Positions 1 to 64,000 of a stretch of DNA of 64,000 nucleotides are shown in pieces. The first letter of the stretch is position 1, and every line of letters starts with the position of its first letter. The notes below the pieces were generated by a model. It worked only from the letters and a program-made list of their open reading frames with translations. It did not search any database and was not told the DNA's origin. The position numbers were made by a program, and so were the translations under genes. This stretch comes from Plicaturopsis crispa FD-325 SS-3 (lineage: Eukaryota > Basidiomycota > Agaricomycetes > Amylocorticiales > Amylocorticiaceae): NCBI GenBank assembly GCA_000827205.1, contig KN832555.1, positions 2,819,011-2,883,010 on the forward strand, read 5' to 3'.

Positions 1-2198
1 GCATTCGCTTGTACCCCTCATCGGGCTCTTCCCGGCGCATCTTCTGAAGAAGGCACGCAAGCCGAGTCTTGGTCTGGTGAGTAAACCTACATTTTGAATA
101 AAATGAGCCACCTTGACGAGGCCCTGAGTAGGTGAAGACGCCCTCCACGGGTGATTGGAAAAGAGTCCTGGAGTACGGAGAACGTGTTCGGTCCATCACG
201 TATCATGAGAGCGCCAACAATGTCCCCCCGTCCATCTTCACCGTCTTCGAGGAACACAAGCCTCAGGAGTTCATCCTTCCCAATCTCCTGCGTTTGGTAT
301 GGCGAGCTGAAACTCCGGACGGGCTGGACCGCTCCTCCCTGTTCTTGAGCCCAGAGCTCCAGAGCCTTGACCTCGAGGTTGGCACGCGCTTCCCGCAGTT
401 ACACCTGTTCCTTGCCGAGATGTCCAGGCGAACTCGCCTCACCGAGTTTTCATTCAACTCGCCGACCAATCTGCCTGATTCCTTCACGGAACTCCTCGCA
501 AAGCAAACTGATCTCCAGAAGGTCACGCTCGTTGCCCCAGGTGCTCTAGCGCCGGGTATCGGGAAGTGGGTAGCAGGTCTGCCCAAGCTGCGCGCATTGG
601 AGCTGGACTTGACCGGGAGGTCCGTGATAGCGGTGGAGGGGTTCTTCGATGACATCCGTAGCTCGCGTTCGGGCTCCTCTACGCCTAGTTCAGACAGCGG
701 CGTCTTTTCGGGCGACGAGATCGACTTTTCGGACATTCGTAAATCATCGTTGCGCCTGACGGGAGACCTCAGCGTCGCCAGGGGCGCCTTCAGAGGCTTG
801 CAGGGCCTGCACCTGACAGGAGAGGCGGGGAATATCGCGACCTTCCTGAAGCACCTGACGAGTCCGTTGACAAGTCTCGAACTCGTCATCGAGGACCCGC
901 CTGACAAGGCGGACTGGACGGACCTGTCGACCATGATCTCTGACAAGTTCGGGGAAACCCTTCGATCGCTGCGGCTCACCGCCACGGGGTCATCCCGGTT
1001 CTCCGAGCTGGTTAGGTCTACGTCGCGGCTGGAGACACCGCCAAAGCATCTCCCCCTCACGAAACTCGCAGGCATGTACCGGCTCGGACGCCTGGAGATC
1101 GACCTGCCCGAGAGCTTCATTTTCCACAATGCCGACTTGAAGCATCTGGCGAGGGAATGCCCGAACATTGAGGTGTTGAAGCTGTGCCCGCTCGCTCGTT
1201 TCACGTCGGCGCCCTTCATAACCCTCGAAGGCCTCGCGCCACTGACGAGCAGTTGTCGGCGATTGCACACGCTGGGCATTGTCGTTAACGCCGATGGCGG
1301 CCGTGAGGAGGTGCTTGCAGACCGCCGAGTCATCTCGCGATCGTTGCTCCGCCTCCACGTTGGTCACTCGTGGATCAGCAGCCCATTGCAGGTCGCTATT
1401 TTGCTCAGCCACCTTGCGCCGTCTTTGGAGACGCTCAAGTGGTTCCACGAGAAAAACCGCCCGGGTTTCATCGAAGCGCGCGCGCAGGCCTGGCAGGCCG
1501 TGTCCGATATCTTGCCGCATCTGCAGAGTGTACGGCTATTGGAGAGACGGGCAGCAGTGGAGGCAATCCTGGCTGCCGCCGCCGCCGCCGCCGCTTCGCG
1601 GTCGGCAGGGCCAGCGTACGTCGCACCGGAGACCGTCGACAAGGAGGTCGATGCCACAGTCGTTACATCGAGCCAGGCGGTATCTGCAACGCCTCTCATC
1701 TCGGAGCACTCCGTGCAGTGCTCCCCGGAATTCGTTAGCGAGATGATCGACGCGACTCCGTTGATATTCTCCGTGTCGATTGACGCGACGCCGGACGTAG
1801 CAGACGCAAGTTCGTCTGCATCGCCGACCATATCCGAGAAAGAGATCGACGCGACGCCGCTGACTGTGTCGACGGAAGTTGGTGCGGTCGCGTCGACTAA
1901 GTCAAAGTCTACGGAGACCCTTCTGTTGTCGCCCGTCCACGGCCCGCGAGTAGAGGGGACGAAGTGGACCAGTTACATGGTCATCCCATCGTTTTTCGCT
2001 CTCATCCTCCTCGCATGCCGAGTTTTCGTGCTGTACCCGTTCTATATCCCACTCCGCATCATTGACGCCTCGCTCTCATCGCTGCACGCACGCAGGGAGG
2101 AGCCCTCGTCGGCCACGAAGGTGGAAAAACGCACATCATACTCCGACGCGGCAAGTCTGTCGTCGTCAGATGCATCGGACATTCCTGTCGGTCACTAA
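1..2198 (+). CDS. F-box/LRR-like protein with C-terminal membrane segment (5' end outside window)
   Basis: The 5' end lies left of the window. Exon 1..76 (frame reading HSLVPLIGLFPAHLLKK) joins exon 132..2198 across a GTGAGT...TAG intron at 77..131. The visible part resembles the region after the F-box in mushroom F-box proteins: a conserved start (DWKRVLEYGERVRSITY) followed by leucine-rich stretches typical of degenerate LRRs used for substrate choice in SCF ubiquitin ligases. The F-box itself is not visible. After the LRR part come an alanine run coded by a GCC repeat near 1575, a low-complexity tail repeating I-D-A-T-P four or five times, and a strongly hydrophobic segment (YMVIPSFFALILLACRVFVL, about 1974..2033) before a short Ser-rich end. 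A membrane anchor is unusual for an F-box protein. Family assignment is moderate; specific function is unknown. Confidence 0.72.
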
Positions 2199-2565
2199 TC
2201 CTCTTTTTATTTACGGTTTCCATTACTTACCTGTTGTTGTATTATTGGTGCTGGCACAAATGTAGGCTGATAGTTATGAGCTCAAGCGCACGATAACCGA
2301 TATCGATAAAATCGAGAGGAAGAGCGGGCCTAAGACTAAGAAAACGGTAACGTTCGATGTCGAAGAGCAAAAGGACAGCGTCGAGCTAGACGAGGACGGC
2401 TTGAAAGGACGCGATGGACATCGCGAAACCGAGTGGCTGAGATTGATCGCCCAAAGCGGACGAGGCCACGCGAGCGAAGTGGCTGCGACGCGTCAGTGGT
2501 CTTCACCGTCGAACACGCAGTCCTTTTCCTCCTTCGCTGCTATCCATCCATCTTATTCCTTTATC
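2199..2565 (+). other. Intergenic/5' UTR region with long open frame
   Basis: This lies between the F-box gene stop and the Rpn5 start. From 2266 to 2565 one frame stays open without a stop for 100 codons and is in phase with the Rpn5 ATG. It has a coding-like composition (for example KKTVTFDVEEQKD) but no ATG in frame. A TAG that could serve as a splice acceptor sits at 2263..2265. It may be an alternative last exon of the F-box gene, an upstream extension of Rpn5, or chance. Confidence 0.4.
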
Positions 2566-4362
2566 ATGGCCGACCCCAAGAAACAAGAGAGAGACTTCAC
2601 GCCGGAGGTTGATGCAATCCTGTTGGAAACCACATCGATAGCACAGGTACAGCATCTCACTGAATTGTGGCTCGCTTCGTACTTATGCACGTCTAGTCCG
2701 GTAAATTGCAGGATGCACTGGACAAACTGTTCGCTCTCGAGAAACAAACGCGTAATGTCGGTGGTCTCTTCAAGTTCGTGATAGTCTACAGATTCTGACG
2801 CGATCGATCATAGGCATCCGACCTTGCTTCCACTACTCGTCTATGTAAAGCAGTCGCGGAACGGTCATACGAGGCTCGGGACTATGCTGTACTCAATTCG
2901 AGTATACTTGTATTGAGCAAAAAGCATGGGCAGCTGAAGGGAGCTGTTCAAGCTATCGTGGAGCTGACCATGGGGTGGCTGGAGGAAGTGAAGGCTCGCG
3001 ATGGTCTTGAGAGGTGGTTAGAGTTAGTGGAGACGTTGCGTATCGTGACGGAGGGCAAGGTTCGTTGCGTATCATATGAGAAACTTGAAGGAGTTCTTGA
3101 CCGTGCCATTTCGTGCAGATCTTCTTGGAAACACCGCGCGCGCGCGTCACCCTCCTACTTGCTCATTACCATGAATCCCTCGCAGCTACAAAAACTACTC
3201 CCCCACCCAAAGAATCCCTTCAGACCGCTTCCGACCTTCTCAATGACTTACAAGTCGAGACCTACTCTTCTATGGAACGACGAGAAAAGACAGAATTCAT
3301 CCTTGAACAAATGCGGCTGCTGATAGCTGTAGCTCGAGTGAAGGACGCGGAAATCGGCAACGACGGGAAGGATTCCCTCGGTGGCGGCGAAGCGGAATGG
3401 GTCAAAGTCAGGGTTGGTAGTCGGAAGGTCAACGAGGAGTTCCTCAAAGAGAAAGAGAACGAGGTTTGTATGCTTGGATCGCTATTTACGCCTCATTACT
3501 GATGGACGTGCCTATAGGACCTCAAACTCAAATATTACGACCTTACAATTCAACATGCCTTGCATAACAGCTCGTACCTCGATGTCGCAAAATATTACCA
3601 GAAGGTTTGGGAGACACCATCAATCAAAGAGGACGAACAGGACAAGGGCAAAGCTGTATGCGAATCTCCTTGCCCTTCTGAAGCATTCCCGCTGACAGGA
3701 TTGCAGGCACTCGAACACATTGTCTATTACATCGTTCTATCGCCCCACAATAACGAGCAATCCGACATGTTGCACCATATATTTGCTGACCCCGCGTTAG
3801 CAAAATTGGATGTCCAGTAGTGCGTTTTCTGAACACATCGTATGCTAGCGCAGATCTGACTTCACAATAGCAACCTTGTCAAATGCTTCGTAACGCGCGA
3901 GCTCATGCGCTGGCCTGGCATCGAAGCAATTTACGGCTCTGCTTTGCGGACAACTCCCGTTTTTTCTTCCGATAAACGATGGGAGGATCTCCATACACGC
4001 GTTATCGAGCATGTGAGTCTCTACTCAATCCTGCATCGACTTCTAGACTGACCGACGGCATGGTGTAGAACGTCCGCGTCGTGGCGCAATACTACACTCG
4101 CATCACCCTTACACGCCTTACCGCGCTGCTTGACCTAACGGTGCAACAGACTGAGGAGACGCTGGCACGCCTTGTCGTTGCAGGCACGATATGGGCGCGT
4201 ATCGACCGGCCGTCGGGGATCGTGAACTTCAGGAATAAGCGTAGTGCCGAGGACGTGATGAATGACTGGAGCTCGGATATGCAGAAATTGCTGGGGCTCG
4301 TTGAGAAGACATGGATGGGGGTGAACGCGGCCCAGGCTGCGAGCCAAAGAGTAAAGGCATGA
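2566..4362 (+). CDS. RPN5: 26S proteasome regulatory subunit Rpn5 (PSMD12)
   Basis: Rpn5 is a non-ATPase lid subunit of the 19S proteasome cap, a PCI-domain scaffold contacting the Rpn11 deubiquitinase. The start MADPKKQERDFTPEVDAIL matches the conserved Rpn5 N-terminus. Later exons read DALDKLFALEKQTRN, ASDLASTTRL, ILVLSKKHGQLKGAV, LKLKYYDLTIQHALH and YYIVLSPHNNEQSDM, all recognisable Rpn5 segments. The last exon (about 4072..4362) carries the PCI winged-helix region (RVVAQYYTRITLTRLTALLD and the RPSGIVNF turn). Introns are short: 2647..2711 is clear, a second ends near 2814, and others lie near 3059, 3463, 3657, 3820 and 4013. The second donor, GTCGGT, is weak. Length fits the family at roughly 470 residues. 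Confidence 0.93.
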
Positions 4363-4492
4363 TACTTTAGTACTCCGAGTGTGATTATATTAGTGTAGCT
4401 CGGCCTCGATGGACATCTTTTCAGTAAACGAAGTTGTGCAGCCTGAAGCACCAGTGCGTGAAAGAAAGAGGAAAAGCGATTCTACCCAAAGA

Positions 4493-5385
4493 TCAAGCCT
4501 GGATGGATATGAACTCCGTCTCCGGCTGGGTTCCCTCGAGCCCAGCGGACGTGATGGCGACGGGTGTCGTCAGTGCGGGTGCGTATGTCGGTCGGACGCC
4601 TTCTCTCCACAGCCTAACATATTCCTCGCCCTTCGTCCATCCACTAACACCGCCCTGCCTCTCGATAATTGCCTTCCACTTCTTCCGTGCCGCAATCGCA
4701 CCCTCGTCCATCTCTTCCTTGGTCTTCCATGCTTCGAGTGCCTTGCGCTCTGCCTGATACATCTCCTCTGTAACCGTCGGCCCGAACTCTGCGCTATACA
4801 TTTCCGCCTCCATCGCCGCAGTGATGCTTGCTATATGGTGCTCTGAACGAAGAGCGCGAAATTGCGCAACGGCGATTTTGTACGCAACAGATAACGAAAC
4901 ATCCTTCTGATGCTCGTACAAATTGAGCGCGAACCGGATGGCACTAGAGGACGGCAGTGTGGGTCAGAAAAATTATAGCGCGTAGAAAGGTGTGCGTACT
5001 CTTCCGGTTTGGGGTTGCGTCCTCTTTGCCGTAGCCGTAACCACTTCGGCCCCCTTATTGGATGCTCGTCCTCGACTGTAGCGCCCTCAACGAGGACCGC
5101 CGGTCGAAACGTCTCGAATGGATGATCACGGAAGAATTGGCGGCGGAGGTCGTCTTCAACATACGCGACAGGGAGAGGACGAGGCTCGCGCAGCTTAGAT
5201 GGGGAGTCTTTTTGTGCATATGAAGGAGTGTCGTATTCCGTCCGCGCTGGTGGGCGCCGCGCCGGTAGTGGTAGAGGGGGGTTGTCGATGACGGCTTGGT
5301 ACCACACAGGCTCACGCTCGACATAACCCACGCGCATGAGACGGGCCATTTGCCTGTGCACCTGGGATGCTACTCTGCGAACCAT
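4493..5385 (-). CDS. RSM25: Mitochondrial small-subunit ribosomal protein mS23 (Rsm25-like)
   Basis: This is a mitoribosomal small-subunit protein. The start at 5385 gives MVRRVASQVHRQMARLMRVG, the amphipathic basic N-terminus typical of fungal Rsm25/mS23, followed by a Pro-rich stretch (NPPLPLPARRPPARTEYD) and the conserved IRGPKWLRLRQRGRNPKPEE. One intron (GTACGC...CTAG) lies around 4950..4998. The second exon continues AIRFALNLYEHQKDVSLS and FGPTVTEEMYQAERKALEAW and ends at 4493. The C-terminal part is charged and partly helical. It converges on RPN5 with only 130 bp between the stops. Identity rests on the N-terminal block and the FALNLYEHQ-type junction. Confidence 0.82.
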
Positions 5386-5679
5386 GACGGAAAGCGGAAA
5401 GACACAGAGAAGTGCACAGTTCGAGAGTGGTGGAAGTTCGTGAACAGTGAGCAAACAGTGCTGGTAAAGAAATCGGCTACAGCCACCGACGCAAAATGTC
5501 GGCAAAGCGCCGCTGACTTCGACGCGTCCGTACGATACACGTTGGACCTTGGCGCCACCTTACACCATTCATCGACCTACTCTGTACACGAGACGCAAGC
5601 GAGTGTAGGCAGCGTATGCGTAGACCAGGCAAAGATGTCCCATTAGAAAGCGGTGCAATCAGATACAGGATACAATAAA

Positions 5680-6569
5680 TCAGTAGGAAAGACGGAACAT
5701 AAATTGAAAACTGTATTGCTTGGTGTCTGGATCCCAGTGCGACCAGTTCCAGTAGCCAGCATCGTCAGATTCATCCTCGATCTCGCGAGCTGGAATGCGG
5801 AACGCTATCGTTTCGTAGGGTTCAGCAGCAACCTAAGGTATGGCATGCACATATCAGCGACCAGTCCACAGGGTGTAAACGTGCAAGAAACTACGCACGA
5901 TGAGATATTGGTACGCCTTGTTGGGAGGTTCTCTCTTCTGCTCCCAAGCACTCATAAACCGCCGCCTCGGCATGACGTCCGCCTTAATCTGCGGTAAATG
6001 CACTTGCACCATCATGCCCTCCTTGCCTGTATCCCTATCCCGCACTTTCGTGACCCGGTATCCAGGCCTTCCTATTTTTAGGAAGACTTTGCGCTGCACA
6101 GTGCTGGCCACGGGGGCAATCATTAACTGCGAGTCCTTGGCATCACGGGCAGCGCGGCGAGCAAGATTTGTTTGATGCTTTTTCCCTTGAGTATGAGCAA
6201 GGTAGGAACCCTCGTTCGTGTGCAGCGTGAGACATAGACGACATTCCAGCGAGCCCAAGTGGTTACGAAGGATATACGGGTCCTGAAGAGATATATTAGC
6301 ACTTTTGGCGACAAAGAAGCCTGCTATGCACACGCGCCTTTGCGAGATCAATGGTCTCGAGAGCGAGTTTTCGTAGACGCTCACGCCTGTCGACGTTCGT
6401 CTCCGAGGCACCAGCAACGCCACCTCCACCAAATTTTGAGCCGACACGATTCTGTCGTAAACGTGAGTTGGGGTAGCTTAGGCCCTAAGGACGATGTTCA
6501 TACCTGGAAATCTGGAGAAAAACATCAGTTATCAATACAGCAGGGACTGTGTAACATGTGCTCACCCAT
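5680..6569 (-). CDS. PRP11: Splicing factor 3A subunit 2 (SF3a66/Prp11)
   Basis: SF3a2 is a core U2 snRNP component bound near the branch-site duplex. The zinc-finger exon reads DPYILRNHLGSLECRLCLTL then HTNEGSYLAHTQGKKHQTNL, the C2H2 (matrin-type) motif of the family. The C-terminus (AAEPYETIAFRIPAREIED and WNWSHWDPDTKQYSFQF) matches the SF3a60-binding end. There is no Pro-rich heptad tail, as usual in fungi. To obtain the invariant start M-D-F-Q-N-R-V-G-S-K the gene needs a 4-nt coding exon (6566..6569), an intron 6512..6565, an 8-nt exon (6504..6511), an intron 6452..6503, and then the next exon from 6451. The following intron (6283..6337) has a GC donor. The final intron is near 5833..5890. 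It diverges from RRP5 across about 300 bp. Confidence 0.92.
6283..6337 (-). other. PRP11: Candidate GC-AG intron in PRP11
   Basis: The exon ends LETIDLAK at AAAG and the next begins GACCCG (DPYIL). The only junction that keeps the frame and the conserved K-D-P-Y sequence puts the donor at GCGCGT and the acceptor at CTTCAG, a 55-nt intron. A GT two bases further in would break the frame. Confidence 0.65.
6504..6511 (-). other. PRP11: 8-nt microexon of PRP11 (ATTTCCAG)
   Basis: On the minus strand, CTCCAG precedes ATTTCCAG, which is followed by the donor GTATGA. Joining ATGG (6566..6569), ATTTCCAG and AATCGTGTC (from 6451) gives M-D-F-Q-N-R-V, the start expected for SF3a2. The flanking introns are 54 and 52 nt with normal GT and AG ends. 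Confidence 0.8.
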
Positions 6570-6873
6570 TCTGCCAAGCTAACTCGTTGAGACGGTAGGA
6601 AAAGTGAACGTAGAGGCGAGAACGAAGGCTGAAGCTGAAGACGCGGAAATAAAGACTACAAGTGACCGTGAGAAGTTCACGTCCGGATCTGTGTCCGCGC
6701 ATCTGCTTCCCGATCGCGTACCAAAATTTCGAAATCACGTCCATTGCAAGACCGTAGACGCTATCGGCAGCAGCTTGGCCTCCATTTCTCCACATTTAAT
6801 CGGCTATACCTCTAAACATTGCTCCAGACTCGGCGTACAACTCACGAATTTACGATCTCACACAACACAGGCA

Positions 6874-9800
6874 ATGGCCGGCCAAAAGCGCGTACGGGAC
6901 GAAGGGTCTTCTACTCATAAATCTAAAAAAACAAAACTCGGTGACGGCGAACCCATCCAAAAAATCAGCCAAGAGCAGCCCTCTGTCCCTGTCTCAAAAC
7001 TAGTTTCTGATGAAGTTGATTTTCCCCGTGGTGGTGGGACGACTTTCACTCCGCTGGAGGTGAAGACCATTCGGTCGGAGGCGGTCAAGGAAGCCAATAA
7101 GGAACTCTTCCAGGTGCGTCAGTTCTCAGCGCGTACGCGCCCGCACTCTCACCCATTTATATTCCTAGGATTCTGAAAAGAAAACCAAGCGAACGAAAAG
7201 GAAGTCAGACGTGCACGGCAAGACCAATGGCGAAAGCAAGGACAACTCGGATAAAATACGAGTGGAACATCTGAATTATAAAGTATAACTATGCATGCTC
7301 TCCGCTCTCCCAGCTTACTGACAATGTGTTATCAGCGCCTAACCGTTGGAATGAGAATTCTAGGCCAAATCATTTCGGTTCAGCCGCTAGCACTTATCGT
7401 CTCCCTCCCCAATCAACTCTTCGCACATGTTCCTATCACACAAATATCACCTCAGCTAACTACCGCTCTTGAGGCCCTGGACCGAGAAGACGAAGACTCT
7501 CTGGACGAGGAAGACGAGGCAGAAAATGCGAGCACGAAACCCCGTGTTCCCGATTTATTCGAAATATTTCATCCCGGGCAATACATTCGAGCTGTCGTGA
7601 CCGCTGTTCATGCCTCAGGATCGACAGACGCCTCGGCGGTAGGCCGTTCTCGTGATCACACTATTAAAGCGAGTCGAAGAGTCGAGCTCAGCTTAGTACC
7701 GGAGAGAGTCAATGCCGGCGTGCAGAAGGCTGACCTGCAATCTGGTTTCGTACGTTTGAATACCGTGTCTTGGTGCCTATCAGTCTGACTTCGTTGAGCA
7801 GACACTCCCGGCTGCCGTGAAGAGCGTAGAAGATCATGGATATATCCTGGATTTTGGGCTCCCAGACGTCTCGGGCTTCCTCTCGTTCAAAGAATCTAGG
7901 AAGGGTTCCAGTAACCCAGACTTGAAGTTTTACGTCGGCCAGTTACTCGATGTCTGCGTGACAAAAATGTCTGGAAACGGCCGCACATGCACTGTCTCTA
8001 TCGACCCGGAACTGTTGGAATCTTCCTCGGTATGCTCGCATCCACCCTTCAATAGGAGCCGTTCACTCACTGGTGGTAGATATCGGAAGTTAGCAACGTC
8101 ACCTCCATACTCCCGGGGGCGCTTGTCCAATCGCTCATTGTCAGCGTGTCCCCAAACGGCCTGAACATCCAACTACTTGGCTATTTTGAGGGCACTATCG
8201 ACCAATCTCATCTACCATCTGAACGGCAGTATAAAGTCGGCCAAAAGGTCAAATGCAGAGTTCTCTACGATATTGCAGGGACCACGCCTCCTCGGTTCTC
8301 TCTTGCGCTCGTCGACCATATCTTGAAACTTCAAATCAGACGATTTAAAGCGAAGGATCGCACGAAGACAATGCCTAGTATTGTGGACGCATACCCCGTC
8401 GGGAAGATCCTGGACGACGTCAAAGTTACCAGAGTAGAAACAGAACTGGGTCTGGTCGTCGAAGTACAGCCCGGCGTTGAGGGTTTTGTTCACGTCAGTA
8501 GTCCATATTTCCCACTAATTGGCGTGTCTGAATTTATAATTTCTAGATCTCCCACGTATCCGACGAGCATGTCCCGTCTCTACCGTCCAGCTCTGGCGCG
8601 TGGAGAATTGGCTCTGCCCATAAAGCGCGCGTTACGGGTTATTTCCACTTTGACGGAGTCTTGCAACTGTCCCTGCGCCCCTCAATCCTTGAGCAGAAGA
8701 TCTTGCAAGTCGCAGACGTACGAGTCGGCGAGATCATCAAGTGCACCATCAAGAAACTCGCCGATACTGGTCTTTTTGTGTCGATATCGGAAAACGTTGA
8801 CGGTGTGGTTTGGCCCAACCATTACGCTGATATCGTGTTGAAGCAACCCGCCAAGAGATTCAAGACGGATGGAACCGTGAAATGTCGTGTATGTATTCTA
8901 TATTGAAATCATTTCGAGCGCTCGCTGACTCGGGTTGTAGGTCTTATCTGTTGACCCAGAGAGAAATCGGGTTGCGCTGACGGCCAAGAAGTCTTTAGTC
9001 GAGTCGAAGCTGCCTATCCTCTCTCATTTCGAAGATGCCAGAGTTGGGATGGTCGCTCATGCGGTTGTGTTCAAAGTCGGGGATAAACATCTGGTGGTAG
9101 AGTTCTACAATCACCTCAAGGCCATCGTGCCCTCGCGAGAAACTGAGTATGCATTTCAATATTTTCCTGTCCTGCTGTGCCTAACGATATCTTTTAGCGA
9201 CGTGTCTGTTGGCGCCCTGTCCACTGCCTTTCCGGTTGGTAAAGTGGTGAAAGTGCGAATCATCTCCACTGACCCGGAGACCGGCCGTCTCACAGCGAGC
9301 ATTCGACAAGCCGCCTCCACCTTCCAACCTACGGTCACCGACATCAGCGGCATCGAAATTGGGAATATCGTGGCAGGCGTAGTTACGCAAATTCACAAGG
9401 ACAACGTAGTTCTCACTCTGCAGCCCACCGAGGTCCGTGCTCTTCTATCGCTGAACAACCTAGCAAATCACCGTGGGTCGACATTACCACAACTTCGAGC
9501 GGCACTCCAAGTGGGTGAGAGCCTAGACAATCTGGTCGTGGTCTCTCGCAGCCCAGAAAAGGGCTTTGTCATTGTCGCAAATAAACCGAAGGCGAAGGTC
9601 GCTCAAGGTCCGAAGGCGGCAGTTTCTATCGATACAGTAGAAATTGGGCAAATTGTCGGAGGACGGGTAACACGACACGCCCGCAACGGTGCCCACGTCA
9701 AGATTACGCCACAAATCGGCGGCTCTCTGCATCCAACGGACGCGTCAGACAATTACGAGGCTGGCGTACCCTTCCCTGGTGTCGACTCCATCCTTAAGGC

Positions 9801-12040
9801 TGCCGTTGTTGGCATCGACCGGGAGAAGAAACTACTTTCGCTGTCGACTCGCCACTCTAGGCTATACCCAGAGCAGGACAAGCCTGTAGCTGATCGTGAA
9901 ATCAAAGGCATTGCTGATTTGAAAGTTGGGGAGACGATCAGAGGCTTTATCAAGAGCGTTGCTGAGCACGGCGTGTTTGTGACCATTGGTCGAGATGTGG
10001 ACGCTCGAGTGCAGATCAAGGAGCTCTTCGACGAGGTTTGTTTCAATCCTTTCCCCCTTCTTCTCGTAAATGCTAAAGCATATTTGCAGTATGTCAAAGA
10101 CTGGAAAAGCCGGTTCAAGGCCAACCAGCTAGTGAAAGGCCGAATCATGAGGTTTGTCGTTCTTCCCCGTGTTGATTCGCGTACTAACACCCTCATAGTG
10201 TTGACGTGGAGAAACGGAAGGTTGAAATGACATTCCGATCGGGAGATCTCTCCAGAGATTCGTCGGCAGGGCTCAGCATTGCAGACCTTCACGAGGGTCA
10301 AAAGTTGGACGGCCGAGTCAAGAAGATTGAAGACTACGGGATATTCATCGAGATTGAAGGGTCAAAACTTAGTGGCCTTTGCCACAAATCTCAGGTTCGC
10401 AGAAACGTTCATCAAGTGTAGAGTCTGAGCTCATCCTATTCATCACAGTTGTCCGATAACAAGAACGTCGACGTCACTCTTGCTCTGCGTACTTTCCGAG
10501 AAGGCGATCGCGTTAAGACAGTCGTCCTGTCCATAAACAAGTCGAAGAAACAACTCTCATTGGGCCTCAAGCCTTCGTACTTCACCGGTGAAGACGTCAA
10601 TTCCGGCTCAGACGACTCAGACGTCGACGAGCCTCAAACGTTCGGAGTTGTTGACGAGGATGAAATGGAGCAAGATGAAGATGAAGCAGATACTTCTGCC
10701 AACAACATGCTCCAAGACGAAACGATTGACGAGGATGACGAAGATGACGAGGACGCCATGGATGTGGATGACGCGCAACTTGGCCAGGCCTCAGCACCAC
10801 TGTCTCGTTCTAAACCTGCTCTGGCACCGTCTCTCTCCCTCCAGGGCGGCTTCCAATGGTCTGGTACGGGTGCACAATCCGATGCAGAAGGTAGTTCGGA
10901 GACATCCTCCGACGAGTCTAACGATGGCGAACAAACGAGCAAAAAGAAACGTCGAAAACGAAAGGAAATCGAACACGATCTCACAGCAGATATGCACACC
11001 AAAACCCCCGAGTCAAACGCAGATTTCGAACGGCTGCTTCTAGGATCTCCGAACTCCTCGTTTCTTTGGGTCCAGTATATGTCGTTCCAGCTTCAAATTT
11101 CGGAAGTCGATAAAGCGCGCGAGATTGGGAAGCGAGCTTTACAAACCATAAACTTCAGGGAAGAGCAGGAGAAGTTGAACGTTTGGATCGCTTTGCTCAA
11201 CCTTGAGAATGTCTATGGGACGGAAGAGAGTCTCGAGAGCGTGTTCAAGGATGCTGCTCGACACAATGACTCGAAAACTATACATCTTCGCCTCGCTACT
11301 ATTTTCGATCAGACGGAAAAATATGAGGTATGTCCACAGTTAAATCTTTGACGCGCCTGTATTTATGTGCACATGACAGCGTGCGGAAGAGCAGTACAAA
11401 CGGACGTGCAAGAAGTTCGGTCAAAGCTCCAAAGTATGGACTCTGTTTGGCGAGCATTATCTTCGTCGAGGGCAGCACGAAGATGCAAGAAAACTCCTTC
11501 CTAGGTGTCTTCAGAGTCTCGATAAGCGGAAACGTGAGTAGTCGGGTGTTTCACATTATCCACATCATGAATTAACCTTTCCCCGTTAACCAAGACTTGA
11601 AAACCATCTCCAAATTTGCACAATTGGAGTACAAACTTGGTGACCCCGAGCGAGGCAAGACGATATTCGAAGGCATCGTCGACTCTCATCCCAAGCGATG
11701 GGATCTTTGGTCAATATACATGGACATGGAGGCTGGCCAAAGTGATATCCAAAGTCTACGGTGCGTGGAACTCTCCTCCCTCCCTCTCTTCCGCAGTACT
11801 CATTTACTTTTCAGCAACTTATTCGACCGCGTTCTGGCGATCAAAATGACGAGCCATAAAGCCAAGTTCGCCCTCGCATTCTTCTGCTCTATCCCGCCTC
11901 TAATTCCATGCTTCGTGCTTTGCAGATCGTTTTTCAAGAAATGGCTCGACCTAGAGCGAAGACTTGGGGACGAGGCGGGTGCTAGTGCTGTCAAGGAGAA
12001 AGCAATCGAGTGGACGCAGCGCGCCGCGGGCACTTCATAG
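6874..12040 (+). CDS. RRP5: rRNA biogenesis protein Rrp5 (PDCD11), S1 repeats plus HAT repeats
   Basis: Rrp5 binds pre-rRNA in the nucleolus and is needed for processing toward both 18S and 5.8S rRNA. It starts MAGQKRVRDEG with a Lys-rich nuclear region, a conserved VDFPRGGGTTFTPLEVK block and then many S1 RNA-binding repeats (for example RLTVGMRILGQIISVQPLAL, VGETIRGFIKSVAEHGVFV and GQKLDGRVKKIEDYGIFIEI). An acidic linker (about 10600..10960) follows, then HAT/TPR-like helical repeats (FERLLLGSPNSSFLWVQYMS, GKTIFEGIVDSHPKRWDLWS) and the C-terminal FFKKWLDLERRLGDE block. Introns are numerous and short, for example near 7111..7170, 8887..8940, 10400..10450, 11326..11380, 11535..11594, 11760..11816 and 11870..11937. 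It is the longest ribosome-assembly gene in the window. Confidence 0.93.
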
Positions 12041-12241
12041 TTGTTTGAATAACAGCAGCATGCTGCTCATACTGAATATATATGATACTGGACAGCAAAC
12101 ATCATCAAAAGTAAGCAGGAAAAAAACGAAGCTAAGTAGTAAAGTACGAGATTCATAAATCCAAAGGAGTGTGGAGGATGCGTAACCTGGCCGGGAGGAC
12201 GAAGGGTATATGCAGCAAATATACAAAAGATGGAAGACAAG

Positions 12242-15200
12242 CTACGAGCGAGACCTTTGCCGTTCATGACCTGATGCGATCGGCTCTGAGTCGAAATCGC
12301 TCAGCGGTCGTCGATTGCTCATAGAGCTGGCGAGTTGACGCTGCCAATCGTCCAATTCGCTCGATAGATGTTCGAAGGCCAGAGCGTTTTCAGAGCTCGA
12401 GGCACTCGCTCTGCGGCCGCCCGACGTAACGCTCCCAGACAATGGACGCCCCTGCCCGAATGCGGGCTGATCGACTTCGAGCAATAGGCCTATTTTGTGC
12501 GACAGTTGCTCGTTTTCATGCTTGAGATTGGTATTCTCGTTGCTGAGCTTCTCGAGCATAGTCTCGCTGTGGCCTCCGCGTGCAATGACTAGAGAGGACT
12601 GTAGCCTCTCAACGTCATGTTCGAGCTCCTCTACTCGTGCGAGCCGGTCGTCGGATTCTCGTTGGGAAGAGATGAGGCTGTCTCGAAGCGCTTCAAGATC
12701 CTTCTCCAGAGAATCGAGACGTATTCTCAACTCCCTGTTTTCGTTATTGAGGCGTTGTGCATGCCTCTGGGCGTCGACAAGCTGCCCTCGCAGAGCGTCG
12801 TGGCCTTCATCAGAGGACGGCGTCCCACGGCCATTCAGCCCACGGTTGCGAGAAGGCTCAGTGCTGGAACGACCGCGGGAAGCATCCAATTCAGATTGGA
12901 TAGCGGCGTTGACGGACTTTTGCTTAGTGAGCTCATCCTTCATTCGGCGCATCATCTTTTCTGTACCCCTTTGACTAGTATTAGATAAGGGAAGTAAGAA
13001 ATCGTCACAAAATCCAACTTACTTGACATAGTGGACGGCGAGCTGATAATCTTCTTCCATCTGCTGCATGCGGGCCTTGTAGCCTCGCTCTGTCTCTTCG
13101 AGTCTACGTTCAGCCTCCTCCGCGCGAGCATCGCCATCTCGATCACCAGGGCTCTGAGTAGAGCGCACTCGGTCCAGCTGCGTGGAAAGAGTATTGACCT
13201 GCGCTTCCACATCGCGCTTGCGGCGCAGGGCTTGCCCGAGCTCCCGCTCGGCATTTTCATGTAGCCGAGTGCGCTCGGCTAACTTGTCTTCAAGCTCTGC
13301 GACGCGAATGGCAGATCCTTCATTCGTTCCCTCGTCATCTGGCCCGAGACCGTGTTCAGCCATGTAATTGCGAAGCATGTTCAAGCGGACACTAGAATCA
13401 GAAGCCTGCTTCGCCTTGTCGTGAAGTTCGGAATCCTTCTCGGCCAACTCCTTCTTCAAGCGTCCAGTATCCGCTACAGCAGTCGCGAGCTGCGCGCGTA
13501 GCCCAACGATTTGAGAACGGAGGAAGAGTTGCTCAGCACTGGTCTCACGGACTTTGCGTCGCTCCTGGTTGAGTTCGTTCTGTGCGTCGTCGACACGTTG
13601 TGCAGCGTCCCGAAGCATCTTGTGTAGGGAGGTAGTTTCCGCCTCCAGAGCCTGTACCTTCTCCGCATGTCCGCGAACAACCCGGTCCTCGTCGGTCTTG
13701 AGGTCGCGGTGAGAATCGAGAAGCTCGCCCAGACTGCCAGTTGTCAGTGCCCTGAATGCGTCCGCCTCTTCGCGTGACTTCGCCCACGAGTTTTCAACAT
13801 CCGTAAGTCGCGCTCGTGCCGAGTCGGCCTCGACAGTCCGCGCCTCGAGCTCACCCCGAAGCTCAGCGAGATCGGCTTCCAACTGCCTGATCTGCTCGCG
13901 GGCCCGCTGGTACTGACCGTCCACTTCATCGGAGCGAGAAGAGGCCGACTGCAATGCCGTGCGCGCTTGGTCCAGTGCACGCACATGCTGTTCGCGTGAG
14001 TGTACCAGCTCGTCAAGCTGTGACTGGAGATTGAGCTGCTCGGCATCCCGTTGCTCGATCGTGGAAGCATGTGTCAAAAGGCGCTCCTCGTGGTCCCGGA
14101 GTTGTGCTTCAAGAAGAGCATGTCGTTCTTGCAGCTCCGAATGCGACTGTGATGTTCGATCGTGGGACTCCTCGAGCAGATCGGCCCGTTTTGACGCATC
14201 CGCCGCACGCGCCTCCGCTTGCTCTAAAAGCGTCGTTTGTAGCGAAAGGGACTCGTCGAGCTCCGTCAGTTTCCGCTCCTGCGACGCTCGGTCCGAGACA
14301 GCTTGACTCAGTTGTCGTTCCAGATCAGCAGCTCGCTCGCGCTCCAACCTAGCAACATCGCCAGCAGAAGAGGCTTCGTACGCCGCCAATTTCGCGCGGT
14401 AATATGCAGCTTCCTGCATGGCGCTGGCCTTTATCCGCTCAGCCTCTGCGATCCGGTCTGATGCATGCCGAGCTTGGTCGACCACGGTTGTCTATATGAG
14501 TGTTGGCTTCAGTCCACAATGAAGTTCGTAAAGAATGTCAACGAACCTGAATGTGCGCCTTGAACTGTTTGAATGTCAGGGCCATCTGCATCACCTTCTG
14601 TTCACTAGGTGTCGCATCACCGTTAATGCCTAGTTCCTCGGCTTCTCCAGACCCTGCATCTGAATAGACAAAGCCAGAGCGCGTCGCTTTTGCCAGCGCG
14701 GCCTTCATCCAAAGTTCCCTTTTACGCATAGTCTCCATCTCTGCTTCTTTCGCTTTCAAGTCACGTATTAGATCCGCCGTCATATTGCCCGTAGAGCTGC
14801 CGCGCCCGTGGTGGCCATGTGCATGCCCGTTCGCCACCGGGGAGCCTCTTCCATTTGGATTGTAAAACGCGTCAGCGGGGGGTTTGCTCCGGTCTATGCC
14901 TTGGGCGGGGGACGTGCTACGAGCCGCGAGCCCGTTCATGCCCATAGCGACGCCGACTAGGTTTGCAGGTTGCGGGTCACCAGTGGTGCCAGGCGGGGAG
15001 ATCGCGCGAGTAGTTGCGCCGTGCTGTCCAGGGCTCTTCGCACGCTGCCCTTGTTCGGGACTACGAGCACGCTGGTCAGGCTGCGAATCAGATGCGCTGG
15101 TCTCTCCACTGGTCTCCTCAGGTCCAAGAACATCCTCATCCTGGCGCTGAGGCCGTATGGGCGCTTTGCTCTTCGGGCCACTTGGGAGTGACTGAGCGAT

Positions 15201-17224
15201 TCCATTCGGCGGCTTGTTCGGGGCTCGGGAATTCGGGGGTGAGATGGCACGGCGCAAGTCCTCGGCATCCGATCCCTGCTGACCCTGTGGAGACATAGCA
15301 CGGTTCCCGTTGATCAGAGAGCTGTTGTTCTGCATCTGAGAGTTGGTCTGCTGGTGCTGCTGAACACCGGACTTTCGCGATGCACCCTGCGGAGGAGGTT
15401 TATTCGGATCCGGGTACTTGATGTGTTCTTATTGCGATGCCTCGTTAGTGGCTAACCCATAACATAGACGCTTAAAACTCACTGGTGTCTAGAACATGAA
15501 CGAGACTGTGATCCTCGCCCTTGGTCGGCGTAAAAGACTCGCCACCAAGAACAAACACCCGCGTCCCCATAGATGCCATCGCATGCCCCGATCTACCGCT
15601 CGGCGAAGGACCCATATTTTGAAACATAAACCACCGTTGCTCTAAGCGACCAAAAAGTCCTGTTAATTTCCAACGTCCTCAGGGCAGTCATAAACATAAT
15701 CACGTACTCGATATTTTGAAAGCAGCCAAGTCATTTAGGTCCTTTCCGTCAACACCACGTCCGCCGAATACGTAGATAACATCGTCAACAAGGGCGGCAG
15801 CGTGCCCTTCGCGCGGAGGAGGTATGAAACCGATGCACTGTAGTTCAGACCACTTGCGCGTACTGACGTCGAAGGCCCAAGTATCATTGTAATGATACTG
15901 CCCGTCTGTGCCCCCAAATCTGTAAGATGTTCCTGTTAGTCTGGTTCAAAATGCGAACGAAAGATAACATACACAATAATTTTATCAGCGTAAGTAATGC
16001 AAATATGGCCCGTGCGCTTCGCAGGACGCTCCGAGCCTGGCGCAGGTTCGTATAGTTCCCAGAGTGCTTTAGATCGTACTGAGGGGCATCATGTCAGCCT
16101 TCTACTTATTAAGCGTGGAATGAAATCACATACGAGAGTTAAGATCAAAAGCCCATAAATCGTTCAAGAATTCGCCGTCGACTCCTCCGCCAAATACGAA
16201 GAACTTGCTACCGACCATGGTAACTGCATGTCCATATCGGCCCGCTGGACTTGGACCGTACACAGACACCCTTGTCCATTCACGCGATACTGTAGCGTTG
16301 ATCCGAATAAGCGCCCGTCGAATGTGTATCACGAAATGTACTCACCAAGGTTCAGCAGATACAGCCCATCATCCTGTTTATCATTTGCCTTCGGCTTCGG
16401 GTCGGTCTTTGTGTCACCACCCCATACTATCAGGACGCTGCTAACAAGGGCGCACGCGTGGCCTACGCGTGGACTGGGCATCTCGCCTGCCGTTTGTATG
16501 AGCGTTGCGGAGAGGTCGCGAGTAGAAAAGAGGTAGAGGTCGTTTCGTGCGGTCTCGCGCACGAGACCACCAAAAAGGAAGAGGTCGCCGTTGGATGTCG
16601 CCGTCGCAGGAAGCGCATGCCCATAGCGCGGAAATGGTGAGGGTGACGGAGATGTCGGTGGAACAACGCCAGGTTTCGGGAGGGTAACTGGTGGAGGAAG
16701 AAGCAGGCGCCGGGCGCTCCACGGATATGCTGCGCGACCAGAAGACGATTGCGTTTGCGCCGGAGCGGGCGCTGGAGCCTGTTGCGACTGCTGTTGCTGT
16801 TGCTGCATTTGCGCTGCCTGTTGCGGTGACATCCCTTGTGGCTGCCCAGGGTTGACTGCCTGGGATGGGGCATTTGGGCTAGGATTTCGGATTTGAGACT
16901 GTGGGCCCGGCTGCGAGCCATTCGGAGCACCATTGGGCGCTGTCACATTTCTCGCCGGTCCGCTGTCGGTGAGGAACCCACCACCAAAACAACAGTTCAG
17001 TTTCATGGCGAACGATAACAAAGAGAGAGTCGATAGGAGCAGGCAGGAAAGAACGTGGTGTGAAATGAGGGCAGGACTCACGCATCGAGGCTCTGAGGTT
17101 GCTGCTGGGACGGGCCTTCCTTGCCGGTGATCTGAGCAAGTGCTTGACTGGGCGTTTGGCCTACGGTGGCAGCAGGGGGGAGCTGGCTAGCGCTAGGGTG
17201 CTTCTTCCTGGAGAAGAAGGACAT
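12242..17224 (-). CDS. TEA1: Tea1/Kel1-like Kelch-repeat cell-polarity protein
   Basis: In other fungi, Tea1/Kel1 proteins are cell-end markers delivered by microtubules that recruit formins and polarity factors to growth sites. The start at 17224 gives [20 protein letters not shown], then a Gln/Pro-rich spacer (17080..16750, a CAG-rich run near 16790). Kelch repeats follow between about 16720 and 15420 ([68 protein letters not shown]), spread over several small exons. A disordered Pro/Ser region (15335..14850) leads into a very long coiled coil (14760..12300) rich in Glu, Arg and Leu heptads. The stop is at 12242. Exon junctions near 14490..14545 and 12960..13020 are clear. Length and domain order fit the family. 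Exact kelch exon borders were not all fixed. Confidence 0.88.
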
Positions 17225-19404
17225 TCTTCGTGTTCGGGATCCTAGAAGGGACGGTATGGCTGCGAGAGAGGCGTTGGGTAGTTGTATTAGGTGTGTTTTG
17301 TATCGACAGCCGTGGGCGAGCGCGCTTGGTAAAAAGAAAGCGAATGGGAGGGTAGAGAGGACAGGCCCTGCCCGCGCGGTAGGAAAGCAACGGTAGAGGA
17401 GAACAGGGCGGACGAGGGAGGAAGAGAGAGTCGAACAGCGAAACCAGCGAAAGTGAAATTGGGCGATCCCAGTGCAGCGCCGTTCGCTACTTTCAATTTG
17501 GTTCTATTTGCTATCGCTGCCTCTGTTATTTTTCTACATAAATCTCTTTTTTTTCTCACTCGTTGCAGACGAATCTAAGTAAACATGGATTCTGCATATG
17601 ATACGTCGTCGTTGCATGGGCAATGCGGTGCCCTTGCTCGGGTCTCGCTCGACATTCCGCGCGGCCTGCGCTGCTTTCAAATGCCCTGTCAGTGGCACTC
17701 GGACATGAACATCATGATGTTTCGATCCCGCGTAACCAGTGCTATCACGTTGCCGGCACCAATACATCGTGAGGCACAGGGACGACGGGAGGTACGCTCC
17801 CGGGCCCGTCATGGTCTTCACACAAGATAAACGCGATGACATGACTGTGAGTCTGGCAGAATCGACCCTTGAATCTTGAAGCATGTATGCATATCCCGCC
17901 TCAACAAAGTCGACATAGATTCTTTTGATAGGTCGCGGGATGCCAACAGCATACTGCAGCGCAAGAAGGATGGAGGTTTAGTGATCAATCCTGCAACATC
18001 GCAAGCGAAAATAAGACGACCTCTACCCATATGTCCTCGGCGAACAACTCACTGTGCTAGCGCTAGCACATCTACACGGTGCACTCCTGCTATGCCCCGC
18101 GCTTGACGTTCTGGGTGTCAATGGACAACCCGACCGGCGACTCCGGAGTAGGAAAACTGATGCTCTGAGCGTATGTCGCTCTGCGTCCATTAATCACTCG
18201 TTCCAGGTGATGATGTCCCTGTCGTCCTCTGAGCCGTGGTCGCGTTTACGGTGGAACATGACGCGGTCCCGCGTAGGAAATAATCTGCAACAGTCTTAGA
18301 CAAGTTGGCCGTGGCGTCAGAAGGAGCCAAAGTGTTGAAAGACACACGGCCTACTCACCCTTGAATCCACATATAAAGATAGCGGTTCTATGCATCCCAT
18401 TTTAGCATGTGTAGGCTTGAAAATATGTGTCCTAAACGCACTCCGAGGGTGATGTAACGCGCCCAACGCTGGAATTAAGTTGCTCCAATGTCGTCGTTGC
18501 TGTAAAATAAGGAAAAATAAGCGCGCCGCTAGTCAATTAAGACGCATCGAATGCTTACTGTCTTGTATAGCGGGATGTGAGGGTAGGATGGATGGCAAAG
18601 ATGGACCGTTGCTCATCGTTCGTTATGGTACGCGGTCAAGCGCATTCAAGCTTCCGTGCAGTCCCGTACTTACCTGTTCCGTAAGTACCACGTGTTCTGG
18701 TATTTTACACAGTGCGCTTTCTTGCTGTTGCTCATTGAACGTCTCTTCCATGAAGGCATCCTATTTTCTTTTCTTTCGTCTGTAACACGCTGCTGTAGAA
18801 AGATTTCAAGCCAGGTTCTTCAATGAGGGGATTTTTACCCTGGTCCCTCGAGCTGGACAGCATTGTTGAGGGATTTGTTTCTAAACTCACGACGATTTCC
18901 TCATTCTAACATCCTTGTGGCTAAACGACGAACGGCGTATCTGACGCGTTAGCATCTAGTGGTGGTGGTCAGCGCTCAGCGCTCGAGCTCATCCAGCTGT
19001 CGACTCCGGGGACCGGAGTCCCGCATCGAATTTGCTGTCTGTCAACTACAGCGCCTTCCTGTTGCAGTAATTTACTTACCTATTTCGTATGTCAGATGCG
19101 CCAATCTCAAGCCTTTTCATTGCCTCAGACCCGTAGTGAAGGATTCTTCCAAGATAGCAGGTGGCGAGTTCATCGGCGTACCATTCACTGGGCGATCATA
19201 TTTTCAGGCCGGGAACTGTGCGAGAGTTTCCGTACATGCTTGAGATCGTGGAAGAACGGTAACGCGAGAAATCGGATAAGATCATATGACAGGACTGGGA
19301 TAGTCGCAGACCGGAAATGAGCTCATACACCTTTCCCTCTGACCAACACAGCCAAGTCCTGTAACTCGACACTGACACCTAACGCCCTTCGAAAACGAAA
19401 ACAA
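17225..19404. other. Gene-poor 2.2 kb gap between divergent promoters
   Basis: I see no coding region I can support here. Open frames are short, lack family similarity and do not join with plausible splice signals. The left part should contain the TEA1 promoter and leader, the right part the promoter of the formylglutathione hydrolase gene. The segment around 17500..17560 is T-rich with pyrimidine tracts. A perfect 18-bp palindrome lies at 18053..18070. No tRNA, terminal repeat or transposase remnant was noticed. Confidence 0.5.
18053..18070. repeat. Perfect 18-bp palindrome TGTGCTAGCGCTAGCACA
   Basis: The sequence equals its own reverse complement over 18 bases. Its core CTAGCGCTAG recurs at about 17187 (inside the TEA1 first exon), and ACTAGCGCTAGT at 59881..59892 lies 28 bp before the UPF0014 start codon. 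It may be a dimeric factor site or chance. Confidence 0.5.
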
Positions 19405-20636
19405 TGGCCACTACAACTACACTCGAGAAAGTATCGGCGAACAGAGCATTCGACGGTGAGATTGCAAAGTACAAGTTCAAGGTGCGTGCCTATGCGAGTT
19501 CCAAGATAGGAGGGTACTAATCCTCATTACCGCACGGGTTGTAGTCTGAAGCGCTCGGCGGCTTGTATGCCAACTTCAACCTTTTCCTCCCTGGCAATGC
19601 CACCAAAAGCAAAGTTCCCGTGCTGGTTTACCTAGCTGGTCTTACGTGCACGGAGGACAACGGGTGCGTCTTTCAGACATTGTCTCGTGGGACAGTGTGC
19701 TAAATGTCCTCCCTAAATGCAGTCCTCAGAAAGGGAACTTCCTGAAAGATGCTGCATCGGAGGGCATTGCTATCTTATTCCCCGATACCTCTCCCCGCGG
19801 CGCAGGTATCGAAGGGGAGGATGACGACTGGGACTTCGGAACTGGTGCGCTCCTTCGTCTCGTCGGCACATTTAAAATTTACCATTTCTACAGGCGCCGG
19901 TTTCTACCTCAACGCTACCAACCCCAAGTTCTCCAAACACTACAACATGGCTACACATATCACGTCCGAGCTACCTGCGGTTTTGGCCGCCGCCGACCTC
20001 CCGCTTGATCTCACACGGCAGTCTATCTTTGGACACTCTATGGGCGGACACGGTGCGCTGACGCTCTACCTGGCATCGGCATCTTCGCAATACCGTTCCG
20101 CCAGCGCGTTTGCCCCGATAACAAACCCCACGCTCTGCCCATGGGGCGAGAAGGCATTCAAAGGATACTTGAGCGGTGGCATCGAGGAAGCGGCCCCGCT
20201 CTACGACGCAACAGAATTAATCAAGAAACACAAAGAGCCGGTGCACATCTTGATTGACTACGTTAGTGCTGCTTAGATTCACTCTGTTTAGACAAAGTTG
20301 AAGCTTACCGGTATTGATCCTGTAGGGGACTGGGGACAACTTTTACAAGCAAGGCCAACTCTTGCCCGAGAACTTCCTCAAGGCAGCTCGCGACAGTGGG
20401 TATGATGAGGTGCAAGTGCGCGTACGGAGCCAAGACCAATATGACCACAGCTATTACTTCGTATGTTCGCCTTTCACAAATTGCCTACCTATCGTGCTTA
20501 CTCTTTGGCGGACTCCACAGATATCCACCTTCGCATCTGATCACATTCATTGTACGTTCTACTTTGAATTTTTCTATCGCGTGTATCTCATATCGACCTA
20601 TCCATCACAGTCCACGCCAACTTCCTGAAGGCCTGA
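19405..20636 (+). CDS. S-formylglutathione hydrolase (esterase D family)
   Basis: The enzyme hydrolyses S-formylglutathione to formate and glutathione in cytosolic formaldehyde detoxification, a pathway useful to lignin degraders that release methanol and formaldehyde. The start gives MATTTTLEKVSANRAFDGEI. Conserved blocks are PVLVYLAGLTCTEDN, GIAILFPDTSPRGAGIEGED, DDWDFGTGAGFYLNAT, the nucleophile elbow GHSMGGHGALT (GxSxG) and NPTLCPWGEKAF. The catalytic Asp lies in the GTGDNFYKQGQLLPENF exon, and the His is in the HSYYF/DHIHFHANFLKA end. Introns lie near 19482..19544, 19663..19720, 19845..19893, about 20262..20325, near 20461..20520 and 20556..20610. The stop is TGA at 20634..20636. Length of about 290 residues is typical. 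Confidence 0.93.
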
Positions 20637-20990
20637 GCAAAGGTCTGGCTTGGTTAGTTGAGTATCTTATGGAGGACGAAAGGAAGTGCCAAATTATGTA
20701 TTGCCTTTGCGAAGCCCAGGTGTAAGACGTGTATTGATGTTCAACAAATGTACAGATCATGTTATCTTCGATGTATACTAACTACAGTGCATCAGAAATT
20801 TGACAGGGCGTTATACAGAAAGCAAAGTTGCATGGACAAAATGCATCGATCAGTGAGTCGGCGAAAGCAGAGCAGGAGATAGCAGACATCCGAAGAGCAC
20901 AGAGTGGGCGGAAAGCATGAGCAGAGCGAGGAACGAAGCAGAGAAGACCAGAGACCCGTGAGCAACAGAGTAGGATGTCTTCCGAATCGG

Positions 20991-23147
20991 TCAGCCGGAC
21001 CCGATCCTGACTTGATAGGCGTTTTCGAGTTCCTCTAAATCGCCTGCGATCCATTGGCTTTGTAGTGCCAATTGGACGGTGGCGCGCTGAAGGGGGCTAT
21101 GGATAAGTAGGCGGGTGACGAGGCCTTTCGCTATACGTCGCAGGACGTGGGAGAAAAGCATTCGGATCAGTACCATCTCACAGAGCGCACGGCTAGTACA
21201 ATCAGGCGAAGGTGTAGATTTTCGCGTACCGTCAGGCATCGTGTTCCATACGGGGTTGCCGTAGCTGAGATCGCCATTTACGATGCGGTTCTTGACCTTG
21301 TCCTCGCTACGACGCGGCACGTGCGAGTAGGTTGGATCGTCGTACACGTCCTCGTAGCTGTCACTGTAATAATCCGACGACTCTGGCGTATCGTCATGGT
21401 CGTAATCGAACGGGTGTTGTCCCCTGGATATCAGACGCAAGGATGCCTTTAGCATAGTATTGCAGATATTTAGACAAAAGAGAGGGACGCACGAGAGCAT
21501 AACAAATAGAATGACGCCAACGCTCCAGCAGTCCGCGGGCATCCCGAGGTAGCCGAGTTCCTCGTTGTCAAGCGCCATGATACCTTCTGGTGGAAGGTAT
21601 GCAACAGTCCCGCAGACGTTGAGGGTTTCTTGGTAAGCTTGTTGTCGCGCTAAACCAAAATCCGCTATTTGAATGCGAGGGTATGGACCAGGGGAGTGAA
21701 GGAGGATATTTTCGGGCTACTCCGGATATCAGTACGATACACGAGATATGTCGTGCCTCACGCACCTTTAGATCTAGTTGAAAGTGGAGACAGTTATTAC
21801 AGGGGGTGAGTATTGGAATAGTGCATACGTGCATACCTCTATGGGAGATCATCTTGTTGTGGAGGTACATCAGCCCCTTGAGCAGCTGATACATGATATA
21901 CTTGCTTTCCCCAGAGCCAAGCTTATGCTCGGTCTCAACGTGACTAATGATGTATGTGAAAAGGTCTCCTCCAGTCGACAGCTGAAGAAAGATATGCCTG
22001 GGATAGATGTCAGCGTTCAGGTTGGATGAGAGAACGAAGGGAGTACATGAATTTTCCGTTGGTTTCAGCGTGATACACGCGGTTGATATTAGGCTGTATA
22101 TCGTGTGCATGAGATCGAAGCAAGTCAACGCCGACGAGACGACATGAGCTTACATGGTCCAGCATCATCAGGATTTTTGCCTCCTTCATTACTTTCCCGG
22201 TATCGCTCTCCTTTTTGCTCTTTATGGTCTTGCAGGCGACCTGTCTTTGCGCGGTTGTATCGATGGCAAGGTGGACAGTGGCAAAACTGCCACTTCCCAG
22301 GCAGTGGGAGGTTACGGTGTACATTCCTATTTGCTAGGGATTACTTTGAATACGCTTACTTGGCACGGTAAACAAATTATGGATGAGTACCTTGTGCGAC
22401 GGCTTTAAGGGAGGTGTAGGGTCGAAGATATTGGCCTTTTCTACGGGCTCTTTCCATACGTGCACACACGTGAAAGCTGGACGAACTATCAGTTCAGATG
22501 AACGGTAGGATAGATATATGACATTACTTTGAGACGATGGTATCTGAAGAATATCGCCGTCCATAATGATCACGGACGTCTTGCGGATTTTATGGCCGTT
22601 TAAGATGATACCATTCATAGAGAAGTCCTAGAACGCGCCCGCGAGATGAGCGAGTGACTATTTTTCCCGTAGACGAAAGACGTACTTCACAGGAAACGAT
22701 GACGCCTCCGGTGCTCGAACGAACGCTAGAGTAGGCAAGTAAGATGAGTGCCAAAACGAAAAAGGCAAAGACACCAACGCGTGACATCGGCAGTGGACGC
22801 TCGAGACTACCATATCAGAGATAACGTATGTACTACGAAGTAGCTGTCAGAGAAGAGTAGCTCGATACTGGTGCCCTCGACTCACCAGAGGGACGAGTTT
22901 CTGCCGATAGTCGCTGGCTTGTTGATGCTAAGCCCGATAGCTACGCAACCGCACGAATGTCAGCCTCGATCCAAGTTTTGAGCGTGAGCACTGTACCATC
23001 TTTGTTGCCCTGTTTGTTCACTGTGACAAACTTGGCACATATATCGGAAGTCGTCCGGGTTTGAGCTGCCCGCGTCGAATTTTGGGACTTTTGGGTGAAC
23101 GATAGCCATTTATCATTGGCTTGAGCTCCTGTAGAACCTAGACGCAT
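20991..23147 (-). CDS. FHA-domain serine/threonine kinase, Chk2/Rad53/Cds1 type
   Basis: The predicted role is a DNA-damage or replication checkpoint kinase, or the related meiotic Mek1. From 23147 the protein begins MRLGSTGAQANDKWLSF. The FHA domain is spread over small exons: GLSINKPATIGRNSSL (IGRN core), MVVSSVHCR (S-x-x-H), VRSSTGGVIVSCE, DFSMNGIILNGHKIRKTS and FTCVHVWKEP. The kinase follows with the Gly-loop LGSGSFATVHLA, VACK lysine, GGDLFTYI hinge, HRDLKPENILLHSP rebuilt across two introns, DFGLARQQAYQETLNVCGT, a PPE in place of APE, and ADCWSVGVILFVML. An acidic insert rich in Asp/Ser/Tyr lies about 21310..21420 between subdomains IX and X. The C-terminus is GDLEELENAYQVRIGSG. Whether it is the Chk2 or Mek1 orthologue was not decided. 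Confidence 0.85.
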
Positions 23148-23376
23148 AGCTGAGTGGGCGACAAGCTGTGGAATGGGAAAAGTCGCGTAAGGTCAGATCT
23201 TCAACTGGGAGTCCGAGTGAAAGAATGTCGGTCAACAAAGTCGCGGTACGCGTCGCCGATAGCCACGTGCGTCCTTCTTCACATCTCTTCACATTGCAAT
23301 ATACAGTGGCAGAGAGAAAAAACATACATGCAGTCTACGTACTTATATGAAACAGTGTCAACTAACAAGATACAAA

Positions 23377-25813
23377 TCAGTCATATCCCTTGCCGCTCCG
23401 CTGCTTTACCCTTTTACTCTTCTTGTGATGCTTCTTCCCCGCTCCAAGTTCACCAGCGTTTGCTACCACCGCCGCAATCCTCGCACGACGTCCTCCCAGC
23501 GGGGTCGCATCGTCGGCCAACGCATTCTGGTGGGGGAAGAGCTTCGCGCGAGTGAATTCCTTCCCATTCGCGGCCGACCCCTGCACGAACGGCCGCGCGG
23601 AAAGATTTGAACCGTTGGTAAAGAAGTCATGGTCGATCGCTTTTGACTTGTGGCCTTGCCCGAGGGCAGGTAGGATGCCATCTGGGCGCATCACCGGGGC
23701 AGCGTTGGACGGGACAAATGTATCTGCGCCCTTCCCAACTCGGGTGACCGGCGCTAGCTTTTTCCCCGATGCTCGCTGTAAAGCAAGCTCGTGCGTCCGC
23801 GCGTTGAAAGAGCTGTCCGATACATCCGGTGGCGGATGGCAGTAGAGCAATTTTGCATTCACATAATCCTTCAGAATGGTTCGAGCTGAGCGGGCTTCGT
23901 CCGGATTACCCTGTCCGGACCGCATATATCCCCTCGCAACTATACCATTAGATTAGCTGGGTCCGTTTCAGGGAGACAAAGCGACACTCACTTGCGTACG
24001 CGATCAAGAAATTCTCAGCCGTGACCGCCTCGTCCCCGCCATCCTCTATGCTGCGCACCTTGATGGCCAGACCGTACGTCGCCTCCAAGACTTCGCGCGG
24101 TAAACGTTTCACGACCAAAGCCGTCGGTCCGGTATGTTCTCGCATCTGATCGATAGGAAGGACACCGTCACAAACGAGGTCCGCTTTCGTAGTAGTGAAT
24201 TGAGGGAAAACCAAACCGGGACAATCGCATAGCACCATTGTGGGCGACAGGTTGATCGTCTGGAAGTGTTTTGTCTTTCCGGGTGTGGAGGAAACGCTGA
24301 CTTTCTTCTCCCCCAGAAGAGAATTGATGGTGCTGGATTTACCGACGTTCGGATATCCAACCAAGCCAACGACTAGCTTTGTAGGGTGGTTTCCGGTAGA
24401 ATCCGTGAAAGCTGAGCAAGTGTTACTTAGAATTCGTTGATACAAAGGGAATGGAGAGCACTCACTATCAAGGGATGGAGCCGTCCGGACGAACAGTTCC
24501 TCTAGCTCTAAAACAGACAGAACTCGAGCGCGAGGGTCTTGTGAGTCGGGGCTCTCTTCCTCTTCGGAAAGATAAAAGGCGGCATCATCCTCGGAGTCCG
24601 ACTCCGAGCCACTCTCCGATGACTCCCCGCTTTCGTCGTCGTCGTCGTCGTGCGATGCGCCCGTGTGATTTAGAGCGTTTTCACGTTCATCCTCGGACTC
24701 CGCATCAGCCCGTGCCCGTTCAGCCTCCTCCTCCTGAGCAGCTGCTTGTCGCCGAGCCTCCTGTAGCGCAGCAGCATTTGCCGCAGAGAAAAATGCGTAT
24801 TGGATATTTTGTTGATCGAAGTAATCTGCCCATTGACGTCTATGATCACAAACACCGCGGTTAGTTTGATCATCTCACTGCAACAGCAATGCAATCTACC
24901 TTTGGGTCGCGGTGAGTAGATCAGCCTTATTGATCAGTAACAGATTTCTCCGTTTTCCTTTTCCTGTCCCCTGTTCTCCTTCTGCGCCCTCTACATCTTT
25001 CACGTATGCTTCCAAGTCCTCGCAGCGAAACCTGAGAGGATTTCGGGCGTCGACGATCTGAACCACGAGATGAGAGCGCTCAATGACCCGCCAAAGTTGG
25101 CGCCAGACTTCGATGTTCCTTTCGAATGGCGTCAACAGAAATTTATCGTCTTCTTGAAGGCTAGTAATCGCAGAAATTAGTTTCCTGGCGCGCCTAGGAG
25201 TTATGAGCAGCAGCATACTGAGCTAGTCCCCTACGCCAGTCCAGGAATGCGTCTTTTTCCTGCCTGTCCAGTTGCGCTGTCGTCATAGACTTGGTCCAGG
25301 GTGGCCTCCGGGGTACTCGCAGTCGCTCCTTGTTTTCTCGCTGTTTCTTGATCGTGGTCTTCTCCTCCTCCTCGGTAAGCAGATATGGGTTCTGTGTCGA
25401 CTCAGCAGGGCCTGCCTGGATGATCTTCACATTCCGTCGCTCTGAGTCGCTTATTAATAAATCAATCCGATGGCTTGGAGACATAAAACGCACCAGCGGT
25501 GAAATCTGCTCCCGCCAGCTGTGCGGTGTTCAGGAACTCGTCCAGGGCTTTCTCATGAGTGACAGATTTAAGGCGTGTAGTGTCGTCGAGATCGGTAGAA
25601 TACTTCGGGATGCCTGCCTCAGTGAATGTGCAGAGTTAGACCTCGGATTCACTGCTCACCAAGCCGGACTCCTGTTGCCGTTTGGCATCTTTTATCTTCC
25701 TATTCTTGATCGCCCGGCCTAAGCCAGTGGGATTCAGATCTCTCTTTGGAGGGGCCTGGTGAAGAACGCAATGAGTTCCGAGCCAAACTAATTTCCGGAT
25801 AGATTTTACCATA
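23377..25813 (-). CDS. LSG1: Large-subunit GTPase Lsg1 (60S maturation)
   Basis: Lsg1 is a cytoplasmic circularly permuted GTPase that helps release Nmd3 from late pre-60S particles. The permuted G-motif order is visible: LLLINKADLL (G4) near 24910, then an acidic insert (24600..24760), then GLVGYPNVGKSSTINSLLGE (G1) near 24340, SVSSTPGKTKHFQTI (G2) and LCDCPGLVFP (G3). The C-terminal exon reads LKDYVNAKLLYCHPPPD and ends with a Lys/His-rich tail. The N-terminus needs a coding first exon consisting only of ATG (25811..25813), a 55-nt intron (25756..25810, GTAAAA...CACCAG) and then APPKRDLNPTGLGRAIKNRK, the conserved Lsg1 start. Further introns lie near 25600..25660, 25180..25215, 24848..24897, 24410..24470 and 23940..23990. 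Confidence 0.92.
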
Positions 25814-26157
25814 ACGTTTTATTTGCGGTGGTGAAGATGTCGATGATCGCGGCGTGGTGCACGCAGATCCAGAGTTGTATTGTCCTGACAGGCGGCTGAA
25901 ATAGGGTTACCAGATAATGTACAACAGATACAAGTTCAAGAGTCCGAGACGGTGCGATTGTAGAAGACTGAGATTTTGGGCTGCCAAAGATCTGCGGAGG
26001 CGATGGGCAAAGTCATTTTATTTTCATCACGTGGCGTTTATCTACGCGGCGCGCGCTGAACTTGAAGTCGACGCGCGAGTCTTTGCTGACTCCCTACAGC
26101 ATACTTTGACGAGACTATTACACGTAGACAGTAGACACAGAGACTGCAGACTCAAGA

Positions 26158-27685
26158 TCAGGGAAGATTCGGGATCGCTGTAATTTTTTTTGAGAACATC
26201 GAACGGGGGACTGCAAAGTGTCAACTCACCGGCAGCGGTCCAGAGAGCTTGATCCGTCCCATCCGCATTCGGAGTCAGGGTCAGTGTGTAAGTCGTATCG
26301 AATGCGCCAGCAGCCCACAAGCTCCATCCAACGATAGTGTCCGAGTTTTCCTTGATGTATGCCAATTCGTCCCCAAGGCTGATTCTACGTCAGGTCCCCC
26401 TATACTGCGAGACAACTCGAGAAACACTTACTCGGTCTCGCACGAGGCAACATTTCCTCCGCCGGTCTCACTGAGTATGGCTTGGCGGTTACCGTTCTCC
26501 TTGAGGAACGAGACAAGAGTGGTGAGGACATCGACGTTGCTCTGGTGTACCGCACATTCATCAGTGCGTTTACTTGTAAAGTAAGTAGGGTGTCCTTACT
26601 GTCACACATTCGGCGTGAGTCCCACTGTTGTCGCTGTCGAGATACTTGTGCACTGATACAATTGGTCATCAATATAGGCGCAGAACACATTATGAGATGT
26701 GTTCCTTACCGTCGAAGATCAACTTGCTCGTGTCACCGAGAGGGTCGGTGACCTTGACAAGGTAAGGGCCCGCCTCGGTCGGGAAGGCCTGTGCACTAGC
26801 ATAGCTAGATCCGGGCAGCAAAAGATAATTATCTGCTCCTGCGGCACGGATGGCGTTGACAGCTGCCTGGACAGAGTCGGCCCAGTCGGACACCGAGTTC
26901 AAGTCATGAGGCTCGTTCATGAGACCGAACTAGACATACACATAGAGTGAGTACGCCTCGCCCCGTATGAACGATAATATACGGGCACTTACGATAACAT
27001 GGTCCTGGCTAGCATATTTCGTGGCGAGCTGAGTCCAGAGACTAGCGTACTGGTCATTCGTAGGGCCCCCCTGACCGATGATCCCCCCATTCCAGCGGGC
27101 ATAGTTGTGCTATCAGCGGTCTGTCAGTGTACATTGCCCACAGACGGATTCGCATAGCACTTACCACGTCGATTATAACATAGGGGCTACCCGGAGCGGA
27201 CAACGCGGACTGCACCGTGCTATCATACTCCGAGAGGAATCCCTGGTCGATATCGCCGCCGAGGGTGGGCGTCATGAGCTGCCACGCTGAACGAAAACAT
27301 CCATAGTAAGCATGCGACGCATCAGGACCGCGTTAATATAGTCAATGTGCGGCTTACCAAACGCTGCAACAAACGTTTGTCAGGTTCAGGCATGACAGCG
27401 TAGTCGGAAGGAATGCTTACGGATTCTAAACAGATTGGCGCCTTGCGACGCAAAGTGTTGATATTGTGCCACAGGGGGGTTAGCCGGAGGACCAACAAAA
27501 GATCCGTCAGTAGCCTGTTACGTGGGCGTTCAACGACACATCGAGATATGAAGCAACGGGCATGCACGTACAACAGAGAAATCATAGCCTGCGGTATTAA
27601 CGCCTCCGAGGTAAGGAAGGGAAGCTCCCCGCACCAGAGCGGCGGCAGCGACGAGGATGCTAAGAGACGCGATTGTTTTGGCCAT
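26158..27685 (-). CDS. GH5 endo-beta-1,4-glucanase without CBM1 (copy 1)
   Basis: This is a secreted cellulase that cleaves internal beta-1,4 bonds of cellulose, probably subfamily GH5_5. The start gives MAKTIASLSILVAAAALVRG, a signal peptide, followed directly by SLPYLGGVNTAGYDFSV; there is no CBM1 or linker. Catalytic signatures are the acid/base NEP in FGLMNEPHDLN and the nucleophile in ILSETGGGNVASCE; HKYLDSDNSGTHAECV and WAAGAFDTTY also match the family. About ten small introns divide the gene; the last exon adds AIPNLP and TGA at 26158. A TATA-like CATATAAAG lies at 27745..27753. It is a close paralogue of the gene at 41396..43272: in one 70-residue exon I count two differences. The mature enzyme would act outside the cell. 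Confidence 0.92.
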
Positions 27686-28446
27686 GCTGTACAGTTGTTC
27701 AGGACGGGGTTCCCAGCTGAGGTTCCGTAGAGACAGTTGGACCACTTTATATGCTGACCTCGCGCGATGTCTCGGAAAGAGTAGACGCTGTCGGGGCATC
27801 TACGGAAGCTGGCGGAAGCATACAGCGTCGTCTCGTTGCTCTTGCGTCGCTATGGCCCGTTTGAACAATATCTGTAACCGCCGAGATTTAACCCAACCTA
27901 AGCCTAACCGCTGATGTTCGTAAGAACAGTAGAAAATAGAAAACAGTAGGCAGATGAGCGAGCATACATGAAATCCCGTCGAACAGGCGGCGCCCAGCAC
28001 GACGCGCTGAGAAACCAAATATGTCGGAAAATTTGCCCATTCTTCTGCAGATGACCGGATCGTGTTTTTCCGACGAGGCCGCCGAAGACGTCTTCGTGAT
28101 TTGACGAGGAATCGCTCCGACCGTTACAGGAAGTAGATAGAGGTCGAGGAGAAGAGTCGATCGCGCGCACAATTGCAGTCACGCGCCCGCGTCGTGTCGC
28201 GGCGCGTCGGAATAAACCCGGTTTTATATGGGCTTGATGCTCCTCATGAGAAGAACCTGACACTGACTGCGCGTCATACAGGATCCTTAAGCTGGCAGCT
28301 GCACAATGAGACGATCTACAAGAGCCGGCGGCTTTATTACAAGAGAAGGGCACGCACGGATACTATAGTATAGATATATACAGGGAACAGATCGATCTAT
28401 CGTCCACAAGCTGGGCAGCACAACGGCCATCGCACTATGTACCTCC
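27686..28446 (-). promoter_or_regulatory. Upstream region of GH5 copy 1 with blocks conserved in copy 2
   Basis: No gene is supported here. Besides the TATA box, three blocks match the upstream region of GH5 copy 2: CGGGGCATCTACGGAAGCTGG (27792..27812), TTTTTCCGACGA (28065..28076), and CAGTCACGCGC with GTCGGAATAAACCCGG (28176..28221). Their distances from the start codon are within a few bases to about 25 bases of those in copy 2. The left end doubles as the 3' flank of the HNH-like gene. Confidence 0.6.
27745..27753 (-). promoter_or_regulatory. TATA-like box of GH5 copy 1
   Basis: The minus strand reads CATATAAAG about 60 bp before the ATG at 27685. GH5 copy 2 has a matching GTATATAAC at a similar distance. 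Confidence 0.5.
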
Positions 28447-30143
28447 CTAGACAGCATATTTAGTCCGTTTTATGGCCCTCGGTTCCCGCTCATCTCCACT
28501 CACAGTCTCAAGGGCCCTGCGCTTGCCGCATGGTGGCGTAGGCCGCAGTTTATGCGGAAGCGATGGCAGTAGCGGCTTCGCCAGGACAGGTGCGGCGGCG
28601 GCGGGCGGAGGTTGCGAGTCCAGTACGGCTAAAGTACTCGGGGGTAGAGTGAGGCATGCGTCGAAGATAGAGGCTGGCATGCAGCAAGCGGTGAGCATGG
28701 TAGCGGGTTATTACAAATGGAAAGACATACGCAATCGTTCCCTCGAATCATCATATTGCAGAGCATCGGGTGCATCATCATCCGCCAGATAAAACTCGTA
28801 GTTATCCGGTATGTCCTCGTCCTCGTCATTCGTGTTCGGCAACAAGTCAACCTCGAGGGCGTTGATTGCGTGGTCGCATGCCCATATCCAGTGCCAGACG
28901 GTTGTTGTCCAGGGCACTTGTTGGTCCTTGTAGCTTTCCCTATGCGCCCTAAGTGTTCTCGACGTAAGGCGGGCCTCATTGGACCCGTCCGGCCCATTGT
29001 CGGGAAACCTGGGAGGGGGAGCCGCACGTCTGTGTTTGGTGACCTGGCTAGATGATATTGAGATGGCGCCCATTCTACTATGTGACTGGCAGCTATGCGG
29101 CGCCACGTGTTGAAGTGACCACTTCTTGTAAAGCTCGAGCACAATGAACGTGAGCTCGTAAGCATTTACGCGAGGGCCTTCGTCACAGACATAGAGCCTT
29201 TCAATGGCATCGTGAAAATCGGGGAGGGCCAATTGGAGCTTCAGGCCAGCGTTCCATATGACAAAGCAGGGATGGATATGCGATTTGAGTAGCCCAAGCC
29301 TCCGGTATGGGTACCTGTGCGTGACGCCTTGGTCGGAGGTGGTTGCATCTTGTGGCTCTCGGTGTATCGCACGTCGGGACATGGTCTCCTTCGCCATCAG
29401 AGTATACTCGAACGTCCCGTTCTGAACCGTTGGGCGGGTGAGATAATGAAGTCCTGAAACCAAGTATATGAACGTACCGGTACATGTGGAAAATCGGGGC
29501 CAACAGGCATCCGCCCGTTCTGATCGTAGGTCCTGATCACCTCCTCGGAAGGAAGAAGAAGCCACTCTCCCGAATCGAATAAACGGTGCAGCTGTCTGAC
29601 AACTACGCAGGAAGACAATATCAGAATGACAAGTGCAGCGAAAGGGCACATGAGAACTCGCGAGGAAAGACGTTGTATCGAGTGTCAGTGTTCAAAGTTT
29701 GATGTTCCAGGTTCCAGGAGTACTCGAGGCGCTCAAGCTATGACAGATAGGACAGTCAGCAATGCCAGGTACGAGGTGTCTCCTCAACATACAGTAGAGG
29801 GATCCAAATCGCGGGGCACACAATAAGCGAAATGGAGATCGACTGATTTGTTGGTGACGAGGCAACGCGGGCCGTTGGGATCCAGTTTATTCAAGCGCGC
29901 GACAACGCTCGGGGGAACGTAAGCTTCAATGGTAGTAGCCTCAGTTGAGGTGGTAGATTCAGTGGACTCGAATTGAGAAGACTGGGAGGGGAGTGAAGTT
30001 GTGCTGCGTGCCCGTCGAGGTGTCGTCGCGGTGAGAACTCGCGACGGCGGGCTGTCGCCGGAGTGGAGTGGAGTGGCATTGGAAGGATACGAGGACTGTA
30101 CATGTGGCGCGCGGATATGCGGTCGATAGTCTGAAGGTGCCAT
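28447..30143 (-). CDS. HNH-like domain protein, tandem copy A
   Basis: The start MAPSDYRPHIRAPHVQSSYP leads to a Ser/Thr-rich N-terminus, then the HNH_2-like module: CLVTNKSVDLHFAYCVPRDL, LEYSWNLEPQTLNTDTRYNV and LHRLFDSGEWLLLPSEEV. These motifs are shared with mushroom proteins annotated as HNH nuclease domain proteins. The remainder (FRTLGLLKSHIHP-type segments, VTKHRRAAPPPR with a basic cluster, TVWHWIWACDHAINALEVDL) is specific to this family. The last intron joins DDSRERL to SIFDACLTLPPSTLAVLDS, and the C-terminus has a Pro/Ala stretch and basic clusters (GKRRALE, AIKRTK) that look like a nuclear signal. The expected His of the first HNH position is Tyr. Function is unknown. The downstream GH5 gene is on the same strand. 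Confidence 0.7.
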
Positions 30144-30605
30144 GCATATGTGAACTTGAAGTTGCAAGTCAATTTCGGGTCGATTGAGACACGCCTTCCA
30201 AAAGGGGAAGGAAGTAACGTGATCGTGACACGCCGCGAGCACGCTCGGGTCCCGGTGATGATGAGGATGTCTTCCTGCCACCATCCCCGACCCCTGGCTC
30301 GACGAGGTCAACTCGCGTCTGAAGAGGAGACACGCAGATGCCACTGCTACCGTAGGGGCGACGGATGCAGGACAAATTTGACGACCGTGACCGTTTATAA
30401 TTTCCTGATTTCTTGGACAGGCGCAAGCTCTGCTTGTGTCCTCGTTCAGAATGTATCAACTATTCAGGATGTACTCACTGTATCGAATGACCACACGCGT
30501 TGTCTGCTCATGCATGTCCCAATACTTTTTTAGCAGGGCTGCCGCCGCACTGGTATTATTACATGCAATCGGCCGCCACGGTCTCTACTAGTACTCACGA
30601 TCTCA
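30144..30605 (-). other. Spacer between HNH-like copies A and B
   Basis: About 460 bp. The part next to copy A (GAAGTTGCAAGTCAAT then GGGTCGATTGAGAC on the plus strand near 30157) is nearly identical to the region before copy C at about 34332, so the duplicated unit includes promoter or leader sequence. Nothing else was recognised. Confidence 0.5.
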
Positions 30606-32246
30606 TTAGCCTCGTGTTTTCTGCATAGTAGCAATGTCGTGGCCAGAGCCGGGTTTGCGATTTGCCAGTAAGCCGGGACTGGGAGTGTCGTTCATGCGTC
30701 CTAAACGGCTAAAACTTTGCTCGAGGGCCGAGGCCGGTGTCAAGTAGCGTCCGAAATGGACACTGTCAATGAGCGGCCGGAGATTAGATAGAGTGACAGC
30801 ATTGCTAGTGGTGAAAAAAACATACACAATTGTTTCCGCGGACCTTGGATATGTACAGGATCGGACGCGTCGTCATCCGTTGAATCAAGCTGGGAGCTAT
30901 CTCGTATCCCGTCGTCCTCATCGATCGTGTCAGGCAACGTGTCCAAGTCCACCTCGAAGGCGTTGAGGGCATGCTCGCAAGACCATATCCAATGCCAGAC
31001 AGTTGCAGTCCAGGGCATTTGTTGGTCCCTGCAACTCTCCTTATGCGCTCTGAGCAGTCGCGAAGTAAGACGAGGCTCATGGGACCCATCCTGTCCTTCG
31101 TGGAGAGACCGAGGAGGGGGAGCCGCACGTCTGCGTTTGGTGACCTGGCTAGATGATAACGAGGGCGCGTCCAGCGCATCATGATTGATCACGAACGGAG
31201 GCTGCACGGTGCGCAGTGTCTCCGTATGAAGAGACCACCGCTTGTAAAGCACGGAGACCAGGAGGACAAGCTCGTAAGACAATAAGCGGCGGTGCTCATC
31301 GTCGGCATATAGCCTACTGGTGGCCTGGTTGAAATGGAAGAGGCCCATAGAGAGTTTCTTGCCGGCATTCCATATAGCAAAACGAGGATGTATATGTGAC
31401 TTGAGGACTCCTAATGTCTGAAAAGGGTATTTGTGAACAATGGCTTGGTCGGAGGCTGCCGCACCGCGCTGTGCTCGAAGTATGGTGCGCTGTTCCATCG
31501 TCGTCTTCGCAATCAAAGTATATTCGAACAATCCATTCTATACCGCTGACAAATGAGATCTGGTATTCTGGGACGAGGTATAGATACGTACCGGTACAAG
31601 CGGAAAATCGGTGCCAATGGGCATTTTCCTGTCTTTGAGGTAGAATCTGATTACATCCTCAGAAGGAAAAAGAAACCAGTCATTGGAATTAAACAGACGA
31701 TGAAGCTGTCGGTCGACTGCGTAATAGGATGAGCCTGATCCACATGAGCATGGCAGGGGAACTCACGAGGAAAGACATTGTATCGAGTGTCAGTATTCAA
31801 TGTTTGAGGCTCTAGATTCCAAGAGTACTCCAGCCGCGCAAGCTGTCGCAAACAGTCAGTGAAGCTGAATGCAACAGATCTAGTCATTAACATACGATAG
31901 AGGGGTCCAAGTCGCGCGGCACACAGTAGGCGAAATCGAGGTCAACAGACTTGTTAGTGACAAGACAACGCAGGCCGTCTGCGTCTAGTCTTCGCAGGCG
32001 CGCAACGACGCTTGGGGGAACGAAGTCTTCGATGGTAGACACTTGAGTTGTTGTGGTACATTCGGCGCACTCTGACTGCGACAACTGAGAAGGCGGTGGT
32101 GTTGGGTTTCGCGCCCGTCGCGGTGGCGTTGCTGTGAGAACTCGCGGTGGGGGTAGCGGGCTGTCCGCGGAGAAGTTTTGTGAAGCCTGGAATGTGTAGG
32201 ATGGCCGCGGTGCTTGGATGTGTAGTTGGCAGTCAGACAGTGCCAT
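30606..32246 (-). CDS. HNH-like domain protein, tandem copy B (more diverged)
   Basis: Same layout as copy A: start MALSDCQLHIQAPRPSYTF, a Pro/Ser/Thr-rich segment with RRARNPTPPPSQ, CLVTNKSVDLDFAYCVPRDL, RLEYSWNLEPQTLNTDTRYN, LHRLFNSNDW, FQTLGVLKSHIHPRFAIWNA, VTKRRRAAPPPRS and TATVWHWIWSCEHALNAFEV. The HRLF motif has Asn where the others have Asp. After the last intron the C-terminus (HFGRYLTPASALEQSFSRLG and onward to a stop at 30606) does not resemble the A and C tails, so the final exon is uncertain. Introns lie near 31890..31850, 31760..31715 and 31590..31540. Same unknown role as its neighbours. Confidence 0.66.
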
Positions 32247-32746
32247 GGGCTGGTCCGGGGACGGTCGGGGAGATGTTGCGTGGAAACTTGAAACATGAAG
32301 ATCGATGACGTATTTGACCGCCTACCCCCATCCCCTACTCCTGGCCCTTCGAGCGGGCACCCTGCAGATGTGTCGAACATAGGTGGAAAGCGGCGGAAGG
32401 GGAAGTCTGTCGCCTGAGGGCGAGGTCGAGAGGTGCGCGGTCGGCGCCGGTAACGGAGTACTGCATACCAATCGGACAGGCACGTTGCTTTGTCTAGGAT
32501 GCGTTATTTATCTTCACTGTCCCGTACCAATGCACACACACATCGACCACTTACTCACCGTGTTTTCAATGAATAGTATGCCGTTGACCTTTCCATGCAC
32601 ACGACTTGTGTTCCGCCACGAAAGCTAATTAAACGACTACCAAACGCTATCTGCTACTTACATGACTTTACCGAGTATCTGGATTCCACTCATTCTCGTT
32701 CATCTCCCCACGCTTGCCGCATGGTGACATCGCCGCCAATCCCAGT
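32247..32746 (-). other. Spacer between HNH-like copies B and C
   Basis: About 500 bp. The end next to copy C is homologous to the last coding exon of copy A (for example CACCATGCGGCAAGCG on the minus strand near 32712..32727), now beyond the copy C stop. The remainder looks like ordinary spacer. Confidence 0.5.
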
Positions 32747-34309
32747 TTATGCGCATGCGAGGACATTGGCGGTTTTGCGAGTACAGGTGCGGCGGCGGGC
32801 GGAGTCCAGTAAGGCTAAAGTACTCGGGGGCAGAGTGAGGCATGCGTCGAAGATAGATGCTGGCATGCAGCAAGCGGTGAGCATGGTAGTGGGTTATTGC
32901 AAATGAAAAGACATACACAATCGTTCCCTCGAATCATTATATTGCAGAGCATCGGGTGCATCATCATCCGCCAGATAAAACTCGTAGTTATCTGGTATGT
33001 CCTCGTCCTCGTCAATCATGTTCGGCAACGAGTCAACCTCGAGGGCGTTGATTGCGTGGTTGCATGCCCATATCCAATGCCAGACGGTTGTCACCCAAGG
33101 TACGTGTTGGTCTTTGAAGCTATCCTTGTGGGCTTTGAGCGTTCTCGAATTCAACCGAGGCCCGTCATCGCCGGGAATTCGAGGAGGAGGAGCTGCTCGT
33201 CTGCGTCGGGTGACTCGGCTGGACGATATCGACGGTATGGCGACATTGTGCAACTGCGAGTCGGGTAGTGGCTCGCTGTGAAGCGACCATCGCTGGTGAA
33301 GCTCAGATACCAGGAACTCTAGCTCAAGGGCTACCAACCGGCGGTTTTCGTCACCTGCATACAACTTGTTCGAGCCCCGGCTAAACTGATACAAGCCCAT
33401 CGAAAGTTTCTTGCCGGCGTTCCATATCACAAAGCAGGGATTGATATGTGACTTGATTAATCCCAACGTCCGGAAGGGGTAGGTGTGATCGACGTGCTGG
33501 TCGGAGGCGGCTGCGTCGAGTTGTGCTCGACGTATAGTATTTTGCGCCATAGTTTTCTTCGCTATGAGAGTATACTCGTACGTTCCGTTCTGCCCGTTGA
33601 GAAATGAGAACTTACGTCTCGGAATAAGTAGGGCATATGGACGAACCGGTGCGTGTGGGAAATTGGGGCCAATGGTCATTTTCCCATCCTTAATGAAGCT
33701 CCGAATCACCTCTTCGGAAGGGAAAAGAAGCCACTCCTCAGAATCAAATAGACGATGAAGCTGTTTGTCAACTAGGGAACGGCAAAGGCGTAAGAATGGT
33801 TTGTGCGAGCGAGCGTAGCAATCCGAACTCACGAGGAAAGACGTTATAGCGAGTGTCGGTATTCAACGTTTGGGGCTCCAAGTTCCAGGAGTACTCAAGA
33901 CGCTGAAGCTATTGCAGTTTGGACAGTCAGCGATGCCGTGTACGATGTTGAATATCTGACATACGGTTGAGGGATCCAGATTGCGGGGTACACAATAGGC
34001 GAAATCGAGATCAACAGACTTGTTGGTGACGAGACAACGAGGGCCGTCGGGGTCTAGCTTCTTCAAGCGCGCGACAACGCTCGGGGGGACGTACGCTCCA
34101 ACGGTAGTAGCCTCAGTTGAAGTGGTAGATTCAGTGGACTCGGACTGAGAAGACTGGGAGGGGAGTGAAGTTGTGCTGCGCGCTCGTCGAGGTGTCGTTG
34201 GGGTGAGGACTCGCGACGGCGGGCTGTCGCCGGAGTGGAGTGGAGTGGCATTGGAAGGATACGAGGACTGCGGCGCGCAGATATGGGGTCGATAATCTGA
34301 AGGTGCCAT
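32747..34309 (-). CDS. HNH-like domain protein, tandem copy C
   Basis: Closest to copy A: start MAPSDYRPHICAPQSSYPSN, CLVTNKSVDLDFAYCVPRNL, RLEYSWNLEPQTLNTDTRYN, LHRLFDSEEWLLFPSEEV, FRTLGLIKSHINPCFVIWNA, VTRRRRAAPPPRI and TTVWHWIWACNHAINALEVD. The last exon begins SIFDACLTLPPSTLALLDS as in copy A, but relative to A a small deletion in the GCC/CCG-rich stretch shifts the frame, giving an Arg/Thr-rich end (RRRTCTRKTANVLACA) with TAA at 32747..32749 and losing the A-type basic tail. The family Tyr replaces His at the first expected HNH position. It is the first of the three in transcription order. Confidence 0.68.
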
Positions 34310-34864
34310 GGCCGGTTTGAAAACTTGAACCTGAAGTTGCAAGTCAATATTGGGTCGATTGAGACGGTGACTGTACCAAGTAGGAGCCCTTCGGAACGAG
34401 AGGTGGCTAAATATGACGCAACTATAGCTGTTCAATTTAGCTTGCAGTTTTCGATTCCACCGACTCGGAGACCTACCTGCGCTCTTACTGGAAAGTCATG
34501 GGTTCCGGCGTACACTCTCTCTTGTCGTCACCAATGTCGAGATTTTCGCGCAAGCCACCGCAAGCGCAGAAGTACTAGTTCAGAATCTTTGAGCGTGGTA
34601 GAAGAGAAACGAGCAGGCAGGTATAAGTATAGAAGACTATATGGGCCTTGTCGACGTTAAATAACAATTTTATGTGAACGTTGATTGAAGTCCAAGCTCA
34701 AGTGTAGTCGCGTCGCGTCGCCTACCGCAAATGGACATGTACGTAACGTGACAAGTAGACCGCGTTCGCGCAGGTTTGCAGTCGCCACGAAAAGTACACT
34801 GACTTAATATTTAAATAAGTGGAATAACCCACAGGCTCAGTGCGATGGAATGAATTTGACAGTC
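34310..34864 (-). other. Upstream region of HNH-like copy C and 3' flank of methyltransferase
   Basis: About 555 bp with no supported gene. The first 60 bp after the copy C start match the copy A upstream sequence. An AT-rich stretch lies near 34800..34835. Confidence 0.45.
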
Positions 34865-36176
34865 TTAGATCCTACGAGCATGGACAGTGTACAAGATCGA
34901 CACCATTCCATCTGTTTCCCTCATCCCCCTCAAAAATCCCTCAACCAACTCATTCACCCCGTCCTCCGGCCACTCGGCCTGCCTAAGCAGTGGCCTCACC
35001 GCCTCTGCATACCCAACCAGCATGTCGCGGTAAGCTATCCCAATCTCCCTCTGCTCCAGATTCGGCATCCAGTCACCGACAGGCACGTAGTAGCACTGCG
35101 CCGTCACGTCGCGGAAAAGGCCGGACTGGTGCAGCCAGTCGGGCACAACGCCTGCGACGCGTCCAAGACCGCGCGTGAGACGGAGCGCTTCGTCGATCGC
35201 GTCATAAAAGCGGTGGATCTCCTGAGGGATGTCGGTAGCCAGGTGCAGATCGGGGTGAAAGGCCAGGAAACGGCCCCATTCGTACGAGAGGAACAGTCCC
35301 CCGGCACGCAAGATGCGCGCGACCTCGTCCACCAAGCGAGGGTAGTCGCGAATCTGACCGGTCATAAAATAGAAGCATGGTGCATGAATATTCCTCCGAC
35401 TGAGATCCAAAAAATGTACATACCGCCAAGGAAACGCCGCAGGCGTGCACGAGATCAACATGCCCACTGCGCCACCGCAACGGCTGGTTGCAGTCGTGCA
35501 GCTCGAAGCGTGCATTGGTAGGCGGATACTGCGATGCGATAGGAACTACAACGGGGAGCAGTTATGAGGCAAGATATGATATCTGGAAACATAGTAGCTA
35601 CACACCAATGTCAAGTCCCCTGAATCGAACATGGTCGAATTCCCTCGCCATCTCTAAAACCCTAAAGTTACACAAAAATACAGACCGGGAGCTTGAGCAG
35701 CTGCAGGGATTCTAGGAAATGTGATCGCACCATTTGCCAGTTCCTGTACAGAGGTCGACAGCGAGCCTTTGCCGCCCTGGGATCGGAGCCAACACCTCGC
35801 GAACGGGGCCGATGTAGTTCGCACCGATGACCTGGCAGATCACGTCATGCTGCACATCGAGCCGCTGTAAAGGCAATCAAGCAATCAAAACCTAATGCGA
35901 ATGAAGAGTGGGGGTCGATAAGGGACGAACCCTTTGCTCCGATCCGTCGACTGGCAGGGGATACGGCAAGCCTATACCATGAGAATGGAAGAGACGACCG
36001 TCCCGCTCCTCGAAGTGAGTTACGAAATCCTCAGGTCGCCGGAGTTCTATTAGACCCGCCGTGTCAGATTCGTCGTCGGAGGCCTCGATATGACGACCTG
36101 GATCCTCGGATTCCCCCTCGTCTTCGGAGCCGGGGTCATACGCCTGGTTGCGAATTCCGTTGAATTCTCTCGCCAT
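34865..36176 (-). CDS. Class I SAM-dependent methyltransferase
   Basis: A fungal methyltransferase of the LaeA-like or general secondary-metabolite type. The start at 36176 gives MAREFNGIRNQAYDPGSEDE and an acidic N-terminus. The next exon reads HDVICQVIGANYIGPVREVL, then motif I AVDLCTGTGKWV, EMAREFDHVRFRGLDIVPIA (Asp of motif II), FELHDCNQPLRW and DLVHACGVSLA (motif IV region). The C-terminal exon carries IRDYPRLVDEVARILRAGG and LFLSYEWGRFLAF, ending at 34865. Introns lie near 35877..35928, 35660..35740, 35515..35610 and 35360..35424. It carries no targeting signal. Substrate is unknown. No polyketide or peptide synthase lies beside it, so cluster membership is not supported. Confidence 0.85.
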
Positions 36177-36983
36177 CTGTGGACTGAGGGCGATAGATTT
36201 AGTACATTGACGGGGGGCGGGCCTACTCGAAACCTTGCTTTATACGGCGCTCGGAGTCAAACACCTAAAAACACGGAGCAGAAGGTCCGCATCGGCTGAT
36301 CCCCGCGAAGCTGTAGGATATGGAAGGCAGGCCCTTCAAAACCTGCGGGGCTTCATGTTTGTATTTGTGGGTGCTACAGCATTAACCGCATACGGAATCT
36401 GCATGGGCACGGGTGACGGCAGTAAGCAGCCGTGAGGGTGAGCAAGTACTGCAGTTACAATCCAGATCCAATGAACGTACTGCATAGCTGTAGCCGGACC
36501 CTAGTAGCTTCGCTAGAGCCATCGATTGATGAGGGATAGAAGAGCGAACGCGCACAGGTGTTCAGGCGTGTGAATGAGATGAAAGAGAACGTATCAGTGG
36601 GTCCCGATCCCTTATGGTAAAACATGTTCCTGTCACGCCAAGGCTGCCGTAGACTGCTTGAATAACAAGGCAGATCCGCCGCGATTGTACGTTGTCCAAG
36701 CATTCAGAGCAATAGGTATATTGTCGCAATTGCGATTGCGCTAGCACTGAACGAAAAACATGCAGCAGCAGCAGTGGTAAGAGAAAGAAGTTCATGACTT
36801 TGTTGTGGGCGCTGGTGGGCGCACGGTGGCGCACGGTGGCGGTGGGCGTGGCCACCGACCCACGTGATATAGCCCCTATCCACCAGTCGCGTCGATTCCG
36901 TCCTCGCGTCTTGACTCTTGCGCTCTCCCATCATCAACTACAGCTTCAACTCAAGGCTTTTTACTTGAGCTATGCGCAAAAAC
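36177..36983. other. Divergent promoter region between methyltransferase and POL4
   Basis: About 800 bp separating two outward-facing genes. It includes a GC-rich imperfect tandem repeat (GGTGGGCGCACGGTGGCGCA, about 36810..36850) and a short minus-strand frame listed separately as a possible secreted protein. Otherwise nothing recognisable. Confidence 0.45.
36562..36795 (-). CDS. Possible small secreted Cys-containing protein
   Basis: A 77-codon frame starts MNFFLLPLLLLHVFRSVLAQ, which has the form of a secretory signal peptide ending in A-Q, and continues SQLRQYTYCSECLDNVQSRR with four cysteines in total. No homologue is recognised. It lies in the POL4 promoter region and may be chance; an upstream in-frame ATG exists at 36855. 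Small secreted proteins of this size are common in mushrooms, but there is no independent support. Confidence 0.25.
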   Translation of the reverse strand: MNFFLLPLLLLHVFRSVLAQSQLRQYTYCSECLDNVQSRRICLVIQAVYGSLGVTGTCFTIRDRDPLIRSLSSHSHA

Positions 36984-39900
36984 ATGGACGACATCGAAGA
37001 TTATTATGCAGAACAGCAGAAGATACTTGACATCCCAGAAGAAGATATCACCGAATACCTCAACCGACGGTCGAGGGCGAGCAATAGGACGTGCGTTATT
37101 CACCCATCTTGTTGGATGAGAGCTTCGCTAACCATAGCCGGTCTCTCCACAAAAGAATCCGTCTGAACTGCAGTGAAGACCCTGTATCACACGCTGACTT
37201 TGGAATCCCGCAGCACGACCATTCAGCCCCTCACTCGGTCCTTCTTGTTCCCGCAGCATCGGAACCCTCTGACAGGTAAGACTTCCGCCATATCTATCTA
37301 AATTCAAAGCGGCGTACTTACCTACATACGCATCTCAGTGCTAAGCGCAAGCTAAAAACACACACAGACAATGCCTGGCCCAATCCCAAAAGACAGAAAT
37401 ACATTGACGACGAGGATGCCGAGCTTGCATCACCGCAATCGAAAGGAGGCAGATCATCCTCCCGCCAGCCACACACTATACACGCGTGAGTCTTTGTCTG
37501 CTTATGCTGTATAAACTTCGTACATTGCTCATGTTCGGCCGAAGACCCGGCGGTAGTGCGCTTGCAAATGGTGCGGTAAATGCTTCACCAATGAATCTCC
37601 ACGCGCAGACATTCCTCCTCGATCCACTACGGAATCAGTCTGCGCAGCTCCCAGTCCCAATGGATGAAGAGATCTCCGAGTTCGAGGATCCTAGTCGCGA
37701 GAAGCGTACGATCCAGGGTGACCTATCGTCTGTGAAGGCCCCGTCGTCTCCAATCGGCCCTTCTACCAGTGTCGCGCAGACTAAAATAGCTGCACCTGAT
37801 ACACGAGCCAACGCGAGGTCAGAAACGCTTGATCCACAAGTTACATCTTTGCAGGCGGCACCTTCGATCTCCATCATATCGAGCCACGCCTCCACGGATC
37901 GACGCCGCCGCGACGAAGTTATCAAAACCACGCCCGTGAATGCTCTTCCCGGGCGAAACACAAGTAACGTTACTACACCAGGATCTCCTGCACGTGGTGC
38001 CTCTCGCAAAAACGTCCAGTTGGCTGCCAAGCCCGTGGCTGGCCCTTCCTCCAAGGTCGCGAAGAAACTCAAACCTAAATCCACGCCTGTCGCCGCACCC
38101 CCTGTAGAACCAGCCAAGAAGCAGAAGCAGAAGGGAAAGACAAAGAAAGACAAGCAGCTCATCACACCTTTTGATTACGCGCAGTCCTTATTGGCTAAAC
38201 AGACGAGACCGAAGGTCGTACAGTTCTTGAAGGGAAAGCACATATACTATGTTGGCGGAGATATGCAATATGCTGGAGAGAGAACACGAGGGAGAATGGA
38301 TCTCGTATGTTTCACAACTACCACTCCTGCATGATACTGACTTGTTCCCGAAGATCGTAAAGCACGGTGCCACACTGCAAGCAACCTACGACCCAAGTAC
38401 CGTCACTCACATTGTGACGGACGCTACTCCGACCCCCACGCTCCGGGCACTCGGTCTCAAGTCCTTATATGATATACCTCATCATGTCCCCACTGTTACA
38501 TGGCGTTGGATTCTGTCAGGGCTTGGAAAGGCGCAGAGAATGAAGGTCGTCGAGGGTCAGGAGGAGCCAGAGGTGAAGATGGCATTTGAGTTCGAGCATG
38601 CGGCCTTCGCGCAGCGGATTGATGCTGGGCCGGGTTGGGGTGGCCCAGGCACAGAGCCTGCGCCTCTTGTCTGGCCCGTGGGGCCAGACGCCAGAACGAG
38701 GCCGAAACCCAAACCTAACGCAAAATCAGCGGTGAAGGAGCCTAGCAAAGCGAGCGGGAGTGACGAGTTCAGCCATATCTCGTTCGTCCTGTCATTTCGT
38801 TTACTATTTCGGCGTTCAGCTAATGTCATTCGGAGCAGCGAGTTTACCCAGGAGAAACCAGTCCCAGCGGCTAAGAATGCGCAGGCTGCGGGATCGGATG
38901 CTCGAGGAAACACCCGAGACGAAGCGCCCGTGCAACTAGCGACTATAAGCCACGCCTCAGACAGCTCTGAGCCCATAACGCCAACAAGTGACCCATTGGC
39001 GGAATTTTACGCGCAGGCTACCGCCGATCATGAAGCCACTGTGAGTGAGCTTCACTGGCTTGATTCTGAATAAGACTGACATTTATGCACATTGCAGTGG
39101 CTTCAAAGTGAAGCATCAGAGCCCGATATCAACCCCTCTGGCAACGACGACGACGACGAAACCGATGACGAGGAAGAGTTTGTCGCAAAGGTTCCTCTAC
39201 AGAAACGGGTGCGATGCTTTTCTTCTAATGGCTCGCCATCGACTAATGTGTTGTAGGGTTTCACTTGTGATAACAAGGAAATCCAGCGAAGCGGGTGTCC
39301 CAACCAGGACATTGTCGAGAAGGTAACACATTCAACATTTAGCTGAGGCGTCCGAGACTCACATATAAATCAACCAGCTAACGGAGCTCATGGAACTACA
39401 CAAGGCCAAATCCAGTGCGGAGGATCACTGGCGAGTGTACAGCTATTCAAAAGGTGCGTCCTTTTTGCTCTCGTTCGAAAACTCCATGAACCAAAGGACT
39501 CCATGTTAGGTATTCGGGCGCTCAAGAATTATCCGCAACGCATCAAGTCATTCAACCAGGCCCGTTCTATACGTGGGATTGGCGAGAAGACAGCGGCAAA
39601 GGTATGCATCAATTCCGTCAGCCCACAATGCGAGTGCTCGTGACTTACACATACCAGATTATGGAAATCCTACAAACGGGTTCTCTCCGGCGCATTGGCT
39701 ACGAGCGCACGGAAGACGTTGAAGCGACTCGAATTTTTCAGGGTATATACGGCGTTGGTGCGTTGCTATTCCCTGGATACTTCCCTTCGTACTACGATCT
39801 TGCCATGACGCGTGTATTAATCCATTGGTGATACAGGGCGACAAATCGCATATCAATGGTATGCAAGTGGGTGTCGGACGCTCGACGATGTCAAAGCGCG

Positions 39901-41033
39901 TAAAGGCGGGATCACGCTCACGTCGCAGCAAGAAATCGGTGTTCGCTTTTACGATGGTATGCTGTTTTTTATACCGTCTTTCCCTGTAAATTTGAACACA
40001 CTCTCATCATAGACATCAATGAACGAATGCCGAGGAGCGAAGCTCAAGCCCTCTTTGATGCGATCAAGCCTATAGGTCTGTATCCTTCATTCGTTGTTTT
40101 GGCCATCGCTGAGCGGGCATCGTGCAGCGCTCAAAATCGACCCAAAATTATTCATAGAAATAATGGGTAGTTTCAGGAGGCATGTCCCCGTTTTGTTATG
40201 GCTTTACTATAATTAATTTTTTTTATCCATTGACGCTACAGGGGAAAGAAGGATTGCGGGGATATCGACATCATGATTACACGACCGACAGACGATGGGA
40301 AGACACACGCTGGTATGCCCTCGTCGTTGGCTCGTTTCTCTTTTATTTCTTACGGAGTCTTCTTGTCAAGGCGTCCTCCCTGAGCTCTTGTCAAGGCTAC
40401 GCCGCGCAGGTATCCTCACTGAGGATCTCAACCTACCGGAGGACCCGTACGACCTCGAAAATATCTACCGCGGGCTTTGCCGCTTGCCGCCAGGCTCGGA
40501 CGGCCCCCGTAAACGGCGTCGCATCGATTTCTTGACCGTACCCTGGCATTCACGCGGGGCCGCTTTGTTGTATTACACAGTGCGTCTGCAAATTATATCC
40601 TGCCAATATAAATTGAAGCTAACATGGTCTCTGCTTCACAGGGCGACGACATTGTACGCTCACTACTCGGTTATCCTTTGCTCCTGGTTTCCTGTGTTGC
40701 TCACGTTGGGATGTAGTTCAATCGCGCCATGCGCCTCAAAGCTAGCACACTCGGCTATTCACTAAACCAACGCGGACTATTTGGCGGTGTCATACGCGAT
40801 CCAAGGAACAGGACCATTAAGCTGTCTACAGGTACGCATTTTCAGCTATATATCGATCCAGCCATAATCAATGATGGTTTTTTTTTGCCTTGCAGGAACA
40901 TTAGTAGCTAGCGAAACGGAGCAGGAGATTTTCAAGATCCTTGGTACATTGTCTCTTATTATCCCTGTGAAACTGTACTTATCTTTACGCAGGCGTTCCT
41001 TGGCAGGAGCCCCATGAGAGGGTGCGGGGATGA
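36984..41033 (+). CDS. POL4: DNA polymerase X family, Pol4/DNA polymerase lambda
   Basis: A repair polymerase for end joining and base excision gap filling. It starts MDDIEDYYAEQQKILDIPEE (an in-frame ATG lies 12 nt upstream), followed by a long disordered region. A BRCT domain (LKGKHIYYVGGDMQYAGERT to VPTVTWRWILSGLGKA) lies at about 38220..38535. The lyase/8-kDa region follows (LTELMELHKAKSSAEDHWRV, IRALKNYPQRIKSFNQARSI with the RGIGEKTAAK helix-hairpin-helix), then fingers/palm: EIMGSFRRG joined to KKDCGDIDIMITRP (two catalytic Asp), RRIDFLTVPW (third Asp), TGDDIFNRAMRLKASTLGYS and LNQRGLFGGVI. It ends VPWQEPHERVRG with TGA at 41031..41033. Some ten short introns; that at 40180..40241 uses a GC donor. 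All three metal-binding aspartates are present. Confidence 0.93.
40180..40241 (+). other. POL4: GC-AG intron inside the POL4 catalytic motif
   Basis: The exon ends TTC AGG AG and is followed by GCATGTCC. The acceptor CTACAG precedes GGGAAAGAAG. Only this junction gives G-S-F-R-R-G-K-K-D-C-G-D-I-D, the invariant Pol X motif; the GT four bases inside would shift the frame. The donor AG/GCATGT resembles the known GC-AG consensus. Confidence 0.8.
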
Positions 41034-41395
41034 GTCGCCTCGGTCGCACGCGATGGGGCCGACCTGGTGTATATATTATGACTCGCGGCAATCGCTACTA
41101 GGTAATAGCCAGTACGCGGCGCGCGCGAGGTTGGGTTTTATCTGTCGGTAGACATCTGAGTATGCATGTTTGTATCCTTATTACAGTGGCGCTTGCATAT
41201 CGACTTGTTGATGAACGGAGCACGACGATGGATTGCATATACATTTTTAGCATCAACATTTGCAGTGCTAGCTGATACCTTCAAGTCGACCTTTATCCAT
41301 CGTCGGCTCCCTCGTTTCCCAGATTCTTCGCCGAAACATTTTACACTATGCAGACGCGATCATCTCCCCAGACGACAATTTTAGCCCAAACAAAA
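41034..41395. other. Convergent 3' region between POL4 and GH5 copy 2
   Basis: About 360 bp between two facing stop codons. No gene, repeat or RNA was recognised; it should hold the two polyadenylation regions. Confidence 0.5.
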
Positions 41396-43272
41396 TCAAG
41401 GAAGGTTTGGCACGGCTGGTTGAGAGCTTGGTGAGTAAGGGGCGGCAGATTGACAAGTGATTTACTTACCAGCAGCAGTCCAGAGAGGCTGGTCAGTGCC
41501 GTTCGCGTTCGGAGTCAGGGTGAGGATGTAAGTGGTGTCGAATGCACCGGCAGCCCACAAACTCCAGCCAACAATAGTATCGGAGTTTTCTTTGATGTAC
41601 GCTAGTTCCTGCCCGAGACTGCATTGCCGTTAGTAACTGGGCGACATCAGCTTTACGCTGGACTTACTCAGTCTCGCATGACGCAACGTTTCCTCCACCA
41701 GTTTCACTGAGGATGGCCTGCCGGTTGCCATTTGACTTGAGGAACGAAACGAGCGTGGTGAGGACATCGACATTGTTCTGTTTCGCCGCATGTCAGATGT
41801 TACGTTCCTCGGGCACGTATCGAGAATACACATACCGTCACACATTCTGCATGAGTACCACTGTTGTCACTGTCGAGATACTTGTGGACTGTGGTAATTT
41901 GTTGAGGAAATGCGCAGAGAAATAGTGGGAGGCAATTTACCGTCGAAGATCAGCTTGCTCGTGTCGCCGAGGGGGTCGGTGACTTTGACGAGATAAGGAC
42001 CGGCCTCAGTCGGGAATGCCTGAGCGCTAGCATAGCTAGATCCTGGCAACAAGAGGAAGTTGTCGGCACCGGCAGCACGAATGGCATTCACTGCCGCCTG
42101 GACCGAGTCTGCCCAGTCGGGAACAGAGTTCAAGTCGTGGGGCTCGTTCATCAGGCCAAACTAAGAGGAATTCGTGAGATCATGTCAAGGAAGGCGCTTC
42201 AGTGCTCACGATGACGTGGTCTTGGCTGGCATATTTGGCGGCGAGCTGAGTCCAGAGACTAGTGTACTGATCGTTCGTAGGGCCGCCTTGACCAATGATT
42301 TCACCGTTCCAGCGAGCATAGTTGTGCTATGGGTATATTTTGAGCATAAACCACTGCAAGATTTCCATGTGAACATACGAGATCAATGATGACATAGGGG
42401 CTGCTCGAGGCGGACAAAGCTGCCTGGACAGTGGTGTCGTATATCTCAAAAAATGTCTCGTTGATAGAGCCGCCAAGGGTAGGCGTCATAAGCTGCCAGG
42501 CTACAGGAGAAAAGTGATTAATATGCGATTCAACTATAACGTCAGACAAGACCAGCTTACCGAACGCTGTGAGAGAAATATTTGAGGCGTTGTTACTATT
42601 TACTGAAACTTATAGATGTACTTACGGACTCTAAACAGATTGGCACCTTGCGAGCCAAAGTGTTCATATTGCGCCGGCGGAGGGCTGACCGGGGGACCCG
42701 TGAAAGACCCGTCAGTAGCCTTGAGATAATGTTCGGTAAATTTGTTACATGCGAAGAGTGATCGCACTTACAACGGAGAAATCATAACCTGCGGTGTTGA
42801 CCCCACCAAGATAGGGAAGTGTAGCTCCCGTCGAAGAAGGGACAGCCGCGCTCGAGCTTGCGGTTGAACTTACAGGTAAACACTGCGAGTAATCTGTGAC
42901 ATATCCTGTGTTGAGGAAACGCGATAGATTGGGGAGGGTCTGGCTTACAGTCATTGGCGACAACGCAGGAGCTCCCCGCGACACAGGTCGTACTGCCAGC
43001 TAAGTCAAATGCGTATGTCAGATAGTGCTGCTAACTGAAGGGAGATCAGCTTACTCCAGCCGATGCCGCCACCTGGAAGGTGAATGAAGCATTGCGTTAG
43101 ATTAACACTATCGAAGGCGAATCAATGTCTCACACTGGGAGTATACCTATACTCCGAGTTAGTTTTGCCTGGAATGAGCCATGGTGGGATAATTACTCAC
43201 GCCTTGCTGAGCTCGAGCTGCTGCTGCAGCAACGAGGACGCCGAGAGCTCTTGTCACAGTATATTTTGTCAT
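41396..43272 (-). CDS. GH5 endo-beta-1,4-glucanase with N-terminal CBM1 (copy 2)
   Basis: A secreted cellulase with a cellulose-binding module. The start MTKYTVTRALGVLVAAAAARAQQG gives a signal peptide. The CBM1 is built from exon 43134..43146 (13 nt), exon 43055..43072 (18 nt), exon 42949..42999 and the next, reading VYSQCGGIGWTGSTTC then VAGSSCVVANDYYSQCLP, with all four Cys; the first aromatic is Tyr instead of the common Trp. A Ser/Thr/Ala linker (VSSTASSSAAVPSSTGAT) leads to LPYLGGVNTAGYDFSV and the GH5 domain: GLMNEPHDLN acid/base and SETGGGNVASCE nucleophile. The last exon encodes VPNLP, TGA at 41396..41398. Introns occur at matching places to copy 1. A TATA-like box lies about 50 bp upstream of the ATG. 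Confidence 0.93.
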
Positions 43273-43911
43273 GTCGGTACAGAAGGTTCGAATGATTTGC
43301 ACCGTATCATCCTGCCGTGTTATATACCAGCTCGCAGATGAGGCTAGAGCAGCGCCCTGTTCCCCTCATAGTAAGCCAGCGGGGCATTCACGGAAGCTGG
43401 TGTAAATTGAGCGATGATTGTCAATGCGTTCAGAGCAGTAGCGCCGAAGTTCACCCCCAGACATCCTCATCGTGCCAAAGATATTATCGAGTGAGCTGGC
43501 GTGATTGCCATCGAACGCAAAAATGTATGTGCCCCGGTGCATGCGAGCATTGGGCAGGTCGCGCTGAGATACTTGGACAAGCTCGGACAAGGATAGTCAA
43601 TAGACGGTGTCGGTCGAATCACCCAGCGGCGTTGACATAGAAAGAGGCATCGATTTTTCCGACGAAGATGCAGGAAATAAATATAAAGGCTGGTGGTCCT
43701 GGTCAAGTCCTGGTGGTGGTAGGAGAAAGAGGACCATGACAGTCACGCGCGACGCGACTGGCACCGTGTCGGAATAAAGCCGGCTCTGTATTTTTGTCCT
43801 TGGTCTGCTCTTGGTTCTTGCCTCTACCGCTTTACTTGCCGCTCTTCTAGAGTCTCTGCTCGCTGAACAGCGCACTCAAACCTACGCTGAAGTATCTGGA
43901 TTTGATCATAT
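43273..43911. promoter_or_regulatory. Divergent promoter region of GH5 copy 2 and LYR gene
   Basis: It holds the TATA-like GTTATATAC (plus strand, 43319..43327), and CGGGGCATTCACGGAAGCTGG at 43380..43400, TTTTTCCGACGA at 43654..43665, CAGTCACGCGC at 43740..43750 and GTCGGAATAAAGCCGG at 43768..43783. These correspond to blocks before GH5 copy 1. The first block contains GCGGGG, which fits the CreA/Mig1 consensus SYGGRG when the preceding G is counted; copy 1 lacks that exact match. No gene is supported. Confidence 0.6.
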
Positions 43912-45155
43912 ATGCTCGATCTTTCCGGTCCCCCACACTTCCCTCGCGCCGTGTTTGCGTTATACAGGTCTTATGTGCGAGAAACTAGAAACCTGCCTCA
44001 CATATATCTTCGGTAAGAAGCTCCGTCTGCATACGCTTCGCCCTCTCGATCAATTCGTAACAGACAGTTTTTCCGACTGAAGGCAGCGGATGAATTCCGA
44101 GTGCTTTTGAATGCCAGGAAGGTCCAAGTTCGAGAGACGAAATTCCGCCGAGCTCAACTAGTACGTGGCATCCCTTCATGCAACGGACTTTCGACTAATT
44201 CGAAGCAGGAACTACGAAAAGTGCGCAAGGCCAACCAAGGCGCTGCATGGGCTTTCGATCATGTCTTGGATCTGGCGTACGGGCGCAAAGGGAAACTTTG
44301 GCACGAGCTTTTGAATGTGCGATGATTGCTCGCACTTGATGACTCTCTTCTGATGATATCCTGTAGCCTCTGCTAACTAACCCTGGTGCCCCCCTCCCCC
44401 CGCGAATTATCTCTGGCGTCGACCGCTCACGTCCACCCGCGTTTTCACCCGAGATAACTGCACTCCTTACCTCAGGCCCCTCCCGCAGGACAGTCCCATT
44501 GAAGCTATCAGCATTGCAGACACCGCCACTTCTTCCCGCCCGCGCAGACCCAACCTCAGAGGAGGCGAGGCTGCTTGGACGCCTCAGTAAGCGCAGAGAG
44601 GTCAATTTGCGATGGCGAATTTTCAAGAAAGAAATTGCAAAGATACTACCCCCGTTACAAGTCAACGTCAAGGAAGCTGGAGACCCTAACGAATCAACCA
44701 TAGGATTCAGTAGCAACGCAGATGCTGCACGTACGGGAATTCGCGGGTTTGGCTTCCAAGGAAGTGGCATCATGGAGGAGCTCATCGATATCGCGGGGCC
44801 CACCATACGACCAAAGCCTCTCACAAGGCGAGAAAAGCGAAGAGAAGGTATCTCAACCGCGACAGCGACAACATCTCCCTTTGATTCCCCACCACGGCAT
44901 CCTCGATGGCTACGGAGACGTTACAAGGAACTCCTCTACAGAATTCCTCTCCTCACATATACCCCACGGAACCTACCTTCTCCGGAAAAACGTCCTGGCG
45001 GAAAGTATACAGTATCCCTCACTGAGAACGCACTGTCGACACGGATTCGTTCCAGTCCAAAACGGCTCCCTTACATTGATGATGTGGGTATGGCGTGGGT
45101 TCAGGATACAGCCCGAGCGGAGACGCGGGGAAAGGGGAGGCCCAAGAATAAGTAG
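43912..45155 (+). CDS. LYR-motif protein with long C-terminal extension
   Basis: LYR proteins are small mitochondrial assembly factors that bind acyl carrier protein and often the Fe-S machinery. The first exon reads MLDLSGPPHFPRAVFALYRS, containing the LYR tripeptide, then YVRETRNLPHIYLR. An intron of about 50 nt follows, then QFFRLKAADEFRVLLNARKV, matching the second helix of the family, and ELRKVRKANQGAAWAFDHVL. After a third intron (about 44316..44367) comes a long basic region (RRPRHPRW-type stretches, PYIDDVGMAWVQDT) ending at 45155. The total, near 360 residues, is much longer than the usual 80-120. The intron pattern was read by eye. The extension might be a separate domain that I do not recognise. 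Confidence 0.72.
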
Positions 45156-45247
45156 TGTAGTGTAACGAAAAAGCAAGGTTGCGGTAATAAATATATGAAA
45201 GCAACATGAACCTGCGAGCTCAAGTGTCTGCGAAATCCCTCCGGTCG

Positions 45248-48200
45248 TCATCGATCGCCCTCCGTCGAGTTCTCCAGCTCGAGCAGTTCAATCACGTATA
45301 AGCTGTAGTTTCGGTCGGACGCCTGGGCGACTCCGGCATCGCCTTCCAGTTGGTTGACGCCGCATTGCAAGTTCAGCATAGTCTTGTACTCGTCGAAGGT
45401 GAAGACTTGTCTCTGGCGTAATCCATCCAGCAGGTCCTGTAGGCACGGTGAGTAAATATTCGACGAGAGACAGAAAGAGGAGACATACGGCCGGCGAACC
45501 GAAGAAAAGGGAGTAGTAGCGCTTCGACCTTTCGAATTCCGTCCCTTCAGACTCGTCCGTGATGGTCTTGATGCTCTGCTGCAATGCGAGCATATTGCGC
45601 ATGATCTTCTTCACCCCGTAGTTGTTCACCAGACGCAGATTGCGTGCGTTCGATATGAGGAGATGCTCCATGAGGTCACCAAGGCCCGCGAATACAAATC
45701 TGCGAGACGATCAAAACAAGAAAAATAACACGAAACGAGTAGCGCACTGTTGCTCTTTCTTGGGTAATGCAGTTGACACGAATGCATTGCACTTCCCGAG
45801 TTCCACGTTCAGATCGATGATATGCGGATCGGGCTCTCCAGCTTCACGGTCGATATGATAATTTCCCTAATAAAGGCCGTTTCAGTCAACCCGGTTTTCC
45901 TCCGCCAAGTAGATGAAACGTACGTGACGCATCGACGCATCCAGATAGTGTATAGTCCGACACCTGATATCGATTCGTATCGTGTGCAATACGAGTTCAG
46001 CTAACTGTTCGTATGTTTTCAGCAGTGCTTGGAATCGCCTGCGCAGAGGAGTCAGTTGTGACAGCGCGAGATATATAGCGGATACCTACAGGCCCATCTC
46101 CTTTGAGAGAGGAAGCTTCAGTTGCTCATTGGGAAGCACGGGCGCTAGCATCGGGAGGTAAGGAGTGTACGGAGTAACGGCCGTAGCTGGTTCGAGCCTT
46201 AATGGAGTAGTGGGCGAAAAAGCGTCCTCGGGAGCAGCTTTCAAGAGGTTTAACTCGGCGCCGAACCAAGCCTGCATTTATTTAGCTCGCGAGGCAGACT
46301 TGCTATGGGCTCGAGGGGACTCACAACACTGTGATAGAGGCTGCATAATGCTGCCAGATTACGAGTAGAAGGGACAAGATCACTTTTTTGAACAGTACCC
46401 TGCGCAAGGAAGCTGCTTTCAAAATGTGTCTCTTGCCTGTAGAGCTGCTTTCGTTTCGCAATATCCGTTTCCTGAGGAATGCGTGAGCAAGAACGAGTCC
46501 TTTTAAGTAGGAATGCGTCGCTGACCGGTGTGATCATTAATTCTGAAAGGCATGGGTTCATATCTGAACGCTGCGCCCACTGAGCAGCCAGTGTGAGCCG
46601 AGGCTCGGACTCAGGATCTTCTGGAGACCGCAGAGAAACGAGGTCTTGGAATCGGTCGCTACAGCGCTGATAGAATTGGATGATGACGCCAAGGATAAGC
46701 CGAGAGTAGTTTTCTCGGTGGAAGGGTGTCCGCCGAAGCATGGCGCATAAGGAATTTATAAGCGCCATTAGCTGTGTGCTCGCTTTGACCAATGGCTGAG
46801 CAGATAGACGTGCCGACGACGGATCTGGTTGGAAAGCCTCGGGCCCTAAGACGACGGAAATGTCAGTGAGATGGTTCTGCTAAGAAACGTACAAGTGCTT
46901 ACCTGTAACTGCCTGGCGGAAAAGTAGCGAAACTTTTTCTTCCAGTTGTGGTAGATAAACCTTGAGGACAAACTCGTCTAGCACTAGACTGGATGACCTC
47001 GCCGATTCTTGTCCGGACGGTAAGATCTCCGAGACACGATCCAAGAAACATAGCGTAGGTTGAAACAGAACGCTGACGTGAAATGCGTCAGGCTTAATGA
47101 GCACTCTATGATGTTGGCCCGCCCCCAGTAGTCGATCATCAGTCCCAACAGAGGACATTGTGGCCAACGCAGCGTTCTCGGAAAATCCCTGTACAAGGCC
47201 AGGCATTGTATCCTTGAGAACTCGGGTGAGCTCATCCTCGTGTTGCTTGAGTGTCTTGTTCGTGAGTTTGATATCTGTGTCAGCGAAACGAAATACAGGC
47301 TGTACCATATCAGTGAACTGCACTGCTATGCGAAACAGGCATGCAATTCACCTTCGTCTTGTCCCTTGTGAACTTTCCTTCTCGCAAGATTTCGTTGATA
47401 GAAGATATCGGATTTCTACCGGAGACGGCACCTTGTTCTTCGTCCGTGAGATAGTCATACAACAGTGTCCGTACCTGAGAATTAAACATCGTCATAGAAG
47501 AGACACCGATAAACAGCGCTCAAAGACATACCTCTGCTTGAACCGGCATCCATAGTTCAGCGATGGGGAACAGTGCGCCGGGTTTGGTCCCAGAAGAGTC
47601 TTTGAAGTCTCTTCTCTAGAAAGATCCCAAACAGATTTAGCAGCGATATCGGGCATTCAATTTCAATGCTAACACTGACCGATCCTATTCGATTGGCCAC
47701 CTCGTACACCAATCGTAAGCCTTGAGTGACAGCATCCAGCTTCGAGTAAACCGTCCAGAAGAAGTCGTTCAGGACCTCGTGGTCCACTTGCTTGGCCGAT
47801 GACTCTAGCGCAGCAAGCCTTAGAGAGCTTGCGCTCAGCAAACCGCCCTTCGGCGAGACTCCAGGACCAAAACTGCTACCGCTAGCGCCACCAGTTGTTT
47901 CGCTTCCAGTGAACACAAAGACGCCTTCTGACCGTCCCGAGCTGCCACCAGTCGATACCAGCATCGACCCGCGTTTGCCATACTCCGCTCGCTCGGCGAC
48001 CTCGTCCAGGGTAGTTTCGACGAGCGAGAATATTTCACCAGGTAGACGTTGCGCAACGACGTCGAGGGCATTACCCAATTTACCCAGAACAGCGAGAGAC
48101 TCGAGCAACGTTTCCATGTAGGCGAACGAGTCCGATTCGGGGTTGCGGCCGTTTTGAGGGGCCTGGGCAGAGGCAACCATGGCGTTATTGAAGGATGTCA

Positions 48201-50134
48201 TTGACGGGGCCGATGTTATGGCCGTAGACGATAATGCTTGATGAGAGGAGCTACTATGGAAGCCTGATTCTGTGAGGTCGTGTGGAGGATCATTTGGCCG
48301 TAGAGCAAGGTCGTTGAGAAACCGGCTGAGCCGACCGGGCTTGGAGTTCGGTGAGGGAGGAATGTCATCCGACGATGTTCGCATTTTATTCGTTTCCGAG
48401 GTAAGGGGCTCGTCTTCGAACTCGACCTTCGGGACTACAAAAAGTATTCATCTTATTAGGGCGTTGGTAAGGATTGAAAAGAACTTACAAGTTTGCTGAT
48501 TTGGAGTATACATCGACCATCGAGACTCACACCAGAAGGACTTGAGATAGAGATGGCTGTGAAGCTCATCGACTAGAATCTCACGCAATGCCTGGAAAAA
48601 ATTATTGAGTGCTTGCCGTAGAAAACCACAAAGTGTCCACATACCGTTTCCTGCCCGTTCAAATACGCACGCAAGTCGGCTACGGCGCCAATCTCGAGCA
48701 TGTCTTGCTTGTTTATCATTTTCAAGCTCCGGATAAGAATGACCGATGCCTGCAGCAACCGCTTCTCAGACATCAGCGTTTCTAGCACGTCTGGTACCGC
48801 TTTTAAGTGCTCACTATATCAATGAAAGCTGACGTCAGGAGGACAGGGTTTCGCGACTGGGAATTGTCAACTCACATCTCATCGAGTAACCGTATCATTT
48901 CCTCTACGGTTTGTCCCCTGGACCACAACTGCACAAGGTCAGCCCGTTTACTTCCCAATGCATCTTTTGCTTCCTGAATAGACGAGCGTGCTTCCGATAT
49001 TTGAGTCTGAGTGGTACCAAGATGGGACAGTAACGAAGCGTGATGAGGTAAGGACGCTGCAAAAGCCTGATAATGCTCTGTAGAAAATGGGATTGAGATT
49101 GACCCAACACGAAACCTTGTTTGATGGATAACGCACTGTCGACAGACCCCTTCAGAGCTTTCGAAAGCATATGTTTCGTTCTTCTGAAAGAATTCATGTC
49201 CTTGCCCAGAGACGAATCGTCGAGGAGTTGGAGCGCCAAGTCCACATTATTGAACTGGGCGGCCAAAGCGTCGTGTTAATTATTTACACGGGTAGGAGGC
49301 AGATAAACCCCTCACGTCTGGATCAATTACGAACTCCCATTCGTCTTTTATTTGGTCCAGGATAGCTGTAGTAATATATTAGTGCCACGATAATGTCGAG
49401 ACTCACTCGTCCGGCCGTTCCACCAGCACAGGTGAGCACCATCGAATGGACAACATACCGTCAATATCTCCAGCACGCGCCTTTCCATTTGTCCTCCTCC
49501 CTGGCGCCCTATCCCTGATCTTCTGCTGCCTCAATTTCTCCGCTTCCATTGCCTTCCGCTTTTCCCGCTCGTACTCCATGTCATCGCTTCCGTTCGTCAT
49601 CGCACGCTTACGAGCACCAGCAGATGCGAAGGCGGATAAGACGTTGTTCATCGTCGGCGACTTGGCTTCCCCGTCTATGGGACTTGGCTCTGAGCGATCT
49701 CGCCTTGTGGGTCGCGCATAGCTAGCGGAGGCCTGCCCGGTACTTGCGCTACCATTACGTGTACGATACTGTGCAGACACATCTGAGCGCGCCGTGCTAG
49801 AACTGTCTCGACGATCTCGGTATTCTCTCGAGGGACGCGATGGGCCAAAGGCGGACTCGGAGTCCGAGATCTCTGAGGGTTGTCGAGATCGCATTTCTGA
49901 TCTCTGCGGGCGTGAAGGACCTCCAACATTTGTATTAGGACCGCGAGGCGAGTTAGATATTGAACTGTTGCCAGGTGTGTTTGGGCGCGACGGCAGTCTA
50001 GGATTGCTGATTTGTAGTGGTCGAATCTGACTCTGTGAGGGGTAAGCATTTCCAGCGGGACCATTTCCGTTGATTGGAGGGGGAGAACGAGGTCGCCTCG
50101 CCGCATTTGTTGGGAATGGCGAGGTTCGCGACAT
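45248..50134 (-). CDS. SEC8: Exocyst complex component Sec8 (EXOC4)
   Basis: Sec8 is a subunit of the eight-part exocyst that tethers secretory vesicles at growth sites, such as the hyphal tip. The first exon encodes a long disordered Arg/Ser/Pro-rich N-terminus (MSRTSPFPTNAARRPRSPPP) followed by the conserved AILDQIKDEWEFV. Next come FNNVDLALQLLDDSSLGK and the Sec8 core (HYQAFAASLPHHASLLSHLG, VLETLMSEKRLLQASVILIR, ELHSHLYLKSFWCESRW). A low-complexity insert (48384..48150) precedes SFAYMETLLESLAVLGKLGN. The helical C-terminal rods run to YSLYVIELLELENSTEGDR at TGA 45248. About fifteen short introns. It shares a 110-bp divergent promoter with the hydrolase gene and works with the Tea1/Kel1-like protein in polar growth. 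Confidence 0.9.
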
Positions 50135-50244
50135 CGCAAAACGGCGGTCGTTGGAGAGGAGAACGCGGCGGCTGTGTCCACCGTCAACCGCACAATAGAG
50201 TCGATTGCCTTTTCAGGAGCAACAAGTATCTTCAAGTTGGCTGT

Positions 50245-51447
50245 ATGTCTTCGCCTCTTGCTGCAGCTTTGCCCTCTTTCCTGGAACCTCTAGATGCTGC
50301 AGATTACACGGCTTCTCATATAAGCGCTATTCATCGTACTCGACTTGGGGCAGCTCATGCTATATGGTTTCCCTCGAAACAGCCCCAAAGCCCGCCAGGC
50401 TCGGTGTTGCTGTTCATTCCCGGCGCGTCCCATTGTACTAACGAGACACGACTACTTTTACTTATCGTCACCAATTCTAGGCAACCCCGGTCTGAATGAC
50501 CTCTACACCCTGTTTCTGTCTACCATACGTGATAAGGATTCGTCAGGGAAGCTGGCTATCCTTGCACACTCCCATATCGGCCACACACCCAGCGTAGGCA
50601 TCGACGACCCCAAATCCGAAAAAGCTTACGGCCTTGCTGCCCAAGTCCAAAATGCGCTGTACGCCTTCGATGCCCTCAGGTCAACGTTCGGTTCCAATAT
50701 CAAAATCATTGTTGTCGGGCACAGCGTTGGGTCGTGGGTATCTCTGCAGGTAAGAGTTATAAGCTATCGTTGATCCCAGTCTCTCTAACACTCCTTCAAG
50801 GTCCTGAAAGCCAGAATTGACGCGTCTACGAACGCGTTTCTTCTGTTTCCTACTCTCTCTTCCATTGCTAGTACGCCGAATGGACAACGCCTATCTGTCA
50901 GTCACCAATTTTACAATCATCGATATAAAGTATTTACCGATATCTGAACAGTGGCTGTTCCGCTCACCGGTACCTCGCATCGTGTCAAGTTTGTGTCACG
51001 TCGCCGCCCTGCTACCTTCAAGTTTATTTCCTTGGATCTTTCCTACCTATCCCGCGTCCCAGGCCCACGTAATTCGCAGATATGTCCAATCGTCAACTGC
51101 TGTGTATGCGTCGCTCCTCATGGCCCAGGATGAAATGCGGACAATACGCGACCTGGATACACATTCCCTGGACATTCACAAGCACCATTTGTGGTTGTAT
51201 TTTGCAGAGCGGGACGACTGGGTCGGTGCCCAGCGAGAGGTAGTTTTGCGCGCTCTTCGGACCGAACCGGACTCGGTGAGAATAGTACGCGGCCATGGAG
51301 ACATCCCTCACGCATTTTGCATCAGTGAGTAGCAGTTGAAGATCACCCATCCTCTATCTTGTTAACCTTTTCTTGCTCTCAGATCATGGTGAAGAGTTGG
51401 CAAGCCAGTGCTTACAGTGGTTGGCGTCAATCCCAGATTCAGCGTAA
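50245..51447 (+). CDS. Lipid droplet-associated hydrolase (LDAH family)
   Basis: An alpha/beta hydrolase on lipid droplets. The start MSSPLAAALPSFLEPLDAAD is followed by VLLFIPGNPGLNDLYTLFLS, the family N-P-G oxyanion block. Further blocks are KLAILAHSHIGHTPS, SEKAYGLAAQVQNALYAFDA and the nucleophile elbow VVGHSVGSWVSLQ (GxSxG). After introns come VLKARIDASTNAFLLFPTLS, SIASTPNGQRLS, LCHVAALLPSSLFPWIFPTY (a hydrophobic hairpin that may insert in the droplet) and the catalytic-His region GHGDIPHAFCIS. The end is WLASIPDSA with TAA 51445..51447. Introns lie near 50441..50480, 50749..50800, 50899..50950 and 51327..51383. Substrate is uncertain in the family. Confidence 0.88.
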
Positions 51448-52200
51448 TCGTGGTACAGGAAATTTCACTCCAGTACATGCCTCTACATGTCGTGCTACAC
51501 CGTCCCGTGAACGCTGAAACTTGATTCGGACTTCAAAATTCAAGCTTGCATTGAAGTTGAACTCGACGCCATAAGGACGATTTGAGTGAGTGGATCCAAA
51601 TTCATACTCTGATGATTCAAATATGTCGCGCAATGTAACTTGAAGGTATGTCTCCCATATATGTTCCTCGGGGCGCATTCCTCTAAAGATCATTTCCAGT
51701 ACTACTTCGTACCACTGGTACCCGGGCCTTCCGAAGTCAGCCCTTTTGTGTGTGCTTACTGCGTGTTTTTCTGACAATATAAAGGTATCGAATACTGTTG
51801 CAACGACAACCGTGTCAATAGCTAGAGCGACGTCGTTAATGGTACGCGGTGTGCCCGTTCCTCGAGCTTTCCAGAGACTCCACGACGGAAGAGACGCTCA
51901 GGGCCTGGATGCCTTGGGTCACGGCAGAGTTAGAGGCATGTCTGGGCAGCGGCACTTGCAGCGCTAGTTGACTTGATACTGCCGCCGATAGACATGCTTG
52001 CCAAGGAGGCGGCAGACTGCGCGCTCCTGGAGCTCGAGCTCACGTTGCTGCCAGAGGTGTTAGGCAGGAGGGTGGAGGCCGCTAGGGGGCATTGTGCATG
52101 GTGTCTTGTACTTGCAATGGTACATGGAGACCTGAAATGCAAGACAACACGTTTTGGAACTCAGATTGACATTCATTACAAAAGATCAGTAACCTTTGAA
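51439..52200 (-). CDS. Unidentified minus-strand gene (uncertain model)
   Basis: A coherent frame from about 51890 to 51439 reads RTINDVALAIDTVVVATVFD, then KRADFGRPGYQWYEVVLEMI, FRGMRPEEHIWETYLQVTLR and onward to VKFPVPRLR and a stop at 51439. Upstream, a Ser/Ala-rich frame (SSSRSAQSAASLASMSIGGS, 52142..51930) may be an earlier exon, but I could not find a convincing splice connecting the two. The composition of the 3' part looks coding; I recognise no family. Its 3' end overlaps the LDAH stop by a few bases on the opposite strand. The start is not determined. Confidence 0.35.
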
Positions 52201-52300
52201 GCTCCGATTGAAAGCTGCCCTAACGTTATGGTTGGGCGTAGGTAGAGTGCGCCGTCGTGAGCGTCTTTCAGCTATCGATTGGCAACGTTGAGACTCGAGA

Positions 52301-55300
52301 ATGGCGGAGCCCGAGTCAGATCCAGCTCTGTTATTTACTCCCACAAAGGCGACAACGTCTGACTTTCCGCCCCAGACAAGCGACGCGCCTTCACCCGCTA
52401 GCGACCTACCGAAAACCCCTTCTCCGCCCCAGAAACCAACCCGACCGTCGACGTCGCGTACTTTCTTCGTTGCACCACCCATTCTGGCGTCTGCCGAGAA
52501 AAGCCAGTATACTGATAGGCTACCTGATGGTCTCATGACCGACGTTGAGTTTGATACCGAGGAGCTCCGGGATGTCATGGGAGAGTACCGCGAGAACGGT
52601 GTCACATATTATTTCGCCAGACTTAAGGACGGTATTGCACACAAAGTACGTCCCTGATACTTATTGACGCGTCCTGTCGCGTGTTTTGACGCGTTTCCCG
52701 GTCGTACAGTTCAATGCGAAGCTATTCCGAGCGAAGTATCCAGAGTTTGTAGAAGAGTACAGTAAGTGTCAGCCCGACCATGTCTCTCTCTTCTAACTCG
52801 GATCTTCAGAGAGAAAAAAGAGGCTCGGAACGCTTGATCCTTTCGATCCTTCTGCACACTACGTTCACTACAAGTCTCGGCTTCGAAACGTCGTCAACAT
52901 CAATATGAACCACGCAAAGAAGCCCGCGAAAAAAATCGCTCGTAGGCACTCTGACAGCGACGAAGTCCCTGATTCGACTATCGAGGATGTGGAAGGCGAT
53001 GACGAGGACGATTACGAGGACGACGGTACGCCGCAGGGCCCACGCAGAACTCGGGCCACAGCGCACAAGAAAGCGTCCAGGACTCTACCGTTCAGTCCGA
53101 AGAAGACGCGGTCTAACAAAGCTCCAATCGTTCCCGACTCCGAGGATGACGAACTCGCAGGGCCTGTCGACGACAGCGATATAGAAATAATACCCGCTAG
53201 ACGCTCTACGCGAGCTCGCAAGAGCGCAAAAACTAACCTGGCCGAAGCTGACGACTACATCGATGTCGATGCGGAGGAGAGCGAACCCTCTTCAGATGAC
53301 GATGCACCTCGTAGATCCAAGAAACCGAAGACCCAGACCAAGCTGAAGATAGTGCGCGGAAAAGCTTCCCGCCCGGCCTACGGTCATTTCCGGGTTGTCG
53401 CCGATCTCGAACTCGACGGCAACTCTGACGAGGAGACAGCGCCACTCAGAGCGCATAGAGACGTCTGCGAGAAGTGTCGACGAGGACCCACGCATGCCCT
53501 TTTGGAAGCATTGCGAACGCGGCCCAAAGGGAAGGGGAAGAAGAAGAAGAAGGGGTCGGATGACGATCTCGAGTCCTCAGGGGACGAGCAGGAGAAGACA
53601 ACTGCTCTAGGCGGTTGGGTACGGTGGTAAGTGGTATTCTACTATTTATCTAACATATCTTAAACCATGTTACTGCTCAGCCTGAAATGCCCGGTATCCG
53701 CACACTGGAAATGCCTTGCTATGACTCAGCAGGATGAGATCTTGAAGGCTGCACGCGACCTTGATCGGGCAGCGTTAGAAGCCCAACGGAAAAGCGAGGA
53801 CGAAATAATTGAGCCAAAGAAGCGACCGGGCCTCGGGGCTTACCAGACTACTGAATTTATTTGCGGTTCCTGTATGAAGGGAGGCATATGCCTGGGGTAC
53901 GTCCATTTTTCTATAGTACTACGAAGGTGCTCAGGCTCGCACAGATGCAAAGAAGTCGCCCTCCAAGCTGATCCTGGTCCGCAACCTAAGGTGCAGCCCA
54001 ACGTATCGTCTCCCGAGAAAGATGTTGGCAGCGCCGCACAGGCGGTCGAGGCCCAAAGCAAGGACGAAGACGTCGATATGGCCGATGGTACCAAGACAAA
54101 TACTGCACCTCCCGCGGACAGTCCTAGGCATGCGCCTGAGGACAATTCACCGCGCCAGCTGCTCTTCCGCTGCCTTACGTGCAAACGCCTCGCCCACTAC
54201 GCGCACTTGCCCGTTCCACCCAAATTTGCCGCCGAGGAGTCTGACGTCGTCGCGCTCGCCGAGTGGTACCAGAACGATACCGATTGGCAATGTAGCGATT
54301 GCGCGTCGTACATATTCGACCTTGATAAGATTCTTGCCTGGCGCCCGTACCCGCCTAACGCAGTTGAGCCATCCCGTCCCGCAACCCAGCCTCCAGATCA
54401 CAAAGCTCAACTTCCGAGGGAATATCTTGTCAAGTGGGAATCTCGGAGTTACCGGAGGATTCAATGGGTCCCGCACATGTGGCTTCTCGCTCGGAATCCA
54501 GCCAAACTAAAGAATTTTCTAGTCTCGGGCCCCAAAGTCGAGCTTTTACAAGCGCCAATCGTCGACGAGAAGGGAGCTATGGACGTCGATGCAAGTGCCC
54601 CTCCTCCGGATGGTGCCCTTCCATTCGAAATCGGGGCGGACGAGCCGCGGGAAACTTCCGCTAAACCCGCACAATCAACGTTGCCGCTGCCCGCAGGTGC
54701 AACTCCAGATGCCGAGCGGAAGATCCCGCCCGCCTGGAAAACCGTCGATCGCGTTCTCGACGTCATGTTCTGGTATTCCGGGAAGAAGCAACAGGCCGCC
54801 CTAGACAAACGACGAAAGCAGAATGGGAAAAAGGTGAAAAAGTCGGGCAAGGGCAGGGGCAAGGTCAAGCGACGCGTCGAGAGCGACGATGAAGATTCTG
54901 ATGAGATTGCGACTGATCCCGAAGATGAGCAACAACGCGTTGCCGCTTTTAAGTACGGCGAGGAACCCGACTTGGACTTAATGGAAACCATCGACGAGTG
55001 GGAGGAACGCACCGGAGAAGAATTGAACGAGAGTCACATTGGTCGGGTTGTTTGGGCATTTTTGAAGTGGGATGACCTTGCATACGACGAAGGTGTGCCC
55101 CATACCGCCCACTACCCCAAGTGTATCTTTCCGTGCTAACGGTGAAGCTTAGCTACGTGGGATTCGCCTCCGACTGCCCAGGAGCCTGGATACGACGCGT
55201 TTGTGACTGCATTCAAACGTTTCGTCGACTCGCGGACCGTATACGTCCCTAAGGTCTCTACGAAGAACATCAAGATCACCGATCGCTCTAAGGATGGATA

Positions 55301-58300
55301 CAAGAAGAGGCATGCACTTGTGCATGGCGCACAGCCTAAGCTTGGGCAAAATCCCCAGTTGAAATTGATGCCATTCCAGGTCAGTCAATTCTCGCGTACT
55401 CACGATCACCGCTCATAGCAGTCAACAGATCGACGGGGTGAACTGGCTCTGCAACAATTGGTGGAATCTTCAACACTGTATCCTCGCCGACGATATGGGT
55501 CTGGTACGTATGCCTTATTATCCGTACGCTGCTGACGCGACGACTAATCTCATCTGCGGTCAGGGAAAAACTGTGCAGATTGTGACCTTCATCGGCAGGG
55601 TGGTTCAGGAATGGAAAGGGCTACCGTCTCTTGTCGTCGTCCCAAACTCTACCATCACCAACTGGGTCCGCGAATTCGAGCGTTGGGCACCGGCGTTGAG
55701 AGTCGTCCCGTTCTATGGGGAGGCCAAATCCCGAAGCGTGATCAAGAAGTATGAGCTTTATCATGAAAATGTTCCGGCGGGCATGACTCGCGCGAAGTAC
55801 CATGTCTTAATCACCACGTACGAGACATTGACCAACCCCGCCGATTTCGGCACTGTGTTCAAGGGTGGAGGCACTGCCCAGCGATGGGAAATCCTTGTCG
55901 TCGATGAGGGCCAAAGGCGTATGTTCTGTCTCAATCTACCATTCTGTTGCCCTGACATTTTCTTTTCTAGTCAAGAGTGACTCGAGTCTACTGTTCAGAA
56001 AATTAAATGAACTTTCCACTGTCCACCGAATCATCATGACTGGGGTATGTCAATTTTATTCGGCACATCCTAGTTCTTAACCTTTGGAGGCAGACACCGT
56101 TGAATAACAACATCCGAGAGTTGTTCAACTTGATGAATTTCCTGGACCCTGACGAGTGGAACGACTTGGAGAGCCTTGAAAAGGAGCACGAGGAGTTGAC
56201 TGAAGAGCTCATCAAGCAACTGCACAACCGACTAAGGCCCTACTTTTTACGACGCATCAAGAGCGAAGTTCTTCAGCTGCCTCCTAAGGTTCGTGCGAAG
56301 TAACGCAGGCGCACAGTGACGAATTGCTGACCACTCGTATACATAGAATGAAGTCATTGTCCCCGTAACCATGTCCTCGCTGCAAAAGGAGGTTTATCGG
56401 TCGATTTTGAGTATGTCTCTGTCAAAATGCATTATACGGCACCTCTGACAGAGGGCATTTATGCAGGTCAGAATCTTGACCTCTTGAAGAGCTTGACGCA
56501 ACCTTCCGCTACTCGGGGTAGTACGATCTCGAAATCCAACATGAAGAACATGCTCATGCAATTGCGAAAGTATGTGTGGGCGTACTCTGGACATTGGCGC
56601 ATTTTCTAATTTCTGTTATCAGGTGCCTTCAGCACCCCTACCTCAATTCTGAGGAAATTGAGCCGCAGGGCCTCAGTAAAGAGGAAACCCAAGAGAAGTT
56701 GGTAGCCGGCAGCGCCAAGTTGCGTTTGCTCAAGATTCTGCTGCCGAAGCTCAAGGCGCGAGGACACCGAGTCTTGTTGTTCAGCCAAGTGAGTTGATCG
56801 TACGCTCATCGTTATAACAGCTAATATCGGTGATTCGGTGACAGTTCGTTATCGGTCTGAACGTCATCGAAGACTTTCTCATTGGGGAAGGTTTGAGCTA
56901 CTTGAGGTTGGACGGCAATACGAAGCAGGCAGAACGCCAGAAAGGCATGGACGAATTCAACAAGCCAAACTCTGAAGTTTTCATATACCTTTTGACGACT
57001 CGTGCGGGAGGAGTGGGCATCAATTTGTTCAGCGCAGACACCGTGATAATTTACGATCCCGATTTCAACCCGCATCAGGTACGTGGAACGGTGGCCATTG
57101 CCGTCGATATTTTGGACTCAAGTGCTGCCTCAGGATCTACAAGCCATCGCTCGGTCATATCGCTACGGGCAGACGAAGACTTGCCTTGTATTCAAGCTGA
57201 TGGTGAAAGATTCTGCTGAAGGTTCGTCATGGACTCTCTGTGCTTTACCTTGTTCCCTGACCTTGCGCGTTTAGAGCGAATTTTCCAGACGGGTAAGAAG
57301 AAGCTCGTACTCGATCATTTGATCGTCCAGAAAATGGACGATGATGAGGAGGCTGGAGAAGACGTGCAGTCCATCCTCACATATGGTGCGAAGGCTCTTT
57401 TCGAGGAGCAAGCCGCTACCAAAGATATCATTTGTTCGTTTTTCTTCATTTATCGATCTACTGTTCTTCTTACTTTGCTATGTTTTCAGACACCGAGCAC
57501 GATATCGAGAAACTCATAGAAAAGACTGAGAAAGAAGGTGACCAGGTTGAGCCAGAGAACAAGGATGGCGGCTTTTCCTTCGCGTTCGCTAAGGTTTGGT
57601 CGGCCGACAAAGATTCTATGGAAGAGGTCACGGACGACGCAGAGCCCGTTGAACAGGCCGACTCGTGGGCGCAGACTCTTAGTCGCATCGAGCTCGAGGC
57701 TCAGCAGGCGAAGTTGAAAGCCCAAGAGCTCACTGGTCGTGGCGTTCGTCGAAAAGCTGCAGCGGCCGTTGCTCGGGTAAGTGCACCAGCTCCGTTTTCA
57801 AAATCGTCAACTAAACACCCGTGTAGGCACCGGCAGATATGGATGTCGACTTGGACGATACCCCGCAGAAGGACAAGAAGAAAGGTCGAAAGTCGAAATC
57901 GAAATCCAACGTCTCGGACGAATCCGATGCATGGGGTGGCTCGGTCGCCGCTGCTTCTGGCGGTGAGGATAGTGACGACAGCGACGATGCCTCTGCTGAG
58001 GATCTCAAGGACATACTAAATGACCCGAAAGGAAAGAAGAAGGCGCGCTCACAGTATGTCCCCTCCATGGACCCCACTTCTCCTCATTACGGACAACATG
58101 CCGAAGCTGGTCCTTCTCGCAAACGGCTCCCCTCTCATGCTACGCCCCTGTCACCCCTCCGAAACCACTCAAACCACGATGACAAAGATTTACGTGCCTG
58201 TGGTCTTTGTGGAACCAAGCACGGGCTTGGCCAATGTTATATGACCGAAAGCTCTGAGCATCTGGCAGAGTATCGGCAGATACTCCTGGTACATGGCGAT

Positions 58301-59000
58301 GACGAGCCTTTGGAGGATCGGGTAAGTGTTCTTGCTATATTTCTCCTACGTTGAATTCCCTAGAACCATGTCTCGTGTTTTCCAGCGTGTTGCCATCCGC
58401 GCAATCGACGAGACGTTGAATCAGCGTGGCAAGATCCACCTCATACATGGTCAACCTCTGTATCTCGTAGAGCCCACTGTCGGATCGCCTGCACACCAGA
58501 AGCAGAAGACTACGCACAAGTCGGCCGTTCCTGCTCCTCCACGAAAGCCGTCCGCATCAAAGCCACATGACGGGACGAAGACCGTTAGCTCAAACGGTAC
58601 CTCTTCGTCGCTCCCTCGACCTGTGCCGAGGCGTCCATCATCGCCCATCGCGGGTTCTTCCAAGCGTCCCTCATCGCCGCTCGCAAGCGTGCAGCCTGTG
58701 CCAAAGAAACCGAAACACGTCCCAGCTACATGCGCTATATGCGGTGCCTCGCAATATCATCCGGTGAAAGACTGCCCAGTTGTCGGGCAAGGCCCCAAAA
58801 GGTGATCCGCAATTTGTTTCATCATCTGTTCATGCAAGCTAATATTGAGCTGCCGTAGCGTCTCTCGGGAGATCAAGCGATTGGACGAGATCCCCGGTAT
58901 GGCGGATACCGTGAAGAGCTTGCGCAAAGTTCTGAAACAGCAGAAGAGACAGGAGGAGCAGCTTGCTGCGTCGTCAGATGCGATTATGATCAGCGATTGA
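52301..59000 (+). CDS. MIT1: Mit1/Mi-2-like SNF2 chromatin remodeler with chromodomain-like modules
   Basis: A CHD3/Mi-2-type ATPase, probably the counterpart of fission-yeast Mit1 of the SHREC silencing complex. It starts MAEPESDPALLFTPTKATTS. A disordered basic/acidic region is followed by a Cys-rich zinc module (VCEKCRRGPTH, LKCPVSAHWKCLAM, FICGSCMKGGICLG, LLFRCLTCKRLAHY, WQCSDCASYI), then chromodomain-like LPREYLVKWESRSYRRIQWV. The SNF2 core shows LADDMGLGKTVQIVTF (motif I split by an intron), ILVVDEGQRLKSD (motif II), IMTGTPLNNNIRELFNLMNF, LLFSQFVIGLNVIEDFLIGE, LLTTRAGGVGINLFSADTVI and AIARSYRYGQTKT (motif VI). The C-terminus has two short Cys/His modules, CGLCGTKHGLGQC and CAICGASQYHPVKDC. 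About eighteen short introns. The first four bases of motif II read D-E-G-Q rather than the usual D-E-[AG]-H. Confidence 0.88.
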
Positions 59001-59415
59001 GCTCCATGGCGAGATTGGGTGCTCCAGCAGGAGCGACGGTCGATGTTTTGGCTTACTTAGATATTTATTCGTGCTAATTTCTTGCTTTCCTTTCTCGATG
59101 TGTGTCAGTATGATACCCGTACAACTAATACGTACTTACAATGTCTACATAGTGCATATAGCATATCTTGGGCTCGCAATTAGAGGAAGCCTCGCGAACT
59201 CCACTGAAATTGATCTGCGTGGACGATGGGCATGTATTAGTACTCTCGATAGACGAGAGGTATGCCGAGCTATACCATGGCGTCTCGGGCCTAGGAAACC
59301 GCCAGTACATACTTCAAGTTAAAAGTTTGAACTTGGTAAGTCAGAGTCGGAAGCATTTCTCAAGGTCGCGGAGTTCAGACTCGTCCCATGGCCGCGGCCG
59401 CGTGAATGCGCATTG
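59001..59415. other. 3' flank of MIT1
   Basis: About 415 bp without a supported gene. It should contain the MIT1 polyadenylation region. A GC-rich NotI-like GCGGCCGC motif lies near 59392..59399. Confidence 0.45.
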
Positions 59416-59811
59416 CACAAGGGGTGGCGCTAAATTTTGGGCTCCCAAAATTATACCCAAAATCGGTGCCAAAAAGACATATATAGGGCGAGGTGTTTCG
59501 GCCCAAAAATCTTTCCTTTTGGCACGCCAGGACGCCACCCAAAATCTTCCCTTTCAGCGATCCCAAAAGCTTGCATTTTGCGCCCGCGAAAGGCTCGGCT
59601 AGCCCCAAAAGATAATCTTTCGCGCTCCCGCAGCCTTTCGCGGGCGCAAAATGCAAGATTTTGGGAAGCCAGCCCTGTTTCCTTTTGGGATGAATGCTGC
59701 TGTACCAAAACCTATCCTTTTCAATTCCCAAAACATCACCCAAAAACTCAATATTTGCTCTATATTTTGGGCACAATTTTGGGAGCCTAAAAATTAGCGC
59801 CACGCCTTGTG
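59416..59811. mobile_element. 396-bp foldback MITE with about 48-bp terminal inverted repeats
   Basis: The left end begins CACAAGGGGTGGCGCTAAAT and the reverse complement of the right end begins CACAAGGCGTGGCGCTAATT; the match continues with few mismatches for about 48 bp. The trinucleotide TTG flanks both sides (59413..59415 and 59812..59814), suggesting a 3-bp target duplication. The inside is non-coding and full of CCCAAAA/TTTTGGG repeats in both orientations. A second, near-perfect inverted repeat occupies the centre. The CAC termini and short duplication recall CACTA-related (including Plavaka-like) elements; this placement is an inference. Confidence 0.82.
59561..59666. repeat. Internal hairpin of the MITE
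   Basis: Arms 59561..59595 and 59632..59666 are reverse complements at 34 of 35 positions, with the inner 26 perfect, around a 36-nt loop. Transcription in either direction would give a strong hairpin. Confidence 0.85.
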
Positions 59812-59920
59812 TTGACTGCCTTCAAACCAGCCCTCGCATACTCGCTGTCCCCTTGGTTCCTCCCTTCCAAAATATCATGCACTAGCGCTAGTCGAAAGAT
59901 CACCAGAATCATAAAAACTG

Positions 59921-61395
59921 ATGGATTCGGCACCAGCAAACACCCACCTCTCATGGGCAAACGTCGGGCTCGCGTTCTCCTTCATCCTCTTCAATGCCAT
60001 CGTATCCGGCTCCTTCGGGCTGGGCGTCGGAGGCAGCCTCCTCACCGCCGCTGTACGATGCGTGCTGCAGCTAGCCGTCATGGGGACTTTGCTCCAGAAG
60101 GTTTTCGAGACCGACAATCCGTGGGCGGTCGCGGGCATTGCTGGTCGGTCCAGTCTTCTCCTCTGCTCCCCCTTCCATTATTGAAACGATTAAACGCACT
60201 TGTAGGTCTTTTGAACGTCCTTGGTACCACCGAAGCGGGTAAGTGCAACTATCTTCCTCCGCAGCAAAGCCTCTCAGTCCAAATGTGATTCGAAGTCGTG
60301 AACAAGTCAAAGCGACGCTATAGCTACATGGTACGCGTTTCTTCTACTTACACTACACGGTTGCTCGATGACATTTACTTGGGGAAGCAAGTTCCCGTCC
60401 GTTCTGTTTGGTATGATGGGATCCACAATCCCTGTCTCCATCATCGGGACGCGTTTCGCCATATCGGTCGACCCGTTTTGGAAACCAGAGCAATACAGTC
60501 AGTCACCGAAAGGAATGCACAAGTGTTTGCGTCCTGACAATCGTAACATGTGATCTAGTTCCAATCGTGGGTATGCTATGCGGGAGCACCGTTTCCGGCG
60601 TCGTCGTCTCTGTCACGTACGTGCTGAAAGAACTGCAGTAAGTGCTCAAAATCAATCCGCCGACCGCGTCGTTGAGGCTGAGCATTCCGCTTGCCTTGTA
60701 GGGAAAATCGCGATAAGGTAGAGATGTACCTCGCCTTCGGTGCATCGCGTTTTGAGGCGTGCAAACCCATCGCAACGTCGGCGCTCACCCTCGCGCTTAC
60801 GCCGACTATAAACCAAATGAGGTATGCATCCCCTCCCTATGAAGACACCTGAACATGTCCAACCAGCAACTGCAGCGTCATCGGTATCATATCCATCCCC
60901 GGTACGTCTCCATCGCACCTCAGTATCGCGTCCTTGAAAGTATAACCGCGGTCCACATCCACGACAGGCATGATGACCGGCGCAATTCTGGGTGGCTCCT
61001 CCGTCGAGCAAGCTGCGAAGCTGCAGATGGTGATCATGTTCATGATCTCAGCGTCGACCGCCCTCGCCTCCATCGCTACCACCGCACTCACCCTTGCGGT
61101 CGTCGTCGACAGCGACCACCGCGTGCGTGGCGACAGAGTCGACGGCAGCGTGCACCCGGTGTATCGAGCGCGAAATTTCGTGATCGGGAAGGCTGTGGAG
61201 GGTGTGAAATGGGCGTTTCAGCAAGTGAGACAGATATTCCAGAAGGGGGATGGTGCTGCGCGGAGAGGGATTTTGCGAAGAATAAGCACGGGGGCCAGCG
61301 CGAGCGGGGAGGAGCGGGAGGTGTTGTTGGGATCGCCAACCAGTCATGGTTCTAGCAGATCTATTCCGCGGGCTCAAGGATCAATGGCATTGTAG
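59921..61395 (+). CDS. UPF0014 (FetB/ALS3-like) multi-pass membrane protein
   Basis: This family includes bacterial FetB (iron export) and plant ALS3/STAR2 (aluminium tolerance), the membrane half of ABC-type exporters. It starts MDSAPANTHLSWANVGLAFS. Seven or so hydrophobic segments are visible: VGLAFSFILFNAIVSGSFGL, LLTAAVRCVLQLAVMGTLLQ, FPSVLFGMMGSTIPVSIIGT, VPIVGMLCGSTVSGVVVSVT, TLALTPTINQMSVIGIISIP and LQMVIMFMISASTALASIAT. The family signature E-x-YLAFGASRFEA and GMMTGAILGGSSVEQAA are present. To recover TEAVVNKSKRRYSYM and then FPSVL, two introns end in AAG rather than the usual YAG (near 60293 and 60391). The cytosolic tail is basic and Ser-rich. Substrate in fungi is unknown. Confidence 0.87.
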
Positions 61396-61631
61396 ACTTC
61401 AGTGAGTAGAAGATGGACCAAGTAGTAAACCTCAAATTTTGTAACTGGCAAATTCTGTACGGCGATGACACCGATAGTCAATCATGTGAAGTATGGTCTG
61501 AAAAGCCAGGATCTCCTGTATGAAAGGTTTTCAGCCTGAGCAAGACTGTTTTTTGTGGCATGCCATATTCATAGACGTAGCATAAAACAACAATTGACAA
61601 CCAGAAAATGGAATGGGCAGTGCGCAAACAT
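61396..61631. other. Convergent 3' region between UPF0014 gene and RPS9
   Basis: About 235 bp between facing stop codons. Nothing recognised beyond the expected terminator/polyadenylation regions. Confidence 0.4.
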
Positions 61632-62480
61632 CTACTCCTCTTCCTCATCGTCACCGCCTTCCTCCTTCTTGGCGGCAGCAGCAGCGCGCTTACGCTTGAC
61701 GCGACCAGGGCGACCTCCTCCGTATGGCGACGTAAGTGCGAAGTCGATGTGTTTTTGGGAGTCGAGACGGACGACGAATGACGGGACGTTGACAATTTGC
61801 TTGCCGACGCTATCCACGGACGATTGTCAGATTGTCAGGGCAGTGGAACAAAGTTTTGATCACGCACCGAATGTGCCGTTGCCTGATCAGGGTACGGGCG
61901 TGGTGGATGCTCTTCGCGAGGCCGCTCTTGAACACCTGGGTCTGCAACCGGCGCTCCAAGAAGTCCTCGATCTTCAGGGCCAGCACGTAATCGAGACGCA
62001 TGCGGCTCTCATCGAGCACACCAATGCGTACAAGCCGGCGAATGAGGGCGTTACCCTCGAACAGCCGCTTGGGGTCCTTGTCGTCGAGCTTGAGAAGCTC
62101 TCGCGCGGCACGACGAATCTTGGACAGAATGAGCGCGATACGCCAAATCTCGCGCTTGTTGCGGAGCCCGTATTCACCCGCAAGCTGCGTAAGTAGTCAG
62201 TTGTCTGTCCGTTCCTCCGCGTGAACCAGAACATGACCAGCGCACCTTCAACTCGGCATCAAGACGAGCGGATTCGAAAGGTCGACGAGGGACCTTGTAA
62301 CTGTTAAGTTATAGTGGGGCACGGCTTTCAATCAGCACGTCTGCAACCCTCCACATAAAGTGGATCTTGAAGTATGGAAAACGGATGCTCACGTCTTGCT
62401 GTGGTTACGCGGGGCCCTGCATTGGACACCGTTAGTACATAGCGCAGCTCCAGGCGATTTCGACGACGTTACCTAGGCAT
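61632..62480 (-). CDS. RPS9: 40S ribosomal protein S9 (uS4)
   Basis: A universal small-subunit protein. The final exons read [80 protein letters not shown] and [14 protein letters not shown] (S4 domain), then [40 protein letters not shown] and an acidic C-terminus. The start requires three 5' exons: ATGCCTAG (62473..62480), then GAPRNHSKT-coding (around 62390..62412), then [18 protein letters not shown] (about 62258..62310). Together they give [20 protein letters not shown], the family start. The last intron is about 61812..61867. Length is about 195 residues, normal for S9. Confidence 0.94.
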
Positions 62481-62730
62481 TTTTCTTGAGGATGTCGACT
62501 AAACGAAATGCAGGCGCAGTGCAGAACGCGGCGGGGTATGCTGGTGCAAATGAATGTAAACAGAGTGCGCCACAACTGTAAAGTACCTCGGCAAGCCACC
62601 CGGAGGTATTCCCGACACCCGATCACTTTTCTCTACTCGCCACCCCCAACGACGCCGACGCCTGTGCGTGCTATTTCTCTCTGTTTCCTGTCCCGTTCGT
62701 CTTGATTGACAGCCCCGCCCAGTCCTCAAG
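62481..62730. promoter_or_regulatory. Shared 250-bp bidirectional promoter of RPS9 and RPL21
   Basis: The ATG codons of the two ribosomal protein genes face away from each other with only 250 bp between. The segment has pyrimidine-rich tracts (TTTTCTCTACTCGCCACC, TTTCTCTCTGTTTCC) toward RPL21. I did not identify a named factor site. Confidence 0.75.
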
Positions 62731-63384
62731 ATGCCTCACTCATTCGGTTACCGCGCGCGTACGCGCGACATGTTCAAGCGGGGCTTTAAGGGTGCGTCCA
62801 TCTGCTGTATATGCGCGATCGCATCCAGGCTGACAGGAACTCGCTACAGAACACGGTTCCATAAAGCTCTCGACTTACCTTATCACCTACCGCGTCGGTG
62901 ACATCGTTGACATCAAGGCTAACGCGGCCCAGCAAAAGGGCATGCCCCACAAATACTACCACGGGTGCGTTCCCCGCCCTTCATAAGTGTAGTCGGCATG
63001 CTGAAGGAAATGTATGTAGCCGCACTGGAATTGTCTACAATGTGACGCCCAGCGCCGTTGGTGTGATCGTGTACAAAGTCGTCGGCAACCGCTACCTCGA
63101 GAAGCGCGTCAACCTCCGCGTCGAGCACATCAGGCATTCGAAATGCCGTCAGGAGTTTTTGGACAGGGTGAAGCGGAATGGCGATCTCCACCGTGAGGCG
63201 AAGGCAAAGGGCGGTGCGTACATCATGCGTTGTCGATTCCGCCTTGGTACTGACTCGCTTCGGTTCCCCAGAACGCATCACGCTCAAGCGCGTCCCTGCC
63301 CTTCCCCGGGAGGCACACACCGTCTCGTCGACAGAAAACGCCGCACAGACTATCGTCCCCGTCCGGTACGAGACTACGATCTAA
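62731..63384 (+). CDS. RPL21: 60S ribosomal protein L21 (eL21)
   Basis: A large-subunit protein of archaeal/eukaryotic ribosomes. The start [20 protein letters not shown] is followed, after an intron beginning GTGCGT at about 62792, by [39 protein letters not shown], then [60 protein letters not shown] and, after a last intron (about 63212..63271), [20 protein letters not shown] through VPVRYETTI. Each block is standard eL21. The length of about 160 residues is normal. Expression is expected to be high and coordinated with RPS9 through the common promoter. Confidence 0.95.
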
Positions 63385-63597
63385 TCGGGACATACGCGCG
63401 CTACTTCTTTGCTGCTGTTGTTTCTATGAGGTTCATTTGTATGTCACCCACCACCTTTTCCATGTCCCCATGCAATGATCACGCAAAACTACATGAATTT
63501 CGTGTGCAATGAGTTCAACTGTTCCAGGGCACGTCTTTCACGAAACAGATCGCCAACTGATGTACAGGCAGAGCATTATTCAACGGATGGGGTATTT
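63385..63597. other. 3' flank of RPL21
   Basis: About 210 bp between RPL21 and the facing stop of the next gene. Nothing recognised. Confidence 0.35.
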
Positions 63598-64000
63598 CTA
63601 GGCCAACGTATGCGTGAAGACCTCGTTCATGATCAGCCACTGGGCAAGATTAGCGCCTATCTGCAAATGGCCCGCGACGGAGGGATGCAACCCGTCCAGA
63701 GTAAGGTCACCCACGAGAAGTTCCGCGGGCGTAATCGTGTGTGCTTTGATACTGATCATGCTTTCATTGTGCGAAAGTGAAGAGACGGCTGAGCGTATTG
63801 CAAGCTCGTAGGGCACGACATCGCCGTCCTCCTTGCGGTCAATGAAAGGAAGCTGTGGCACACATCAGTTGTGCAGGTAGTAGCGGGAGATCTTGACGGA
63901 CTATGATGATAATGTGCTTGAGGGTAGGACCGTGGAGGTGGTGTATCCGCGTAATGAAGCTGAGTAGGGAGGGGATGAATATATCGGATGCAACATCGTT
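63598..64000 (-). CDS. SGNH/GDSL-hydrolase-like gene, C-terminal part (continues beyond window)
   Basis: The last exon, up to about 63850, reads LPFIDRKEDGDVVPYELAIR, then AHTITPAELLVGDLTLDGLH and PSVAGHLQIGANLAQWL. The D-G-L-H-P with a following G-H resembles block V of SGNH/GDSL hydrolases, where Asp and His complete the catalytic triad. An earlier exon (IFIPSLLSFITRIHHLHGPT) extends to the right edge. The Ser block is outside the window, so enzyme class and start cannot be given. An intron near 63850..63900 is likely. Confidence 0.5.

Follow-up and report, generated by a model that had tools for sequence, protein, structure and literature searches.

Collinear blocks retained upstream of two old GH5 endoglucanase paralogues contain candidate sites for a Zn2Cys6 activator

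Four short blocks (11-21 bp) lie in the same order and at nearly equal distances from the ATG upstream of two GH5 endoglucanase paralogues, in a window of 64,000 nucleotides (the whole stretch of DNA that was analysed). The DNA around these blocks has diverged in a neutral-like manner. We hypothesize that both promoters go back to a single ancestral promoter of a GH5 endoglucanase gene, and that an old duplication was followed by the drift of nearly everything except a few transcription-factor sites under purifying selection. Judging from the sequence, the two genes would be controlled through these sites by a Zn2Cys6 activator of the AmyR/Ace3/Roc1 clade, and we put the probability of this whole explanation at roughly 0.6. 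Few transcription factors for the use of plant biomass have been characterised in basidiomycetes. A pair of diverged paralogues serves as a phylogenetic footprint within one genome, naming exact bases and proposing the protein clade that may read them. The question of how cellulases are switched on in such fungi is thereby reduced to a few simple reporter and binding tests. What is new is the presence of CGG-N8-CGG, the spacing listed for AmyR, in two blocks, and of CGGAN(T/A)3, the site listed for ACE3, in one of these and in a third. No report of these blocks was found in a partial collection of the literature that was searched by subject and not by block sequence.

The features on which the analysis is based are the following.

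26158..27685, minus strand: gene 1, GH5 endoglucanase of 334 aa in ten exons (exon model), without CBM1; ATG at 27685
41396..43272, minus strand: gene 2, GH5 endoglucanase paralogue with an N-terminal CBM1 and linker; ATG at 43272
28206..28221, minus strand: block A1 of gene 1, CCGGGTTTATTCCGAC; CGG-N8-CGG and CGGAATAA on the reverse strand
43768..43783, minus strand: block A1 of gene 2, CCGGCTTTATTCCGAC
28176..28186, minus strand: block A2 of gene 1, GCGCGTGACTG
43740..43750, minus strand: block A2 of gene 2, GCGCGTGACTG
28065..28076, minus strand: block B of gene 1, TCGTCGGAAAAA, fitting CGGAN(T/A)3
43654..43665, minus strand: block B of gene 2, TCGTCGGAAAAA, fitting CGGAN(T/A)3
27792..27812, minus strand: block C of gene 1, CCAGCTTCCGTAGATGCCCCG; CGG-N8-CGG on the reverse strand
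43380..43400, minus strand: block C of gene 2, CCAGCTTCCGTGAATGCCCCG; CGG-N8-CGG on the reverse strand
27746..27751, minus strand: TATA-like box of gene 1, at -66 from the ATG
43321..43326, minus strand: TATA-like box of gene 2, at -54 from the ATG

Gene 1 matches the Pfam family Cellulase (PF00150) at 2.4e-55, and among its PDB relatives the closest solved structure is endoglucanase EG-II (4.8e-93). Gene 2 was assigned to GH5 by its PF00150 matches and by its identity to gene 1 at 281 of 312 residues. Its exon model covers the catalytic exons only, and their structure is the same as in gene 1. Between its signal peptide and its catalytic domain, gene 2 carries the CBM1 (42947-43000) and a Ser/Thr-rich linker. 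Gene 1 (region 27572-27685) has neither, so a cellulose-binding module has been lost or gained between the paralogues. The genome assembly comprises 33.2 Mb in 49 contigs. From its matches to AA9, GH7, GH10, GH12 and CBM1 we read the fungus as a probable plant-cell-wall degrader; 11 GH3 matches were also found in the genome. Between the two GH5 genes, at 28500-34400, there is a tandem array of three copies with units of about 2.1 kb, and a Pfam search (E 0.001) of its minus-strand reading frames 28711-29649, 30740-31531 and 32894-33832 gave no matches.

Counted from the ATG (gene 1/gene 2), block A1 (CCGGNTTTATTCCGAC) is at -536/-511, and the exact word that it shares between the 1-kb upstreams, TTTATTCCGAC, at -531/-506. 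Block A2, 17-19 bp away from A1, is at -501/-478 and block B at -391/-393. Block C (CCAGCTTCCGTNNATGCCCCG, with the exact parts CCAGCTTCCGT..ATGCCCCG) is at -127/-128, with the TATA-like box about 40-55 bp downstream. A fifth shared 11-mer is out of register (-389/-805). The initial annotation had described shared elements in the same order at matching distances, and every block was found where it had been placed. For the proximal block the position holds while the letters had to be corrected: on the plus strand it reads CGGGGCATNNACGGAAGCTGG, with its two variable bases inside the CGG-N8-CGG spacer.

Such an arrangement is rare in the controls. The 600-bp upstreams share four 11-mer blocks with offsets within 40 bp; 3,000 Markov draws gave 0.014 on average and never more than 1, and 2,889 random window pairs never more than 2. 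The 8-mer score of the GH5 pair is 7; the Markov maximum was 3 (500 draws), and a score of at least 7 was reached by one of the 2,889 random pairs, which may include repeats of the tandem array. After gapped alignment, identity between the blocks is 0.56-0.64 (0.59-0.62 in shuffled controls). The alignment of the 600-bp upstreams thus consists of discrete blocks and not of even similarity throughout, and the DNA between them, which the initial annotation had called unrelated, aligns no better than shuffled sequence.

The GH5 paralogues are old. Over 312 shared codons dS is 1.2-1.5 by four methods and dN about 0.06, fourfold sites are identical in 69 of 149 cases, and the nucleotide identity of the CDS is 757/939. 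Most introns are near the shuffled level of identity. This old divergence makes even similarity or recent conversion an unlikely source of the blocks and, since most unconstrained DNA keeps no similarity, the persistence of the blocks calls for a cause such as purifying selection. That they were left without any selection, by chance, short-tract gene conversion or mutational cold spots, seems to us highly improbable: four collinear blocks exceed both control maxima, identity between them is at the shuffled level, and, at the identity of fourfold sites, the chance of matching 11 bp at any one given position is 2e-4. What speaks for such an origin is that introns 5 (31/37 aligned bases, 0.84) and 9 (32/44, 0.73) are clearly above the shuffled level, so that similarity has been lost unevenly. 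We think that the blocks were very probably retained selectively, as the initial annotation supposed when it spoke of duplication followed by retention of control sites: similarity at synonymous sites, in most introns and in the DNA between the blocks has fallen to or near background, and in the blocks it has not.

Long forms of the blocks were counted across the genome. Block C occurs exactly at two places, which are the two GH5 genes, and with three mismatches at seven more, against 12 in the reversed control. The A1-A2 core TTCCGAC-N10-30-GCGTGAC is found at six places (seven in the control), block B at seven (three in the control), and the extended A1 form GTCGGAATAAANCCGG, with up to two mismatches, at 38 (30 in the control), two of them exact; each of these three sets includes both GH5 genes. 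The long forms are thus either specific to this pair or near their control counts, which rules out both a dispersed repeat and a verbatim genome-wide cellulase code made of them.

Further information was obtained from short motifs inside the blocks. The reverse-strand sequence of A1 is CGGAATAAANCCGG and that of C is CGGGGCATNNACGG, and both hold CGG-N8-CGG in both genes, at -536/-511 (A1) and -120/-121 (C). For CGGNkCGG with k from 0 to 20, N8 is the sole spacing that recurs at matching places in both promoters. Random sets of four pieces with the lengths of the blocks were drawn 40,000 times: none had CGGN8CGG in two pieces, and 30 had any one direct spacing (k 0-17) common to two pieces. 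Furthermore, A1 (through CGGAATAA) and B (through CGGAAAAA) fit CGGAN(T/A)3 in both genes. A1 can also be read in both genes as the inverted pair CGG-N7-CCG, so its reading is not unique.

According to sources available in excerpt, the listed AmyR site is CGGN8(C/A)GG (PMC5468973) and the listed ACE3 site is CGGAN(T/A)3 (PMC7412840, PMC10991602). AmyR is close to the Ace3/Roc1 clade, and the zinc clusters of Ace3/Roc1 and AmyR are very highly conserved (PMC12997857, in excerpt). The likeness to AmyR, known from Aspergillus amylase genes, consists in CGGN8CGG in A1 and C of both paralogues; here, in contrast, the candidate sites lie upstream of cellulases in a presumed basidiomycete, and A1 allows the second reading. 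The likeness to ACE3 of Trichoderma reesei (cbh1, xyr1, ace3, crt1) consists in the fit of A1 and B and in the enrichment of the pattern upstream of other loci, while the difference lies in the presumed other phylum and in the strongest form in this genome, CGGA[A/T]AAA. Two cellulase activators from agaricomycetes belong to the same protein clade, namely Roc1 in Schizophyllum commune and DsAce3 in Dichomitus squalens (PMC12997857, PMC9746306, both in excerpt). Roc1 ChIP-Seq picked out promoters of lignocellulose genes (the same two sources, in excerpt). DsAce3 is essential for cellulase induction and, according to the excerpted text of its paper, its direct binding to promoters is still to be demonstrated (PMC12997857).

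From these fits, blocks A1, B and C are probably Zn2Cys6-type sites. An Ace3/Roc1 orthologue may be the specific protein that binds them, an assignment to which we give somewhat less than even odds. The blocks could instead be retained control sites for factors outside the AmyR/Ace3/Roc1 clade, either other Zn2Cys6 proteins or unrelated ones, the fit to AmyR and ACE3 sites being incidental, as CGG triplets are common to many of them. In favour of such factors, conservation in A2 and in a large part of block C extends past the CGG triplets, and these stretches match none of the site forms tried; CGGN8CGG is only weakly raised elsewhere, and A1 has its inverted reading. However, two of the four blocks carry the spacing listed for AmyR, which none of the random sets did, and in other upstreams no other of the 64 triplets does as well as the listed ACE3 site. 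We regard binding by factors outside the clade as unlikely and keep the AmyR/Ace3/Roc1 clade as the preferred source of the activator.

Sites of other regulators were also checked. Cre1 sites (SYGGRG) number none in gene 1 (800 bp) and four in gene 2, one of them overlapping block C, and are thus not common to both. The XlnR/XYR1 site GGCTAAA is absent from the 600 bp of both GH5 promoters, and the XlnR-like GGC[A/T]AA occurs once in gene 1 and not in gene 2. No CLR-2 site (CGGN11CGG) is present in the 800 bp of either promoter, nor are the MYB forms [A/G]TTAC[G/C][C/G] and CAACCA, which were taken from the MYB cellulase regulators GlMyb and FfMYB15 (PMC12506057, PMC9578197, both in excerpt). 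By these counts, the tested Cre1, XlnR, CLR-2 and MYB forms are ruled out as content common to both promoters.

The core of the candidate sites is also present upstream of other carbohydrate-enzyme loci. The test set has 21 loci, one stretch per presumed gene: nine AA9, two GH10, two GH12, one GH7, two other GH5 places and five of the seven CBM1 matches. The two CBM1 matches dropped were L013, which is gene 2, and L008, by position part of the second GH10 gene. Upstream here means the 1,500-1,560 bp before the first matched exon and not before a mapped ATG; some stretches include coding DNA, above all where the CBM1 is C-terminal. The background comprised 44 loci retrieved by pattern matching, in which 80 bp at the match were either masked or removed, together with the window minus the two GH5 genes and their promoters. 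In the piece-level test it consisted of 125 pieces, a mix of coding and non-coding DNA and not mapped promoters.

In the 21 upstreams CGGAAAAA, taken from block B, has 5 sites where 0.9 are expected (P 0.002; one of 17 patterns tried). CGGA[A/T]AAA has 11 where 1.7 are expected (P 1.7e-6), a form chosen partly after inspection, its [A/T] having been picked once near-matches to CGGAAAAA were seen. It is the best of the 64 triplets with the same tail (next P 0.007), and its excess is not explained by base composition, since all 64 together give 133 against 129. The downstream halves of the 21 loci hold three sites. Per locus, CGGA[A/T]AAA is found in 10 of 21, against 8 of the 125 background pieces (Fisher 9e-6), and in 8 of the 14 AA9, GH10, GH12 and GH7 loci; the upstream of the GH7 locus has none. 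The listed ACE3 form CGGAN(T/A)3 gives 47 sites against 27.3 (P 3.7e-4) and ranks first of its 64 triplets (next 0.003); all triplets taken together are themselves in slight excess (1,696 against 1,610). This form is found in 19 of the 21 loci and in 80 of the 125 background pieces (P 0.007). CGGN8CGG is weakly raised (27 against 18.9, P 0.047), as is CGGN8(C/A)GG (48 against 35.7, P 0.028), neither P value being corrected for the 21 spacings. In the same upstreams there is no excess of CGG-N7-CCG (9 against 8.3) or of TTCCGAC, the core common to A1 and B (4 against 5.2).

This enrichment could reflect a general feature of promoters or of secreted-enzyme genes, in which case the blocks would be real and silent about a cellulose regulon. 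The mixed nature of the background leaves room for it, as does the site in one of the two hydrophobin upstreams, a promoter control with only two matches. On the other hand, the lack of excess in the 64-triplet sum speaks against a general feature, as does the presence of the site in just 4 of the 55 AT-richer background pieces. We consider this alternative doubtful. The proposal of the initial annotation that the blocks are candidate cis-elements for cellulose induction is plausible and has become more specific: they fit AmyR- and ACE3-type sites and their core is enriched elsewhere. Their long forms do not make up a genome-wide cellulase code.

Under control by an activator of the AmyR/Ace3/Roc1 clade, the protein would bind A1 and C through CGG-N8-CGG, and B and A1 through CGGAN(T/A)3, and would turn on both cellulases together on cellulose or its breakdown products. 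C could then be the proximal site, A1 the distal site and B a single-triplet site between them, whereas A2 would be the site of a putative partner factor. It is tempting to propose, as a tentative extension, that the cellulose switch reads the ascomycete AmyR/ACE3 DNA code (CGG-N8-CGG together with CGGAN(T/A)3). The cis-code of the clade would then have been kept across the ascomycete-basidiomycete split, with the old paralogue pair as its natural footprint, and GCGCGTGACTG by the distal site might mark an obligate partner factor.

Some further observations concern other loci. The neighbouring GH10 genes L086 and L087 (G000:C15:370226-373763) both have CGGATAAA (positions -445 and -462 relative to the matched exon), of which one copy differs from block B by one base. 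Their upstreams also have several words of 10-15 bp in common, and the pair is possibly a second natural footprint. In the upstreams scanned (from L002, L004, L007-L012 and L066-L094) the palindrome CGGNNCCG, one of 63 forms tried, occurs 17 times where 5.9 are expected (P 1.4e-4) and is spread over 11 of the 21 loci. It is absent from both GH5 promoters and could possibly be a second type of site. Finally, the 14-bp word GCGCGCGCCGCGTA (in gene direction) is present downstream of both GH5 genes, at 26043 and 41113; shared words of at least 14 bp were found in 6 of 574 random 1-kb window pairs, repeats included.
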